Shown: positions 1 through 64,000 of the stretch, piece after piece
How the letters are laid out: every line of letters starts with the position of its first letter
How positions within the stretch are numbered: the stretch's first letter is position 1
Assembly (NCBI GenBank): GCA_000238815.2
Contig: AFXB01000010.1
Span: 810,501-874,500, forward strand
Origin: SAR116 cluster alpha proteobacterium HIMB100
GTDB taxonomy: Bacteria > Pseudomonadota > Alphaproteobacteria > Puniceispirillales > Puniceispirillaceae
Direction of reading: 5' to 3'
DNA length: 64,000 nt
Program-made: the position numbers and the translations under genes
Notes under the pieces: generated by a model
Databases searched by the model: none
What the model was told of the DNA's origin: nothing
What the model saw: only the letters and a program-made list of their open reading frames with translations

Positions 1-1263
1 GTGATGGAAGTGTTCATGCCATTTGTCGTTGCTGGTTTGGCACCTGGATTTATGGACACACCTGACCGGCTGTCTGCCGCGGTGGATCTGGCGCGCCTGA
101 CGATGCCGTATTTGCCGATGATTTCACTGGTTGCCTTATGGGCGGCGGTTTTAAACAGCCATGATTCTTTTTTCGGCGGTGCTGTTGCGCCTGTGATTTT
201 GAACGTCTGCCTGATCGGTGGTGCGCTTTGCGTACCATTTTTTCAGGCTCATCTTCAGCTTTCGGCGGCCCATCTTGGGGTCCCTGTTGCAGTGGCTGTT
301 TTGCTGGCCGGCACAGCTCAGATGTTCCTGTTGCAACATCAGTTACAACGGGCGCGTCTTCCTATGCCGTTGTTTCGCCTTGGCTTATCTTCTGAGGCGC
401 GGCGAATGTGGGGCAGTTTTGTTCCGGCTGCATTGGGTGCAGGGATGATGCAAATCAATTTACTGGTTGATCTTGTGCTGGCATCCTTTCTGGCTACCGG
501 GTCAATTTCCTGGCTCTATTATGCAGATCGGCTGGCTCAATTGCCATTGGGGCTGGTGGGCATTGCGCTGGGCACGGCCCTGTTGCCACGTCTGTCTCGT
601 TTACAGGCAAAATCCGGTTCTGAGCTCCAAACACAAGCAGCTTTCTGTACTGAATTGGCAACGGCCATCAAACCTGCTGCTATATTAACGCTGCCTGCGG
701 TTGCTGCACTTCTTATTCTGCCTGAAGTCCTGATTATCGGTCTATTTCGGTCTGGGGCGTTTCAGCTTTCTGATGCGCAGGCCGCAGCTATGGCGTTAAT
801 GGCCTACGCGCTGGGTCTGCCCGCCTTTGTCGGGCTGAAGCTGACCCAATCAGCTTTATATGCCATGGATAAAGGCCGGTTTGTGCTGCTGACGTCATCT
901 GTTTCAGTAGCACTGAATATCTGTCTCAGCCTTATTTTGATGCAGATTTATCAACATGTTGGTCTGGCGCTTGCCACATCGCTTGTGTCCTGGCTGGCCT
1001 TTATCTGGCAAATGGTCTGGCTTATACGGGCCAGACGGCTTGATGGGTCCAGCCTGATTGTGGTTTTAAAGGCGGTATTTGCTTCAGGGATTATGGCTGC
1101 CGGTCTTTATGTTGTTCTGCCTGGCCTGCACAGCCTGCTTGCCTCTGATATGCTGATCATGCTGATTTGTGTAGGGGCTGGCATGTGTGTATATAGCCTT
1201 ACTGCGCATCTGTTGGGGCTGACTGCAGCTCTTTTTGGCCGCGCGCAAAGACAAAGAACTTGA
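1..1263 (+). CDS. murJ: Lipid II flippase MurJ (MviN), 5'-truncated by window edge
   Basis: Integral membrane flippase of the MOP superfamily that moves lipid II across the inner membrane for peptidoglycan synthesis. The readable 420 codons are a chain of hydrophobic helices with MurJ-like stretches such as SWLYYADRLAQLPLGLVGIALGTALLPRLS in the middle (family signature of Y-x-A-D-R-L followed by GVALGTALLP-like sequence). MurJ proteins are about 510-530 residues, so roughly the first 90-100 residues lie before the window; the GTG at base 1 is not the true start. trpS follows after about 70 bases, the usual alphaproteobacterial order. Seen: membrane pattern and signature; family assignment is strong. 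Confidence 0.93.
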   Translation: MMEVFMPFVVAGLAPGFMDTPDRLSAAVDLARLTMPYLPMISLVALWAAVLNSHDSFFGGAVAPVILNVCLIGGALCVPFFQAHLQLSAAHLGVPVAVAVLLAGTAQMFLLQHQLQRARLPMPLFRLGLSSEARRMWGSFVPAALGAGMMQINLLVDLVLASFLATGSISWLYYADRLAQLPLGLVGIALGTALLPRLSRLQAKSGSELQTQAAFCTELATAIKPAAILTLPAVAALLILPEVLIIGLFRSGAFQLSDAQAAAMALMAYALGLPAFVGLKLTQSALYAMDKGRFVLLTSSVSVALNICLSLILMQIYQHVGLALATSLVSWLAFIWQMVWLIRARRLDGSSLIVVLKAVFASGIMAAGLYVVLPGLHSLLASDMLIMLICVGAGMCVYSLTAHLLGLTAALFGRAQRQRT

Positions 1264-1332
1264 GCAATTGGTCAAGGCAGGTCATAACAAGGCCGGTTCG
1301 GTTTGACCGATGATCATATAAGGAAGTTGAAC

Positions 1333-2340
1333 ATGACACGCTCTGGCCGTATTTTTTCAGGTGTCCAGCCAACCGGAAACCTGCATCTCGGTAATTTTCT
1401 GGGTGCAATTAAAAACTGGGTCGCGCTGCAGGCTGATTTTGAATGTATTTTTTGTGTTGTGGATCTACATGCGATTACTGTTCCGCAGGATCCGGAAAAT
1501 CTGCGCCGTTCAATCCGTGAAGTGACAGCTTGTCTGATCGCCTCTGGCATTGATCCGGATCAAGCGGTACTGTTTAACCAGTCGCGCGTGCCTCAACATG
1601 CTGAACTGGCCTGGATGTTTAATTGTGTTGCCCGCCTTGGCTGGCTGAACCGAATGACACAATTTAAAGAAAAAGCAGGCAAGAACAGAGAAAATGCAAC
1701 GGTAGGCCTATATGCCTATCCGACCCTGATGGCTGCAGATATTTTAGCTTACAAGGCGACACATGTGCCAGTCGGAGAGGATCAAAAACAGCATCTTGAG
1801 CTGACACGCGATATCGCAATGGCGTTCAATTCGATGTTTAATGTGGATTTCTTTCCTCAGCCTGAACCACAAATCCAAAAAACAGCAGCGCGGGTGATGA
1901 GCTTGCGTGACGGCTCGTCCAAGATGAGCAAATCAGATACATCAGATGCCACCCGCATTAATCTGACTGACTCGGCAGATGATATTGCGCTGAAAATCAA
2001 GCGCGCCAAGACAGACCCAGAGGTATTGCCATCAGAGGCTGAAGGGCTGTCAGATCGGCCTGAGGCGCGAAATTTGGTTGGCATTTTTGCGGGCCTGTCT
2101 GGCCGTTCCGAAGCAGATATTCTGCACGAATTTGGTGGTCAGGGTTTTGGTGTGTTCAAGCCCGCTCTGGCGGAACTTGCGGTACAGGTTATTGCTCCTA
2201 TCGGGGAGAAAATGAATCAGCTGCTGGCAGAACCTGACGAAATTGACCGCCTGTTGGCAAAAGGAGCTGACCAGGCGCATGGTCTTACTGATCCTGTGCT
2301 TGCCGATGTGAAAAAGATTATCGGGCTGTCTCCAGCATAG
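1333..2340 (+). CDS. trpS: Tryptophanyl-tRNA synthetase
   Basis: Class I aminoacyl-tRNA synthetase that charges tRNA-Trp in the cytoplasm. The HIGH-type signature is seen as PTGNLHLGN near residue 13 and the KMSKS loop as SKMSKSD near residue 197. Length 335 residues is typical for bacterial TrpRS. The ATG at 1333 is chosen over an in-frame start at 1303 because AGGAAG lies at 1321-1326 and because the protein then begins [10 protein letters not shown], as in the family. It follows murJ closely and may be cotranscribed with it. Confidence 0.97.
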
Positions 2341-2376
2341 CTAAAGCAGCTTTAAGCCAGTTTAACGGATGTCTCT

Positions 2377-2404
2377 TTGCAACTCTGTAACAGTGTTGTA
2401 TGCT
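2377..2404 (+). promoter_or_regulatory. Candidate sigma-70 promoter for the nfu gene
   Basis: TTGCAA (2377-2382), 16-base spacer, TATGCT (2399-2404) in the 216-base gap between trpS and the NfuA-type gene. Sequence match only. Confidence 0.4.
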
Positions 2405-2556
2405 CAAGGTCAGGATTTTTTCAGCCCTACCTCTTGATTTTTGCTGATGAATAGGCAGATGTCAGAGATAAGGCAGTGAAATATACGCCAGCATCAGCCT
2501 GCATTAGAATAGCGAGCAGCTGGCAAAAAATCTCCCTCGGATAAAGGTGCTTGATC

Positions 2557-3108
2557 ATGTTCATTCAAACCGAAGACACACCAAACCCTGCAACGTTAAA
2601 ATTTATTCCTGGTGTTGCGGTTTTGCCAAATGACACAGCTGAATTTACCACAGCAGAGGCAGCAAAATCCTCGCCTTTGGCAAGTCGGCTGTTTGCTATT
2701 GATGGCGTCGTCTCTGTTTTCTTCAGCGGTGATTTTCTGGCGATCACCAAAGCTGATCAGGCGGACTGGTTTGTCTTGAAACCCTCCATTTTGGCCGGCA
2801 TTATGGAACATTTCGCGTCTGGCTTACCTGTAATTCAGGCCAAGGCAGAGTCTAGTGAGACAGAAGAAGATGACGATGAAACTGTTCAGCAAATCAAACA
2901 TCTTCTGGATACACGTGTGCGGCCTGCAGTGGCAATGGATGGCGGTGATATTACATTTCATTCTTTTGAAGATGGCGTTGTCACTTTGCAAATGCGAGGC
3001 GCCTGTCAAGGTTGCCCCAGCTCCACAGCGACGTTGAAAATGGGCATTGAAAATATGTTGCGCCATTACATCCCTGAGGTACGTGAAGTCCGTCCTACAG
3101 ACGGCTAG
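2557..3108 (+). CDS. NfuA-type iron-sulfur scaffold protein (Nfu N domain + NifU C domain)
   Basis: Carrier that receives Fe-S clusters and hands them to apo-enzymes. Two domains are visible: an Nfu_N domain at residues 1-85 starting MFIQTEDTPNPATLKF, and a NifU-like domain at about 110-178 with the cluster-binding pair CQGC in GACQGCPSS. Acidic linker between them (SSETEEDDDE). The start at 2557 is chosen because AAAGGTG lies at 2543-2549 and the family start is MFIQTE; an in-frame TTG at 2551 has poorer spacing. 183 residues, normal for the alphaproteobacterial form. Placement after trpS is conserved in this class. Confidence 0.94.
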   Translation: MFIQTEDTPNPATLKFIPGVAVLPNDTAEFTTAEAAKSSPLASRLFAIDGVVSVFFSGDFLAITKADQADWFVLKPSILAGIMEHFASGLPVIQAKAESSETEEDDDETVQQIKHLLDTRVRPAVAMDGGDITFHSFEDGVVTLQMRGACQGCPSSTATLKMGIENMLRHYIPEVREVRPTDG

Positions 3109-3140
3109 ACTAGCGCCGCAGGCGGCCAGCGAGGTAATTT

Positions 3141-4208
3141 GTGTCGCTCCATCAGCAGGTCACCATTCGCATTGGAAACAAAGCTATTCTTCTCACGCTT
3201 CTGGGAGCGGTGGGTCTGGGCCTTCTGTTGCCGGCAATCGGCGTATCCCCGCCTTTACCTTTATTTTTGAAGACACAAACATTCCAGTTTGAACTGGTCA
3301 GTCGTCTGGATCGAGAATTAGCTGATCTGACTCAGCAAAAACAACAATCTGGCCTCAGCCTTGAACAATTGGCTGAGCTTGATCTGAAAATCGAACAGGC
3401 TAATGCGCGTCTTGCTGCCGCCATCCTGCCGCCGAATCAGGCCCCGTCCAGACGCGGCCCGCCACCACCTCTGCCACCACCGTCCTTTCCAGCAGATCTT
3501 GATTTTGCCCTAGACCTGCCTCAGTTAGCCGAGGTTCCCCGCCTCTTTATGACCAGGATGTCTGATCTGAAACCTTTAGAGGTTAGCCCCAGAAAAGAGC
3601 GCTTCATGCAGATCATGCTGCCTTTGATTCTTCGGGCGAATGAAGACATCATGCGCCAGCGTGATGCGGTGTTGCGGGCGATTGAAAATTCAGATGAAGA
3701 AGTGTTGGCGTCTTTTTCAAAACGATATCGGCTATCTTCTGCTTGGACTGGCAAATCAGGTTGGCAGGACGAGCTGCTCCGAAGGGTTGCCCCTGTTCCT
3801 GTCTCTATTGCTTTGGCTCAGGCGGCGATTGAATCAGGGTGGGGTCAGTCGCGTTTCACCATGGAAGGAAACGCACTTTATGGCCAGTGGGTCTGGAATG
3901 ATAAATTGGGCATAAAGGCTGCCAACCAGAGTGATCCGCGCGCGTCTATCAGGCGGTTTCCTGATCTGCTTTCATCCGTGCGCGCTTATATGCTGAATTT
4001 GAATAGCCATCGGGCCTATGCAGACTTCCGTAAAACCAGGGCGCGTCATATGCAATCACCGGCGATTGTATCTGTGACTGATGTTGCAGGCGGATTATCC
4101 AGCTATGCCCAGATTGGTGATGCGTATGTGCAAAAAATCCGGCGGCTGATAATCCAAAATGATTTACAGCGGTTTGACACAGCAAAATTAGTCCCACGAT
4201 TTTTTTAA
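3141..4208 (+). CDS. Secreted/anchored glucosaminidase-domain protein (Bax-like peptidoglycan hydrolase)
   Basis: Predicted N-acetylglucosaminidase acting on peptidoglycan in the periplasm. An N-terminal hydrophobic segment (about residues 14-36) is a signal anchor; a coiled-coil-prone, Gln/Leu-rich part and a proline-rich stretch (about 95-115) follow; the glucosaminidase domain covers roughly 185-350, with the probable catalytic Glu in QAAIESGWGQSRF and the family pattern NALYGQW. GTG start at 3141 preceded by GAGGT (3131-3135). It is convergent with, and overlaps by 4 bases, the deacetylase on the other strand. The family call is firm; exact substrate is inferred. Confidence 0.85.
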   Translation: MSLHQQVTIRIGNKAILLTLLGAVGLGLLLPAIGVSPPLPLFLKTQTFQFELVSRLDRELADLTQQKQQSGLSLEQLAELDLKIEQANARLAAAILPPNQAPSRRGPPPPLPPPSFPADLDFALDLPQLAEVPRLFMTRMSDLKPLEVSPRKERFMQIMLPLILRANEDIMRQRDAVLRAIENSDEEVLASFSKRYRLSSAWTGKSGWQDELLRRVAPVPVSIALAQAAIESGWGQSRFTMEGNALYGQWVWNDKLGIKAANQSDPRASIRRFPDLLSSVRAYMLNLNSHRAYADFRKTRARHMQSPAIVSVTDVAGGLSSYAQIGDAYVQKIRRLIIQNDLQRFDTAKLVPRFF

Positions 4209-5275
4209 CGTGTTAAAAACTGGCGTCCAAACCAGCGCCATCTGTCTTTGCCGGCAGGCATCGTACAGTTGATCCGCCCGCGTGGAGAGGGCAATGGGCC
4301 GGGAAGTCTGATTTCAGCGCGCATGCCCAATAATGTGACATCCAGCTTTCCATATTTACTCGCAAAACAGCGCAATTGGCTAACCGGACTCATTTCCTGA
4401 TCAAGGGTGAAGCCATAAACAGGGGGGTTCTGTGTGAGAACCATATCTTCAGGCGTAAGGTCAGAAATCTTCAAAGGAAGACCATTCACAGCCAGCTTCA
4501 GCCTGTTCAATGATCCATAATTTTCATTGAATGCAAAACGGGGCAATTCAAAGAAATCTTCATCCTTATGCATAATTCCTGAATTCTGACCAAATGCTGC
4601 CGTGAATCCAGAGGTTCTAATCTCATCAATCACGAAGCGGCTATATTCACCATAAGGATAAGCAAATAATAGCGGGCGTTGACCTAACTCTTCAAGAAAC
4701 CGCTGGTTAGATGTGGTGATTTCCTCGCGTACACGCTCCACACTCAAACGATGCATATGAGGGTGGGTATGAGTTTGAGAACCGATTGTCACACCAGCCG
4801 CTTTCAATTCTCGCAGCTGATCCCAGCTCATATAACCGCTCAACCCCCGATCAACAGGGCTGGTCGCAACAAAAATCGTGAAGGGCAGACCAGCCTGTTT
4901 TAATAAAGGCCAGGCTTTTTCATAAACTGACAAATAAGCATCATCAATGGTAATGGCCACTGTGCGATCAGGCAGCAATTGCCCTGCTCTCAACTTATTT
5001 ACGACTTCAGGCAAAGGCAGAACGGTGTAATCTCCGTTTGTCAGCAACGCCAGATGGGCTTCAAATTGTTCCATACTGATATTTGTCGACGGATAACGGC
5101 CCTCACCAAACCGGTGATACATGATAATTGTTGCACTATCACGCTCTGGCTCTGTTGTTTGGGCAACAACCGGCTTTACCGGGCTAAAACCGATTATCAA
5201 GCTAAAGATTAAGGCTGTTATCTGACCCGCTGCCGCCAGCCAGATCATGGGCTTGTCTCTCAGTTTTCCTATCAT
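4205..5275 (-). CDS. Polysaccharide deacetylase (NodB fold), exported
   Basis: Carbohydrate esterase family 4-like enzyme that removes acetyl groups from a polysaccharide or peptidoglycan. N-terminal hydrophobic segment at about residues 10-38 ends in PVVAQ, a signal peptide. The NodB domain follows (about 85-260): metal-site motif 1 TIDDAY, motif 2 HTHPHM (the H-x-x-x-H pair) and motif 3 FAYPYGEY are all present. A C-terminal part of about 90 residues has no recognised domain. Sits opposite a glucosaminidase gene, so both may act in cell wall turnover. Substrate unknown. Confidence 0.88.
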   Translation of the reverse strand: MIGKLRDKPMIWLAAAGQITALIFSLIIGFSPVKPVVAQTTEPERDSATIIMYHRFGEGRYPSTNISMEQFEAHLALLTNGDYTVLPLPEVVNKLRAGQLLPDRTVAITIDDAYLSVYEKAWPLLKQAGLPFTIFVATSPVDRGLSGYMSWDQLRELKAAGVTIGSQTHTHPHMHRLSVERVREEITTSNQRFLEELGQRPLLFAYPYGEYSRFVIDEIRTSGFTAAFGQNSGIMHKDEDFFELPRFAFNENYGSLNRLKLAVNGLPLKISDLTPEDMVLTQNPPVYGFTLDQEMSPVSQLRCFASKYGKLDVTLLGMRAEIRLPGPLPSPRGRINCTMPAGKDRWRWFGRQFLTR

Positions 5276-5406
5276 GCTATCCTGCCGGTTTTGCCGCTTC
5301 CAAAAAATCGCCTAACAGTAATTTTTTTTGACCTGATCTGCAACACCCGATAGATCATAAACCTCTGAACAAGATACAAACCAGAACGAAAGGCCTGAGC
5401 AGGCAG

Positions 5407-6153
5407 ATGAATACTTCATTTTCATCTTATGAACAGACAGCTGAGCATGGTCTGATTTTGGCTCTTGAAGCCAGTGGTGATGCGGTATCCGTTGCGGTGA
5501 TGCGTGATGGTTTATGTCTTGCAGGCGCAGAACATAAAGCGCGGTTTGGACATGCAGAACATCTTGTCGGTCTGGTGTCAGACGCTATGGCAGACGCACG
5601 TGTTGAATTTACCGACATCACACATATTGCTGCGGGATGTGGGCCGGGCTCATTTACAGGCCTGCGGGTCTGTTTGTCGGCTGCCAAGGGCTATATGCTC
5701 GCTACACAGGCACATCCTGTGGGTGTTAACGGGCTGGCGGCGCTTGCGGTGAACGCCCTTTCAGAACAGCTTTGCGATCCCGACCCGAATGGGCGGGTGA
5801 TATGTTTTGCGGACACGCGCAGGAATTCTGCTTTTGTGCAAGAATTTGACGGTTGTGCTCAGGCATTATCCCCTATTTTAGATCTATCATTTGATCAGCT
5901 CCCTGACTGGTTGGATAATTTTTATGCGGATAACGAGAATCGACCGCTTATTCTGGCTGGGCTTACGGAACATCTTTCTGTTCATATTCCGGAATATGAG
6001 CGGGTTATTTATCTCAGACAGCCAGTGAATGCAGAGATGATTGCCAGCTATGCGGCTCAGGCTCTGCGTGCACCAGAGCGGTTTGCCTATACCGGTCTTG
6101 TTCCACTTTATGTAGTGGCCCCGAAATTAGGGCCAGCAAAGAGCCAGGCCTGA
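5407..6153 (+). CDS. tsaB: tRNA threonylcarbamoyladenosine biosynthesis protein TsaB
   Basis: Partner of TsaD in making t6A37 on tRNAs reading ANN codons; ASKHA-fold protein without its own catalysis. The sequence shows LILALEASGDAVSVAV at the N-terminus and the TsaB hallmark GCGPGSFTGLRVCLSAAKG near residue 77-95. 248 residues. The ATG at 5407 leaves about 16 residues before the family start, and no better start codon is seen. rimI follows one base after the stop, a conserved tsaB-rimI pair. Confidence 0.93.
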   Translation: MNTSFSSYEQTAEHGLILALEASGDAVSVAVMRDGLCLAGAEHKARFGHAEHLVGLVSDAMADARVEFTDITHIAAGCGPGSFTGLRVCLSAAKGYMLATQAHPVGVNGLAALAVNALSEQLCDPDPNGRVICFADTRRNSAFVQEFDGCAQALSPILDLSFDQLPDWLDNFYADNENRPLILAGLTEHLSVHIPEYERVIYLRQPVNAEMIASYAAQALRAPERFAYTGLVPLYVVAPKLGPAKSQA

Positions 6154-6154
6154 G

Positions 6155-6634
6155 ATGTCAGATCACCAGCTGCAGTTTTGGCCTGATGTTCACAACCGTG
6201 CTGAAATGGTCGCCGATATATTTACAGATGCATATGGATCAGAGCGAGAAAAAGATGCCACATTTCTGAAGAGTTTATGCATGGCCCCTGTCTGTTTCGG
6301 TATGATTGCTCATATAGATCAAAAGCCCGCAGGATTCATATTGCTGCAACAGGCTGATGACAGCGCAGATATTATTGAAATCTCTGTGCGCACGGCTTTG
6401 CAAAATAAAGGCATTGGCCGGCAACTTCTTGAACAGGCGCTCAGCCACGCGAGGATTCGGTGTTTAACGCGCGTGTTGCTGGAGGTGGCGGTGACCAATC
6501 AACCTGCCCTTAAGCTTTACCGGTCAGCCGGGTTTTCACTGGTGGGCAAACGCCCGCAATATTATCACCAGAAATCGGGAAAAATTGACGCGCTGGTGAT
6601 GGCACATAGCCTGAAAGAGGCGGATGAGGTGTAA
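6155..6634 (+). CDS. rimI: Ribosomal-protein-alanine N-acetyltransferase family (RimI-type GNAT)
   Basis: GNAT acetyltransferase; RimI acetylates the N-terminal alanine of ribosomal protein S18. The acetyl-CoA loop is seen as QNKGIGRQLLEQAL near residue 85-98, followed by LLEVAVTNQPALKLYRSAGF, typical of RimI. 159 residues. Starts directly after tsaB. In many alphaproteobacteria a fur gene comes next; here there is only a 114-base gap before miaB. Confidence 0.88.
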   Translation: MSDHQLQFWPDVHNRAEMVADIFTDAYGSEREKDATFLKSLCMAPVCFGMIAHIDQKPAGFILLQQADDSADIIEISVRTALQNKGIGRQLLEQALSHARIRCLTRVLLEVAVTNQPALKLYRSAGFSLVGKRPQYYHQKSGKIDALVMAHSLKEADEV

Positions 6635-6748
6635 GCGGATTATCACAAGGACTTGACGGGCACCGTAACGCTAGGCAAATAAACCATGTCAATTAACCGG
6701 ACAAAACCTTTGCATTCAGGCTAAATATAGGGAATGATCCACTAGTCG

Positions 6749-8122
6749 ATGAAAAAACTGTATATAAAGACTTTTGGCTGCCAGATGAACGTCTATGATT
6801 CCGAACGGATGAAAGACGTTCTTGCGCCTACAGGCTATATGCCCACCGATGCTCTTGAAGAGGCGGATATGGTGATATTGAACACCTGCCATATCCGTGA
6901 AAAAGCGTCTGAAAAAGTCTTCTCTGATTTAGGCCGTCTGCGCCAGATAAAAGTCAGGGCCGCAGAACAGCAGAACAGAGAGATGCTGATTGCTGTTGCC
7001 GGATGTGTGGCTCAGGCTGAGGGTGATGAGATCACAAAGCGGGCGCCGTGGGTGGATATGGTGGTCGGCCCGCAAACCTATCACAGGCTGCCTGAACTTG
7101 TGGCCAAAGCCGATCCTGGCTCACGCCGTAGCGTGGTGGATACAGATTTTCCTGCTGAGGTGAAATTTGATTTTCTGCCTGAGGAAGCTGTTCCCAGAGG
7201 TCCGGCGGCCTTTCTGTCTGTGCAGGAGGGCTGCGATAAATTTTGCAGCTTCTGTGTGGTGCCCTACACACGCGGGGCTGAATTTTCCCGGCCAGCACAG
7301 CAAATCATTACTGAAGCCAGACGTCTGGTGGCTTCGGGAACGAAAGAAATCACATTGCTTGGTCAAAATGTGAACGCCTGGCACGGCGCAGCCCTTGATG
7401 GCGGCACATGGGGGCTTGGCCGGCTGATTCGTGAGCTTGCTGAGATTGATGGCCTTGCCCGCCTGCGATACACCACGTCTCATCCTCTGGATATGGATGA
7501 TGATTTAATGACGGCCCACCGCGATGTGCCGCAGCTGATGCCGTATCTTCATCTGCCTGTTCAGGCAGGCTCTGACAATATTTTAAAAGCTATGAATCGC
7601 CGCCATACCGCAGATGACTATCGGCGGATTATTGATCGGCTGCGCAGCTTCAGCCCAGACCTTGCTCTTTCAGGTGATTTTATTGTTGGCTTTCCTGGTG
7701 AAACAGATCGTGATTTTGCGGATACGATCAAGCTGGTCGCTGATATAGGATACGCGTCTGCCTATTCATTTAAATACAGTCCGCGTCCCGGGACACCGGC
7801 CGCAGATAATGGTGAGCAGGTCGATGAGACGGTGAAGGCAGACCGGCTTGCTGCTTTGCAACAGCTTCTTGATGCGCAACAGATGGCGTTTAACAAAGGG
7901 TGTGAAGGTCAGTACATGCAGGTTCTGATCGAAAAAAAGGGCGGCAGGGACGGACAGATGACAGGACGCAGCCCTTATATGCAGTCAGTTTATCTGCGCG
8001 GTGATGAAGCCTTGCTTGGCCAGATCGTTCCCCTCACAATTACAGAAGCGCGGCAAAATTCACTTTATGCTGAACTGCACCCTGTTCGGGATCAGGGTAA
8101 ACCAGAAGAGAATGTGGCGTGA
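6749..8122 (+). CDS. miaB: tRNA-2-methylthio-N6-dimethylallyladenosine synthase MiaB
   Basis: Radical SAM methylthiotransferase that adds the 2-methylthio group to i6A37 of tRNA. Domains: UPF0004 domain (residues 1-120) with three cluster cysteines in [17 protein letters not shown] and [10 protein letters not shown]; radical SAM core (about 145-370) with [12 protein letters not shown] domain (about 385-450). 457 residues, usual length. ATG at 6749 has no strong ribosome site, but the N-terminal [14 protein letters not shown] fits the family exactly. Overlaps phoH by 4 bases (GTGA), so translation is probably coupled. Confidence 0.97.
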
Positions 8123-9093
8123 ACGAGACCGCAGGGCAGAAGCAGGTTTGTCTTGAATTTGACGATAATGAGCGGCTGCGCCTGATCTGTGGCCAGCATA
8201 ACCGTCACCTTGCCCGTATTGAACAGGCCTTGGGCGTGGGCATGAGCAGTTTTGGCAACCAAATAACGATCAGCGGTGATGGTGATAATGTTGACAGGGC
8301 CAGCCAGACCTTTGCCAGCTTGTATCGTCAATTATCAGAACGACAAACAACCGAAGAGGTGAGCGCAACATTGGTGGATGATTTGCTGCGGCAGACTGAA
8401 AATGGCGTCGATCCAGATAAGTCACCAATTGATAAATCTGTGTTTGCGACCACCTGGAAGAAGAAAATTTATCCGCGTACAGCTGGCCAGTCTGCCTATT
8501 TCAAGCTGCTGCAAAATAATGAGGTGGTCTTTGGCCTTGGTCCGGCAGGGACAGGAAAGACTTATATGGCGGTGGCATGGGCGGTTGATTGTCTGAAAAA
8601 ACGTCAGGTTGACCGGATTGTTTTGTCACGCCCAGCAGTAGAGGCAGGTGAACGGCTTGGCTTTTTGCCTGGCGATATGAAAGAAAAAGTCGATCCCTAT
8701 TTACGCCCTTTATATGATGCGCTGTATGATATGATGCCTGCAGAAAAAGTTGACCGAATGTTGGCTAGCGGTGAAATTGAAATCGCACCACTGGCCTTTA
8801 TGCGGGGGCGGACCCTGTCTAATGCCTTTGTGATTATCGATGAGGCGCAGAACACAACACCTGTGCAGATGAAAATGGTGCTGACCCGTTTGGGTGAGGA
8901 TTCACGGATGATTATCACTGGTGATTTGTCACAGATAGACCTGCCTAGTGGCCAATTATCTGGTTTGTCTGACGCGGTGAACAGATTAGATCACATAAAA
9001 GGGATTGGCATTATTCGCTTATCCGGAGATGATGTGGTCAGACATCCCGTTGTGGCGCGGATTTTGAAGGCATATGAGACTAGACAAAATTAG
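8119..9093 (+). CDS. phoH: PhoH-family ATPase
   Basis: Cytoplasmic P-loop ATPase, related to helicase superfamily 1 ATPases; the family is linked to RNA/ribosome metabolism by its steady pairing with ybeY. N-terminal KH-like part (residues 1-110) then the PhoH domain: Walker A GPAGTGKT near residue 140 and Walker [13 protein letters not shown] near 236. 324 residues. GTG start overlaps the miaB stop. Exact biochemical role is not settled for the family. Confidence 0.94.
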
Positions 9094-9136
9094 CACTGTT
9101 GGGCACAGTTTTATATCAGAATTGCCAATAACAACG

Positions 9137-9159
9137 CTCTGCAACCTTATGGTTCAGAG
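9137..9159 (+). other. Small imperfect hairpin upstream of ybeY
   Basis: CTCTG-C-AACC / GGTT-CAGAG with a TTAT loop and one unpaired C, in the 95-base gap between phoH and ybeY. No T-run follows, so it does not look like an intrinsic terminator. Confidence 0.35.
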
Positions 9160-9188
9160 TTCAGATCATAGGCCTTACACGGGTGAGC

Positions 9189-9812
9189 ATGTCGACTTTT
9201 CCAGATGATTTAATAACAGAACAAGACCCTGATCCTGACAGTCCAGAGCCGGAATTGTCAGGCCACGCCGTCTGGGTGACACCGGACCAGCATCATTTCG
9301 ACCATAATATTGCGGATGCCAGATGGGCAGATGCGGTGACCACAAGCCAGCAAACATGCGCTATGCTTGCTGATCGGATGGTCAGGCAGCTGTCTTCACA
9401 GGCGACAGCGAAATTGGATATTTCAGTGCTGTGGACAGATGATCAGCATATAGCTGCGTTAAACAGCCAGTTCAGGCAGAAATCTGGTCCGACCAATATT
9501 TTATCCTTCCCCTCAGGAGAGCCTATATCCTGGCAGTCTGAGCAGATATTCTTGGGTGATTTGGTGCTGGGTTATGAAACAGTCACCTCAGAGGCAGATG
9601 ATATGGCCAAACCTTTGTCTCATCATATTGCGCATCTTCTGCTTCACGGTTTGCTTCACCTTGCGGGATTTGATCATATTCATGATGAAGAGGCAGTTGA
9701 GATGGAAGCTCTTGAAACCAGCCTGTTGGCAACAGTTGGCATTCCTGATCCCTATGCAGAAATCAGCGCTTTAAAAGGCGAAACAGGGTCAGACGGGAGC
9801 CTGCTGACATGA
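9189..9812 (+). CDS. ybeY: Endoribonuclease / rRNA maturation factor YbeY
   Basis: Zinc-dependent endoribonuclease involved in 16S rRNA 3' end processing and ribosome quality control. The metal-site motif HGLLHLAGFDH is present near residues 150-160 (three histidines), preceded by FLGDLVLGYE. The protein is 207 residues, about 45 longer than E. coli YbeY because of an acidic, proline-containing N-terminal part (DPDPDSPEPE). ATG at 9189 chosen; a GTG at 9183 is an equally possible start. Overlaps corC by 4 bases. Confidence 0.94.
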   Translation: MSTFPDDLITEQDPDPDSPEPELSGHAVWVTPDQHHFDHNIADARWADAVTTSQQTCAMLADRMVRQLSSQATAKLDISVLWTDDQHIAALNSQFRQKSGPTNILSFPSGEPISWQSEQIFLGDLVLGYETVTSEADDMAKPLSHHIAHLLLHGLLHLAGFDHIHDEEAVEMEALETSLLATVGIPDPYAEISALKGETGSDGSLLT

Positions 9813-10672
9813 ATAAATTTGAGCTGACCGCAAAATGGCCGTTTTTCAGAAAACAGACAACAGTGCGCGATGAGGTGACTGGCCTTATTGAGACCTTCAT
9901 TGATAAAGAAGGAACCGGCTTTGACGGGCAGGAAGGCCTGCTGTTGCGCAATATGCTGGGGTTACGCGACATTACGGCTGAAGATGTGATGGTGCCGCGG
10001 GCAGATATTGTTTCAGTGGATATCACTGACGGATTTGAATCGGTGATTCGCCAGATCAGTGAAGCTGCACATAGCCGCGTGCCTGCGCATACCGGCAACA
10101 TGGACGAATTGCTGGGGATGCTCCATATCAAAGATTTGATTGCCCATGCACTTGATCCTGAACCCTCTGCACTGGACACTCTTGTTCGGCCGGTATTATT
10201 TGTTTCGCCCTCTATTCGGCTGCTTGACCTGTTACAGGAAATGCGTCTGAAACGTCTTCATCTGGCTTTGGTTGTTGATGAGTTTGGGGGCATTGACGGT
10301 TTGATCACAATCGAGGATCTGGTCGAAGAAATTGTGGGTGAGATTGAAGATGAGCATGACCAGTCTGATGCACCTCATTTTGACGTTGAACCTGATGGCA
10401 GTGTGGTGGCGGATGCCCGGCTTGAACTGAACACTCTGGAAATGCTTTACAAAATCAGCTTTGCTGGTGATGAGAGAGACGAGCTGGACACTGTTGGTGG
10501 TCTTGTAATCACAACAGCAGGTTATGTTCCTGTCCGCGGCGAGGTGATTATTCATGAAACAGGTTTGGAATTTGAAGTGCTTGATTCAGACCCGCGGCGA
10601 GTGAATATTGTGCGTATTTCGGGTTTAAACGCGCAGCGCCCTGAAGACCAGCCTGCGGGTGCGGATGCATAA
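9809..10672 (+). CDS. CBS-domain transporter-associated protein (CorC/HlyC family)
   Basis: Cytoplasmic regulator-like protein of the CorC/TlyC group, thought to affect Mg2+/Co2+ handling. Two CBS domains (about residues 60-115 and 125-180) include VMVPRADIVSVD and LVVDEFGGIDGLITIEDL, and a C-terminal CorC_HlyC domain (about 200-275) shows VGGLVITTAGYVPVRGEV. 287 residues. No membrane domain (DUF21/CNNM) is present, as expected for this short form. Starts inside the ybeY stop and runs into lnt, as in most alphaproteobacteria. Confidence 0.9.
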   Translation: MNKFELTAKWPFFRKQTTVRDEVTGLIETFIDKEGTGFDGQEGLLLRNMLGLRDITAEDVMVPRADIVSVDITDGFESVIRQISEAAHSRVPAHTGNMDELLGMLHIKDLIAHALDPEPSALDTLVRPVLFVSPSIRLLDLLQEMRLKRLHLALVVDEFGGIDGLITIEDLVEEIVGEIEDEHDQSDAPHFDVEPDGSVVADARLELNTLEMLYKISFAGDERDELDTVGGLVITTAGYVPVRGEVIIHETGLEFEVLDSDPRRVNIVRISGLNAQRPEDQPAGADA

Positions 10673-12158
10673 ATACAGCATTTGCGTTCTCAGCGGCATA
10701 GCTGCGAGCCTGTCTCTGCCACCGGTTGGGTTGGTTCCTGCGCTGGTGTTATTTGCGCTTCCCTTTTATTTCTCTGTCACAGCCTCATCCGCCCGTCAGG
10801 CGATGCTTTATGGCGGTTTGTCTGCCTGGGGCTGGTTTATGGCGTCTGTTTATTGGGTCGGATCATCCTTATTTGTGGCTGGTGGAGTTCAGCTGCTGTT
10901 ATTGCCAGTTGTGTGCCTGTTATTTCCACTGTTTCTGGCTCTGTTTTGGGCTGCAGGCACAGGGCTGGTTTTCATTGGCTTATCCAGTACATCTGCGCGC
11001 TTGTTTGGTCTGATCGCCGGGCTTGGCTGTGCCGATTACCTGCGGTCAGTTTTATTCACCGGGTTTCCGTGGAATGTGACTGGGCATGCGTTTTTGGGTT
11101 GGTTACCGCTGGCACAAGGTGCATCTATTGTCGGCCAAAACGGCCTGAATTTTTTAGCGTTATCTGTGGTTGTCGCTCTTGTCTTTGCGGTGCGGCGGCA
11201 AATTCGCCTGACAGGCCTCTGCCTTCTGCCGGTTTTGGTTGTTTCGGGTTTGTCTGTACAGATGATTGCGTCTATGCCTGCTGTGGACAGCATTCAGGGC
11301 GAAGGCGCTCTGGTCAGGCTGATTCAGCCAAACATTCCGCAGAAAGATAAATGGGACAGGGATAAGCGCGGGACGCACCTGCAGCAGATGATCTCTCTGG
11401 CTACAAGTGACGATGAGCCTGCTGTTCTGACGGTTCTGCCAGAAGCAGCCTTAGCCAGCGTGTGGCCACGTGAACCTGATCTGGTAAAAAATATGGCTGC
11501 GCTGGTCGCCGGGCCGTCAGGGATGATGGCAACAGGAATGTTGCGCCGGAATGAAAATGGTGAGCTATTCAATTCTGTCTTATTTGTGGATGCGGCTGGC
11601 CAGCTTCACCATATCTATGACAAACAGCATCTGGTGCCATTTGGTGAATATGTGCCTTTCAGGGGTGTGCCCTTTATTGATGTCATTGCCGGAAAGACAG
11701 ATATCAAAGCAGGGGATGAAGCGCTGGTTTTTGACCTGCCAAATTTGGGAAAAATCAGGATTTTAATTTGTTATGAAGTGATTTTTCCTGATTTTATAGC
11801 TTCTGATCAGAACCGCCCTGATTTGATCCTCACCCTCAGTAATGATGCCTGGTTTGGCGAAACCGCAGGCCCGCACCAGCATTTTGCGCAAGCCCGCATG
11901 CGGGCTATTGAAGAAGGTCTGCCTGTCATCCGGGTGGCAAATACCGGCATTTCCGGTGTGATCGACAGTTACGGGCGTGTTCTTGTCAGCTCAGAACTCG
12001 GCGCGGCACAGGCAATCGACAGTATTGTTCCCTCCTCAACTCACAACACCATTTATGCCCAGATGCGCCTGGCGGCCCCGCTTGGCCTTCTGTTTAGCTA
12101 TCTTCTGATCTGTTTCTGGCTTGAAATTTATGCACAAAGGCGTAATAAAAACCAATAA
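10665..12158 (+). CDS. lnt: Apolipoprotein N-acyltransferase
   Basis: Inner-membrane enzyme that adds the third acyl chain to lipoproteins. N-terminal half has about six membrane helices; the CN-hydrolase (nitrilase-like) domain covers about residues 225-460; one more helix is at the C-terminus. Catalytic triad residues are visible: Glu in [12 protein letters not shown], Lys in [15 protein letters not shown] and Cys in [14 protein letters not shown] at 10665 (497 residues); GTG at 10659 also in frame. Overlaps the 3' end of the CorC-type gene. Often an XRE regulator gene follows in this class; here metK follows after 35 bases. Confidence 0.96.
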
Positions 12159-12193
12159 CGGTCCAAGTTGATAGACGAAATAAGGGAAGATTA

Positions 12194-13378
12194 ATGGCAT
12201 ATTTATTTACTTCTGAATCGGTCTCAGAAGGCCATCCAGATAAGGTTTGTGACCGTGTTTCAGATACGGTCCTCGATCTGTTTCTCAGCTATGAGCCTGA
12301 AGCACGGGTTGCTTGCGAGACGCTGGCAACAACAAACCGTGTGGTCCTGGCCGGTGAGGTGCGCGCCTCAGAAGCCAATCTTGACAAGATTCTTGCTGAG
12401 ATTGAAGGCCGTGTGCGGGCGGCAATTCAGGATATCGGCTATGAGCAGGACAAATTTCATTATGCACATTTCGAGTTCCAGAATTATTTGCATGAACAGT
12501 CAGCACATATTGCACAAGGCGTTGATGCCAGCTCTAATAAAGATGAAGGAGCAGGTGATCAGGGGTTAATGTTTGGTTATGCCTGCCGCGAAACTGATGA
12601 GCTGATGCCAGCTCCGATTCATTACGCTCATAAAATTTTGAAACAGCTGGCGGATCTGCGCAAGGCTGATACAGAAAGCATTCTGGGACCTGATGCGAAA
12701 AGCCAGGTGACATTACGCTATGATGATGATGGCTCCATTTTGGGGGTGGATAAGCTTGTTGTGTCAACCCAGCATAAACCAGATGTGTCCATCCGCGATA
12801 TTCGTGAACTGATCACCCCTGTTGTTGCTGATATTCTGCCGAAAGGCTGGATGGTCGGTGAAGAAGATTTTCTGATCAATCCGACAGGCATTTTTGAAAT
12901 TGGTGGTCCGGATGGTGATGCGGGCCTGACGGGTCGCAAAATCATTGTTGATACCTATGGTGGAGCAGCCCCGCATGGCGGCGGCGCGTTTTCTGGCAAA
13001 GACCCGACGAAGGTCGACAGGTCCGCAGCCTATGCCGCACGGTATTTGGCCAAAAACATTGTGGCAGCTGAACTGGCTGAAAGATGCACCATCCAGATCG
13101 CTTACGCTATTGGCGTTGCTGCGCCTGTTTCGGTTTATGTCAATACTTATGGAACAGGCAAAATCGACGACAGCAAATTAGCGCAAATTTTGACAGAAGG
13201 AGAGATGATGAGCCTGACCCCACGTGGCATCCGTGAACATCTGGGCCTGAATCAGCCAATTTATGTGCCGAGTTCAGCCTATGGTCATTTCGGCCGCACC
13301 GCTGGTGAAGCCGGCCCGGGAACATTCAGCTGGGAGGCACGGGATTTGGTGGATGTGTTGCGCGCGGCCGCGGGATGA
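12194..13378 (+). CDS. metK: S-adenosylmethionine synthetase
   Basis: Makes SAM from methionine and ATP. The family start [16 protein letters not shown], the ATP-binding hexapeptide GAGDQG, and the P-loop-like [19 protein letters not shown] are all present. 394 residues. Ribosome site AAGGGAAG at 12182-12189. Only 35 bases separate it from lnt, leaving no room for a SAM riboswitch in this gap. SAM made here serves TrmB, MiaB and UbiE encoded nearby, but that is a general rather than specific link. Confidence 0.98.
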
Positions 13379-13419
13379 TCGGCTACTTTACTCAATAGCT
13401 GGATGAAGGTGAATAAGCT

Positions 13420-14121
13420 GTGAGCAGTGAAGCGCAAACCCTTCGTTTTTATGGACGGCGTAAAGGCCGTCCTCTCAGTCAGACGATGCAGCGCCGTTTG
13501 GACGAGCTGTTACCACGGTTTGAGATGACAGCTGGTCCGCATACAAAAACCAGCTTGTCAGAGCTGTTTTTAGCTGAAGATGCCGGCCCGCTAACAGAAT
13601 TTTGTCTTGAAATTGGATTCGGAGGCGGAGAACATTTGTCTGCACTTGCGCGAGCGAATCCGCAAATGGGCTTTATTGGGGCGGAACCCTTTGTGAATGG
13701 TGTTGTCAGCTTATTGCGGCATATCGACGAACAACAGCTGGAGAATATCAGAATTTGGCCTGATGATGTCCGGCTGATGCTGAGCGGTCTGCCGCCGGGT
13801 TGCCTGAGTTATGTTTATGTGATGTTTCCAGACCCATGGCCAAAGACCCGTCATGTCGGGCGACGGATTTTAAATCCTGAGATGCTGGACAGGCTGGCTG
13901 AATGTTTAAAGCCGGGCGGACGATTGCGGTTTGCAAGCGATCATCCGGTGGCAAAATCATGGTTACTTGCAGAGGCAATCCGTCATTCCGCATTTAGCTG
14001 GACAGCCCAAACAGCACAAGATTGGCGTGAACGCCCTGCTGACTGGCCCCAGACGCGTTACATGTCCAAAGGTGTACGTGAAGGGCGCGCGTCTAGCTGG
14101 TTTGACTTCATCCGCAGCTAA
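13420..14121 (+). CDS. trmB: tRNA (guanine-N7-)-methyltransferase
   Basis: SAM-dependent enzyme that makes m7G46 in tRNA variable loops. SAM motif LEIGFGGGEHL near residue 66, then FIGAEPFVNGVVSLL, and the family hallmark MFPDPWPKTRHVGRRILN near residue 136-153. 233 residues. GTG start preceded by GAAGGTGA (13405-13412). Follows metK as in most alphaproteobacteria, and is closed by an intrinsic terminator at 14194-14218. Confidence 0.96.
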   Translation: MSSEAQTLRFYGRRKGRPLSQTMQRRLDELLPRFEMTAGPHTKTSLSELFLAEDAGPLTEFCLEIGFGGGEHLSALARANPQMGFIGAEPFVNGVVSLLRHIDEQQLENIRIWPDDVRLMLSGLPPGCLSYVYVMFPDPWPKTRHVGRRILNPEMLDRLAECLKPGGRLRFASDHPVAKSWLLAEAIRHSAFSWTAQTAQDWRERPADWPQTRYMSKGVREGRASSWFDFIRS

Positions 14122-14193
14122 CCAGCAGACAAGACTTGCCTTTTGGCAGGTTTCAGTCTATATATCACAGCAACAAAGACCGAATCATAATCC

Positions 14194-14218
14194 GGTAGGC
14201 CAAAAGCCTGCCTTTTTT
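14194..14218 (+). terminator. Rho-independent terminator after trmB
   Basis: GGTAGGC / GCCTGCC stem of 7 pairs (one T-G), loop CAAAA, followed by TTTTTT at 14213-14218. It separates the metK-trmB unit from the rimP-nusA operon. Confidence 0.75.
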
Positions 14219-14265
14219 ATTGCGCGGGTTTTGGTAGTGAATAGTATGGATGATTGATATCGCAG

Positions 14266-14799
14266 ATGAGCACGCAAAAATTTGAAAAATTGATTGTGCC
14301 AGCCCTGGCGACCCTGGGCTTTGATTGTGTGCGGATCCGGTTTTCCGGAGGAGCTGGGCGTTCAGACAGAGCAGCATTACAGATTATGGCTGAACCGTTT
14401 GAAGACAGAGAAATGACGGTCGAGGATTGTGCAGAAATCAGCCGCCATCTGGCTGCTGTGCTGGATGTTGAAGATCCGATTGAACAAGCCTACACGCTTG
14501 AGGTGAGCTCGCCCGGTATTGATCGTCCCCTTACCCGTGAGGCCGATTTTAATCGGTTTGCTGGTGAGCAAGTCAAAGTAACATTGCTGCACATGTTGGA
14601 AGGCCAGAAGCGGTTCAAAGGCCGTCTGACCGGAATGGATGATCAAGGGACCATTTCGATTGAAACCGGCGTTGGACGAGTCAGCTTTGGCTTTGCAGAT
14701 ATTGACACAGCGAAATTGGATCCAACCGAATTTTACTCAACATTAAAACAACCTGCCCGCCGCACAGAGCCGGGCAAATCAAACCCAGACATGAAATAG
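14266..14799 (+). CDS. rimP: Ribosome maturation factor RimP
   Basis: Assembly factor for the 30S subunit. N-terminal domain with VEDCAEISRHLAAVLDVEDPI and EVSSPGIDRPL (about residues 50-92), C-terminal SH3-like domain with KRFKGRLTGMDDQGTISIE. 177 residues from the ATG at 14266; a TTG at 14254 is the alternative. First gene of the rimP-nusA-ylxR-infB-rbfA-truB-rpsO-pnp block. Confidence 0.95.
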   Translation: MSTQKFEKLIVPALATLGFDCVRIRFSGGAGRSDRAALQIMAEPFEDREMTVEDCAEISRHLAAVLDVEDPIEQAYTLEVSSPGIDRPLTREADFNRFAGEQVKVTLLHMLEGQKRFKGRLTGMDDQGTISIETGVGRVSFGFADIDTAKLDPTEFYSTLKQPARRTEPGKSNPDMK

Positions 14800-14856
14800 T
14801 CTGACACCAAACCGACAGTGTCTTTAAAAAACAGCTGAAAGAAGAGGCAGAACCCC

Positions 14857-16416
14857 ATGGATACATCCTCAATTCCCGGACTTGAATTGATGCAAATCGC
14901 TGATGTTGTTGCGCGTGAAAAATCTATCGAGCGCGAAGAAGTTATTGTTGCGATGGAAGAAGCCATCCAAAAAGCGGGGCGGTCCAAATATGGAAATGAT
15001 CGCGATATCCGCGCGATGATTGACCGGAAAAGCGGGTCTATTCAGCTTGAACGATGGACAGAAGTTGTTGACGAAGTTGAAGATGACTCAACACAGATGA
15101 GCGTGGCTGAGGGCGAAAAGCATGGTCTGGCTGTTGGCGAATTTTTGCGTCAGCCTTTGCCTCCGATTGAGTTTGGCAGAATTGCTGCACAGACAGCCAA
15201 ACAGGTGATTTCTCAGAAAGTGCGCGAAGCTGAACGGGCCCGCCAGTATCTGGAATATAAAGATCGTGTTGGTGAAATTGTCCTGGGTACAGTCAAGCGG
15301 GCAGAAAGCTACTCTATCACTGTTGATTTAGGCCGTGCCGAAGGTGTTATTCGCCGCGAAGAGATGATCCCGCGCGAAAATCTGAATCAGGGCGATCGGG
15401 TGCGCGCCTATATTGTTGATGTTCGTGAGGAGGTTCGTGGCCCACAAATTTTCCTGTCCCGCGCTGCGAATGAATTTATGGCTAAGCTGTTCACACAGGA
15501 AGTTCCGGAGATTTATGACGGGATTATTGAAATTAAAGCAGTTGCCAGAGAACCAGGCAGTCGCGCAAAGATTTCTGTTTTGTCTCGTGATACCTCAATT
15601 GATCCGGTTGGCGCCTGTGTCGGCCTGAGAGGAAGCCGCGTTCAGGCAGTGGTCAGTGAGCTGCAGGGCGAAAAGATCGAGATTATTCCGTTTTCTGAAG
15701 ATCCGGTGACCTTTATTGTCAATGCGCTGGCGCCAGCTGAAGTGGCGAAAGTTGTGGTTGATGAAGTTGCTGGCCGGGTCGAGGTTGTGGTCCCTGATGA
15801 TCAGCTGAGCCTGGCGATTGGCCGCCGTGGTCAGAATGTGCGCCTGGCTTCTCAACTGACAGGTTGGTACATCGATATTTTGACAGAGGCTGAAGAATCT
15901 GAGCGTCGTCAAGAAGAGTTTAAGACCCGTTCAACACGCTTTATTGAAGCGTTGAATATCGATGACGTGATTGCTCATCTTCTGGTTGCTGAAGGGTTCG
16001 TGACTGTTGATGATATTGCTGCAACACCGGTAAGTGATCTGGCCCTGATTCAAGGGTTTGACGAAGATATCGCTGCTGAACTGCAAAACCGTGCGCTGGA
16101 ATATGTGGAAGCGGAAACCAGCCGTATCACCGCCGCTTTAGCAGAGATGAAGGTAAAAGATGATCTCAAAGAGGTGGAGTATCTGTCTCTGGGCATGATT
16201 CTGACATTGGCTGAAAATAATGTCTTAAGCTTGGATGATCTGGCTGAGCTTGACAGTGAAGAGCTGGTCGAATTGCTTGGTGAGCATGGCATTGATGATG
16301 AAGCTGTGGCAGGTGATATCATTATGGCGGCCCGGGCACATTGGTTTGCTGATGAAGACGCTGAGGCAGCAGAAGAGGCTGACACAGAGATGTCTTCTGA
16401 TACGGCGGATAGCTGA
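14857..16416 (+). CDS. nusA: Transcription termination/antitermination factor NusA
   Basis: Binds RNA polymerase and RNA to control pausing, termination and antitermination. N-terminal NusA_N domain (1-125), S1 domain (about 135-200, GEIVLGTVKRAE), two KH domains (about 230-350, with VGACVGLRGSRVQAV and LAIGRRGQNVRLA), and C-terminal helix-hairpin-helix acidic repeats (about 370-495). 519 residues with a very acidic tail. AAGAGG lies upstream of the ATG. Confidence 0.97.
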   Translation: MDTSSIPGLELMQIADVVAREKSIEREEVIVAMEEAIQKAGRSKYGNDRDIRAMIDRKSGSIQLERWTEVVDEVEDDSTQMSVAEGEKHGLAVGEFLRQPLPPIEFGRIAAQTAKQVISQKVREAERARQYLEYKDRVGEIVLGTVKRAESYSITVDLGRAEGVIRREEMIPRENLNQGDRVRAYIVDVREEVRGPQIFLSRAANEFMAKLFTQEVPEIYDGIIEIKAVAREPGSRAKISVLSRDTSIDPVGACVGLRGSRVQAVVSELQGEKIEIIPFSEDPVTFIVNALAPAEVAKVVVDEVAGRVEVVVPDDQLSLAIGRRGQNVRLASQLTGWYIDILTEAEESERRQEEFKTRSTRFIEALNIDDVIAHLLVAEGFVTVDDIAATPVSDLALIQGFDEDIAAELQNRALEYVEAETSRITAALAEMKVKDDLKEVEYLSLGMILTLAENNVLSLDDLAELDSEELVELLGEHGIDDEAVAGDIIMAARAHWFADEDAEAAEEADTEMSSDTADS

Positions 16417-16444
16417 GCGATGAGGTCAGCAGATAGGCTTTCCC

Positions 16445-17083
16445 ATGGTGACACCGCACAGCCCATCAGATCAGCAACATGACCAGACCAGCAGCTCTGC
16501 GCCGCAACGCAAATGTGTTGTCACTGGCAAGACAGCAGACAAAGCAGAGCTAATCCGCTTCGTGGCATCGCCAGATGGCCATTTGGTTGCTGATCTGAAT
16601 GAAAAGCTGGGAGGACGGGGCGCTTGGGTCAGGGCTGATCGGAACTGTCTGACACAGGCCTTGTCTGGCAATAAATTTGGCCGCCATCTGAAACAGAAGC
16701 TGGTGGTTAATGACGGGTTTCTTGATCATTTGGAACGTCGCCTCGGCGATCAGGTGATTGCCCGGCTGTCAATGATGCGCAAAGCAGGCTCGCTGGTTGC
16801 TGGCGGCGGTAAATTACGCAGCGCATCCTATCAGCTAGCGGGTATGTTGATCGCAGATGATGCCAGCCCGCGTGAAGCCCGTCAGTTGATCAGCCTGTGT
16901 CAGCCAGACTGGGTGGAAACAGATATTCCGGCTGTATGGTTGGGTCAGGTCGCGGGCAGCACTTCGGTGGCCTATGCCGGGGTCATCCAGGTCGCAGCAG
17001 GTTCACAACGGCGTCTTGAATCGCTTCTGAAAGCAGATCTGACACGCTGGCGTGGGGTAGCAAATGCTGAAAACTCAACATAG
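16445..17083 (+). CDS. YlxR-L7Ae fusion RNA-binding protein
   Basis: Two domains: a YlxR (DUF448) domain at residues 20-100 with RKCVVTGKTADKAELIRFV and GGRGAWVRADR, and a second part (about 105-200) that resembles the ribosomal L7Ae/YlxQ fold (MMRKAGSLVAGGGKL). In Firmicutes these are separate genes, ylxR and ylxQ, in the same nusA-infB interval; the fused form is common in alphaproteobacteria. Role probably RNA or RNase P/ribosome related, inferred from the family. Confidence 0.88.
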   Translation: MVTPHSPSDQQHDQTSSSAPQRKCVVTGKTADKAELIRFVASPDGHLVADLNEKLGGRGAWVRADRNCLTQALSGNKFGRHLKQKLVVNDGFLDHLERRLGDQVIARLSMMRKAGSLVAGGGKLRSASYQLAGMLIADDASPREARQLISLCQPDWVETDIPAVWLGQVAGSTSVAYAGVIQVAAGSQRRLESLLKADLTRWRGVANAENST

Positions 17084-17143
17084 TTACCGGGGAATGCTTG
17101 TCATACAGGGGTAAGCAGGTGTATTACCTAGCACACAGATAGC

Positions 17144-17178
17144 CATATCGGCGTTCATCTATGGTTTTGGCCGATATG
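17144..17178 (+). repeat. Inverted repeat in the infB leader
   Basis: CATATCGGC (17144-17152) and GCCGATATG (17170-17178), a perfect 9-base inverted repeat with a 17-base loop, ending just before the ribosome site GGGAAAGG (17182-17189) of infB. No T-run. Possible mRNA structure controlling infB translation. Confidence 0.6.
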
Positions 17179-17195
17179 TCTGGGAAAGGTTTTTT

Positions 17196-19745
17196 ATGAG
17201 CGAAGAAAACAGTAAACCGAAGAAATTAAGTTTGTCAGGAAGCGGCAAGCTTACCCTCGGTGGGGGTGCCCTTGATCAGACCGCTCTTCGTGGCGGAAAT
17301 GTGGGGACAGGCCGGGCTAAAAATGTTCAGGTTGAAGTCAGACGCAAACGTGTTCTGAACCCTGCGTTACGCACACCTTCTGCTGCTCAGCCTGCTGCTC
17401 CGGCACCATCTGAAGACACTGTTGAAACACCGGCAGCACCTGCACCAAAGCCCGATGATCGTCTGACGGCGGCTGAGCGGGCAAACCGGATGAAGGTTCT
17501 GCAAGAGGGCCTGTCCAAAACGCAAGCTGCTCAAGAAGAGGTCAGCCAGCCTGAGCCGCCAGCAGAAGAAGCCGCGCCGGGAGAGGTTCTTGACCCACGC
17601 GAAGCCCGTCGGCGCGCCGAGATGGCTGAGCTTGAAGAAATTGAAAAACAGGCTGCGGCTGTTCGCCAGACAGAGATGGAAAAGCTGGCTGCTGAAAATG
17701 CGCAGCGGCAAGCGAAAAGCCGGGCCAAAGAACAAGATATCAATGCAACAGCGCCTCTGCCTGTGCGTGAAGACGCGCCGGTGCGTAATCGCCGCCGGCC
17801 TGAAGAAGCAGAAGCACCGCGCAGACCAGCTGGCCAGCGTCGTGGCGAGGGTGACAGACGCCGTACAGGTAAAATGACAATCTCTCAGGCCTTGTCTGAT
17901 GGCGATTCACGTCAACGCTCGCTGGCCTCTGTTCGTCGTCAGCGGGAAAAAGCCCGGATGCGTGAATCACAGCCGCAGGTCAAGCAGGTCCGTGATGTGG
18001 TGATTCCCGATACCATCACCGTTCAGGAACTGGCCAACAGAATGGCGGAAAGGGCGGCTGATGTGGTCAAAGAGTTAATGAAGCAAGGCATTATGGCTAC
18101 GGTTACGCAGACCATTGATGCCGAAACAGCTGAACTGGTCACGTTGGAATTCGGACATCGGGTTCAGCGTGTGTCTGAATCAGATATTGAAGATGGTCTG
18201 TCTGGGGCACCTGATGCTGACGGTGATTTGAAGCCGCGTCCGCCGGTTGTCACTGTTATGGGCCATGTTGATCATGGCAAGACCAGCTTGCTTGACGCGA
18301 TCCGTGCGACAGATGTAGCGGCTGGTGAATCAGGTGGTATTACCCAGCATATCGGTGCCTATCAGATCGAAACCAAAGCCGGAAATCTGATCACATTTAT
18401 CGATACACCTGGCCACGAAGCATTCACTGAGATGCGTTCACGCGGGGCAACCACAACAGATATTGTGGTTCTGGTTGTTGCTGCTGATGATTCTGTCAAA
18501 GCGCAGACCGTTGAAGCGATTAATCACGCCAAAGCAGCAGATTGTCCGATAATTGTTGCCGTCAACAAATGTGACAAGCCTGATGCTGATCCGCTCCGGG
18601 TTCGAAATGATTTGCTTCAATATGAGCTTGTTACTGAAGATTATGGCGGGGAAATTTTATGTGTTGATGTATCAGCGCATACAGGTTCAGGTCTGGATAA
18701 GCTTGAAGAAGCCATGATGCTGCAAGCTGAATTGCTTGAGCTGAAGGCCAACCCGGACAGGGCAGCCGAAGGAACAGTGGTTGAAGCAAAGGTTGAACGT
18801 GGCCGCGGTTCAGTTGCAACTGTCCTTGTTCAGCGCGGAACATTACAGGTTGGTGATATTTTTGTCAGTGGCGCTGAATCTGGTCGTGTGCGGGCTTTGT
18901 TGAATGACAAAGGTAAGCAGCTGAAGCAGGCACTGCCTGGTCAGCCAGTTGAGGTTTTAGGCCTGAATGGCACGCCGATGGCAGGTGATCTGTTTTCTGT
19001 GGTGGAAAGCGAATCACGGGCCCGGGAAATCGCTGAATATCGCAAACGCCGGATTCGCGATAAAGAAGCCGCTGTATCTGCACGCGGGTCTGTCGAACAA
19101 ATGCTCACCGCCATTGCTGCTGGTGAAGCAGAAGAGCTGCCCATTGTTATTAAAACAGATGTGCATGGCTCACTGGAAGCCATTCGTAATGCTCTCGAAA
19201 AACTTGGCACAGAGCAGGTCAAGGCCAGAATTTTGACTGGCGGTGTGGGTGCGCTCTCAGAATCAGATATCTCTCTGGCAGCTGCGTCAAATGCCATGGT
19301 GATCGGCTTTAATGTGCGGGCGATACCACAAGCCCGCGATTTGGCGAAACGTGATAATGTCGAAATTCGCTACCACTCCATTATTTATGAGCTGATTGAT
19401 GAAGTAAAAGCGGCGATGGGCGGCTTGCTCAGACCGGATAGTCAGGAAAACTTCATCGGCTATGCTGAAATCCGTCAGGTCTTCTCTGTTTCCAAATCTG
19501 GCAAAGTTGCCGGCTGTATGGTTACAGAAGGGATCATCAAGCGGGGCTGTAAAGTCAGACTGCTTCGCGATAATGTCGTGATTCATGAAGGATCATTGAA
19601 AACGCTCCGCCGGTTTAAAGACGAGGTCAAAGAAGTCCGCGAATCCATGGAGTGCGGTATGGCCTTTGAAAATTATTCCGATATTCAGGAAGGCGATATG
19701 ATCGAATGTTTCGAAATCAAAGAAGTCGCCCGGACCTTAGATTAA
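17196..19745 (+). CDS. infB: Translation initiation factor IF-2
   Basis: GTPase that places initiator tRNA on the 30S subunit. N-terminal IF2 region rich in Ala, Glu, Arg (residues 1-270) with basic and acidic low-complexity parts, IF2_N-like segment (about 270-325), then the GTPase with G1 GHVDHGKT near 355-362, G3 DTPGHE near 402, G4 NKCD near 457, followed by beta-barrel domains and the C-terminal IF-2C domain. 849 residues. Ribosome site GGGAAAGG spaced 6 bases from ATG. Confidence 0.98.
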
Positions 19746-19752
19746 CATTTCA

Positions 19753-19777
19753 GACACAGTCTCGAAAAGACTGTGTC
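19753..19777 (+). repeat. Perfect 10-bp hairpin between infB and rbfA
   Basis: GACACAGTCT (19753-19762), loop CGAAA, AGACTGTGTC (19768-19777). The stem is perfect but is followed by AGCTGCTCATG rather than a T-run, so it is not a standard intrinsic terminator. It may be an RNase III site, an mRNA stabiliser or an attenuator within the operon. Confidence 0.65.
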
Positions 19778-19798
19778 AGCTGCTCATGAGACGAAATC

Positions 19799-20182
19799 AT
19801 GCCGCGTAAGTCCAAAACAGCAACAGCCGGACCAAGCCAGCGACAATTGAGGGTGGGTGAGGATCTGCGTCATCACCTCTCTTCGATATTGATGCGCCAG
19901 GAAACGCATATTCCAGAATTGGACACTGTCCCCATCACGGTATCAGAAGTGTCTGTTAGTCCTGACTTGTCCAACGCACGTGTCTATGTGATGACCTTGG
20001 GCGGGGTGGATATTGAAAAAGTTCTGCCTGTTCTGAATCAGACAGCCCCCCTGCTCAGACATCATCTGGCCAGCAGAGTCCATCTTCGCCGACTGCCGGT
20101 ATTGAAGTTTGTTGCTGATGAGAGTTATGAGACCGCTGACAAAATGGCGCGTCTGTTCTCATCTATTCAGACGGATCAGTGA
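19799..20182 (+). CDS. rbfA: Ribosome-binding factor A
   Basis: 30S assembly and cold-adaptation factor with a KH-like fold. RQLRVGEDLRHHLSSILMR at the N-terminus and VSPDLSNARVYVM in the centre match the family. 127 residues. Lies 53 bases after infB, across a strong hairpin; the truB start is 17 bases after its stop. Confidence 0.95.
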   Translation: MPRKSKTATAGPSQRQLRVGEDLRHHLSSILMRQETHIPELDTVPITVSEVSVSPDLSNARVYVMTLGGVDIEKVLPVLNQTAPLLRHHLASRVHLRRLPVLKFVADESYETADKMARLFSSIQTDQ

Positions 20183-20198
20183 TGGGCCAGCGGGCATT

Positions 20199-21149
20199 AT
20201 GTCGTCTCCGAAACATACTGTTCATGGTTGGGTGGTTCTGAACAAGCCAGTGGGCATGTCATCTGCCAAAGCGGTTGCCCTTGTCCGGCGATCCCTGGGC
20301 GGGGTGAAAACAGGCCATGCAGGTACGCTTGATCCCCTGGCCTGCGGGGTATTGCCAATCGCTGTTGGAGAGGCGACCAAAACCATCTCCTATGTGATGA
20401 CAGCTGAAAAATCCTATCATTTTACCGTCCGCTGGGGGGCTGAAACACAGACAGATGACACTGAAGGAGAGGTGACCCGTATGTCTGATCACCGTCCGTC
20501 TGTTGAGGATATAGCCGCAATTTTGCCGCGCTTTACCGGCCTGATTAATCAGGTTCCGCCAATTTTTTCAGCGGTGAAGTTCAAAGGAAAAAGGGCCTAT
20601 GCGCTGGCCAGAGACAGTCAGCGCAGTGGCCGTGATACAGCTGATCTTAAGCTGGCGTCACGACAAGTCATGATTCGCTCTTTTGAGATGATAGATCATA
20701 AAGACGAAGAGACCACATTTTCAGTGCGTTGCGGTAAGGGGACCTATATTCGCTCGCTTGCCCGTGATATGGGGCGGGCTCTTGGCTCTGCTGCACACGT
20801 GGTGTATCTGGAGCGCCGCTCTGTTGGTCGTTTTGACATCGATAAGTCAATTTCTCTGGATTTCTTTGAACAAATGGTCTACCGTGCGCGCGCGCATGAC
20901 TATGTCATTCCTGTTATGACCGCGCTGGACGACATCCCGGCACTGGCCATAACAGAACAGGAGGCAGAAAAACTGCGATTTGGACAGAGTGTGACTCTTG
21001 ACCAAAGACGGGCAGAAGCTTTCAGGGCAGCAGGCGATGATACAGAACAAGATCCTGTAACAGGGGTTGCGGCGTGTCATCAACAACCTGTGGCGATGGT
21101 GAAGCTGACGCAGCAGAATCTATCTCCTGTGCGGGTTTTAAACATCTAG
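20199..21149 (+). CDS. truB: tRNA pseudouridine(55) synthase
   Basis: Makes pseudouridine 55 in the T-loop of tRNAs. Catalytic Asp is in HAGTLDPLACGVL near residue 46; other family pieces are GWVVLNKPVGMSSA, YHFTVRWGAETQTDD and GTYIRSLARDMG. 316 residues from the ATG at 20199, which starts the family sequence; the open frame extends upstream into rbfA but without family similarity. Confidence 0.97.
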   Translation: MSSPKHTVHGWVVLNKPVGMSSAKAVALVRRSLGGVKTGHAGTLDPLACGVLPIAVGEATKTISYVMTAEKSYHFTVRWGAETQTDDTEGEVTRMSDHRPSVEDIAAILPRFTGLINQVPPIFSAVKFKGKRAYALARDSQRSGRDTADLKLASRQVMIRSFEMIDHKDEETTFSVRCGKGTYIRSLARDMGRALGSAAHVVYLERRSVGRFDIDKSISLDFFEQMVYRARAHDYVIPVMTALDDIPALAITEQEAEKLRFGQSVTLDQRRAEAFRAAGDDTEQDPVTGVAACHQQPVAMVKLTQQNLSPVRVLNI

Positions 21150-21196
21150 CTGATGCCTTGTGAACATTTGTTCGGGGCAGAATAAAGGAGAAGGTG

Positions 21197-21466
21197 ATGT
21201 CGATTACAAAAGAACGCAAAGCTGAACTGATTTCTGAGTTTGGTAAATCGGCAACTGATTCAGGCAGCGCTGCTGTTCAGGTGGCTATCCTGACAGATCG
21301 TATCCTGTATCTGACAGAGCATATGAAAACCCACAAAAAGGATTTCGCCTCTCGTCGGGGTCTATTGAAAATGGTTGGTCAAAGACGCCATTTGCTCGAT
21401 TACATCCGTAAAGGTGACGAGCAGGCCTACAAGGATCTGATCGCAAAATTGGGTCTTCGCCGTTAA
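21197..21466 (+). CDS. rpsO: 30S ribosomal protein S15
   Basis: Binds 16S rRNA early in 30S assembly. 89 residues; [12 protein letters not shown], then [14 protein letters not shown] and [18 protein letters not shown] are standard S15. ATG at 21197 with a strong ribosome site AAAGGAGAAGG (21184-21194); a GTG just upstream overlaps that site and is less likely. Confidence 0.98.
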
Positions 21467-21516
21467 CAGGCGCGCAGCAGCAGTTTTCCTTGCTGCCCAA
21501 CGATTTGAATTTAGCT

Positions 21517-21549
21517 ACGACGCCAGCTTTTTTGAAGGGCTGGCGTCGT
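21517..21549 (+). repeat. Perfect 11-bp hairpin in the rpsO-pnp interval
   Basis: ACGACGCCAGC (21517-21527), loop TTTTTTGAAGG, GCTGGCGTCGT (21539-21549). A T-run lies in the loop, not after the stem, so it does not fit an ordinary terminator. In E. coli this interval holds a terminator and an RNase III cleavage site; a similar role is inferred. Confidence 0.6.
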
Positions 21550-21866
21550 TGCATATGCTGTGCTTTTTGTTCGCCAAAATGCATTGTTTGTTGCAATTCA
21601 CCAGCAGGCATGTCATAGCTAGCGCGAAGTGAACAAGAAGAAAGAAGAAAGCTGAACCGCAAGTCGGAAGCATTGCGGGCGCCAGAATGGCAGGCAGATG
21701 ACCAGACAGAGTGTCACCTGCATCTATCGTCCTCATATTTCCAATTACATGTTCTGGCATTCAGATGCGTAAAGCCTGATGAGGTAGACCCGCATATGAG
21801 GTGAATTTCAGGCAAAAATCTGACAATCCCTTGAACCTGATCGCCAGCGCAACTGTCATTGGCCTG

Positions 21867-21905
21867 TCCTGACCTGTTTGTATCAGCTCTTCCTGACCTT
21901 GTTTG
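21867..21905 (+). repeat. Direct repeat upstream of pnp
   Basis: TCCTGACCTGTTTG (21867-21880) and TCCTGACCTTGTTTG (21891-21905) differ by one inserted T; spacing is 24 bases start to start. Located 35-70 bases before the pnp ATG. Function unknown. Confidence 0.5.
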
Positions 21906-21939
21906 GTTCACCGTATGTACCGATGATAGGAAAAAATAG

Positions 21940-24063
21940 ATGTTCAACATTTTTCGTAAAGATATCGACTGGGGCGGAAAGACAATTTCGCTTGAGACAG
22001 GCAAAATAGCCCGTCAGGCAGATGGGTGTGTTCTGGCTACTATGGGTGAGACCACCGTCTTATGTACTGCTGTTGCTGCCAAAAAAGCACGCCCGGGTCA
22101 GGATTTCTTTCCGCTCACTGTAAATTATCAGGAAAAGGCGTTCGCTGCGGGTAAAATTCCAGGCGGCTTTTTTAAGCGTGAAGGCCGGCCATCAGAAAAT
22201 GAAACACTGGTCAGCCGCCTGATTGACAGACCAATCCGGCCTCTTTTCCCTAAAGAATTTAAATGTGAAACACAGGTGATTTGTACTGTGCTGTCACATG
22301 ATATGGAAAATAACCCGGATATCGTCGCCATGGTCGGGGCGTCAGCTGCATTGACTTTGTCAGGCGTGCCGTTTTTCGGCCCAATCGCTGCTGCCCGTGT
22401 AGGCTTTGTTGATGGCGGCTATGTGCTGAACCCAACCTTGTCAGAAATGGATGACTCAGCTCTCGACCTTGTTGTGGCAGGTACAAAAGAAGGTGTTCTG
22501 ATGGTTGAATCAGAAGCATCAGAGCTGTCGGAAGACGTCATGCTGGGTGCGGTGACCTTTGGTCATGAGCAGATGCAAACCGTCATTGATGCGATTGTGG
22601 ATCTGGCCGAAGTTGCGGCAAAAGAACCACGCGATCTGCCTGAAGAAGCACCTGAAGCAGCTGATTTGCGTGATCGCCTTGCTGCCCTCAGAGACAAAAT
22701 TGAAGCTGCCTATGGCCATGCTGATAAAACGGCCCGCCAGGCTGCTGTGGCTGAGGTAAAGGCCGAAGCCTTAGAAGTTGCCGGAGCAGAAGCTGATGAA
22801 GTTCTGGTCGGCGGTTTGATGAAAGATTTAGAAGCAGACGTGGTCCGATCGTCAATCCTGAAGACCGGCATGCGGATTGATGGCCGCGATACGAAAACTG
22901 TTCGGCCGATCGTCGCTGAAGTGGGGCTGTTGCCGCGTACGCATGGCTCATCTTTGTTCACCCGTGGTGAGACACAAGCACTGGTCGTCTCTACATTGGG
23001 CACAGGTCAGGATGAGCAAATCATTGACGCGCTGACAGGTGAAAGCCGGGCCCGGTTCATGCTGCATTATAACTTCCCGCCTTATTCTGTGGGTGAGGCA
23101 GGCCGTGTGGGCTCTCCTGGTCGTCGTGAAATCGGTCATGGTAAATTGGCGTGGCGGTCACTGAATCCGCTGCTGCCATCGAAAGAAGAATTTCCATACA
23201 CTATTCGGGTGGTCTCAGAGATTACAGAATCGAATGGCTCATCGTCTATGGCCACAGTCTGCGGGACATCACTTGCGCTGATGGATGCTGGCGTACCTCT
23301 GGCCAAGCCAGTTGCGGGTATTGCGATGGGGCTGATCAAGGACGGTGATGAATTTGCGGTCCTGTCTGATATTCTGGGTGATGAGGATCATCTTGGCGAT
23401 ATGGACTTTAAGGTTGCTGGTACCGATGCCGGAATTACCGCGCTGCAGATGGATATTAAGATTACATCCATCACGCCTGAGATTATGCAGATTGCGTTGG
23501 CTCAGGCCCGGGACGGCCGGATTCACATCCTTGGTGAAATGGCCAAGGCGCTGACCACAGCACGTGATGGTCTGGCGGAATCTGCGCCGAAAATCACAAC
23601 CTTGAAGATCCCGGTAGATAAAATCCGCGAGGTGATCGGCCCGGGCGGTAAGATGATTCGTGAGATTGTCGAAGAAACCGGTGCAAAGATTGACATTGAA
23701 GATGATGGCAGCGTGTCTGTTGCAGCTGTCAGCCAAACTTCGAGTGATGCGGCTCTGGCTCGTATCCGTGAAATTGTGGCTGAACCTGAGCTGGGCGAGA
23801 TTTACACTGGTAAGGTTGTGAAAACCGTTGATTTTGGCGCGTTTGTCAACTTCCTTGGTGCGCGGGACGGTCTTGTCCACATCTCTGAAATGAAGAATGA
23901 GCGTGTTGCCCAGACCACCGACGTTTGTAAAGAAGGTGATATGGTCAAAGTCAAAGTTATCGGCTTTGATGATCGCGGCAAGGTCAAGCTGTCCATGAAG
24001 CGTGTTGATCAAGAAACAGGTGCTGATCTGGAAGCTGAAGCAGCAGACGATAAAGCTGAATAA
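21940..24063 (+). CDS. pnp: Polyribonucleotide nucleotidyltransferase (PNPase)
   Basis: 3'-5' phosphorolytic exoribonuclease of the RNA degradosome. Two RNase PH domains (about residues 10-230 and 310-545), separated by an all-alpha linker, then a KH domain (about 553-610, [15 protein letters not shown]) and an S1 domain (about 622-690, [15 protein letters not shown]). 707 residues with an acidic tail. Start ATG at 21940, with AGG in GATAGGAAAA upstream. Ends the operon at a strong bidirectional terminator. Confidence 0.98.
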
Positions 24064-24086
24064 AGCCGTCCTGAACAGATAAAAAC

Positions 24087-24128
24087 AAAAAAGACATTTG
24101 CGGCCAGGCCTGCAGATGTCTTTTTTTT
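24087..24128. terminator. Bidirectional intrinsic terminator between pnp and fabI
   Basis: Long stem AAAAAAGACATTTGC paired with GCAGATGTCTTTTTT (15 pairs, one T-G), with GGCC/GGCC in the loop. Eight T's follow on the plus strand and the upstream A-run supplies the U-tract on the minus strand. It serves both convergent genes. Confidence 0.9.
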
Positions 24129-24156
24129 GTCTCTGAACGAGGCTTAATAAAGTTGC

Positions 24157-24939
24157 TTACTCAGCCTCATGCGGGACGCCGATATGGTGATAGCCGCCAT
24201 CTACGTAATGCGTCTCGCCAGTGACGCCAGAGGCCAGATCAGACAACAGATACACCGCGGCCCGGCCTACCTCGTCAATATCGGGATTCCGGCCCAGCGG
24301 GGCTTGCTGCTCAGAATGTCTGAAAATATGGCGTGCACCGGTAATCGCTGCTCCGGCCAGAGTGCGCATCGGCCCGGCTGACAAGGTGTTCACCCGAATA
24401 TTCTCCCCACCCAGATCAACCGCCAGGTACCGGGTAGAGGCTTCCAGTGCAGCTTTGGCCACGCCCATCACGTTATAATTCGGGGTGGTGCGGACCCCGC
24501 CAAGATAGGACATGGTCAAAAGCGAGCCGCCATGTGGCATCATCTTGCGTGCTTCTGCAGCCATTTCGGTAAAGGAAAAGGCAGAGATGAGCATGGTCTG
24601 CTCAAAATTTTCTCGGCTGGTGTTGTAATAAGGGCCTTTCAGCTCACTCTTGTCTGAAAAGCCTATTGCATGCACGAAAAAATCCAGACTGTCCCATCTT
24701 GTGCGCACAGCCGCAAATGTATCTGCCGCGGCAGTTTCTTCGGCGACATCACAGGGGATTAAAATGTCTGAGCCAACAGAAGCAGCTAAGGGCTCAAGAC
24801 GTTTTTTAAACCCTTCCAACTGATAGGTGAACGCCAGCTCAGCCCCTTGTGCCGCTGCTGCTGCCGCAATCCCCCAGGCAGCTGATTTTTCGTTCGCCAC
24901 CCCCATGATGAGGCCGCGTTTTCCCTCCAGAATACTCAT
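24157..24939 (-). CDS. fabI: Enoyl-[acyl-carrier-protein] reductase (NADH), FabI type
   Basis: Last reductive step of each fatty-acid elongation cycle; triclosan-target family. Family start GKRGLIMGVANEKSAAWGIA, catalytic Tyr/Lys in YNVMGVAK near residue 157-164, and SAGPMRTLAGAAI. 260 residues. Last gene of fabA-fabB-fabI on the minus strand, 36 bases after fabB; classic alphaproteobacterial order. Confidence 0.96.
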   Translation of the reverse strand: MSILEGKRGLIMGVANEKSAAWGIAAAAAAQGAELAFTYQLEGFKKRLEPLAASVGSDILIPCDVAEETAAADTFAAVRTRWDSLDFFVHAIGFSDKSELKGPYYNTSRENFEQTMLISAFSFTEMAAEARKMMPHGGSLLTMSYLGGVRTTPNYNVMGVAKAALEASTRYLAVDLGGENIRVNTLSAGPMRTLAGAAITGARHIFRHSEQQAPLGRNPDIDEVGRAAVYLLSDLASGVTGETHYVDGGYHHIGVPHEAE

Positions 24940-24975
24940 AAATCTGTCTCCTGGTGTTGTTTTTGTAAAAGGCGC

Positions 24976-26214
24976 TTAATCCTGCATCCGGGCAAGCGCC
25001 AATGTTGCATTTGTTCCGCCAAACCCAAAGCTGTTCGATAGCGCAAGATTAATGGTCTTATCATCCAATCTGGTGGTGGGCACAGGAATATCCCCAATCG
25101 CCGGATCAGGGGTGATGATATTGGCTGATGCGCCAATAAAATTATTCTGCATCATCAACAAGGTATAAATGGCTTCCTGTACGCCTGTTGCGCCAAGGGA
25201 ATGGCCGGTCAGTGATTTTGTTGAGGTAACAACAGGCAAATAGCCACGCGGACCAAACACAGCTCTTACGGCTTCTAACTCTTTAACATCGCCAACAGGT
25301 GTGGATGTGCCATGGGCGTTAATATAATCAACCGGCTGATCCAGCGGTACACCATTGAACCCATCCAGGGCCAGTTTCATACAACGCTGGGCCCCTTCTC
25401 CAGATGGGGCGACCATATCATGACCATCTGAATTTGCGCCATAGCCGACAACCTCAGCATAGATTTTCGCGCCGCGGGCCTTTGCATGTTCATAATCTTC
25501 CAAGACCACCATGCCGCCACCGCCAGCAATCACAAACCCATCACGGTCAGCATCATAAGCACGAGAGGCAAGTTCTGGCGTATCGTTATATTTCGAAGAC
25601 ATCGCGCCCATGGCGTCAAACAATACAGACAAGGTCCAATGCAGCTCTTCGCCGCCACCAGCAAACACAATATCCTGCATGCCATAGCGGATCGCATCTG
25701 TTCCGGCGGTGATGCAATGGGCAGAGGTTGAGCAGGCAGACGAAATCGAATAATTCACACCCTTAATTTCAAAGAAGGTTGCGATACAGGCAGAGACGGT
25801 TGAAGACATGCAGCGTGGGACCATATATGGGCCAACCCGCTTTGGGCCTTTTTCTCTTGTGGTGTCGAAGGCGGTCAGCATATTCGCTGTGGACGGGCCA
25901 CCTGATCCGGCAATCAGACCAGTACGCGGATTAGAGACATCCGCAGCTGTCAGGCCGGAATCTGCAACGGCCTGCTGCATAGCAACAACTGCATAGGCTG
26001 CCCCTTCGCCCATAAACCGCATTTGTTTGCGGTCAATATGCTCAGCAAGGTCGATATCAACAGCCCCTTTAACTTGCGAGCGGAAACCCAATTCGGCATA
26101 GTCAGGCGCGGCAACAATGCCTGAGCGGCTCTCCCGAAGAGATGCGGTGACCGCTTCTGCGTCTGTACCAATTGACGAGACAATTCCCAAACCGGTGATA
26201 ACAACGCGTCTCAT
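24976..26214 (-). CDS. fabB: Beta-ketoacyl-ACP synthase I
   Basis: Condensing enzyme needed to elongate unsaturated acyl-ACPs made by FabA. Thiolase-fold with the Cys-His-His triad visible: Cys in SSACSTSAH, His in [11 protein letters not shown] and His in TGHSLGATG. 412 residues. Its start codon overlaps the fabA stop by one base, so the two are translationally linked, as they are functionally. Confidence 0.96.
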
Positions 26215-26735
26215 TATTCGCCTCCTTCTGCGCCAAACAGGCCAACGCGGATATCATTTGCCTCAAACACGGTTTCGCCGTCACATAATACGCACCCGTC
26301 AGCAATCCCCATAACCAGCCTGCGCATTAATACCCGTTTAATATGAAGCTGAAAGGTCACCAATTTGGCTGAAGGCAGGATTTGCCCGGTGAATTTCACT
26401 TCCCCTACGGACAAGGCCCGGCCTCTGCCTTGGCCACCCAGCCAGCCAAGATGGAAGCCAACTAACTGCCACAAGCCATCCATGCCCAAACAGCCTGGCA
26501 TAACCGGATCCCCTTCAAAATGACAAGGGAAGAACCATAGATCAGGATGGATATCCAGCTCAGCTTCAATAAAGCCTTTATCAAAATGACCACCGGTTTC
26601 GGTGATTTTTGTGATCCGGTCTGTCATCAGCATAGGCGGCAGAGGCAGCTGAGGATTTCCAGGGCCGAACAGCTCTCCTTTTGCGCAGGAGATCAGCTCA
26701 TCATAAGAAAAGGCATTTTTGTGGGTTAAAGACAT
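26214..26735 (-). CDS. fabA: 3-hydroxydecanoyl-ACP dehydratase/isomerase
   Basis: Introduces the cis double bond into C10 acyl-ACP, starting unsaturated fatty acid synthesis. The hot-dog fold active-site His is in [18 protein letters not shown] near residue 70-88, with the Asp in the same conserved stretch. 173 residues. First gene of the fabA-fabB-fabI operon. An 80-base gap before it may hold the promoter; in rhizobia an irr gene sits upstream, but here an SH3 protein gene does. Confidence 0.96.
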
Positions 26736-26815
26736 GTGAAAACCTATTTTTTGTTTGCTGAGTAAAGTTTTAGACTAAATCTGGGGAAAAAACCACAATT
26801 CGCGATATTGATAAG

Positions 26816-27418
26816 CTAGTTCAGTGTTTCACCGGGCAAAACGCCCCAGAAACGTGACCGCTCCAGCCAACCTCTGGCGATATCAGAGCTCAGCCGGCAC
26901 CATGTTCCCTGACAATATTGAACCTCCATTAACACACCTGCTTCAGCTACGGCGGTGACGGCAGCCTGCGCATCTGGATCGGCTCTCAGCTTGGCGTTTG
27001 AACTTGTGATCACGCCAAATCGTTTTAACGAGACCAGCTGGCCATGAACCCAGCCAGTTACCCCTTCATGATCAACAACTTTTCGCCAGACATCAAATTC
27101 GGAAATTACCTTCAAGGGCAGATTTTTGCGGACATAGACCCACTGCAACGGATATTCATGTCCGGGACCAACACGCATATTGACCACATTTGATTTCAGC
27201 GACACAAATCGAGGCACAGGTAGCCCGGAGCCTCTAATCACTGTTCTGGCTTCTGGAACCTCAGCATTGATCTTATCCAGCGCCCATGCGGGTTGTTTTG
27301 CGAGCGAGAAGGTCAGCACAATACAGACGCCGGCACAGAGCAAAAGCAGTGCAGGCAGGCGGCAAAATTTTCCTGAGCGAATATATCTGAAAATGCTGTG
27401 AAACAAAGGTGTAGTCAT
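26816..27418 (-). CDS. Periplasmic SH3-domain protein
   Basis: Predicted exported protein. An N-terminal hydrophobic stretch (about residues 20-45) ends in a signal-peptide-like PAWALD. Two bacterial SH3-type repeats follow: one starting NVVNMRVGPGHEYPLQWVY (about 78-130) and one around SSNAKLRADPDAQAAV (about 138-190). 200 residues. Such proteins are common in alphaproteobacteria next to a 2-hydroxyacid dehydrogenase gene, which is also the case here (divergent). Ligand is probably cell wall, by inference. Confidence 0.8.
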   Translation of the reverse strand: MTTPLFHSIFRYIRSGKFCRLPALLLLCAGVCIVLTFSLAKQPAWALDKINAEVPEARTVIRGSGLPVPRFVSLKSNVVNMRVGPGHEYPLQWVYVRKNLPLKVISEFDVWRKVVDHEGVTGWVHGQLVSLKRFGVITSSNAKLRADPDAQAAVTAVAEAGVLMEVQYCQGTWCRLSSDIARGWLERSRFWGVLPGETLN

Positions 27419-27483
27419 GATGTTGTTTTAAATTTTATATCTTCGAGGGGATGCCAAAATTTTTGAGAAAGATATTATTTTCT

Positions 27484-27531
27484 GTTAAGCTTAGCAGAGG
27501 CGATGAATGTCATCGACAGCTTAGCTTTTTT
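27484..27531 (+). promoter_or_regulatory. Terminator-like structure in the leader of the 27.6 kb dehydrogenase gene
   Basis: Outer stem GTTAAGCT (27484-27491) with AGCTTAGC (27518-27525), inner hairpin CGATGA-ATG-TCATCG (27501-27515), then TTTTTT at 27526-27531. No plus-strand gene lies upstream that would need a terminator, so it may be an attenuator in the leader of the gene starting at 27595. Confidence 0.5.
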
Positions 27532-27594
27532 ATGGTCAAAAGAACACCGAAAATCCACTGACTGGATATGTCATCGTCAGGAGAATTGGTCGCA

Positions 27595-28575
27595 ATGAAA
27601 CCAAAGGTCATCTTAACCCGGAAATTGCCCGATAGTGTCGAAACCCGCATGCGTGAGCTGTTCGACGCGGAATTGAGCGCAGATGATGTCCAACTGTCTT
27701 CTGACGCACTGGTTCAGCTGATGCAGCAAGCAGACGTTCTGGTGCCAACTGTAACAGATAAAATAGATGCTGAGATGCTGGACCAGGCTGGTCCGCAGCT
27801 GAAGCTGATTGCCTCATTTGGAACAGGTGTTGACCATATTGATTTAGATGCAGCAAAAGCCAAAGGCATAACCGTCACAAATACCCCTGGTGTGCTGACA
27901 GAAGATACAGCTGATGTAGCGATGGCCTTGATCCTGGCCGTGCCGCGCCGGATTGCTGAAGGCGACAGCCGGGCCCGTTCAGGCAATTGGACAGGCTGGT
28001 CACCAACTGGAATGTTGGGACATCGGATCAATGGTAAGCGGCTCGGCATTATTGGTATGGGTCAGATCGGTCAGGCCATTGCGCGGCGCGCACGTGGCTT
28101 TGGCATGTCTGTTCATTATCATAACCGTAACCCGGTTCATCCCGCTATTGAAGAAGAGCTGGAGGCCACATATTGGGCAGATTTGGATGAAATGTTGCGG
28201 CGGATGGATATTGTGTCAGTCAATTGTCCGTCAACAGGGGCTACTGAAGGCCTGCTCTCTGCTGAACGTCTGGCGCTGATGCCGGATCATGCCTATTTGG
28301 TTAACACCGCCAGAGGTGAGATTGTTGATGAAGCGGCTCTGGCAGATATTCTGAAATCAGGCGGCATAGCTGGTGCCGGGCTGGATGTATATCAAAATGA
28401 GCCGCAGATCCCAGATGCCCTTCGCGAGTTGAATAATGTTGTGCTGCTTCCGCATATAGGTTCAGCCACAATCGAAGGTCGCCATGCCATGGGTGATAAG
28501 GTGATCATCAATATTCAGACATTTCTGGACGGACATACACCACCTGACCGTGTGGTGGCCGCGATGGTCTCGTAA
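27595..28575 (+). CDS. D-2-hydroxyacid dehydrogenase (glyoxylate/hydroxypyruvate reductase type)
   Basis: NAD(P)H-dependent reductase of 2-oxoacids, probably glyoxylate or hydroxypyruvate. Rossmann motif GIIGMGQIGQAIARRA near residue 146, catalytic Arg in NTARGEIVDE, Glu in DVYQNEPQ and His in LLPHIGSAT. 326 residues from the ATG at 27595, which has AGGAGA at 27579-27584; an upstream ATG at 27568 would add nine residues. Placement beside the SH3 gene is conserved in several alphaproteobacteria. Substrate is inferred. Confidence 0.88.
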   Translation: MKPKVILTRKLPDSVETRMRELFDAELSADDVQLSSDALVQLMQQADVLVPTVTDKIDAEMLDQAGPQLKLIASFGTGVDHIDLDAAKAKGITVTNTPGVLTEDTADVAMALILAVPRRIAEGDSRARSGNWTGWSPTGMLGHRINGKRLGIIGMGQIGQAIARRARGFGMSVHYHNRNPVHPAIEEELEATYWADLDEMLRRMDIVSVNCPSTGATEGLLSAERLALMPDHAYLVNTARGEIVDEAALADILKSGGIAGAGLDVYQNEPQIPDALRELNNVVLLPHIGSATIEGRHAMGDKVIINIQTFLDGHTPPDRVVAAMVS

Positions 28576-28599
28576 CTGGGTACTAAATCTGCCTGATTA

Positions 28600-29361
28600 T
28601 CACTGCCCGCCACAGACAGCACAGTTCGGATCAGGCGCGACTTCAATTTCTGTAAAGCTTGCGGATAAGCCATCATATAACATCAGCCGGCCAATAAGCG
28701 GCGCGCCTGTTCCAGTGATCAGCTTTATAACCTCTGCTGTCTGCAATGCGCCCATAACAAGCGTGGTTGATCCCAGAACACCTGCTGTTGAACATGACGG
28801 GGCCTGATCATAATCGAGCTCTGTTTGCGGGAAAATACAGCGCAGGCATGGGCTGTTTTCAGCCTGCGGGACGAAACAAGTAATCTGTCCGTCTGATCTG
28901 ACAGCCCCGGCAAAGACAAGGGCGATGCCATGGCTCTGGCATAAGTCATTCACAAGATAGCGTGTTTCTGCATTATCCGTGCAATCCACCACCAGATCAT
29001 GAGCCTTGATCAGATCGTCAGCAGTTTCAGCGCAGAATCTTTTGGTTTCGATCTGAAGGCTGATATCTGGGTTCAGAGCCTGTGCAAATGCTGCTGCACT
29101 CTCAGCCTTGTTCATGCCCAGCCTGTCCATCGTATGGGTAATCTGCCGGTTCAGATTGGTCAGTTCGACCTGGTCATCATCAACCAGAGTCAGATGCCCA
29201 ACACCTGCGCCGGCGAGCCCAGCAATAACAGGCGCGCCCAAACCGCCTGCCCCCAAGATAAGCACTTTTGCCTGAAGTAATTTTTTCTGACCTGGCTCGC
29301 CGATTTCCGGCATCACCACTTGCCGTGCGTAACGTTCAACCTCATGATCAGTCAAAATCAT
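28600..29361 (-). CDS. MoeB/ThiF/HesA-family adenylyltransferase
   Basis: Activates the C-terminus of a ubiquitin-like sulfur carrier (MoaD or ThiS) by adenylation for molybdopterin or thiamine synthesis. Nucleotide site [10 protein letters not shown] near residue 36, Arg finger region LNRQ, catalytic Cys region [11 protein letters not shown], and two zinc-binding CxxC pairs (CLRC, CAVC). 253 residues; no rhodanese domain. Starts with a 4-base overlap of the dut stop. Which carrier it serves cannot be told from this window. Confidence 0.9.
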
Positions 29362-29828
29362 GATATCTCTCCTGATGAGTTTTCATACAGGCCAGTTGAC
29401 CCGAAACCACCTGCCCCGCGGGCTGTCTCATCAAGCTCATCTGCAGTTTGGAAAGAAGCTTTCAGAACCGGGCTGAAAATCATCTGGGCAATCCGCATCC
29501 CATGTTCAATTGAAATTGTCTCTGTACCCAGATTGACCAGCAGAACTTTTATCTCGCCCCGATAATCGGCATCGATTGTGCCTGGCGCGTTGGCGACCGT
29601 CAGACCGTGTTTCAAAGCCAGGCCAGAACGCGGCCGAATTTGAGCTTCTACACCCTCTGGCATAGCCATAAACAAACCGGTTGGTACAGCAAGGCGAGCC
29701 GTAGGGGCCAGTGTTATCGGCCCATCTGGCAGCGCTGCTTGCAGGTCAACACCTGCAGACAGATCAGTCTGATAGGCTGGAAGGGGCAGGGATGAGGCTG
29801 CTTCATTTTGCTTCAGATAAATTTTCAT
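29358..29828 (-). CDS. dut: Deoxyuridine 5'-triphosphate nucleotidohydrolase
   Basis: Splits dUTP to dUMP, keeping uracil out of DNA. All trimeric dUTPase motifs are visible in order: [26 protein letters not shown], and the C-terminal [10 protein letters not shown]. 156 residues. Its first 26 bases overlap the end of coaBC and its end overlaps the moeB/thiF-type gene, so all three are likely cotranslated; coaBC-dut is a widespread pair. Confidence 0.97.
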
Positions 29829-31245
29829 TTGTCTTTATCCACTGGTCGAGTTCAGAAATCAGCTGGTTTGCCAAAGCCTGTTTCGACTGATTAGGCCAGT
29901 CAATAATGTCTGCATCCTTGATCAGGCTGGCTTTATTCTGATCAGATCCAAATATACTATGATCCGGATCAGCTGCGATATGGTTGGCAATGATCCAGTC
30001 ACAGCCCTTACGGATACGTTTTTTTTGGGCATTGGCAATTAAATTATCCGTTTCGGCAGCAAATCCAATAACAAGGGACGGCCTGTTCTCTGCTGTGCTC
30101 AAGCTGGCCAGAATATCAGGATTTTCAGCCAAGCTGATATCTGGCGGGCCTTTGTCGTTTTTTTTCTGTTTATGTGTGGTCTCATTTTCCACATGCCAGT
30201 CTGCGACTGCGGCTGCACAAATGGCTATATCTGCGGGCAAATTGTCCTGACAGGCTGCATGCATCTGCCGGGCAGTCTCGACCTTGACCACTTTGACATT
30301 CTGCGGATCTGGCAAGCTGACAGGTCCGCTTATAAGAGTAACTCTTGCGCCATGCGCCGCACAGGCGGCAGCCAATGCATGCCCCTGTTTACCCGAAGAA
30401 CGATTAGCAATATAGCGCACCGGATCAATCGGCTCATGTGTTGGCCCGGATGTGATCAAAACATGCCGGCCAGCCAGACAGCCCTGACCCTCTTGGAAGA
30501 ATCGCTCTGCTGTTGCTGCGATCTCTACAGGCTCAGCCAACCGCCCTCGCCCCACCTCACCACAGGCAGTATCTCCGCTGACCGGCGAGACGACATGCAC
30601 GCCGCGGCTGACAAGGATATCCATATTGGCTTGCGTTGCCGGATGATGCCACATATTCGGATTCATGGCCGGCGCCAACATTATCGGCGCAGCGGTGGCC
30701 AGACATAAGGTTGAGGCTAGACAATCAGCCAGCCCGTGGCTGAGTTTGGCGATAAAATTGGCTGTTGCCGGGGCAACCAGAACAAGGTCTGTATCACGCG
30801 CCAGCCGGATATGACCCATTTCGGCTTCATCAGTCAGCGAAAATAACTCAGTGTAGACCTTCTCGCCGGTTAGTGCGGACAGGCTGAGCGGTGTAATAAA
30901 CTGCTGCGCAGACTCTGTCATTACGCCGCGCACCGCAAAGCCTCTGTCCATTAACCGGCGGGCCAGATCAAGCCCCTTATAAGCGGCGATGCCCCCGTTG
31001 ATGATCAGCAGAACCTGCCGTCTTGTCTCGGCATTCAGCGCAATCAGCTGCAGCCTGTCCTGATCAAACTGCCAGCCCTTCTGTTGCAAGGCGGCTTGGA
31101 TCAAAGCCATCTTTTCACGAGGGATTTCAGCACGCTTTACATAGTTTGACAATGCACTTGGTCCGACCCCTAACAAGGCCTGGACAGCCTCACGGCCACC
31201 TAATTTATGCAGAATCTGTTCGAAGGCCTGGGCAAAGTCAGACAT
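29803..31245 (-). CDS. coaBC: Bifunctional CoaBC with an N-terminal helix-turn-helix domain
   Basis: Phosphopantothenate-cysteine ligase / phosphopantothenoylcysteine decarboxylase, two steps of coenzyme A synthesis. CoaC part at about residues 76-255 has INGGIAAYK, the His in [15 protein letters not shown] and the Cys in [12 protein letters not shown]; CoaB part from about 265 has [20 protein letters not shown] and GFAAET. Unusually, residues 1-75 form an extra domain with a Cro/YdaS-like helix-turn-helix pattern ([20 protein letters not shown], then [13 protein letters not shown]). E. coli CoaBC starts directly at the CoaC domain. ATG at 31245 is preceded by GAGGTG; an upstream GTG at 31284 would run through the palindromes. 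480 residues. Confidence 0.95.
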
Positions 31246-31260
31246 AGGCACCTCATTATT

Positions 31261-31287
31261 TTCACAAATTTGTGAATTATTCACAAA
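31261..31287. promoter_or_regulatory. Overlapping palindromes (putative operator) before HTH-coaBC
   Basis: Three copies of the half-site TTCACAAA: plus orientation at 31261-31268, inverted at 31269-31276 and plus again at 31280-31287. They form a 16-base perfect palindrome and a second palindrome with a 3-base centre. They lie 15-42 bases upstream of the coaBC ATG; a TATGAT -10-like hexamer (minus strand, 31294-31299) sits just beyond them, so a bound protein would block the start of transcription. Confidence 0.65.
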
Positions 31288-31294
31288 ATCAGAA

Positions 31295-32791
31295 TCATAC
31301 TAGCCCAAAATGACCATAAAACGCAATCGCGATCAGACCTGCAATGATAAGCCAGGGTAATTTGGACGACGCACGCGGCGGTTCTTCAGGGCGCTCCAGC
31401 CTGTCCAGCAAAGCAGGGAGTGCATGATAAAGTCTGGTCAGATCACGAGCCACCTGTTTTGCCTGAGCAATGAGGGTCACCTCAGATGTCATCCAATTTT
31501 CGGCCAATGGCCGGGCCAGATGCCACATATCGGCTTGCGGATTCAGGGTGCGCGCGACCCCTTCGGCCATCATCATTGTTTTTTGCAGCAGATTGAACTG
31601 AGGCTGAACAGAAATTTCAAAATGCGAGGATATCTGCAAGATTTGGCCTAATACTGTGCCCAGAGAAATATCTTCCAATGCCTTACCCATGACCGGGTCA
31701 ACCACACTGCGCAGGCTTTGTGCAAACAAGGGCAGAGGCACATGCTCAGACAGCATGCCAGCGTCATGATGCAGGCGGGCAACCAGGGCATAATCTCTTT
31801 CCAAAATGGCCATTAATAACCTGGCCAGGAACAACCGATCTGAAAAATCAAGCTGGCCCATAATACCGAAATCAATAGGAACTAACGTGCCATCTGCAGT
31901 GACAAAAATATTACCGGGATGCATGTCTGCATGAAAATAGCCGTCTCGGAAAACCTGATTGAAAAAGCTGGTCGCAGCGATCTCTGTGATATTTTCAATA
32001 TCATGCCCGGCAGCCTTCAGGGCGGCTACATCATCAATGCGCACACCATCTATCCATTCTGTGACCAGAACATAACTACTGGTACGTTCAAGGTCAATAA
32101 ACGGAATACGGATACCTGCATCTGCGGCCAGATTTTCGGCCAGCTTTCCCCCTGCTGCTGCCTCCATCCGCAAATCAAGTTCAATTTTTGAGATAGATTC
32201 AAACTGGTCAACTGCAGTCACCAGCCGCAGACGGCGCAAAGCAGGCGCAACAGTCTCAGCCAGTCGGGCCATAGTTTTGAAGAACAGAATATCGCGCCGC
32301 ATCTGTTTATGAATACCTGGCCGCAGGATTTTCACAGCCACCAGCTGGCCATCAGGTCGTCTGGCTTTATGAACTTGTGCGATAGAGGCTGCAGCCACCG
32401 GAACATCATCAAAATCGCTGAACAGCTCATCAACCGATTTGCCAGAACTGTCTTCGATAATTTTGCGGGCTTTCTGGCCATCAAAAGCGGGTAATTTGTC
32501 CTGTAATTGGACCAGCCCGCCCGCCAGCTCCGGGCCAATCAGGTCAGCCCGTGTGGCTAAGGCCTGACCAAATTTGATAAATCCTGGCCCTAACGCCTGA
32601 AGCGCTTCACATAAGGCTTGTCCGGCATCTGTGCGGGCGCTGCGCGAGACAATCAGAAAATTCAGCAGCCTCAGCAACTGCGCTAACCATCCAGGCCAAA
32701 GGTCAAGCTTTGCCAAATGCCCGAGGATTCCGGCTCTGCCAAGAATAAACCCCATCCGCGGGAGCCGCCAGAGCACCAACAAAACAGCCAT
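31295..32791 (-). CDS. ubiB: UbiB/ABC1 atypical kinase, ubiquinone biosynthesis
   Basis: Membrane-associated protein kinase-like ATPase required for coenzyme Q synthesis. KxGQ-type motif in FIKFGQALATR near residue 72, Ala-rich loop in VAAASIAQVHKA, VAVKILRPG, and catalytic-loop HADMHPGNIFV with IDFGIMGQL near 290-310. C-terminal hydrophobic segment (about 475-495) is the membrane anchor. 498 residues. Start codon overlaps the ubiE stop by one base. Confidence 0.95.
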   Translation of the reverse strand: MAVLLVLWRLPRMGFILGRAGILGHLAKLDLWPGWLAQLLRLLNFLIVSRSARTDAGQALCEALQALGPGFIKFGQALATRADLIGPELAGGLVQLQDKLPAFDGQKARKIIEDSSGKSVDELFSDFDDVPVAAASIAQVHKARRPDGQLVAVKILRPGIHKQMRRDILFFKTMARLAETVAPALRRLRLVTAVDQFESISKIELDLRMEAAAGGKLAENLAADAGIRIPFIDLERTSSYVLVTEWIDGVRIDDVAALKAAGHDIENITEIAATSFFNQVFRDGYFHADMHPGNIFVTADGTLVPIDFGIMGQLDFSDRLFLARLLMAILERDYALVARLHHDAGMLSEHVPLPLFAQSLRSVVDPVMGKALEDISLGTVLGQILQISSHFEISVQPQFNLLQKTMMMAEGVARTLNPQADMWHLARPLAENWMTSEVTLIAQAKQVARDLTRLYHALPALLDRLERPEEPPRASSKLPWLIIAGLIAIAFYGHFGLV

Positions 32792-33552
32792 TAATCAAGC
32801 TTCCAGCCAGAATGTATCGATGCAATACCACCAGACAAATTACGGTACCGGACCTGTGCAAAGCCAGTATCAGACATCATCTGCGCCAGTTCCTGTTGGG
32901 CCGGAAATTGTCTGATGGATTCAGCCAGATAGCGGTAGGCGGCCTCATCACGTGCCACGATCCGGCCAATTTGCGGCAATGCTTTGAATGACCAAAAATC
33001 ATATAGCTTTGCCAAAGCCTCGTTCTGAACAGCCGAAAATTCCAGACAGCAGAACCGGCCGCCAGGTTTTAATATCCTCAAGGCTTCGCTCAGGGCTTTA
33101 TCGCGATTGGTCACATTACGTAAGCCGAATGAAATGGTGACCCGGTCAGCTGACGCTGTTTGCAATGGAATTTCTTCTGCACTTGCAACGGTCCAGTCAA
33201 GCTTGTCGGCATACTGGTTGAGGTCACGTCGTTTTTGTCCGGCGCGAATCATGTCAGCATTGATATCCACGATATGAACCGCACTGCCACCGCGTTTCAG
33301 AAATCTCAGCGCGATATCCCCTGTACCCCCTGCCAGATCAACCAGCTTTTGTCCTGCTGAAGGGGCCATCCAGTCCATTAGCGCATCTTTCCACAATCTG
33401 TGAATTCCGCCGCTCATCAAATCATTCATGATGTCATATGACGGGGCAACAGATGAGAACACATCTGCAACGCGGGACTGTTTTTCTGATACAGGGACAG
33501 TTTCAAAACCAAAATCAGTCCATTCGGTTTCTGTTTCGCTTGTCATGGCCAT
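32791..33552 (-). CDS. ubiE: Ubiquinone/menaquinone C-methyltransferase
   Basis: SAM-dependent C-methylation of the quinone ring. SAM motif I VDLAGGTGDIALRFL near residue 70, motif II SADRVTISFGLRNVTNRDKAL and motif III LKPGGRFCCLEFS. 253 residues from ATG at 33552; an ATG two codons later is the alternative. Divergent from mutM, and first gene of ubiE-ubiB-(HTH)coaBC-dut-moeB/thiF on the minus strand. Confidence 0.96.
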   Translation of the reverse strand: MAMTSETETEWTDFGFETVPVSEKQSRVADVFSSVAPSYDIMNDLMSGGIHRLWKDALMDWMAPSAGQKLVDLAGGTGDIALRFLKRGGSAVHIVDINADMIRAGQKRRDLNQYADKLDWTVASAEEIPLQTASADRVTISFGLRNVTNRDKALSEALRILKPGGRFCCLEFSAVQNEALAKLYDFWSFKALPQIGRIVARDEAAYRYLAESIRQFPAQQELAQMMSDTGFAQVRYRNLSGGIASIHSGWKLD

Positions 33553-33613
33553 TCTCTGCGGTTTATCTGTTGGGTAACGGGCAGGCCCTTGCGGCTGTCT
33601 TGATTGTATGCAA

Positions 33614-33642
33614 TTGGCTCACAATATTACTCTTTATATAAT
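33614..33642 (+). promoter_or_regulatory. Candidate sigma-70 promoter for mutM
   Basis: TTGGCT (33614-33619), 17-base spacer, TATAAT (33637-33642), 29 bases before the GTG start of mutM, in the 120-base divergent gap with ubiE. The -10 box is perfect. Confidence 0.65.
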
Positions 33643-33671
33643 ACAGCCACGGCAAAAGGGAAATCTGAAGC

Positions 33672-34493
33672 GTGCCGGAATTACCAGAAGTCGAAACCGT
33701 ACGCACAGCCCTAGAGCCTGTGGTCGCAGGACAGCGTATTAAAACGGTAAGATTGACCAGAGGAGATTTGCGCTGGCCGTTACCTGACGGACTTGAAAAG
33801 CGCCTGACTGGCCGACTTTGCTCTGTCCCGCATCGGCGCAGCAAATATATTCTGGTCGAACTTGATCAGGGCGAAACCTTGTTGATTCATCTGGGGATGT
33901 CAGGGGCGATCCGCCTGTATAATCACAAACCTAATTTTGCCAAACATGATCATTTTTCGGTGGAGATGGAAACAGGGGCATGGTTTGTGTTTTCAGATCC
34001 GCGCCGCTTTGGGCATCTGGACTTATTCGCAACTGCTGCTGAAACCACACATCCTCTGCTGGCCGGACTTGGAATTGAACCGCTTTCTGCTGTTTTTTCT
34101 GCTGCACGGTTAACGGCATTGATGGCGGGCCGTAAGACCAGCATCAAATCGGCTCTTTTGGATCAAAGGCTGATTGCGGGTCTGGGCAATATTTATGTCA
34201 GTGAAGCATTGTTTCGGGCAGGGATATCGCCGCGCCGCAAAGCTGGCAGCATTGCAGGATCACGTGCAGAACGGCTGGCTGCGTCAATTAAAGACGTGTT
34301 GGCTGAAGCGATAGAGGCCGGCGGCACAAGCTTGCGTGATCATGTCCAGCCCGGAGGTGAGATTGGCTATTTTGTTCAGAACCTTCGCGTATACGGGCAG
34401 ACAGGCAAGCCTTGTGTTCAGTGCACACAAACGATAAAACAGACTGTCCAATCTGGACGGTCCAGCTTTTATTGTCCGTCCTGTCAGCGTTGA
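33672..34493 (+). CDS. mutM: Formamidopyrimidine-DNA glycosylase (Fpg/MutM)
   Basis: Base-excision repair of oxidised purines such as 8-oxoguanine. GTG start gives the invariant MPELPEVE with the catalytic Pro2 and Glu3 after Met removal; Lys in RSKYILVEL; H2TH region GLGNIYVSEALFRAGI; and C-terminal zinc finger CVQC...CPSC. 273 residues. Divergent from ubiE, as in most alphaproteobacteria. Confidence 0.97.
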   Translation: MPELPEVETVRTALEPVVAGQRIKTVRLTRGDLRWPLPDGLEKRLTGRLCSVPHRRSKYILVELDQGETLLIHLGMSGAIRLYNHKPNFAKHDHFSVEMETGAWFVFSDPRRFGHLDLFATAAETTHPLLAGLGIEPLSAVFSAARLTALMAGRKTSIKSALLDQRLIAGLGNIYVSEALFRAGISPRRKAGSIAGSRAERLAASIKDVLAEAIEAGGTSLRDHVQPGGEIGYFVQNLRVYGQTGKPCVQCTQTIKQTVQSGRSSFYCPSCQR

Positions 34494-34507
34494 GCATAGG
34501 TAGTCAT

Positions 34508-34924
34508 ATGTCTTCTTTACTTTTACCGAACTCACCGGGCCGTTTTCGGCTCCTATATCTGACTTCTGTCCTCGTCTCAGTATTCATATTGCTGGCAGGC
34601 ACGACCCAGACGCTGGCAGAAAAGACAGGCTGGTTCAGCGATATTCCTGTAATTGATGGCATGAACGTCAATGCTGAGTTAAGCTTTGCGTTTGATTCGC
34701 CTTCTGGCCGCATTCTGATTCTGTTTTTAGAGACTGAGGCTGCTGATGACACTATCGCCTCAGCGTACAAAAGGACACTTACAGCTTTTGGCTGGGTTGA
34801 ACAGGCCGGGCGGTTTATGAAACAGGATGAACAGCTGCTGCTGGAGAAGATAAATGTCCAGAACAAGATGGTTTGGCGACTGACGCTTTTGCCTGCCACA
34901 GCAAATCAGCTTGAAATTCGCTGA
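34508..34924 (+). CDS. Hypothetical exported protein
   Basis: Not recognised. 138 residues; a hydrophobic segment at about residues 14-36 followed by AEKTG looks like a signal peptide. The mature part has SFAFDSPSGRILILFLETEA and LTAFGWVEQAGRFMKQDEQ, reminiscent of small periplasmic proteins that pass through alternating beta and helix, but no named motif. ATG at 34508 is chosen because it starts directly before the signal peptide; the frame is open further upstream in mutM. It is 14 bases after mutM, so probably cotranscribed with it. Confidence 0.7.
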   Translation: MSSLLLPNSPGRFRLLYLTSVLVSVFILLAGTTQTLAEKTGWFSDIPVIDGMNVNAELSFAFDSPSGRILILFLETEAADDTIASAYKRTLTAFGWVEQAGRFMKQDEQLLLEKINVQNKMVWRLTLLPATANQLEIR

Positions 34925-34940
34925 AATCAAGCAAATAAGC

Positions 34941-34970
34941 TTGACGAGATACCTTATTCCGGCGTATAAG
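34941..34970 (+). promoter_or_regulatory. Candidate sigma-70 promoter for rpsT
   Basis: TTGACG (34941-34946), 18-base spacer, TATAAG (34965-34970), 40 bases before the rpsT ATG. Near-consensus -35 box. Confidence 0.6.
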
Positions 34971-35010
34971 CCCGGGTCTGAGATTAATTAACGAAGAAAA
35001 GAGCATTTTT

Positions 35011-35277
35011 ATGGCAAACCATAAATCAGCTAAAAAGCGGATCCGCCGCAACGCGAATCGGGCAGAAATCAATAAAAGCCGTATCAGCCGTATCCGTACA
35101 TTCGTGAAACGGGTTGAAGCAGCGATCGCCTCAGGCGATAAGGATACAGCACAAGCTGCTCTGAAAGACGCTCAGCCAGAATTGATGCGTGGTGTCTCAA
35201 GAGGCGTTCTGCATAAAAACACCGCTTCGCGCAAGATGTCGCGGCTGTCAGCACGGGTGAAAGCGGTTGGCGCTTAA
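35011..35277 (+). CDS. rpsT: 30S ribosomal protein S20
   Basis: Primary 16S rRNA-binding protein. 88 residues, strongly basic, standard start [20 protein letters not shown] and C-terminal [15 protein letters not shown]. Own promoter upstream and a strong terminator downstream suggest a single-gene unit. Its place just before dnaA is typical of alphaproteobacteria. Confidence 0.98.
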
Positions 35278-35749
35278 TCCCCCTCCGCAGAACGAGATAA
35301 ACCGTTCATGACAAAAGGCGCACATGGATGCGCCTTTTTTTGTGGGTGAAGGGTTGGCGGGCTGGATCAAGGCATCACCAATTAGCCCGCATTCTTTATC
35401 GCCTACTTTGATTCGCATCTGTTAAGTTCTTTTTTTAATGGAAAAAATGAAATTCTAGCTGCTGCCTGCACCAAATTTAAGCCTATTTTTGTCAAGCTAA
35501 AAAACAGTCAATTTTGAAAATATATTTATGTGAATCAGCCTCTCGATCGCTTGCATATCATCCATGATTAAGGGTACCTTCGTCGCTAGGGATTGTGGAC
35601 AGAGCGCGGCACCAGTCCGAAGAACCTACCTTCGGCGATCGTGTTCTTCCGGGAAATAAAGAAAAATAACCACCCAGCCTGTCTGCTGTGGCCATCCGGG
35701 AACATAATAAATAATGACCGACCTTGATGCGAAGAACCAGGAAATGGCG
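35278..35749. other. Non-coding interval between rpsT and dnaA
   Basis: About 470 bases. Contents: the rpsT terminator (35313-35341); a second GCGGGCT/AGCCCGC inverted repeat (35357-35363 with 35384-35390); an AT-rich stretch at roughly 35401-35530; and near the end one DnaA-box-like site, CTGTCCACA read on the minus strand at about 35594-35602 (7 of 9 matches to TTATCCACA). It surely holds the dnaA promoter; one weak box is too little to call oriC. Confidence 0.6.
35313..35341 (+). terminator. Rho-independent terminator after rpsT
   Basis: AAAAGGCGCA (35313-35322), loop CATGGA, TGCGCCTTTT (35329-35338) and further T's to 35341. Confidence 0.85.
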
Positions 35750-37222
35750 ATGAAAGGGACGATACGGCGTCAGCCATTCGCTGGTGCTACGGGGGATCAG
35801 CCTTCCGAATCACCGTTGGCTGAGCGTCACGATGGTCCTGATAAGGCGAGTCTTCATATGGGCTGGCAACGCATCTCACATAAATTAAAAGGCGATCTGG
35901 GTGAGGCCAAATGGAAGGCCTGGATTAAACCCCTTACCTGTGAAGCGATCGATGACAGCTTGCTGATTTTGCGTGCTGACACGTCGTTTTTGCGGGATCG
36001 TGTATTATCAAATTATGCTGAAAAGCTGAGATTATTGGCGAAAAGCGAATTTGACGGCGTCCAGGCTGTTGATGTGGTGTTGCATGGTGCGGAGCGTGCA
36101 AGCCCGCTTGCTTCTCAATCTGCTCCTGCTGGTGATTATCCGCCGCGGATGACATCTGCGATGGGTAAAACAGAGGCCACACCACACCTTGCTGGACCAG
36201 TTGAAGGGCTGGACAGCCGGTTGACCTTCGACAATTTCATTGTTGGCAAGCCGAACCAACTTGCCTTTGCAATTGCCAAGCGTGTTGCCGAAAGTGCAGA
36301 AGCGACCTACAACCCGCTGTTTTTATATGGCGGCGTTGGTTTGGGTAAAACGCATCTGATGCATGCAATTGCATGGGAAATTAATCATCGCCAGCCACAC
36401 CGAAAGGTGATGTATTTGTCTGCTGAAAAATTCATGTATCGGTTTATCAGGGCGCTGCGCTACCGTGATATGATGTCCTTCAAAGAACAATTCCGGTCTG
36501 TTGATGTGCTGATGATTGATGATGTGCAGTTCATTTCTGGCAAGGATTCAACACAAGAAGAATTTTTTCACACCTTTAACGCACTTGTTGAAGATGGCCG
36601 GCAGGTTGTTTTGTCCGCTGATAAGTCGCCGACCGATCTGTCCGGTATGGAAGAACGTCTGCGCTCACGTCTTGGATGGGGCATGGTCGCTGATATTCAT
36701 CCGGCTGACTATGAATTACGTTTGGGTATTTTGCAGGCACGCCGCGATAAATCAGGCGTTGATGTATCTGATAAGGTGCTTGATTTCCTGGCACGTAAAA
36801 TCACCTCTAACATCCGGGAAATTGAAGGCGCATTTAACCGGATTGTTGCACATGCAACCTTGGTTGGGCGTGAAATTACCGTAGAAACATCACGAGAATT
36901 ACTGGCTGACTTGTTGCGTGCCAGCAGCAGGCGCATCACTGTTGATGATATCCAGAAACAGGTTGCCAGCCATTTTCATATCCGCGTGGCTGATATGTTC
37001 TCAGCAAGGCGGTCACGCCAGATTGCCCGCCCGCGCCAGATCGCTATGTATCTGGCGAAAAACTTAACGTCTCTGTCTTACCCTGAAATTGGCAGACGTT
37101 TTGGAAACCGTGATCATACGACCATTATGCATGCTGTGCGTAAGGTTGAAGAGCTGATGGTTACAGATACTGAGCTGGCTAATGATGTGAATCTGCTGAA
37201 ATCAGTTCTTTCTGATCATTAA
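35750..37222 (+). CDS. dnaA: Chromosomal replication initiator DnaA
   Basis: AAA+ ATPase that opens the origin. Domain I (about residues 38-115, WQRISHKLKGDLGEAKWKAW), a linker, AAA+ domain with Walker A YGGVGLGKTHLMHA and Walker B LMIDDVQF, and domain IV with the DnaA signature GNRDHTTIMHAVRKVEEL at the C-terminus. The ATG at 35750 has AGGAA seven bases upstream; other in-frame ATGs are at 35714 and 35744 (no good ribosome site) and 35858 (AAGGCGAG upstream, would start just before domain I). 490 residues from 35750. Confidence 0.96.
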   Translation: MKGTIRRQPFAGATGDQPSESPLAERHDGPDKASLHMGWQRISHKLKGDLGEAKWKAWIKPLTCEAIDDSLLILRADTSFLRDRVLSNYAEKLRLLAKSEFDGVQAVDVVLHGAERASPLASQSAPAGDYPPRMTSAMGKTEATPHLAGPVEGLDSRLTFDNFIVGKPNQLAFAIAKRVAESAEATYNPLFLYGGVGLGKTHLMHAIAWEINHRQPHRKVMYLSAEKFMYRFIRALRYRDMMSFKEQFRSVDVLMIDDVQFISGKDSTQEEFFHTFNALVEDGRQVVLSADKSPTDLSGMEERLRSRLGWGMVADIHPADYELRLGILQARRDKSGVDVSDKVLDFLARKITSNIREIEGAFNRIVAHATLVGREITVETSRELLADLLRASSRRITVDDIQKQVASHFHIRVADMFSARRSRQIARPRQIAMYLAKNLTSLSYPEIGRRFGNRDHTTIMHAVRKVEELMVTDTELANDVNLLKSVLSDH

Positions 37223-37274
37223 AACACCAGCCGAACCTGTAAATGCCCGTTCGGTCTGCCCCGTGATCAAAGCG

Positions 37275-37302
37275 GGTGTGATTAACCTATATGGTGTGAT
37301 TA
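37275..37302 (+). repeat. Direct repeat GGTGTGATTA x2 upstream of dnaN
   Basis: Copies at 37275-37284 and 37293-37302, 18 bases apart, in the 157-base gap between dnaA and dnaN. Could be a binding site for a replication or transcription regulator; unexplained. Confidence 0.45.
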
Positions 37303-37379
37303 TTTTCATTTGTACTGCTATATTTTGTGTGTCAAAATAGGGTAATTGAACTTGATCATCAAAAATCAGAGATAAGCCG

Positions 37380-38483
37380 ATGAGATTCGCAATAGATAGG
37401 CTGAGTTTGCTTCGCCCTCTTGGGCATGTCAGTTCCGTAGTTGAGCGGCGCAACACCATCCCCATTCTGGCCAATATTGTTATTCGGGCAGAGGCAGGTC
37501 AATTGACCTTGACGGCAACGGATATGGAGATGGATATCGCTGAGCAGGTCAGCTGTTCAGTGGCACAGGATGGTGCATGTACGGTCCCGGCACATCTGTT
37601 GAACGATATTGTGAAAAAATTGCCTGATGGGGCTGAGGTGACAATTACGGTTGCTGATGGCACAGCTTCTGTGCAGGCTGGCCGGTCAAATTTCACCCTG
37701 CCTACTTTGCCTGTTGAAGATTTTCCTGCATTTAATGCCAGTGATTTACCGATTGAATTTTCGATCACAACCGCTGATATGCGGCATCAGATTGACACCA
37801 CCCGATTTGCGATTTCAACAGAAGAAACCCGATATTATCTCAACGGTATTTATTTTCACAAAAGCGATTCTGGTGCGTTGGCAGCAGTGGCCACAGATGG
37901 TCACAGGCTGGCCCTTGCGCAGATGAGCATGCCGCAAGGTGCGCAAGATTTGCCCAATATCATCCTGCCGCGCAAAGCTGTTGGCGAGCTGCGGAAATTG
38001 CTGGATGATGAGGAAGGCGAGGTGAATGTCCGGCTGTCCGAAACCCGTGCTGAATTCTCTTTTGGCCAGGTGCGCCTGACCTCAAAGCTAATCGACGGGT
38101 CTTTCCCGGATTACACCCGGGTGATCCCCCGTGGTAATGATAAGGTGCTGAGTGTTGATCGTGGCTTGTTTTCGGCAGCGGTTGACCGGGTATCCACGAT
38201 TTCTTCTGAAAAATCACGTTCAGTTAAGCTGAGCCTGTCTGAAAATCTGCTGACATTATCGGCAAGTACGCCTGAAGCATCAAGTGCGGTTGAAGAGCTG
38301 GAAGTCAGCTATTCTGGTGAGGGGCTGGATATTGGCTTTAACGCCCGTTATCTGTTGGAAATTGCTCAGCAGATTGAAGGTGATGTCATGCAGATGGCGT
38401 TGTCTGATCCTGGCTCGCCAAGCCTGATTTCAACACCTGGTGATGAGGATAATTTATTTGTGCTTATGCCGATGCGGGTTTGA
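37380..38483 (+). CDS. dnaN: DNA polymerase III beta subunit (sliding clamp)
   Basis: Ring-shaped processivity factor for replication. 367 residues in three clamp domains; pieces such as VVERRNTIPILANIVI at the N-terminus, AVATDGHRLALAQ in the middle and DNLFVLMPMRV at the C-terminus are characteristic. Follows dnaA after 157 bases and precedes recF. Confidence 0.97.
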   Translation: MRFAIDRLSLLRPLGHVSSVVERRNTIPILANIVIRAEAGQLTLTATDMEMDIAEQVSCSVAQDGACTVPAHLLNDIVKKLPDGAEVTITVADGTASVQAGRSNFTLPTLPVEDFPAFNASDLPIEFSITTADMRHQIDTTRFAISTEETRYYLNGIYFHKSDSGALAAVATDGHRLALAQMSMPQGAQDLPNIILPRKAVGELRKLLDDEEGEVNVRLSETRAEFSFGQVRLTSKLIDGSFPDYTRVIPRGNDKVLSVDRGLFSAAVDRVSTISSEKSRSVKLSLSENLLTLSASTPEASSAVEELEVSYSGEGLDIGFNARYLLEIAQQIEGDVMQMALSDPGSPSLISTPGDEDNLFVLMPMRV

Positions 38484-38533
38484 CGGACTGTGCATGTGGC
38501 AAAGACAGGTGAACAGACAAGGGTAGAGACCAT

Positions 38534-39778
38534 ATGATGCAGCCTCAGGCCGTATCTCGTTATGAGGACCAGCCAACAGGTGGGCAGAACACATCCTCTC
38601 AGGCAGGGGGATGTGACCATCACTCCCTGATCTCATGTCTGCATACGCTTCATATTCGTGGATTTCGGAACTATCTGTCAGCTGAACTTGGTGTTCAGGC
38701 GAAGGCAATTGTGCTGACCGGCCCGAATGGGGCAGGCAAAACCAACTTGCTTGAAGCTGTTTCTATGTTGGCCCCTGGCAGAGGCTTGCGGCGGGCCCAA
38801 CGTGTCGAAATCGGTTACCTTGATCCTGCACATGCCTCAGCCACAACAGATGCGCATCCGTCAACTGATCTGCAGAGCTCAAACTGGTCCGTTTTTGCTG
38901 AAGTAACTGGCCCTGAAGGTTTTGCCGCTGTTGGGACAGGACAAGCCCCTGATCAGCCAGATGCGCCGCGGCGTGTGGTGAAAGTAAATGGCGTCGCCAG
39001 TGCTCAGACAGACCTTGCGCGGCTGGTCACCTTATCCTGGCTGACCCCGCAGATGGATGGTCTGTTTATCGGCGCGCCATCTGCACGCAGACGATTTATT
39101 GACCGGTTGGCGATTTCTTTTGACCCGGCGCATAGTGGGCGATTGTCGCGTTATGAAAAGGCGTGGCGGGAGCGGGCTCGTTTGCTGAATGACGGGCAAG
39201 CCGATGAAAACTGGTGCGCATCTCTTGAAAAAATATTGGCTGAAACAGGAATTGCTATTTCGGCAACGCGTTCAGCTTTGATAGAAGATATTAATCGTGA
39301 ATCCGGTCTTCTGGCATCGAGCTTTCCAGTGGTGAAGGCTCATCTGACTGGCCAGGCAGCTGATTGGCTGGATGCGGGTTTGCCGGCAATTGATATTGAA
39401 GACAGGATTTTGCTGGCCGCGCGTCAGAATCGTCAGGCTGGGCTGAGCCATATGCCTGGGCCGCATGAAACCGACCTCAGCCTTATCTATAAGGGGCAAA
39501 GCGCGCATCTGGCCTCTACCGGAGAACAGAAAGCCCTGATGATTGCTATGATCTTGGCGCATGCTGTGCTTCAGGACAAACGTTTGGGCCGGCCGCCTAT
39601 TTTGTTGCTTGATGATGTGGCCGCTCATTTGGACCCGGCGCGCAGGGCTGAATTGTTCTCACTGTGTTCTGAATTATCAGGCCAGGTGTGGTATAGTGGT
39701 GTTGATGCACAGGCCTTTTCAGCTTTGCATGATCAGGCCCAATTTATCGCTGTCGCCGATGGCCAGCTTAACCCATAG
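38534..39778 (+). CDS. recF: DNA replication and repair protein RecF
   Basis: SMC-like ATPase loading RecA at gaps. Walker A LTGPNGAGKTNLLEAV near residue 57, RecF region SWLTPQMDGLFIGAPSARRRF, signature-type STGEQKALMIAMI and Walker B LLLDDVAAHLDPARR near 360. 414 residues; about 38 extra residues precede the family start LHTLHIRGFRNYL, with no better start codon between. Lies 50 bases after dnaN. Confidence 0.95.
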   Translation: MMQPQAVSRYEDQPTGGQNTSSQAGGCDHHSLISCLHTLHIRGFRNYLSAELGVQAKAIVLTGPNGAGKTNLLEAVSMLAPGRGLRRAQRVEIGYLDPAHASATTDAHPSTDLQSSNWSVFAEVTGPEGFAAVGTGQAPDQPDAPRRVVKVNGVASAQTDLARLVTLSWLTPQMDGLFIGAPSARRRFIDRLAISFDPAHSGRLSRYEKAWRERARLLNDGQADENWCASLEKILAETGIAISATRSALIEDINRESGLLASSFPVVKAHLTGQAADWLDAGLPAIDIEDRILLAARQNRQAGLSHMPGPHETDLSLIYKGQSAHLASTGEQKALMIAMILAHAVLQDKRLGRPPILLLDDVAAHLDPARRAELFSLCSELSGQVWYSGVDAQAFSALHDQAQFIAVADGQLNP

Positions 39779-39812
39779 ATGTCAGTAACACCGCCGCGAA
39801 TTATGATGATGA

Positions 39813-42272
<2,460 letters not shown>

Positions 42273-42279
42273 TCAGATC

Positions 42280-43596
42280 ATGCTGCCGCCTTTTTCCACA
42301 TCCAGACCGGACCTTCAGGCGGTGGCGCGTATTAATGGTGAGGCACTTATTGACCCCAAAGCGGTTGTCCTGATCAGGTGGCTGGCACTGTCTGGCCAGT
42401 CTGCCGCGCTTGTCTGTGTCTTTTTCTTTTTGAATTTTGAGCCACCTTTCCTCAGTGCATTTGGCATTATACTGGTTGGGGTGGCAGTGAATATCTGGCA
42501 GGCCTGGCGCACCCGTCATGTCACTCAGGCCTCGACCATAGAATTACTTCTGGCTCTGCTATTTGACGTTATCCAACTGGCCGGCCTGCTTTACCTGACA
42601 GGGGGGCTGAGCAACCCATTTTCAATATTGCTGCTCGCCCCGATTGTGGTGTCTGCTGCATTGCTTGACTTCAAATCCACAGCTTTTCTTGTGATTCTTG
42701 TCGGTGCCTGTGCCAGCTTGCTGTCACGGTTTCATCTGCCGCTGCCTCTCTTGGCGGACAGATTTGATTTGCCCTCTTTATATCTCATCGGGCTGCTTGT
42801 GGCCTTGATGGTATCTGCGTTGTTTATCAGCTTTTATGTGTGGTGGCTGGCAGACAGGTCACGGCGAACAGCCGCCAGTCTAGCGGCAACACAGCTGGTT
42901 CTGGAACGTGAACAGCAAATAGCGAATCTGGGCGCGCTTGCGGCGGCGGCGGCGCATAAGCTGGGATCGCCTTTAAATACCATTACACTCATCAGTCACG
43001 AATTACAGGACCGGCTGAACAAAGAGCCCCGCTCAGACCAGCTGGAGGCGGATATCACACTTCTGATCAACGAAGTAGACAGATGCCGTGTGATTCTCTC
43101 TGAGCTTGATCGCGATGTAAATACAGACCGTTTTGCAGATGATGTGACCATGCCGATCAGTCAGGTGTTACATTCTATGCTTGATGCGAAATTTACTGAA
43201 TTAGGCGGGTTGTTTGAACTGTCTGCCGGGCCTTTGGATGACAGCGCAGAGCCGCTGTCCAAACCCCTTCCGGATCTGAAATACACGCTTGAGATCTTAC
43301 TTGATAATGCGCATGACTATGCCGCCACAGCAATCAGACTTGATATTGGCTGGACCGCAACCGATATTGATATAAACCTCAGTGATGATGGCCCGGGGTT
43401 CCGCCCGAATATCCTTGCCCGACTCGGTCAGCCCTGGAACAGTTCGCGTGATGGCCGCGGCGGGCATCGCGGTCTGGGGTTGTTTTTGGCGGTAACGCTG
43501 GTCAACAGCCTTGGCGGAAAAATTGACATTTATAACGAAGACATTGGCGGTGCGGCGATTCACATCACCATTCCGCGCGAAAAATTGACAAGCTGA
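42280..43596 (+). CDS. Redox-sensing histidine kinase, RegB/PrrB/ActS type
   Basis: Membrane sensor kinase that in this family reads quinone redox state and controls respiration and other energy genes. Six membrane segments at about residues 28-195 include the ubiquinone-interacting signature GGLSNPF. H-box LGALAAAAAHKLGSPLNT near residue 217-235 holds the phosphorylated His; the redox-active Cys of RegB is matched by the Cys in EVDRCRVIL. The ATP-binding domain follows (DNAHDY as N-box, DDGPGF, GGHRGLGLFLA). 438 residues. Starts 7 bases after gyrB and is followed by its regulator. Confidence 0.92.
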   Translation: MLPPFSTSRPDLQAVARINGEALIDPKAVVLIRWLALSGQSAALVCVFFFLNFEPPFLSAFGIILVGVAVNIWQAWRTRHVTQASTIELLLALLFDVIQLAGLLYLTGGLSNPFSILLLAPIVVSAALLDFKSTAFLVILVGACASLLSRFHLPLPLLADRFDLPSLYLIGLLVALMVSALFISFYVWWLADRSRRTAASLAATQLVLEREQQIANLGALAAAAAHKLGSPLNTITLISHELQDRLNKEPRSDQLEADITLLINEVDRCRVILSELDRDVNTDRFADDVTMPISQVLHSMLDAKFTELGGLFELSAGPLDDSAEPLSKPLPDLKYTLEILLDNAHDYAATAIRLDIGWTATDIDINLSDDGPGFRPNILARLGQPWNSSRDGRGGHRGLGLFLAVTLVNSLGGKIDIYNEDIGGAAIHITIPREKLTS

Positions 43597-43662
43597 TATG
43601 TGCTCAACATGATGGCCCTGCTGACATAGGGCGTAAATTCTGAAGGCTAAAAAGATAAGAAC

Positions 43663-44190
43663 ATGAACAGAAAGCTGTTAATTCTGGATGATGATAATGC
43701 GCTGCGACGGATGCTGGTACGCGCAATGGAACAGCGTGAATTTAAGGTTATGGCTGCTGCTGGTGTGAAAGAAGCCTTGAGCCTTATTCAGCAGCAACTT
43801 CCTGATTATGCTGTTTTGGATTTGAAACTTGAGGACGGAAATGGCCTGGATGTTGTGCGTCATCTGCAGTCAGTGAATCCAGCATGCCGAATCATTATTC
43901 TGACTGGATTTGGGAATATCGCGACAGCTGTTGCTGCGGTAAAGGCTGGTGCACTTGATTATCTGCCGAAGCCTGCAAACCCTGATGAAATTGTCAGAGC
44001 GTTACTGCAGACAGAAGGTGGCCTGCCCGCACCGCCAGAAGATCCAATGAGCGCTGACAGGGTCCGCTGGGAACATATTCAGCGCGTATTTGAACAATGT
44101 GACCGCAATGTATCAGAAACCGCCCGCCGCCTGAAAATGCATCGCCGGACCTTACAGCGCATTCTTGCCAAACATGCTCCACGCCGGTAA
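43663..44190 (+). CDS. Response regulator, RegA/PrrA/ActR type
   Basis: Partner of the preceding kinase. Receiver domain (1-115) with acidic pocket LDDDNAL, phosphoacceptor Asp in YAVLDLKLEDGNG near residue 53, Thr in ILTGFG and Lys in YLPKPAN. A Fis-type helix-turn-helix is at the C-terminus: NVSETARRLKMHRRTLQRIL, near-invariant in RegA proteins. 175 residues. Gene is 66 bases after the kinase gene. Confidence 0.93.
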   Translation: MNRKLLILDDDNALRRMLVRAMEQREFKVMAAAGVKEALSLIQQQLPDYAVLDLKLEDGNGLDVVRHLQSVNPACRIIILTGFGNIATAVAAVKAGALDYLPKPANPDEIVRALLQTEGGLPAPPEDPMSADRVRWEHIQRVFEQCDRNVSETARRLKMHRRTLQRILAKHAPRR

Positions 44191-44214
44191 ATACACAGCT
44201 TGAACGAATGTCCT

Positions 44215-44244
44215 GACAGGGGCTCCACCTTGTCTTACAGGGGG
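44215..44244 (+). promoter_or_regulatory. Mutually exclusive hairpins over the ribosome site of DUF1737-metZ
   Basis: The segment CCTTGTC (44228-44234) can pair either upstream with GACAGG (44215-44220, one bulged T) or downstream with ACAGGG (44237-44242). The second pairing covers the ribosome site AGGGGG (44239-44244) of the small gene at 44250. The layout resembles a simple ON/OFF leader. No known SAM riboswitch consensus was recognised. Confidence 0.4.
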
Positions 44245-44249
44245 TAGTT

Positions 44250-44462
44250 ATGACTGGTGATCAGCGAAAAACATATCGGTTTCTGACCGGCGAAGATACG
44301 CCTGACTTTTGTGCACGGGTCAGCGTGGCTCTTGATGAAGGCTACGTACTTTATGGTAATCCGGTCATGGTCATGGATGGTGAGACACGTATCGTCGGCC
44401 AGGCTGTTCTGTTGAAAGATCGTCATCAGAACGCTGCCCGTCAGGAAAGGGATGAAAGATGA
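44250..44462 (+). CDS. Small DUF1737-type protein
   Basis: 70 residues. The stretch KTYRFLTGEDTPDFCARVSV then LDEGYVLYGNPVMVMD matches the pattern of DUF1737 domain proteins, small proteins of unknown role. Ribosome site AGGGGG just upstream. Its stop overlaps the metZ start (ATGA), so it is the first gene of a two-gene unit; a link to methionine synthesis is inferred from this only. Confidence 0.8.
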   Translation: MTGDQRKTYRFLTGEDTPDFCARVSVALDEGYVLYGNPVMVMDGETRIVGQAVLLKDRHQNAARQERDER

Positions 44463-45652
44463 GTAAGGACACATCCTGGCACAGAGACACTCATCTGATT
44501 CGTGAAGGGGTTAATCGCACAGATCATCAGGAAACATCTGAAGCTTTGTTCATGACGTCTGGCTATGTCTATGATTCTGCCGAACAGGCAGCGGCGGCGT
44601 TCAAGGGCGAGACAGAGAATTTTGTTTATTCGCGTTATGGAAATCCGACGCTGCAGGCCCTTGAAGCGCGTCTGGCCAAGCTTGAGGGAGCAGAGGCCTG
44701 CCGTGTATGCGGGACAGGCATGGCAGCCATATTTGCGTCTTTGGCATGCCAGCTTTCTGCAGGTGACCGGGTTGTGGCCAGCCAGGCTTTATTCGGCGCA
44801 TGCCATGCAATTTTAACCAAAATCCTGCCCCGGTGGGGGGTTGATGTTGAACTGGTTGACGGGCGTGATCTGGCAGCCTGGACAGCGGCACTGGGCAAAC
44901 CAACGAAGATTGTATTTTTGGAAAGCCCGTCAAATCCGGTGCTGCATTTAGTTGATATTCAGGCGGTGAGTGCGCTGGCCCACGCCGCTGGCGCACAGGT
45001 CATTGTTGATAATGTGTTTGCGACACCGGTATTTCAGTCTCCACTTGCCCTTGGCGCGGATATCGTCACCTATTCCACAACAAAACATATTGATGGTCAG
45101 GGCCGCCTGCTCGGGGGTGCAGTTTTGGGAACAGCTGCATTTATTGAAGAGATTTTTCTGCCCTTTTACCGGCAGACTGGCGCGGCGATGAGCCCGTTTA
45201 ACGCTTGGGTAATGCTTAAATCACTGGAAACACTCGCCTTACGGGTAGACGCACAAACAAAAACGGCTGAGATTATAGCTGCCGCTCTGAAAGCGCATCC
45301 GGCTGTGCTGTCGCTGTCTTATCCGGGTGACCCATCGCATCCTCAATATGAATTGGCCTGTCGCCAGATGTCAGGCGCAAGCACCCTGATGGCGTTTGAA
45401 ATACAGGGCGGCAAAGAGGGTGCGTTTTGCTTTCTTAACGCGTTAACACTAATCGATATTTCAAATAATCTGGGCGATTCAAAAACGCTGGCCTGTCATC
45501 CGGCCAGCACTACCCATATGAGCTTGTCTGAAAAAGAGCGCCAGCAGCTGGAAATTCGTGAAGGTCATGTCAGACTTTCCGTTGGGCTTGAACACGCAGA
45601 TGATCTCGTCTCTGATTTGAGACAGGCACTTGATGCCTGTCTTAAGCGTTAG
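44459..45652 (+). CDS. metZ: O-succinylhomoserine sulfhydrylase
   Basis: PLP enzyme that makes homocysteine from O-succinylhomoserine and sulfide (direct sulfhydrylation route to methionine). Cys/Met metabolism fold: SRYGNPTLQALEARLAKLEGAEAC, phosphate-binding CGTGMAAI, and the PLP lysine in YSTTKHIDGQGR near residue 205. 397 residues. Distinguished from cystathionine enzymes by family resemblance to MetZ; MetY or MetB activity cannot be fully excluded. Coupled to the DUF1737 gene. Confidence 0.9.
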   Translation: MSKDTSWHRDTHLIREGVNRTDHQETSEALFMTSGYVYDSAEQAAAAFKGETENFVYSRYGNPTLQALEARLAKLEGAEACRVCGTGMAAIFASLACQLSAGDRVVASQALFGACHAILTKILPRWGVDVELVDGRDLAAWTAALGKPTKIVFLESPSNPVLHLVDIQAVSALAHAAGAQVIVDNVFATPVFQSPLALGADIVTYSTTKHIDGQGRLLGGAVLGTAAFIEEIFLPFYRQTGAAMSPFNAWVMLKSLETLALRVDAQTKTAEIIAAALKAHPAVLSLSYPGDPSHPQYELACRQMSGASTLMAFEIQGGKEGAFCFLNALTLIDISNNLGDSKTLACHPASTTHMSLSEKERQQLEIREGHVRLSVGLEHADDLVSDLRQALDACLKR

Positions 45653-45660
45653 TCTGCTTT

Positions 45661-46551
45661 ATGGAATTGGCTCATCTTTTATCTCTTGGTGCAGCGTTAA
45701 GCTGGACCTTGGCCAGCCTGTTTGGTCACCGCCCTGCAGTGACATTTGGATCGCTTCATTTTAACCGTATCCGTATGCTGGTATCTGCTGGCTTGTTGGC
45801 GATGATGATGCTGATTACGAATAACAGCTGGTCAGTTCCTGATCAATTTTGGCTGCCCATTCTTGCGTCTGCTCTTATCGGGGTGGTGATCGGGGATTAT
45901 TTTCTGTTTGTAACCATGCGCCGTCTGGGCCCGCGCCGAACCGGTATTTTATTTGCGGCAAATGCGCCACTTGCAGCAATTCTGGGTTGGCTGTTTTTGT
46001 CTGAACCGCTGACAGGGTTGAAAATTTTGGCCATTGGGGTTGGTTTTGCCGGTATTTGTTTGGCGGTCATTTATGGGAAACGCCGCGACCTGCTTCATGT
46101 CTGGGAAACAGTGACACAACCTTTGTGGCTGGGGATATTGGCCGGGTTTCTGGCCGCCCTTGGCCAGGCTGTTGGTGTGCTGCTGTTGCGTCCGGTAATG
46201 GCGGCAGGCGGCGATCCAATGATGGCCAGCCTGATTAGGGTGTCTCTGGCGGCCTGCTGTTTCTGGCTGCTCTGGCCGTTCAGCCGGCCACAGCTGGACA
46301 AAGACGTCTATGCTGATAAACGGCTTTGGCTGCAGGTTATCGCAAATGGCTTTTTCGGCCTCAGCTTCGGCGTTTATCTTCTTCTGGCGGCTCTTGAAAC
46401 AGGCCGGGTTGCTGATGTGGCGATCTTATCCTCTTTTGGTCCGGTTATGATTTTGCCTTTTGTGTGGTATCAGACCCGCAGCCGTCCGGCGTGGGGGGCT
46501 TGGCTTGGTGCGGGGCTGGTTGTCTGCAGTTCTGCTTTACTGGTGATATAG
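45661..46551 (+). CDS. EamA/DMT-family transporter
   Basis: Ten-helix inner-membrane transporter of the drug/metabolite superfamily; 296 residues in two EamA halves (about 3-137 and 150-295), each with the typical end GLKILAIGVGFAGICLAVI and PAWGAWLGAGLVVCSSALLV. Starts 8 bases after metZ, and so may export a sulfur amino acid or related metabolite, by inference. Substrate unknown. Confidence 0.85.
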   Translation: MELAHLLSLGAALSWTLASLFGHRPAVTFGSLHFNRIRMLVSAGLLAMMMLITNNSWSVPDQFWLPILASALIGVVIGDYFLFVTMRRLGPRRTGILFAANAPLAAILGWLFLSEPLTGLKILAIGVGFAGICLAVIYGKRRDLLHVWETVTQPLWLGILAGFLAALGQAVGVLLLRPVMAAGGDPMMASLIRVSLAACCFWLLWPFSRPQLDKDVYADKRLWLQVIANGFFGLSFGVYLLLAALETGRVADVAILSSFGPVMILPFVWYQTRSRPAWGAWLGAGLVVCSSALLVI

Positions 46552-46575
46552 CTTGAGGTATTTTTACGGAGTGTT

Positions 46576-47484
46576 GTGGTGAGCCATACCATCAGAAAAC
46601 CCCAGCCGCTGGATTTTTTGATTCTGCTTGTTTTATCTGTGATCTGGGGCTCTGCTTTCGGAGCAATTAAGATCGCTGTTGACGGTTCAGCCCCGTTCAG
46701 TGTTGTGGCGGCACGGACCGTGATTGGCGGTCTGGGAATTTGTCTGTGGCTGGCTGTATCTGGCGGCTTTCGGCTGGCTTGGCGGGCTTTGCCCTGGGGC
46801 AGGTTATCGGCGATCGCTTTTCTGGGGACTTTGTTACCCTTTTTTCTGATCAGTTGGGCCGAACAATATGTAGACAGTTCTGTTGCAGGTTTGCTGAATG
46901 GGACCGGCCCTCTTGTCACGGTATTGGGGGCTCATTTTATCACCCGTGACGAGCTGCTCACAAAAGGGCGGCTGTTTGGTGTTTTGCTTGGTCTGGGTGG
47001 CGTTCTTATTCTGATGCATGACGGGTTGAATAAATTGGGTGGCGCATCACTGATTGCCCAGCTTGCCCTGATGCTGGCCTTTTCCTGCTATGCTGGTGGC
47101 AATCTGATGGTGAGAGGGCTGACTGGTATTAAGCCTGTTCAACTCACAGGATTTTCACTGGTTCTGTCTTCTGTTGTGGCCATACCTCTGGCCATTTTTC
47201 TGGAACGACCAGATCCGATCAGCTGGTCATCTGATGTCTGGGCCGCATTGGTGTGGCTGGGGCTTGTGTCAACAGCCTTTGCCTTTTCTTTGCGCTATGT
47301 TTTAATCAACCGGGCTGGCGCAGGGTTTATGTCTAATGTGGGCTATATAATACCCATGGTTGCTGTCGCGATTGGGCTTGTGGTGTTGGGTGAGCCTGTA
47401 ACGCCGCCAAAATTGCTGGCTTTGCTGGTCATTTTGGCCAGTTTATATATCACCCGCCGGGCAGGCGTGAAATTAAGGAGCTAA
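46576..47484 (+). CDS. EamA/DMT-family transporter
   Basis: Second DMT transporter in a row, 302 residues, ten predicted helices. LVLSVIWGSAFGAIKIAVDG at the start and RYVLINRAGAGFMSNVGYIIP near the end are typical of the RhaT/YdcZ-like EamA group. GTG at 46576 (next GTG one codon later also possible) after ACGGAG. Lies 24 bases after the previous transporter. Substrate unknown. Confidence 0.87.
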   Translation: MVSHTIRKPQPLDFLILLVLSVIWGSAFGAIKIAVDGSAPFSVVAARTVIGGLGICLWLAVSGGFRLAWRALPWGRLSAIAFLGTLLPFFLISWAEQYVDSSVAGLLNGTGPLVTVLGAHFITRDELLTKGRLFGVLLGLGGVLILMHDGLNKLGGASLIAQLALMLAFSCYAGGNLMVRGLTGIKPVQLTGFSLVLSSVVAIPLAIFLERPDPISWSSDVWAALVWLGLVSTAFAFSLRYVLINRAGAGFMSNVGYIIPMVAVAIGLVVLGEPVTPPKLLALLVILASLYITRRAGVKLRS

Positions 47485-47485
47485 T

Positions 47486-48175
47486 ATGTATAAAGCGGTC
47501 TTGTTTGATGCCTATGGCACCTTGTTGGATGTTGATGCGGCTGCGGCCAAGCTGGCGGCAACAGACAAATTTCCTGAACTGAAGACTGTATGGCCAGAGC
47601 TGGCTGCGCTCTGGCGGTCGCGCCAGCTGAATTATACCTGGCTGCGGTCTCTTTCGCACAGCTATGCGCCGTTCTGGCAATTGACCTGCGACTCGCTGGA
47701 TTATGCGCTGGAAGCCCTCCAGCTTGAAAATCAGGAAATGCGCGACGCGCTTCTTGACCTGTATCGCGAACTGGACGCCTATCAGGATGCGCGCCCGGCC
47801 TTGGATGCTGTTCACGCTGCCGGCTTGCCTGCTGCTGTTTTATCTAATGGTAATCAGGAGATGATCGAACGCGCCTTTGCAGCAGCAGGGCTGACAGACC
47901 GGCTGGACAGTCTGTTATCTGTTGAAGATGTCGGTGTGTTCAAGCCTGACCCCCGTGTCTACCAGTTGGGCTGCGCGCGTTATGACGCGCAACCTGAACA
48001 GATATTATTTGTATCGTCAAATGGCTGGGACGCTGCAGCAGCTGGCCTGTTCGGCTTTACAACAATTTGGGCAAATCGCGCGGGCATGCCCGTTGAACGG
48101 TTGCCCCGAAGCCCTGATTTTGTTGCTGCTGGCCTTGAATTTGTGGCGGCCCATCTGTCTGCAGCCAACAGCTGA
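47486..48175 (+). CDS. (S)-2-haloacid dehalogenase type HAD hydrolase
   Basis: Haloacid dehalogenase type II family. Nucleophile Asp in LFDAYGTLLDV near residue 8, Ser/Asn in VLSNGNQEM, Lys in VFKPDPRVYQ and SSNGWDAAAA near residue 175, where Asn/Asp of true dehalogenases lie. 229 residues. One base after the EamA gene. Activity on halogenated acids is plausible because the L-2-haloacid dehalogenase signature is complete, but many relatives are other phosphatases. Confidence 0.85.
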   Translation: MYKAVLFDAYGTLLDVDAAAAKLAATDKFPELKTVWPELAALWRSRQLNYTWLRSLSHSYAPFWQLTCDSLDYALEALQLENQEMRDALLDLYRELDAYQDARPALDAVHAAGLPAAVLSNGNQEMIERAFAAAGLTDRLDSLLSVEDVGVFKPDPRVYQLGCARYDAQPEQILFVSSNGWDAAAAGLFGFTTIWANRAGMPVERLPRSPDFVAAGLEFVAAHLSAANS

Positions 48176-48210
48176 TCAATCTGCTTGCCTTGTTATTGCG
48201 TATAGGCTGT

Positions 48211-48693
48211 ATGAGAAAGATTGTCTGTTTTTGCTTTGCTCTGACTATAATGTTGTCCAGCCTGGCGGTTAAGGCGGCGGAATATATCCGCCCGTCTGCG
48301 GCGTTGTCTGCACAAGAGGTTGTAGAAATTCAATTGATCGGTCTGCAGACTGGGGGTTCAGACAGGCAGACAGGGATTGAACAGGTGTGGATTTTTGCCC
48401 ATCCTGACAATAAACGTGTCACCGGGCCACTTGCACAATTTTCTACCCTGTTTGATATCCCGGCTTATGCCCCTCTTCTTGGGCATTTGAATTATGTGAT
48501 TAACGACAGCCGCATCGATAATGGTGTGGCCCGTTTTGTACTGACGGTCCTGGCCCGTGACGGCAGCAGTTATGGCTATTTATGGGTTTTACGATTAGCT
48601 GAATTAGGGGCTGCTGATACAGCTTCTGGGCAGCCTGAAACCGTATGGATGACCACAGCTGTGTCTGCGCCGCGTGCGGGCGGGGCCAGCTAA
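48211..48693 (+). CDS. Exported protein of unknown function (DUF4864-like)
   Basis: 160 residues from ATG at 48211; N-terminal signal peptide (about 1-22, ending AVKAAE). The stretch VWIFAHPDNKRVTGPLAQFS and PAYAPLLGH resemble DUF4864-type proteins as remembered; no enzyme motif. A longer start at 48190 would lengthen the signal peptide. Function unknown. Confidence 0.7.
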   Translation: MRKIVCFCFALTIMLSSLAVKAAEYIRPSAALSAQEVVEIQLIGLQTGGSDRQTGIEQVWIFAHPDNKRVTGPLAQFSTLFDIPAYAPLLGHLNYVINDSRIDNGVARFVLTVLARDGSSYGYLWVLRLAELGAADTASGQPETVWMTTAVSAPRAGGAS

Positions 48694-48776
48694 CAAACGC
48701 ATTCTGCCCATATACAGATGACACGGACTGGCCTATAATCAGGGCCAAATTCAAGTGGTATCGGGTGGGCTGTTTT

Positions 48777-49730
48777 ATGTCTTCACAACGCTCATCTTTT
48801 GGACGGTTTTGGTCAGGCCTGTCCGCAGAACATCAAAGTGCTGTTTTGCTTGTGTCTGGCATATCGATTTTGGGGCTGTCAGATAATTTTGTCCCTTATG
48901 TGTCTGATGAAATCGGCCTTGGTCAGCTTCACTTTATGCGTTCAGCAATGGCATTGATTTGTGTGTTGGGCCTGGCCATGCTGGGCTCTCAAAGTCTGCG
49001 GCCAATACGCTGGCCGGCGGTGATGCTGAGAACGGTTTTGCTGGCTGCGTCAATGGCGCTTTATTTTGCAGTTCTGTCTTTTTTGCCTGTCGCCATTGCG
49101 GGGGCAGGTCTGTTCACCTCACCTATGTTTGTGTTGTTGTTTTCTGTTCTGTTGTTCGGGCTGAAACCAGGCTGGCGCCGTATTCTGGCTGTGTTGACAG
49201 GCTCAGCTGGTATGTGGCTCGTCCTGCGTCCGGACAGCCTTGGTTTTCACCCGCTACAGTTTTTGCCTGTGCTGGCAGGGGCGTTATATGCTCTGTCTTC
49301 CATCACCACAAAGCGGCTCTGTTCTGAAGAAAGCGCACTTGCCCTTGTCGCTGTTTACTTTGCTGTTTTGGGCGGGGCGGGGCTGGTGTGGGCTGTGGCC
49401 GCTCCAGCCATTATCTCTGGTCCGGTTCCGCCTGAAGCGGATTTTATTGTTAAAGGGTTGGTCTGGGCAGATATGCTTGTCTGGTTCTGGGTTGGTCTGA
49501 TGGCGGTGCTGACGGTTTTATCAATATGGATGCTGGCTAGGGCCTATCAAATTGCCGAAACCAGCTATGCTGTTATTTACGAATATAGCTATTTGATCTC
49601 TGCAGGAGTGGTTGGTGTATGGCTGTGGCAGGCCCAGTTCAGCTTGTCCAGTCTCGGGGGGATGGCCCTTATTGTTTTGTCTGGTCTGATCATCACCCTG
49701 GCGGCACGACAGCGATCATCTGATAAGTGA
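48777..49730 (+). CDS. EamA/DMT-family transporter
   Basis: Third DMT transporter, 317 residues, ten helices; LLVSGISILGLSDNFVPYV at the start and EYSYLISAGVVGVWLW near the end. The ATG at 48777 is chosen because it begins the family sequence; the frame is open back into the previous gene but with no helix pattern. Resembles S-adenosylmethionine/amino-acid uptake-like EamA members in layout; substrate unknown. Confidence 0.85.
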   Translation: MSSQRSSFGRFWSGLSAEHQSAVLLVSGISILGLSDNFVPYVSDEIGLGQLHFMRSAMALICVLGLAMLGSQSLRPIRWPAVMLRTVLLAASMALYFAVLSFLPVAIAGAGLFTSPMFVLLFSVLLFGLKPGWRRILAVLTGSAGMWLVLRPDSLGFHPLQFLPVLAGALYALSSITTKRLCSEESALALVAVYFAVLGGAGLVWAVAAPAIISGPVPPEADFIVKGLVWADMLVWFWVGLMAVLTVLSIWMLARAYQIAETSYAVIYEYSYLISAGVVGVWLWQAQFSLSSLGGMALIVLSGLIITLAARQRSSDK

Positions 49731-49772
49731 TCACGCCTTTTACATCTGTTCAACTGGCCAGAAGAGTCAGCG

Positions 49773-49802
49773 TTGCCAGTGTGAAGCGATATACGGTATA
49801 AC
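49773..49802 (+). promoter_or_regulatory. Candidate promoter for the FAH-MBL-EamA unit
   Basis: TTGCCA (49773-49778), 18-base spacer, TATAAC (49797-49802), about 76 bases before the ATG at 49879. Sequence match only. Confidence 0.4.
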
Positions 49803-49878
49803 AGAAATATGTCTGTAAAGCTGGTCTGTTTTGCCAGATCGGGCTCATCAAAAATTATGTGTTTAAGAAAGGTCACTT

Positions 49879-50592
49879 ATGACTGAATATGTTATTTCGC
49901 CTCCGCCACGTCCCAGCGCGTCTATTGCTTCTTCAGACAAACGCTTTCCGGTTCGCCGCATATTCTGTGTTGGCCGGAATTATGGCGCACATGCCCGCGA
50001 AATGGGTTTCAGTGATAAAGAGCCGCCCTTTTTCTTCACCAAACCTGCAGATGCGCTGGTTGAAACTGGCACAGCGATCCCCTATCCGCCTCTGACAGAA
50101 GACCTTCATCATGAGATTGAGCTGGTTCTTGCTGTTGGTAAAGGCGGGGCAAATATTGCTGCAGAAGATGCGCTGTCTCATATCTGGGGAGCAGGTGTGG
50201 GCATTGATTTCACGCGCCGTGATTTGCAGATTGCACATCGGGAAAAAGGCCGTCCCTGGGACTGGGGCAAAGCGTTTGATCAGTCAGCTCCCTTGTCTCC
50301 GCTTGTGCCGCTGACAGATATTCCTTCCGCTCAGGCCAACTTTGCCTCAGGCCGGATTTGGCTGAGTGTGAATGGCGAGATGCGTCAGGATGCAGACTTA
50401 TCTGAATTGATTTGGTCGTTAGGAGATATCATCGCCTTTTGCAGCCAGTCTGTTTGTCTTCAGGCAGGTGACTTGATTTTCACGGGCACACCTGCAGGTG
50501 TTGCTGCAGTTGGACCAGGGGACAGCCTGTCAGGGGGTGTTGAGGGTGTTGGTGAAATTTCTGTCTCGCTCACAGAGCGAGCTTCAGTATGA
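49879..50592 (+). CDS. Fumarylacetoacetate hydrolase-family protein
   Basis: FAH fold metal hydrolase; C-C bond hydrolase or decarboxylase acting on a beta-diketo acid, such as fumarylpyruvate, acylpyruvate or oxaloacetate. Core motif FCVGRNYGAHAREMG, metal-site acids in HHEIELVLAVG and GIDFTRRD, and end motif LIFTGTPAGVAAVGPGD. 237 residues. Overlaps the next gene by 4 bases. Resembles the FAHD1/NagK subgroup by length; exact substrate is not determined. Confidence 0.88.
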   Translation: MTEYVISPPPRPSASIASSDKRFPVRRIFCVGRNYGAHAREMGFSDKEPPFFFTKPADALVETGTAIPYPPLTEDLHHEIELVLAVGKGGANIAAEDALSHIWGAGVGIDFTRRDLQIAHREKGRPWDWGKAFDQSAPLSPLVPLTDIPSAQANFASGRIWLSVNGEMRQDADLSELIWSLGDIIAFCSQSVCLQAGDLIFTGTPAGVAAVGPGDSLSGGVEGVGEISVSLTERASV

Positions 50593-51638
50593 TCCCACTT
50601 GGCATTGACGCTGCCCCCGCAGGTCAGCTTTGCCAGCTTGCAGACGATTTGTTCTGGGCCCGGTTTGAGCTGCCGTTCCGGCTAAATCATATTAATCTAT
50701 ATATGCTGGATACTGCAGATGGCTGGGTTCTGATTGATACGGGTCTGAACAATCAGGCCACGGCTGAACATTGGCAAATGCTCTTCACTGGTCCTCTTGC
50801 TGGCCGGCCAATCGCGCAAATTATTGTAACGCATCATCATGTTGATCATATTGGTTATGCGGGCCCGCTGGCTGAACTGACCGGCGCACCTGTTTTTGCC
50901 AGTACAGCAGAAGCTGAACATGCATATTGGCTCTATGATCTCAGCCCTGATGAATTTGGCTTAGTTTTGGCGAAAATATACAGCCGGTACGGCCTTCCTG
51001 CAGAGACGATAGAAGCGGTCCGCCAAAGCGGCAGCCGCTATCGCCGCAATACAGCGCCGCTGCCTGAATTTCGGTCACTTGAAACAGGTGACGAGATCAA
51101 AACCGTTTCAGGCTGCTGGCGAATGAGAACAGACACAGGCCATTCAGATGATCAAATCAGCCTGATAGAGGACAACAGAAACCTTTTCTTGAGTGTTGAT
51201 TTTCTTCTGCCCAGGATATCCCCTAACATTTCAGCAGATATCCGCGATCCTGATTTTGATTTGCTATCTGCGTATTTTGCCTATTTGAAAGATATGCAGG
51301 GCTTGCCAGATGACATGCATATTTTTCCCGGGCATGACTGGCCGTTTCGTGCAGGTGGTGCGCGGGCCCTGCAGCTGATCGACCATCATCATCAGCGTCT
51401 GGATATGCTTGCTGCTGCGGCCAGGGACAAGCCTCTGACAGTCTGGTCAGCGATGGATGTTCTGTTTGGCCGCAAATTTGGTGATCATGAAATGTATTTT
51501 GCTGCTGGTGAGGCACGCGCACATCTCACCCACCTGGCTGCGATTGGCCGGCTGCAAACATCTAAAGATGATACAGGGGCAGATCTTTACGAAACGCCGA
51601 ATCGGCTGAGACAGCCATCTTCCGGGCTGGTTTCATGA
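50589..51638 (+). CDS. Metallo-beta-lactamase-fold hydrolase
   Basis: Binuclear zinc hydrolase fold. HxHxDH motif seen as THHHVDHIG near residue 80-88, third-site His in TDTGHSDDQ, bridging Asp in SVDFLLP, and FPGHDWPF. 349 residues with an alpha-helical C-terminal part containing FGRKFGDHEMYFAAGEARAHL, as in the glyoxalase II-like/MBL 'winged helix' group. Overlaps genes at both ends by 4 bases, so is part of a tight FAH-MBL-EamA unit. Substrate unknown. Confidence 0.88.
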   Translation: MIPLGIDAAPAGQLCQLADDLFWARFELPFRLNHINLYMLDTADGWVLIDTGLNNQATAEHWQMLFTGPLAGRPIAQIIVTHHHVDHIGYAGPLAELTGAPVFASTAEAEHAYWLYDLSPDEFGLVLAKIYSRYGLPAETIEAVRQSGSRYRRNTAPLPEFRSLETGDEIKTVSGCWRMRTDTGHSDDQISLIEDNRNLFLSVDFLLPRISPNISADIRDPDFDLLSAYFAYLKDMQGLPDDMHIFPGHDWPFRAGGARALQLIDHHHQRLDMLAAAARDKPLTVWSAMDVLFGRKFGDHEMYFAAGEARAHLTHLAAIGRLQTSKDDTGADLYETPNRLRQPSSGLVS

Positions 51639-52495
51639 TACGCTCATTTCCGTTCTTGTTTGTGGTTTTATGGTCATCCGCCTTTATCACCAGCAAAATT
51701 ATTGTACAGGATGCTTCTCCATTTGCGTCTCTTGCCTTTCGCTTTTCTATCGTCACTGCTGGATTTTTTTGTTTTGCTGTCTTTTTGAAAGAAAGCCTGC
51801 TGGCCAGCCGCAAAGACATGTTGGAAGCTGCGGGCACTGGTATTTTATTTCATGGGCTTTATCTTGGCGGCGTATTTTTCGCGGTATCCAAAGGCATGCC
51901 TGCAGGGCTCTCTGCTCTGATTGTCTCGCTTCAGCCAGTGCTGACAGGTGCTTTGGCTGGCCCTGTTCTGGGTGAACAAGTGACCTGGCGGCAATGGGTG
52001 GGGATAGCTCTGGGATTCGGCGGGGCAGCTCTTGTTTTGGGCCTTGATGTGGGAGGTGAGCTGCCGCTAATTGGTATTATCGCTACCGCCATTTCTTTGC
52101 TTGCGGTGACAGCTGGCACGCTCTGGCAGAAACGGTTAAGCGGGCGCTTGCCACTTTCTGTTTCCAATATGTATCAGGCAATGGCCGCTTGTATATTTCA
52201 TATCGCAGTGATGCTGATGATAGAACAGCCGTTTCTGGCCTTCACTCCCTCTTTTATGCTGGCTATGGGCTGGCAAATTCTGGCTGTGTCCTTCGGAGCC
52301 TTCACGATTCTGATGTATCTGATAAAAGCAGGTTCGGCCAGCCAGACAGCTACCTTGTTTTTTCTTGTGCCGCCGGTCTCTGCTGTGATGGGCTGGCTGT
52401 TTGTAAATGAACAGTTGACGGCGATTGATATCACCGGTCTGATCATTGCCACCATAGGGGTTTATGTGGCGACGCGTCCGCGGTCAAAGAGCTGA
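51635..52495 (+). CDS. EamA/DMT-family transporter
   Basis: Fourth DMT transporter, 286 residues with ten helices; FVVLWSSAFITSKIIVQDASP at the N-terminus and LFFLVPPVSAVMGWLFVNEQL near the C-terminus are classical. Overlaps the MBL gene by 4 bases, suggesting that it exports a product or substrate of the FAH/MBL pair. Substrate unknown. Confidence 0.88.
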   Translation: MIRSFPFLFVVLWSSAFITSKIIVQDASPFASLAFRFSIVTAGFFCFAVFLKESLLASRKDMLEAAGTGILFHGLYLGGVFFAVSKGMPAGLSALIVSLQPVLTGALAGPVLGEQVTWRQWVGIALGFGGAALVLGLDVGGELPLIGIIATAISLLAVTAGTLWQKRLSGRLPLSVSNMYQAMAACIFHIAVMLMIEQPFLAFTPSFMLAMGWQILAVSFGAFTILMYLIKAGSASQTATLFFLVPPVSAVMGWLFVNEQLTAIDITGLIIATIGVYVATRPRSKS

Positions 52496-52532
52496 TGCGC
52501 TTATCTCAGCTCTTCCAAAAAAAACAGAGTTG

Positions 52533-52551
52533 ATTGTCTTTGGCAGACAAT
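52533..52551. repeat. Inverted repeat upstream of the rhodanese gene
   Basis: ATTGTCT (52533-52539), loop TTGGC, AGACAAT (52545-52551), perfect 7-base arms. No T-run follows. Could be an operator or leader hairpin. Confidence 0.45.
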
Positions 52552-52620
52552 TAGGATGAAAACAGCAACAGGCCCGAAAATTATCTTGGCCGGCTACAGC
52601 AAATAAAAGGAATCAAAATC

Positions 52621-52995
52621 ATGAAATCAGCACAAGACTATCTTGCAGAAGCCAATGCAGTTGTTCCGAAACTGGACACAAAGGATGGAATTTCAAAACA
52701 TAGTCAAAATGGTGTCGTGTTTGTTGATGTGCGTGACAGTGCGGCGATAGCAGACACAGGAACCATTGCCGGAGCATTGAGAATTCCGCGCGGATTTATT
52801 GAATTTGCCGCTGATGAGGCGACACAATTTCATCATCCACAGATGGATAAAGAGGCGGATATTATCCTTGTATGTGCCGCTGGTGGCCAGGCTGCCTTGG
52901 CAGGGCGGACGTTGGTAGATATGGGCTATAAACATGTCAGCAATGTCGGCGGTTTTGGGGCATGGAAGGATGAAGGCGGTCCGGTTGAAAGTTAA
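52621..52995 (+). CDS. Single-domain rhodanese-like sulfurtransferase
   Basis: 124 residues, cytoplasmic (no signal peptide). Rhodanese core VFVDVRDSAAIADTGTIAGA and active-site loop with Cys in VCAAGGQAALAG near residue 83-95, then GGFGAWKDEGGPV. Active-site loop is C-A-A-G-G-Q rather than the C-R-x-G-x-R of classical enzymes, a common variant of the GlpE-type group. Role in sulfur transfer is inferred. Confidence 0.85.
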   Translation: MKSAQDYLAEANAVVPKLDTKDGISKHSQNGVVFVDVRDSAAIADTGTIAGALRIPRGFIEFAADEATQFHHPQMDKEADIILVCAAGGQAALAGRTLVDMGYKHVSNVGGFGAWKDEGGPVES

Positions 52996-53013
52996 AGTAT
53001 AGCCTCTGCTGTG

Positions 53014-54384
53014 ATGAGCTTACCCTCTGATTTGGGCATTGCTGTTATTGGTTCTGGCTATAGCGCGGCCAGCATCCTTACTCATCTGCTTGATCTGCAT
53101 CCGGACCTGGCGGATCAGATCACTGTGTTTGGGCCAGGGCGTTTTGGCCAGGGGGCCGCTTTTGGAACAATCCATCCGGATTTCAGGTTAAATGTTCGGG
53201 CCCAGATTATGCAGCTTCGTCCTGCCCGTCCGGATATATTTCCGGTCTGGGCAGAACAGAATATAAACGATGAAGAGGCTCATCGCGCTGAAGGGGCATT
53301 TTACCGGCGGGCTGATTTTGCCCGTTATATGACTACAGAACTAAAAACGCTTTCAGGGATTGATGAGGTCAGCTTTTGCGAGAAGCTTGTGGTCTCTGCT
53401 GATTTTGACAAGGCGTCTGCGCGTTGGCATTTGATGCTGCATGATGGCCAGTCACATACAGCTGAAACGCTGATTTTGGCGACCGGGAATCCGGAACCCG
53501 ACTGGCCCTGCCCAATAGATGAGGGGTGTCTGTCTGCTGCAAATCTGGCTCTTATCCGCTCGCCCTGGTCAGGGCGGTGGATTGATGAGGTCGACCCTGC
53601 GGACGAAATTGTCGTGATCGGGGGCGGGCTGACGGCTATGGATACGGTTTATGCGCTGGGCCGGGCCGGACATCATGGCCAGATTCATATTGTCACGCCG
53701 GTTGGCTTGCTGCCGCCGGCGCAAACAAACTGGATAGCTTATGAAGCGTTTAATTGGCCGGATGATATAGACAGTGCGTCTGAATTTATTCGGTTTTTTA
53801 ACCGCAAACTGAAAGAAAATCAGCGCTATACATGGACAAATACAGCCTGGCAAAGCCGTTTTGAAGCGTTGCGGGTGAATCTTAATCCGGTCTGGCGACG
53901 TCTTCCGGACAGAGAAAAACGACGTCTTATGGGCCATCTGGGGGCGTTCTGGTCTCTTGCGCGATACCGGGCTGCTCCGCAAACATATGCGATGGCAACG
54001 CAGCTTCAGAGCTCAGGGCAATTAAAGCTTCTTGCCGGGCGCATTGTGCATATCTCAGCTGTGGGTAAAACTGGTCGGCTTGCCGCTCATCTGGCTTCTG
54101 GTGGGCGGTTGCAAGCAGACAGGATTGTGAATTGTACGGGCATGGGGCGCGAACAATTAGTGGCGGATATGATTGCCAAAGGCGTGGTGAAGGCTGACGC
54201 ATTTGGTCGTGGTCCGGGTCTTGGCAAAAATTTGCAGCTATGCACGCCGTCTGGCCATCCCTACCCCGCGGCCTATGCCTTGGGCCCCGTAACCGCAGGC
54301 AGTGAAGGTGATGTGGTCGGCGCGACCACGATCTCGCGCCAGGCAGCTGTTCTGGCACGGCACATACAAAACACTGGATCGTAA
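53014..54384 (+). CDS. FAD/NAD(P)-binding oxidoreductase
   Basis: 456 residues. Two dinucleotide folds: FAD motif [12 protein letters not shown] near residue 12, ATG motif [10 protein letters not shown] and NAD(P) motif [11 protein letters not shown] near 205. End region [20 protein letters not shown] fits the NAD_binding_9 (HcpA/FAD-NAD(P)) family. Substrate unknown; such proteins appear near nitrogen- and sulfur-compound genes. ATG at 53014 (GTG at 53011 also possible), 18 bases after the rhodanese gene, so probably in one unit with it. Confidence 0.8.
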
Positions 54385-54493
54385 AAACAACAGCACAAAC
54401 AGCTGTGCGGATGTGACTTTCATCTGGACGTTGCCCGCTTCAGGCTTAAATATAGGGCAGGTTTATAATCGACGACCCAAAGGAAAAAATAAT

Positions 54494-55804
54494 ATGGCTA
54501 TTCGGTATCTCAAAGAGAGTAAGTCTCAGTCTGAGCGCAGAGAAGATGATGCAAAAGTAAAGGCAATTGTTGAGGATACGCTTGCTGATATTGAAGCGCG
54601 CGGCGATGCAGCCATCCGCGAGCTATCTGAAAAATTTGATCACTACTCACCTGCGTCATTCAGATTATCTGAACAGGAAATACAGGCGCTGATCGCTGAG
54701 GTGAGCCCGCGCGATCTTGATGATATCCGTTTTGCTCAGGATCAGGTTCGCCGCTTTGCTGAGGCACAGCGTGCCTCTATGACAGATATCGAAGTTGAAA
54801 CCATGCCAGGGGTGATTCTGGGGCATAAAAATATACCTGTACAGTCCGTGGGCTGTTATGTGCCTGCCGGTAAATTTCCGATGGTGGCATCAGCGCATAT
54901 GTCTGTTTTGACCGCATCAGTTGCGGGGGTGCCGCGCATCATCGCTGCCACACCTCCGTTTCAGGGCAAGCCGAATGCGGCTGTTGTTGCAGCTATGCAT
55001 ATGGGCGGTGCGCATGAAATTTATGTGCTTGGCGGTATGCAGGGTATTGGGGCAATGGCTTTAGGCACAGAGACTATTGATCCTGTTCATATGCTGGTGG
55101 GGCCAGGCAATGCGTTTGTGGCTGAAGCCAAACGCCAGTTGTTTGGTCGGGTGGGGATTGATCTGTTTGCAGGGCCAACAGAAACCATGGTCATCGCAGA
55201 TGAAACTGTTGATGCTGAAATGTGTGCGACTGACCTTCTGGGTCAGGCAGAGCATGGCTATAACTCACCTGCTGTTTTGCTCACTAATTCTGAAACCCTC
55301 GCCCGCCAGACAATGGATGAAATTGACCGGCTGCTGACCATTCTTCCTACTGCTGAGACAGCGTCAGTGTCTTGGGAAGAATATGGCGAGGTGATCGTCT
55401 GTGATAGTTATGAGGAAATGTTGCAGATGGCAGATGAAATTGCCTCAGAACATGTTCAGGTGATGACAGACAGAGATGACTGGTTCCTGGAACATATGAC
55501 CTGTTACGGGGCGTTATTCCTGGGGCCACGTACGAATGTGGCAAATGGGGACAAGGTTATCGGCACAAACCATACGTTGCCGACGAAAAAAGCAGGCCGC
55601 TATACAGGTGGGCTCTGGGTTGGCAAATTCTTGAAGACACATTCCTATCAAAAAGTCACCTCAGATGAAGCAGCTGCTGAAATTGGGGCCTACTGTTCAC
55701 GGCTGTGTATGCTGGAAGGCTTTGTCGGTCATGCCGAACAGGCCAATGTGCGGGTACGCCGATATGGCGGGCGTAATGTGGCTTATGGAACAGCTGCAGA
55801 ATAG
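54494..55804 (+). CDS. HisD-family dehydrogenase, resembling sulfopropanediol dehydrogenase HpsN
   Basis: Zn/NAD-dependent oxidation of an alcohol to a carboxylate. 436 residues. Zinc and catalytic positions of histidinol dehydrogenase are kept: QAEHGYNS (Gln, His), SEHVQVM (Glu-His), [13 protein letters not shown] (Asp and His), and C-terminal EGFVGHAEQ (His). The C-terminal stretch [13 protein letters not shown] is typical of the HpsN-like branch (DHPS to sulfolactate) rather than biosynthetic HisD, as remembered. No other his genes are near. ATG at 54494 is preceded by AGGAAA; the frame is open further upstream but without similarity. Substrate inferred. Confidence 0.75.
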
Positions 55805-55816
55805 AGGATTGTGAAG

Positions 55817-56581
55817 ATGGAACTGCCAAAAACACCGAGCTTTCGATTAGAAGGAAAACGGGCCCTGGTTACCGGGGCTTCATCTGGTATTGGCCTTGCC
55901 TGTGCGGTTGCTCTTGCTGAAGCGGGGGCTGAGGTGATTGCGGCAGCGCGCTCAGAAGACAAGCTGGCTGAACTGGTTGATGCGGCACAAAATCAAGGGC
56001 TGAACATGACAGCTTGTGCGCTGGATGTCTCTGACCTCGACGCAATGGCAGAGACATTGAACAGGCTGGGCCGTTTTGATGTTCTGGTGAATTCGGCTGG
56101 CATGGCCCGTCACGGGCTGGCAGCAGATACCAAAGCTGATGATTTTGATGCGGTGATGGCGGTCAATCTGCGCGGGGCCTATTTCCTTGCGCAGCAGACA
56201 GCCAACCAGATGATCGCTGCTGGTACTGGCGGGTCGATTATCAATATTTCTTCACAAATGGCCCATGTCGGCGGCATTGAACGGTCGGTCTATTGTGCGT
56301 CCAAATCAGCTGTTGAAGGATTTACAAAGGCAATGGCGATTGAATGGGGCCCGCATCAGATCAGGATCAACACTGTCTGCCCAACCTTTGTGCGGACAGC
56401 GCTGACAGAATCAACTTTCCAAAATCCAGAGCGCCGCGCCTGGATTGAAGAAAAAATTAAACTTGGCCGGGTTGGCGCGGTAGAAGATATGATGGGCGGC
56501 GTGGTGTTTCTGGCCTCAGATGCGGCGGCTCTGATCACGGGCACAAGCCTGCTTATCGATGGCGGGTGGACAGCAGACTAA
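55817..56581 (+). CDS. Short-chain dehydrogenase/reductase (SDR), near HisD-like gene
   Basis: Rossmann-fold NAD(P) enzyme, 254 residues. Cofactor motif TGASSGIGLACAVALAEAG, NNAG-type VNSAGM, catalytic Ser in INISSQMA and Y-x-x-x-K in YCASKSAVEG, and C-terminal GTSLLIDGGWTAD. Starts 12 bases after the HisD-like gene with AGAGGA upstream of the ATG (GTG at 55811 is an alternative). In DHPS clusters an SDR called HpsO sits beside HpsN; the same role is possible here but not shown. Confidence 0.88.
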   Translation: MELPKTPSFRLEGKRALVTGASSGIGLACAVALAEAGAEVIAAARSEDKLAELVDAAQNQGLNMTACALDVSDLDAMAETLNRLGRFDVLVNSAGMARHGLAADTKADDFDAVMAVNLRGAYFLAQQTANQMIAAGTGGSIINISSQMAHVGGIERSVYCASKSAVEGFTKAMAIEWGPHQIRINTVCPTFVRTALTESTFQNPERRAWIEEKIKLGRVGAVEDMMGGVVFLASDAAALITGTSLLIDGGWTAD

Positions 56582-56593
56582 ATCACGTCCCTT

Positions 56594-57667
56594 TTAAGGG
56601 ATGGTTACGCCCAGCTCAACTGAAATGGCGTTCAGCTGATCGGCAATGGTCTGATTCAGCTCTATACCATGCTGGCGTGCGGCGGCGCGTTTTGCCCGTT
56701 CTGGATCACCTGGAATCAGCACTGGCTGGCCGGGTTGGCGAGGGGCGGTCTCGCGGATAGAGGTGATGAAATCTGAAACCTCTGCAGCGATATGATCGTC
56801 AGTATTCAGCCTTTGCGGATCAAGCACAATAGACAGCATCCCATTACAAAATGGCCGCTCATGCGCGTTTGTGCCAGCTCCGGTCAGCGCGCCGGCAAGA
56901 AGCTCACAGGCCAGACCAAGCCCAGACCCTTTATGCTGACCAAAGGTTTGTATGGCCCCGTCTCCCGCCCGTGGATCAGGAACATTTCCTGTTGCGGTTG
57001 GCCCATAAATGGTCGCAGGTATTTGCGAATCCTGACCCTGGCCGTCAACCATGGCATCTGTGGGCAAGGCAGAACCGGTTTTCTGACTGACCAGAATTTT
57101 ACCTTCTGCCACCCGGCTGGTGGCAAAATCCAAGATGAAATGTTCGCTGCCATTATGGTCTGTTTGATGCGGCAGACCTATTGCCACAGGTGCGGTGGAA
57201 ATCCGGGCTTGCTTGCCCCCAAAGGGCGCAACGATGCGGGATCCGGCAACAGTGACGAAATGAACAGATACAAGGCCCTTATCGGCCAGCAATTCGGCCC
57301 AGCCGCCGATACGGCCCAAATGTCCTGCATTCCGTAGGCCGATAATCCCAAGTCCATTATCTCGGCATAACTCTTCTGCCAGCCTGACGACCTCATGCCC
57401 CAAAACCTGACCAAAGCTGAACAAACCATCAATCAGGCGAAGATTACCTGCCTCAACCAAAGTTTCGTATCCGCAAACCGGACGCACAGTTCCTTCTTTG
57501 ATATAGTCAATATATCGGGGAACCCGAACAATGCCGTGACTGGGATGTCCGCTGGCATCAGCATCTACCAGATGCACAGCGATTAATCCGGCCTCATTTG
57601 AAGGACAGCCAGCCTGCTCAAATATATCTGTAAGCCAGCTTGTGATGCTGTTTATCTCTATCAGCAT
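56594..57667 (-). CDS. Ldh2/ComC-type malate/L-lactate/sulfolactate dehydrogenase
   Basis: NAD(P)-dependent 2-hydroxyacid dehydrogenase of the Ldh_2 fold (not Rossmann type). Family markers: HGIVRVPRYIDYIKEG, LGIIGLRNAGHLGRIGGWAE near residue 110, PVAIGLPHQ, and GSGLGLACELLAG. 357 residues. The family includes ComC, (R)-sulfolactate dehydrogenase, as well as malate, ureidoglycolate and carbonyl reductases. Convergent with the SDR gene (12 bases between). Confidence 0.87.
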   Translation of the reverse strand: MLIEINSITSWLTDIFEQAGCPSNEAGLIAVHLVDADASGHPSHGIVRVPRYIDYIKEGTVRPVCGYETLVEAGNLRLIDGLFSFGQVLGHEVVRLAEELCRDNGLGIIGLRNAGHLGRIGGWAELLADKGLVSVHFVTVAGSRIVAPFGGKQARISTAPVAIGLPHQTDHNGSEHFILDFATSRVAEGKILVSQKTGSALPTDAMVDGQGQDSQIPATIYGPTATGNVPDPRAGDGAIQTFGQHKGSGLGLACELLAGALTGAGTNAHERPFCNGMLSIVLDPQRLNTDDHIAAEVSDFITSIRETAPRQPGQPVLIPGDPERAKRAAARQHGIELNQTIADQLNAISVELGVTIP

Positions 57668-57700
57668 ATTTTTGCTCCTCTTTTATGTCTGGCTGTTTGT

Positions 57701-58879
57701 TTACCCGGTCATGACAGCATGCTTGGCTGCCTGAAACCCGTTCTCCAGCCTGTCAAAAGCTTCATTCAGAATGGTTTCATCCTGAGCATAACACAGCCTG
57801 AGATAGCCTTCTCCTGCCGGCCCAAAAGCAAGCCCAGGGGCCAGACCCACTTTTGTATGGTGAAGGACAGCATGGGCAAATCCTAAACTGTCTGTCAGAC
57901 CTGCAACCGAAAAAAAACAATAGAACGCCCCATCAGGTTCAATGAATGAAATCTCACCAAGGCCCTGCAGGCGGGTGCGGGTCAAGGCCAGCGCGGCTTT
58001 CAGCCTGTCCTGTAACAGCCTGACCTCGCTCTCTCCCTGTTCAATCATGGCTAGCCCCGCATCCTGGATAAAGCCTGCAGGACAGGCGATATTGAACTCG
58101 GTTAGCTGAGCCAAGGTCTGTTCTAGAGCGGCAGGAGCGGTAATCCAGCCCAGCCGCCAGCCTGTCATCGACCAGGCTTTGGAAAAGCTGTTGATCGAAA
58201 TTAACCTGTCCTCTTCTTCAGCCAGGTGCTGAAAATTGGGCGCGACCGTATCATGCTGATACAGCCGGGCATAGACGTCATCAGCGATAATCCAGATCCC
58301 TTTTTTGCGGCAATGATCCAGGATCACACGCTGCCCTGCTGCCGAACATACCCATCCGGTCGGATTATTGGGTGAGTTAATCAGCAAGGCTTTGGTGTCA
58401 TCTGTCAATTTTGCCAGAAGCTGGTCCATATCCAGATGCCAGCGGCCATTTTGGGCGGTTAGTGTTATGCTATCAATTTTGCCGCCGGCGATACGGAAAC
58501 TTTCTGCCAGATTTGGCCAGACAGGCTCAACACATACCACTTTGTCTCCGACATCCATCAGCGCCAGTGCGGTCAGCGCCAGCCCCTGCATGCCAGAGGC
58601 GGTCACGGTAATATTCTGGCGTGTCTTTTTGCTGCCATACAGCTTGTTTACATAATTACACAGCGCGTCTCTGAAATGGGGTTTGCCGCTATTTGGCTGG
58701 TAGAAATGATCCCCGCTGTCCAGTGCAGCGTTCGCCGCGGCCACAGCAATTTGTGATGTTGGCCACTGCCCCTCACCAAACCAAAGCGGAATGATATCCT
58801 CCATCAACATGCCCTTTTCAGCAATTTCCCTGATCAGGCTGGAACGAAGATGATAAGCGCGTCTGCTGGTCTGGTGCAT
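57701..58879 (-). CDS. Class I/II PLP aminotransferase
   Basis: Fold-type I aminotransferase; 392 residues from the ATG at 58879. PLP lysine in INSFSKAWSMTGWRLGW near residue 235; NSPNNPTGWV, DDVYARLY and the C-terminal RLCYA with conserved Arg. Resembles aspartate/alanine-type aminotransferases; substrate not determined. Upstream of Ldh2-type gene on the same strand (33 bases), so likely cotranscribed. Confidence 0.9.
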   Translation of the reverse strand: MHQTSRRAYHLRSSLIREIAEKGMLMEDIIPLWFGEGQWPTSQIAVAAANAALDSGDHFYQPNSGKPHFRDALCNYVNKLYGSKKTRQNITVTASGMQGLALTALALMDVGDKVVCVEPVWPNLAESFRIAGGKIDSITLTAQNGRWHLDMDQLLAKLTDDTKALLINSPNNPTGWVCSAAGQRVILDHCRKKGIWIIADDVYARLYQHDTVAPNFQHLAEEEDRLISINSFSKAWSMTGWRLGWITAPAALEQTLAQLTEFNIACPAGFIQDAGLAMIEQGESEVRLLQDRLKAALALTRTRLQGLGEISFIEPDGAFYCFFSVAGLTDSLGFAHAVLHHTKVGLAPGLAFGPAGEGYLRLCYAQDETILNEAFDRLENGFQAAKHAVMTG

Positions 58880-59103
58880 GATGATACGTTGATAACAGGA
58901 AAACTCATAAAATAAGGGCTCTGTGCCAGTGTGCCGAAAAACAGACAATGATGACAAGCAAAAAGCCGGAAATCTATAATCCTGTTTCGCGCTGGCCAGT
59001 GGTTTCAAATTTTACGCGTGACTTTCAGCTTGTCCGGCCTATATCCTGAACAGCGAATGTGAAGTGAAAAGACCAAACCTTTTTTCAGTGATGAGGGAGT
59101 ATC

Positions 59104-60087
59104 ATGGGACGTTTTGTTTGTGCAGAAACACCAGGAAATGCGGATGTATTGCAGCTCAGGGACCGGCCAACCCCGACGCCAGGAGCTGGCGAAATTGTGA
59201 TTTCACAAACAAAGATAGGCCTGAATTTTCTGGATGTTTACCAGACATCTGGTCTGTATCCGTTTCCAGAAAATGATGTTTTTGTTCCCGGAAATGAAGC
59301 AGCTGGCCGCATCATTTCTGTTGGCGAAGGCGTCAGCCATCTGTCTGTAGGTGACCGGGTCGGTTATCCCATGCATGTCGGGGCTTTTGCTGAAGAACGG
59401 GTGATCCCCGCAGATCGGGTCGTCAAGCTTCCTGATGATATAAGTGATGATATGGCCGCTGCTTCCATGCTGAAGGGGATGACGGTTGAATATCTTTTGA
59501 ATCAATCTGTGCCGTTACAATCAGGCGACACAGTTCTGTTTCACGCCGCAGCAGGCGGTGTTGGACTGCTGGCGGGCCAGTGGATGAAAGCGATGGGTGT
59601 AGAGGCTATCGGCACAGCAGGTTCGCCGGAAAAAGTTGAGATGGCAAAACAGGCAGGTTATGCCCATGTGATTAACTATACAGATACTGACTTTGTTGAT
59701 GCGGTGATGGACATCACAAGCGGTAAAGGTGTGCGGGCAGTTTATGATTCTGTTGGCAAGGATACCTATCCCGGGTCATTGAAGGTTATCCAGAATTGCG
59801 GATATTTCATTTCTTTTGGTCAATCCAGCGGCCTGGCAACAGACTTCAAGCTGGGGGATTTGGCGGCAAACGGATCACTGTATGCCCAGAGGCCAACATT
59901 GGCCACCTATATTGCCACAGCTGACCAGCTGGCAGAATCTGCTGACAATCTGTTTGAAATGCTGCGGTCCGGCAAGGTCAGCGTGTCTGTTAACCAGCGC
60001 TTTGATCTGGCTGAAGCTGCAGATGCATTCCGGGCGCTGACCGGCCGCAAAACAACAGGCGTGACCCTGTTGGAGACAGGCTTGTGA
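59104..60087 (+). CDS. NADPH:quinone oxidoreductase, zeta-crystallin type
   Basis: Medium-chain dehydrogenase/reductase without zinc ligands. NADPH site HAAAGGVGLLAGQWMK near residue 147-162, NFLDVYQTSGLYP and DRVGYPM. 327 residues. Strong ribosome site GAGGGAG before the ATG. Probable single-electron detoxification of quinones, by family; natural substrate not known. Confidence 0.92.
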   Translation: MGRFVCAETPGNADVLQLRDRPTPTPGAGEIVISQTKIGLNFLDVYQTSGLYPFPENDVFVPGNEAAGRIISVGEGVSHLSVGDRVGYPMHVGAFAEERVIPADRVVKLPDDISDDMAAASMLKGMTVEYLLNQSVPLQSGDTVLFHAAAGGVGLLAGQWMKAMGVEAIGTAGSPEKVEMAKQAGYAHVINYTDTDFVDAVMDITSGKGVRAVYDSVGKDTYPGSLKVIQNCGYFISFGQSSGLATDFKLGDLAANGSLYAQRPTLATYIATADQLAESADNLFEMLRSGKVSVSVNQRFDLAEAADAFRALTGRKTTGVTLLETGL

Positions 60088-60113
60088 TCACGGGCACCGT
60101 AAATTGTGCAGGC

Positions 60114-60617
60114 TCACCCCTCCAGCGGAAATGAAGTCAGCCGTCCTAAACCATAAAGAAGAGGTGTTTTGTCATAATCGGTCAGATGACGCACCTCGCC
60201 AACAATGATGTCATGGTCACCACCTGGATAGCGGGCCCAGACCCGACATTCAAAAATCGCTGCCGCGCCGTGGATAAGCGGCACGCCAAATGCTGATAAA
60301 GACCAGTCAATTGCGGTAAATCTGTCTTCCTGTGCAGAAGCGAATGTTTGGCTGACTTCTGCCTGGTGGGCAGACAGGATATTGACCGCGAATTTATCTG
60401 CTTGTCTGAAATCCTCAAAGCAAGCGGCTTCCAGCCCGATACTCCATAAAATCAGAGGCGGGGTCATTGATACCGAATTGAATGAGCTGATGGTCATTCC
60501 TATGGGCTGCCCGCTGGCTGAAACAGTTGTGGCCACGCCAACACCTGTTGGAAAGCGGGACAAGGCTTTGCGAAACAAATTGTGGTCCAACGGCTGTGCG
60601 GCGGGGCTGTCGTTCAT
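60114..60617 (-). CDS. Flavin reductase-like (split-barrel FMN) protein
   Basis: Supplies reduced flavin to a monooxygenase (NtaB/HpaC group). LSRFPTGVGVATTVSASGQPIGMTISS at the N-terminus, SPP-type VSMTPPLILWSIG, and FAVNILSAHQAEVS; GEVRHL near the end. 167 residues from ATG 60617; the frame is open upstream. No flavin-dependent monooxygenase gene is seen in this window; the partner must be elsewhere. Confidence 0.88.
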   Translation of the reverse strand: MNDSPAAQPLDHNLFRKALSRFPTGVGVATTVSASGQPIGMTISSFNSVSMTPPLILWSIGLEAACFEDFRQADKFAVNILSAHQAEVSQTFASAQEDRFTAIDWSLSAFGVPLIHGAAAIFECRVWARYPGGDHDIIVGEVRHLTDYDKTPLLYGLGRLTSFPLEG

Positions 60618-60693
60618 CTGATAACGGTCTTTCTTATCTAAGCCTGCAGATAAAAGAAACCTCTGCAGCATCGTTCTGATAACTTATCGTCTT

Positions 60694-60716
60694 CTGTATC
60701 TGACACATAGATACAG
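60694..60716. promoter_or_regulatory. Palindrome in the divergent gap before the dehydrogenase-isomerase cluster
   Basis: CTGTATCT (60694-60701), 7-base centre GACACAT, AGATACAG (60709-60716), perfect 8-base arms. Lies between the divergent flavin reductase and the gene at 60859; size and symmetry suit a dimeric repressor such as a GntR- or LacI-type. No regulator gene for it is in the window. Confidence 0.5.
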
Positions 60717-60858
60717 TTATCTGCGTTTCAAGGCTTTATTTTTTTGTTGATAGCCGAAGGTATTTATCTTTTGATGACGATAAAGACAGAAATATTCGTC
60801 TGCATAAGGCACTCAGCAAAGAGCAGATACATGAAGTGGTGTGTCCGGGAGGGGATAA

Positions 60859-61770
60859 ATGACAGCACGGCAGGATAAGGTCGGCATTGTCGGCATAGGG
60901 GATATGGGCAGTGGTTTGGCGAAAAATCTGTTGCTGAATGGCTTTGATGTATGTGGATTTGATCTCAGCTCAGACCGGATGAAAAATTTTACGGCTATGG
61001 GCGGCCGGCCTGCCGCCAGCCTTGCTGAGGTCGCAACAGATGCGCGGGCCGTTTATGTCATGGTCATGACCGGGGCTCAGGCTCAGGCCGTGATCTTTGA
61101 TGATGGAGGTCTTGCTGACAATTTGCCTGAAGGCAGCGTGATAATCCTCACTGCCACAATAAAGCCAGCTGAAGCAGAAGCGATTCACACCCGCCTTGCC
61201 GGACGAGGCTTGTCCTTAATCGATAGTCCGGTCAGTGGCGGGTTTCCGGGGGCACAGTCCGGCACGCTGACTATGATGGCTGCAGGAAGCGATGATGATA
61301 TGGCTAAATCTGGAGATATCATGCAGGCTGTGTCGAAAACCATTCACCATGTAGGGGATGCTGCCCCCAAGGGCCAGATTGTGAAAGCCTGTCTGCAATC
61401 GCTGATCGGGTCTATATTTTCTGCCACATTCGAAGCATCTGTTCTGGCGGCAAAAGCAGGTGTGTCGGGTCAGACCTTGTTTGATGTGTTTTCAACATCC
61501 GGGGCGGGATGTGGGGTTGCAAATTCAGCTCTGGAAAATATCATTGACCGCCAATTCCACGGGACAGGAAGCCATATCACCACCATGCATAAAGATCTGA
61601 CGATTTCGCTTGCCTTTGCAGAACAGCTTGGGGTGCCGATGCACACCGCTGCAACGGCCATGCAGTTATTTCACGCTGGCAAGACAAAATATCCAGATGG
61701 CGATAATTGGATCGTTACACGGGTTCTGGAAGAAATCGTAGGTGCTGAGCTGCACCGCACAGCAAAATAA
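60859..61770 (+). CDS. 3-hydroxyisobutyrate dehydrogenase-family protein
   Basis: NAD(P)-dependent beta-hydroxyacid dehydrogenase; 303 residues. Cofactor motif VGIVGIGDMGSGLAKNL, family motif DSPVSGGFPGAQSGTLT near residue 122-138, and catalytic Lys in GQIVKACLQ. The family includes HIBADH, tartronate-semialdehyde reductase and L-threonate dehydrogenase (LtnD). First of four genes in one cluster; substrate likely a sugar acid by context. Confidence 0.87.
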   Translation: MTARQDKVGIVGIGDMGSGLAKNLLLNGFDVCGFDLSSDRMKNFTAMGGRPAASLAEVATDARAVYVMVMTGAQAQAVIFDDGGLADNLPEGSVIILTATIKPAEAEAIHTRLAGRGLSLIDSPVSGGFPGAQSGTLTMMAAGSDDDMAKSGDIMQAVSKTIHHVGDAAPKGQIVKACLQSLIGSIFSATFEASVLAAKAGVSGQTLFDVFSTSGAGCGVANSALENIIDRQFHGTGSHITTMHKDLTISLAFAEQLGVPMHTAATAMQLFHAGKTKYPDGDNWIVTRVLEEIVGAELHRTAK

Positions 61771-61782
61771 AAGGAGGCTGAT

Positions 61783-62646
61783 ATGAAGCTGGGTGTAATT
61801 TGTGATGGTATCAGCCGTGATTTGGCACATACGCTGAATGTGATGGATGAGTTTGGTCTTGATTATGCTGAATTACAGTTTGTCTGGGACCGCGAGGTCG
61901 GCGATCATGACGCAGGGGAAATTGCGAAAATAAAAGAGCTGCTGGCAGCTCATAATAAGCCTGTCTCTTGCCTGTCCAGGCATATTTTTGCTGGCCTGAC
62001 CACCGCGTCTCGTGCAGGCGATGCAGAACATACACGCCATATGGATTATCTGAAACGCGTGATAGATATGGCGCATGAGCTGGACTGTCCTTTGGTGCGG
62101 ATCATGACCTCAAAAAAAGAACAGATTTTGTGGGGTATGAACGGGGCAGAACAATGGAATGTGGCGAAAGGGGCGTGGGAGACCTTGCCGCCTCTGATCG
62201 CCCCTGCAGTTGACCTTGCCCGTGCAGAAGGCATTACATTGGTTGTGGAAACAGGCAATGGCACCATGGTGAACTCCAATTATACCGCGGTAAAGCTGAT
62301 TGATGCGCTGGATGCGAAGGATGTTTTGAAAATTTTGTGGGATCCGGCCAATAACTGCTGGTGTCATGAACTGGCCTGGCCAGACGGGTTTGAAACCGCC
62401 AAAGAGGGTTATTTGGGGCATATCCATATCAAGGATGTTCAGGTCGACACGCCTAAAGCCACGCTGGAGGTTCGCCAGATGGGTACAGGCCAATTGGCTG
62501 ATTTATTTGACCCGATGGCAAAGGGGCTGCGCGATATTGGTTATGACGGGGTGATTTCTTTTGAAAGTGTATATCATCCGGGTAATGGCAATTTTGAAGA
62601 GGGTTTCAGATCAAGTATTGATCTGTTCAAGCAGCATTTTGCCTGA
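61783..62646 (+). CDS. Sugar phosphate isomerase/epimerase-like TIM-barrel protein
   Basis: AP endonuclease 2 / xylose isomerase-like TIM barrel; 287 residues. Metal ligands are visible: Glu in LVVETGNGT, Asp and His in LWDPANNCWCHE, His in HIHIKD, Glu in ISFESVYHP. Excellent ribosome site AAGGAGG. Isomerase or epimerase of a ketose or sugar acid by family (Hyi/OtnI, IolE-like); not identified. Twelve bases after the dehydrogenase gene. Confidence 0.85.
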   Translation: MKLGVICDGISRDLAHTLNVMDEFGLDYAELQFVWDREVGDHDAGEIAKIKELLAAHNKPVSCLSRHIFAGLTTASRAGDAEHTRHMDYLKRVIDMAHELDCPLVRIMTSKKEQILWGMNGAEQWNVAKGAWETLPPLIAPAVDLARAEGITLVVETGNGTMVNSNYTAVKLIDALDAKDVLKILWDPANNCWCHELAWPDGFETAKEGYLGHIHIKDVQVDTPKATLEVRQMGTGQLADLFDPMAKGLRDIGYDGVISFESVYHPGNGNFEEGFRSSIDLFKQHFA

Positions 62647-62682
62647 GCCGGCTAAGGCACAGTAAGAAGATGAGGTGAGATA

Positions 62683-63459
62683 ATGGTGACGGGTTTGAAT
62701 CGCTATTTTGATTTGACAGGCAAAACGGCCCTGATAACAGGGGCCACCCGCGGTATCGGCTTTGGGCTGGCCGCAGGACTGGCTGAGGCAGGTGCGCATG
62801 TGATCCTCAATGGCCGGGACAACAGCAAGCTGGCCACGGCAAAGGACCGGCTTCAGCAGATTTGTGTCTCAGCAGATAGTCTCAGCTTTGATGTGCGGGA
62901 TCAGGCCGCGGTGGCGCAGGCAATTGACCGTTATGAGACGCAATCAGGCCCAATTGATATTCTGATTAATAATGCAGGCATTCAGCACAGACAAGCGTTG
63001 GAAGATTTTGCGCCTGAAGCCTTCCAGGATGTGATGGCGACCAATGCAACGGCTTTATTCTATCTCAGCCAGGCCGTTGCGCGTCACATGAAAAAGCGCG
63101 GTCATGGTAAGATTATCAATATCGCCTCTATCATGACCAAAATGGCGCGTCATCATGTCGGGGCCTATGTGACGGCAAAAGCAGCTGTTGGCGGACTGAC
63201 ACGGGCGATGACATCTGAATGGGCAGGATATGGGATCAATTGCAATGCGATCGGCCCAGGTTATATTTCGACCGAACTGACGCAAAAGTTGTTTGAAGAC
63301 AAGGCTTTTAGTGATTGGCTGATCGCGGCCACGCCGGCGGGCCGGTGGGGTGAGGTTGATGATCTGGTTGGTGCGGCTATTTATCTGGCGGCACCCGGAT
63401 CAGATTTCATGCATGGCCAGATTTTATATATTGATGGCGGTATGACGACCACAGTCTGA
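62683..63459 (+). CDS. SDR-family dehydrogenase (gluconate 5-dehydrogenase-like)
   Basis: 258 residues. Cofactor motif TGATRGIGFGLAAGLAEAG, NNAG in LINNAGIQHR, active-site Ser in NIASIMTKMAR, Tyr/Lys in AYVTAKAAVGG, and end GQILYIDGGMTTTV. Overall pattern fits gluconate 5-dehydrogenase/sugar acid SDRs. Ribosome site GAGGTGAGA. Third gene of the cluster; substrate unknown. Confidence 0.87.
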   Translation: MVTGLNRYFDLTGKTALITGATRGIGFGLAAGLAEAGAHVILNGRDNSKLATAKDRLQQICVSADSLSFDVRDQAAVAQAIDRYETQSGPIDILINNAGIQHRQALEDFAPEAFQDVMATNATALFYLSQAVARHMKKRGHGKIINIASIMTKMARHHVGAYVTAKAAVGGLTRAMTSEWAGYGINCNAIGPGYISTELTQKLFEDKAFSDWLIAATPAGRWGEVDDLVGAAIYLAAPGSDFMHGQILYIDGGMTTTV

Positions 63460-63478
63460 ACTCCGGGCTGCTGGTCAG

Positions 63479-64000
63479 TCAGTCAATCAGATGTTTGCAT
63501 TCTGGAACCGGTGTGGTCACTTTGCCTTCAGAAAAAAACCGGATCAGGTTTTCCACAGTCAAATCACCCATAGCCTGGCGGGTTTCAACGGTGGCTGAGC
63601 CAATATGCGGGGTCAGCACGACATTATCCATCGCAAGCAGCACCTCAGGGACATGTGGCTCTTTTGCAAAAACATCAAGGCCTGCAGCTCCCAATCGGCC
63701 ATCTTGAAGAGCGGCGACCAGCGCATCCTCTTCAACAACAGACCCCCGGGCTACATTGATTAAAATGCCGTCAGGGCCCAGGGCATTTATCACCTCTTCT
63801 GTCACCAGCTTGTGGGTTGCTGCCCCGCCAGGGGTAATCACAATCAGGGCGGTGACATCCTGTGCCATGCTGACCAGTTCAGAATAATAACGATGGGGGC
63901 TGTTTTCACGTTCTGATCTGGCGTGATATGACACAGCGCAGCTAAAGGCATCTAGCTTGGCGGCGATCGCCTGGCCAATCCGCCCATAACCCAACAGGCC
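63479..64000 (-). CDS. D-2-hydroxyacid dehydrogenase, 5' end beyond the window
   Basis: C-terminal half of an NAD-dependent 2-hydroxyacid dehydrogenase: Rossmann motif GYGRIGQAIA at the window edge, catalytic Arg in VARGSVVEE, Glu in DVFAKEPHVP and His in LTPHIGSATVETRQA. The reading frame continues off the right edge, so about 140 residues are missing. Convergent with the SDR gene (19 bases). Family includes (S)-sulfolactate dehydrogenase SlcC, glyoxylate reductase and others. Confidence 0.87.
   Translation of the reverse strand, partial: GLLGYGRIGQAIAAKLDAFSCAVSYHARSERENSPHRYYSELVSMAQDVTALIVITPGGAATHKLVTEEVINALGPDGILINVARGSVVEEDALVAALQDGRLGAAGLDVFAKEPHVPEVLLAMDNVVLTPHIGSATVETRQAMGDLTVENLIRFFSEGKVTTPVPECKHLID

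Follow-up and report, generated by a model that had tools for sequence, protein, structure and literature searches.

The window, by which we mean the whole 64 kb stretch of DNA analysed (window genome size: 2.46 Mb), carries a coaBC gene located between an ABC1/UbiB-like gene and a dUTPase gene (Table 1). The translated protein product exceeds the equivalog cut-off of TIGR00521 over residues 75-466 (Bitscore: 416.4; cut-off: 219.7), and His145, Asn195 and Cys228 of the CoaC part, which we take to be the catalytic residues, are invariant across 18 aligned CoaBC proteins. By sequence, the window CoaBC is an intact bifunctional enzyme of predicted activity, as a first-pass annotation of this DNA had proposed from the presence of the His, Asn and Cys residues. 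A GAGG precedes the ATG at 31245. Two GTG codons in the same frame, at 31251 and at 31284 (the second within a palindrome upstream of the gene), represent possible alternative starts, the use of which would merely lengthen the N-terminal extension. The dUTPase gene overlaps the end of coaBC, and control of coaBC could therefore extend to it.

Table 1. Features of the coaBC locus (positions in the window) and related loci in other genomes (L numbers).
Feature	Coordinates	Strand	Basis or remark
coaBC, HTH-CoaC-CoaB fusion	29803..31245	-	480 aa ORF; TIGR00521 match
N-terminal extension, residues 1-75, predicted Cro/XRE-type HTH domain	31021..31245	-	profile, AlphaFold, Foldseek, aligner
Predicted recognition helix, residues 29-38	31132..31161	-	AlphaFold/DSSP helix; invariant residues
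CoaC (decarboxylase) part, approx. residues 77-244	30514..31017	-	PF02441 residues 77-244
CoaB (synthetase) part, approx. residue 257 to stop	29803..30477	-	PF04127 residues 257-442; 1u7u match 259-465
Predicted operator GTGAA-N3-TTCAC-N6-GTGAA, three alternating half-sites	31261..31284	-	comparative pattern search
Gap of 49 bases between ABC1/UbiB-like gene and coaBC ATG	31246..31294	-	contains predicted operator
ABC1/UbiB-like gene upstream of coaBC	31295-32791		PF03109
dUTPase gene downstream of coaBC	29358-29828		overlaps coaBC end at 29803-29828
Second palindrome, f3 genomes	L319:1984, L320:2027, L321:1986		flanks differ, half-sites kept
HTH-enzyme fusion loci	L156-L159, L161-L163, L165, L170, L174, L175, L210-L212, L280, L289-L294, L300, L305, L307, L308, L312

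The enzyme is preceded by an extension of 75 residues, which the first-pass annotation had correctly placed at 31245 down to 31021 and considered to contain a helix-turn-helix (HTH) pattern. Compared alone against Pfam, the extension matches YdaS_toxin (16.5 of 30 bits), P22_Cro (15.9 of 30.2), Phage_CI_repr (16.4 of 22), HTH_3 (13.9 of 23) and HTH_17 (12.8 of 27), with none of these HTH families reaching its curated cut-off for the window protein. Residues 9-60 also match the NCBIfam model NF046037, carph-isopro (Bitscore: 27.6; e-value: 2.4e-6), yet below its curated cut-off of 38 bits. A profile built from 11 sequences matches the Cro protein of Xfaso 1 (3bd1; e-value: 4.6e-7) and the hybrid XPH1 (e-value: 1.4e-5). 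In the AlphaFold model of the domain alone, helices span residues 3-15, 18-25, 29-38 and 43-55 (mean pLDDT: 86.9), and near-identical helices, the first ending at residue 14, are found in the full-chain model, where the placement of the domain is uncertain (pTM: 0.52). The helix at residues 29-38, in which S30, A31, S33, N34 and Y35 are invariant in the 11 sequences, is taken as the putative recognition helix. Foldseek with the domain alone yielded no match at E<=0.001, its top five rows being Cro proteins or a Cro hybrid (E from 0.11); the sequence profile is the better evidence for the domain. A structural aligner, applied as a re-look at Foldseek's own candidates, gave Z values that the tool itself rates as middling (3bd1: Z 6.5, 2.1 Å over 58 residues; 6on0: Z 4.8). 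The extension is thus predicted to adopt a Cro/XRE-type HTH fold with a recognition helix, and both the modelled helices and the Cro relatives found by profile bear out the HTH of the first-pass annotation, which was to be abandoned if the predicted structure lacked such a helix. MPnS and HppE, enzymes with HTH-like parts, rank near 3bd1, and HEPD is also among the structural matches; an HTH fold within an enzyme can lack a regulatory role, and that of HppE and MPnS is not known to be regulatory.

A CoaBC protein was found in 56 of 61 genomes of SAR116/Puniceispirillales, and the HTH domain, whole or in part, is present at the N-terminus in 54 of these 56 loci, the remaining two (L133 and L134) being cut by contig ends. 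A census with the domain profile A3, which includes rows from the genomes searched and whose matches were read in part, detected the domain in 110/136 genomes of the order, in 20/20 genera and in 42 of the 43 order genomes with a completeness of 90% or more and a contamination of 5% or less. The near-complete genome without the domain is apparently G058, in which coaBC runs into a contig end. The frame holding the best match is 352-547 residues long in 108 of the 110 genomes, but 43 residues long in G444, where the contig ends, and 35 in G501. Among the best 80 of at least 591 similar CoaBC loci, the extension is present in 11 and absent in 69; some of the 11 carry the label SAR116 cluster bacterium or Candidatus Puniceispirillum, and NCBI taxonomy places Puniceispirillum within Puniceispirillales. 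A domain match was also found in 27 of 385 genomes of the class, five of them in this order, and the other 22 show no CoaBC match in the frame. The domain is retained across families in which the enzyme part shares just 44-49% identity. Since the frame is open and all four families (f1 to f4) retain the extension, a mis-called start was rejected, and this conservation throughout the order likewise removes the doubt, raised in the first-pass annotation, that the extension might not be conserved among homologues.

Upstream of coaBC, the palindrome which the first-pass annotation had given at 31261-31287 is present in the sequence, and its standing as a candidate site is strengthened by comparative pattern counts across the genomes of the order. 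On the coding strand, the predicted operator lies 15 bases ahead of the coaBC ATG. Its three-half-site form, GTGAA-N3-TTCAC-N6-GTGAA, has 16 matches in 14 of the 61 order genomes, all located 13-43 bases upstream of coaBC matches, while the same pattern read backwards has 0 matches in the 61 genomes. In the window genome, the other two matches to an 18-letter version with up to three mismatches both fall inside long open frames, and the 64 kb window holds three more places at three mismatches, a number also given by shuffles. The inverted pair TTCAC-N5/6-GTGAA occurs within 100 bases upstream of 25/52 genes with the domain versus 0/69 without it (in shuffled sequences: mean 0.05, maximum 1, by an author-written segment-swap approximation of the dinucleotide shuffle, used also for the f4 and HTH-fusion shuffles below), four of the 56 loci (L099, L105, L133 and L134) having been left out of the upstream counts due to contig ends. 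By family, the pair was found in 16/32 (f1), 6/8 (f2), 3/3 (f3) and 0/9 (f4) upstream regions. At least two half-sites are present upstream in 39 of the 43 f1-f3 loci versus five of the 69 controls without the domain, and within 130 bases the f1-f3 loci carry one half-site in two cases, two in 14, three in 20, four in four and five in three. Counted against autoregulation are the 18/43 f1-f3 upstream regions without an exact inverted pair, the 4/43 with fewer than two half-sites in 100 bases, and a sigma-70-like promoter search at the site, which found none on the coding strand and one match on the other strand. For the relatives, the start was assigned to the nearest ATG preceding the HTH or, failing that, to a GTG/TTG, and distances to the start are therefore approximate. 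A chance palindrome was rejected, given the confinement to coaBC, the absence of the reversed pattern and shuffle counts near zero. Direct TTCA repeats, spaced about one helical turn apart, can be observed upstream of coaBC in three f1 loci without the inverted pair (L092, L098 and L100).

The location of the site in a short gap, the confinement of its three-half-site form to coaBC and its association with the fused domain point to autoregulation. The HTH might instead serve the structure or oligomerisation of the enzyme and not bind DNA, a role like that seen in some phosphonate enzymes, with the palindrome belonging to another regulator. Such a reading, which would accommodate the structural matches to MPnS, HEPD and HppE and the exact pairs missing from 18 upstream regions, is considered improbable, as across the 61 genomes the three-half-site form is found solely beside the coaBC of the fusion clade, the 69 CoaBC genes without the domain have no such pairs, and a separate one-gene regulator kept in step with the domain would be less economical. 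A site for a CRP/FNR-like global regulator, with half-sites TGTGA/TCACA, is more improbable still. The halves of the CRP consensus are spaced by 6; TGTGAATAATTCACA resembles these halves, but its spacing is 5, and the form at coaBC is not spread across other promoters. A CRP-type site was rejected because the N6 form of these halves occurs at a single place in the genome, away from coaBC.

Variants of the site accompany the other families. Both f2 and f3 carry TTCAC-N5-GTGAA upstream of coaBC, and the extended form TTCACA-N3-TGTGAA occurs at 15 places in 11/61 genomes (reversed control: one place), ten of them upstream of coaBC (all f2/f3), three between ShlB-type/TPS-domain genes and two inside genes. 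The three intergenic copies belong to three of the five f3 genomes searched and lie between genes for a ShlB-type transporter and a TPS-domain exoprotein, as assigned by Pfam for the transporter genes of L320 and L321 and the exoprotein gene of L320. They favor a wider regulon, with the fused HTH not mainly governing coaBC, a reading that overlaps with autoregulation and does not exclude it. We regard it as unlikely, since the other five exact TTCAC-N5/6-GTGAA places in the window genome fall inside long open frames, on which ground a strict wider regulon in that genome was rejected.

In f4 (L126-L130, L135, L136, L236-L248 and L250-L253), SNW replaces SNY in the recognition helix, and GTGAA pairs are absent (0/9 in one count, 0/18 in another). 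The family was at first sight without a site, a view rejected when a recount gave TGAA-N4-TTCA upstream of coaBC in 24/27 loci, versus 0/43 in f1-f3 and 0/69 controls (other spacings of 2 to 8: none above 1/27; shuffled f4 stretches: mean 0.6, maximum 3/27), the pattern having been picked post hoc from the same sequences and the 27 loci representing few genera. In part of f4 this palindrome begins at the apparent stop codon of the preceding gene, and elsewhere it looks coding; protein coding could explain those that seem to lie in the last codons of that gene, and the f4 site is weaker evidence than the f1 site. Helix and site types covary: loci with an [SP]ALSNY helix (SALSNY, one PALSNY) have the N6 form in 16/18 and the N3 array in 14/18, whereas the N6 form is found in 0/34 with other helix types. 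The [IV]SNY helix is accompanied by the N5 form in 9/25 and the N6 form in none, and the SNW helix by none of the N5, N6 and N3-array forms (0/9 each). This covariation follows clades and hence supports, without proving, a match between domain and site, all counts being taken over related genomes, uncorrected for kinship.

Several other alphaproteobacterial enzymes likewise carry an HTH domain of this group at their N-terminus (Table 1). Partner domains were identified by Pfam in ten proteins chosen from 93 loci, the remainder being our own reading. They comprise a histidyl-tRNA-synthetase-like protein (labelled HisZ by us), CarA, aspartate/ornithine carbamoyltransferase (PyrB, likewise our label), an amino-acid kinase (ArgB, likewise our label), a GlmU-like protein, 3-phosphoglycerate dehydrogenase, prephenate dehydratase, NAD(P)H-hydrate dehydratase/epimerase, a dehydrogenase E1 component and a zinc-type alcohol dehydrogenase. 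The HTH of the prephenate dehydratase fusion is HTH_3, as is that of L300. Upstream of HTH-CarA, GGGA-N7-TCCC is present in 5/5 regions read, two of the five being near-identical, and TTCAT-N5-ATGAA is found within 160 bases upstream of 6/10 HTH-HisZ-like genes (shuffles: mean 0.03, at most 1), preceding the chosen start by about 136 bases in three cases and by about 20 in the other three; both patterns were picked post hoc from the same sequences. For the other HTH fusions, the best single inverted repeat per upstream region was mostly non-significant against shuffles one by one, and their palindromes are therefore leads only. An inverted repeat with 14-base arms upstream of the HTH-HisZ-like frame in L288 could equally be the terminator of the previous gene. 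The same domain also heads many membrane proteins that we label mitofilin-like (L256-L285 and, in part, L303-L311), with GTAC-rich repeats upstream of the genes in L281, L303, L304, L306 and L311. NF046037 matches occur in 115 of the 385 class genomes and exceed the cut-off in 72; the name carph-isopro, which is absent from open-licence PMC papers, by itself suggests that its curators had met the domain on enzymes.

Enzyme-repressors such as BirA, PutA and NadR are a known kind of protein. BirA is a group II biotin protein ligase with a winged helix which targets the bio operon, while PutA, NadR and the archaeal RbkR likewise combine a metabolic enzyme and a DNA-binding regulator in one chain. 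The SAR116 CoaBC, by sequence and model, joins an intact enzyme and a DNA-binding-type domain in one chain, and upstream of its gene lies a candidate site conserved in many, not all, genomes. It differs from BirA in its Cro-type HTH and in having, on the present data, chiefly its own gene as putative target, and from PutA, NadR and RbkR in fold, pathway and lineage. The Cro proteins of Xfaso 1 (3bd1) and N15 (6on0) share the HTH fold of the extension, but are free-standing phage-type repressors. The dodecameric Mycobacterium CoaBC (6TGV) is also a CoaC-CoaB protein, matched from window residue 73 onwards (phmmer e-value: 1.4e-70), but according to passages of PMC7794376 it has no HTH extension, its CoaC comprising residues 1-179. 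The same passages describe the mycobacterial CoaBC as a dodecamer with CoaC at its core, and the CoaB activity of M. tuberculosis as inhibited by CoA and acyl-CoAs/CoA thioesters (PMC7794376). Among the matches listed from the open-licence PMC literature there is no title or abstract on HTH-CoaBC or on such fusions, and PMC5343134 mentions neither CoaBC, coenzyme A, pantothenate nor the word fused. The enzyme-repressor principle is hence known, and its CoaBC example was not found described in that literature.

We suggest that CoaBC probably acts both as a bifunctional enzyme and as a transcription regulator of its own gene. The fused domain, its conservation across the order and the sites accompanying it are computed observations, from which we infer physical binding, repression as its sign, joint action of the HTHs within an oligomer and control by a ligand. 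The CoaBC oligomer would hold its N-terminal Cro-type HTH domains together, these would bind paired half-sites (GTGAA/TTCAC in the window) just upstream of coaBC, and transcription of the gene would be lowered once CoaBC, and perhaps its CoA product, is sufficient. Should the protein be a dodecamer here too, each particle would have 12 HTH domains and could grip several half-sites at once. More tentatively, and with somewhat less than even confidence, CoaBC may be a CoA-responsive self-repressor, in which CoA or acyl-CoA bound in CoaB causes the oligomer to rearrange, several of its HTHs then clamping the half-site array and shutting the gene; it may then be one of repeated alphaproteobacterial fusions of Cro-like domains to biosynthetic enzymes, each with its own palindrome and forming a minimal one-gene feedback circuit.

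If autoregulation holds true, CoA synthesis would be under transcriptional feedback by the enzyme itself, in an arrangement maintained across a marine bacterial order. The predicted coaBC sites are short and defined, and as such suited to direct testing, and the further HTH-enzyme fusions suggest that feedback without a separate regulator gene can be built simply and has been built repeatedly.
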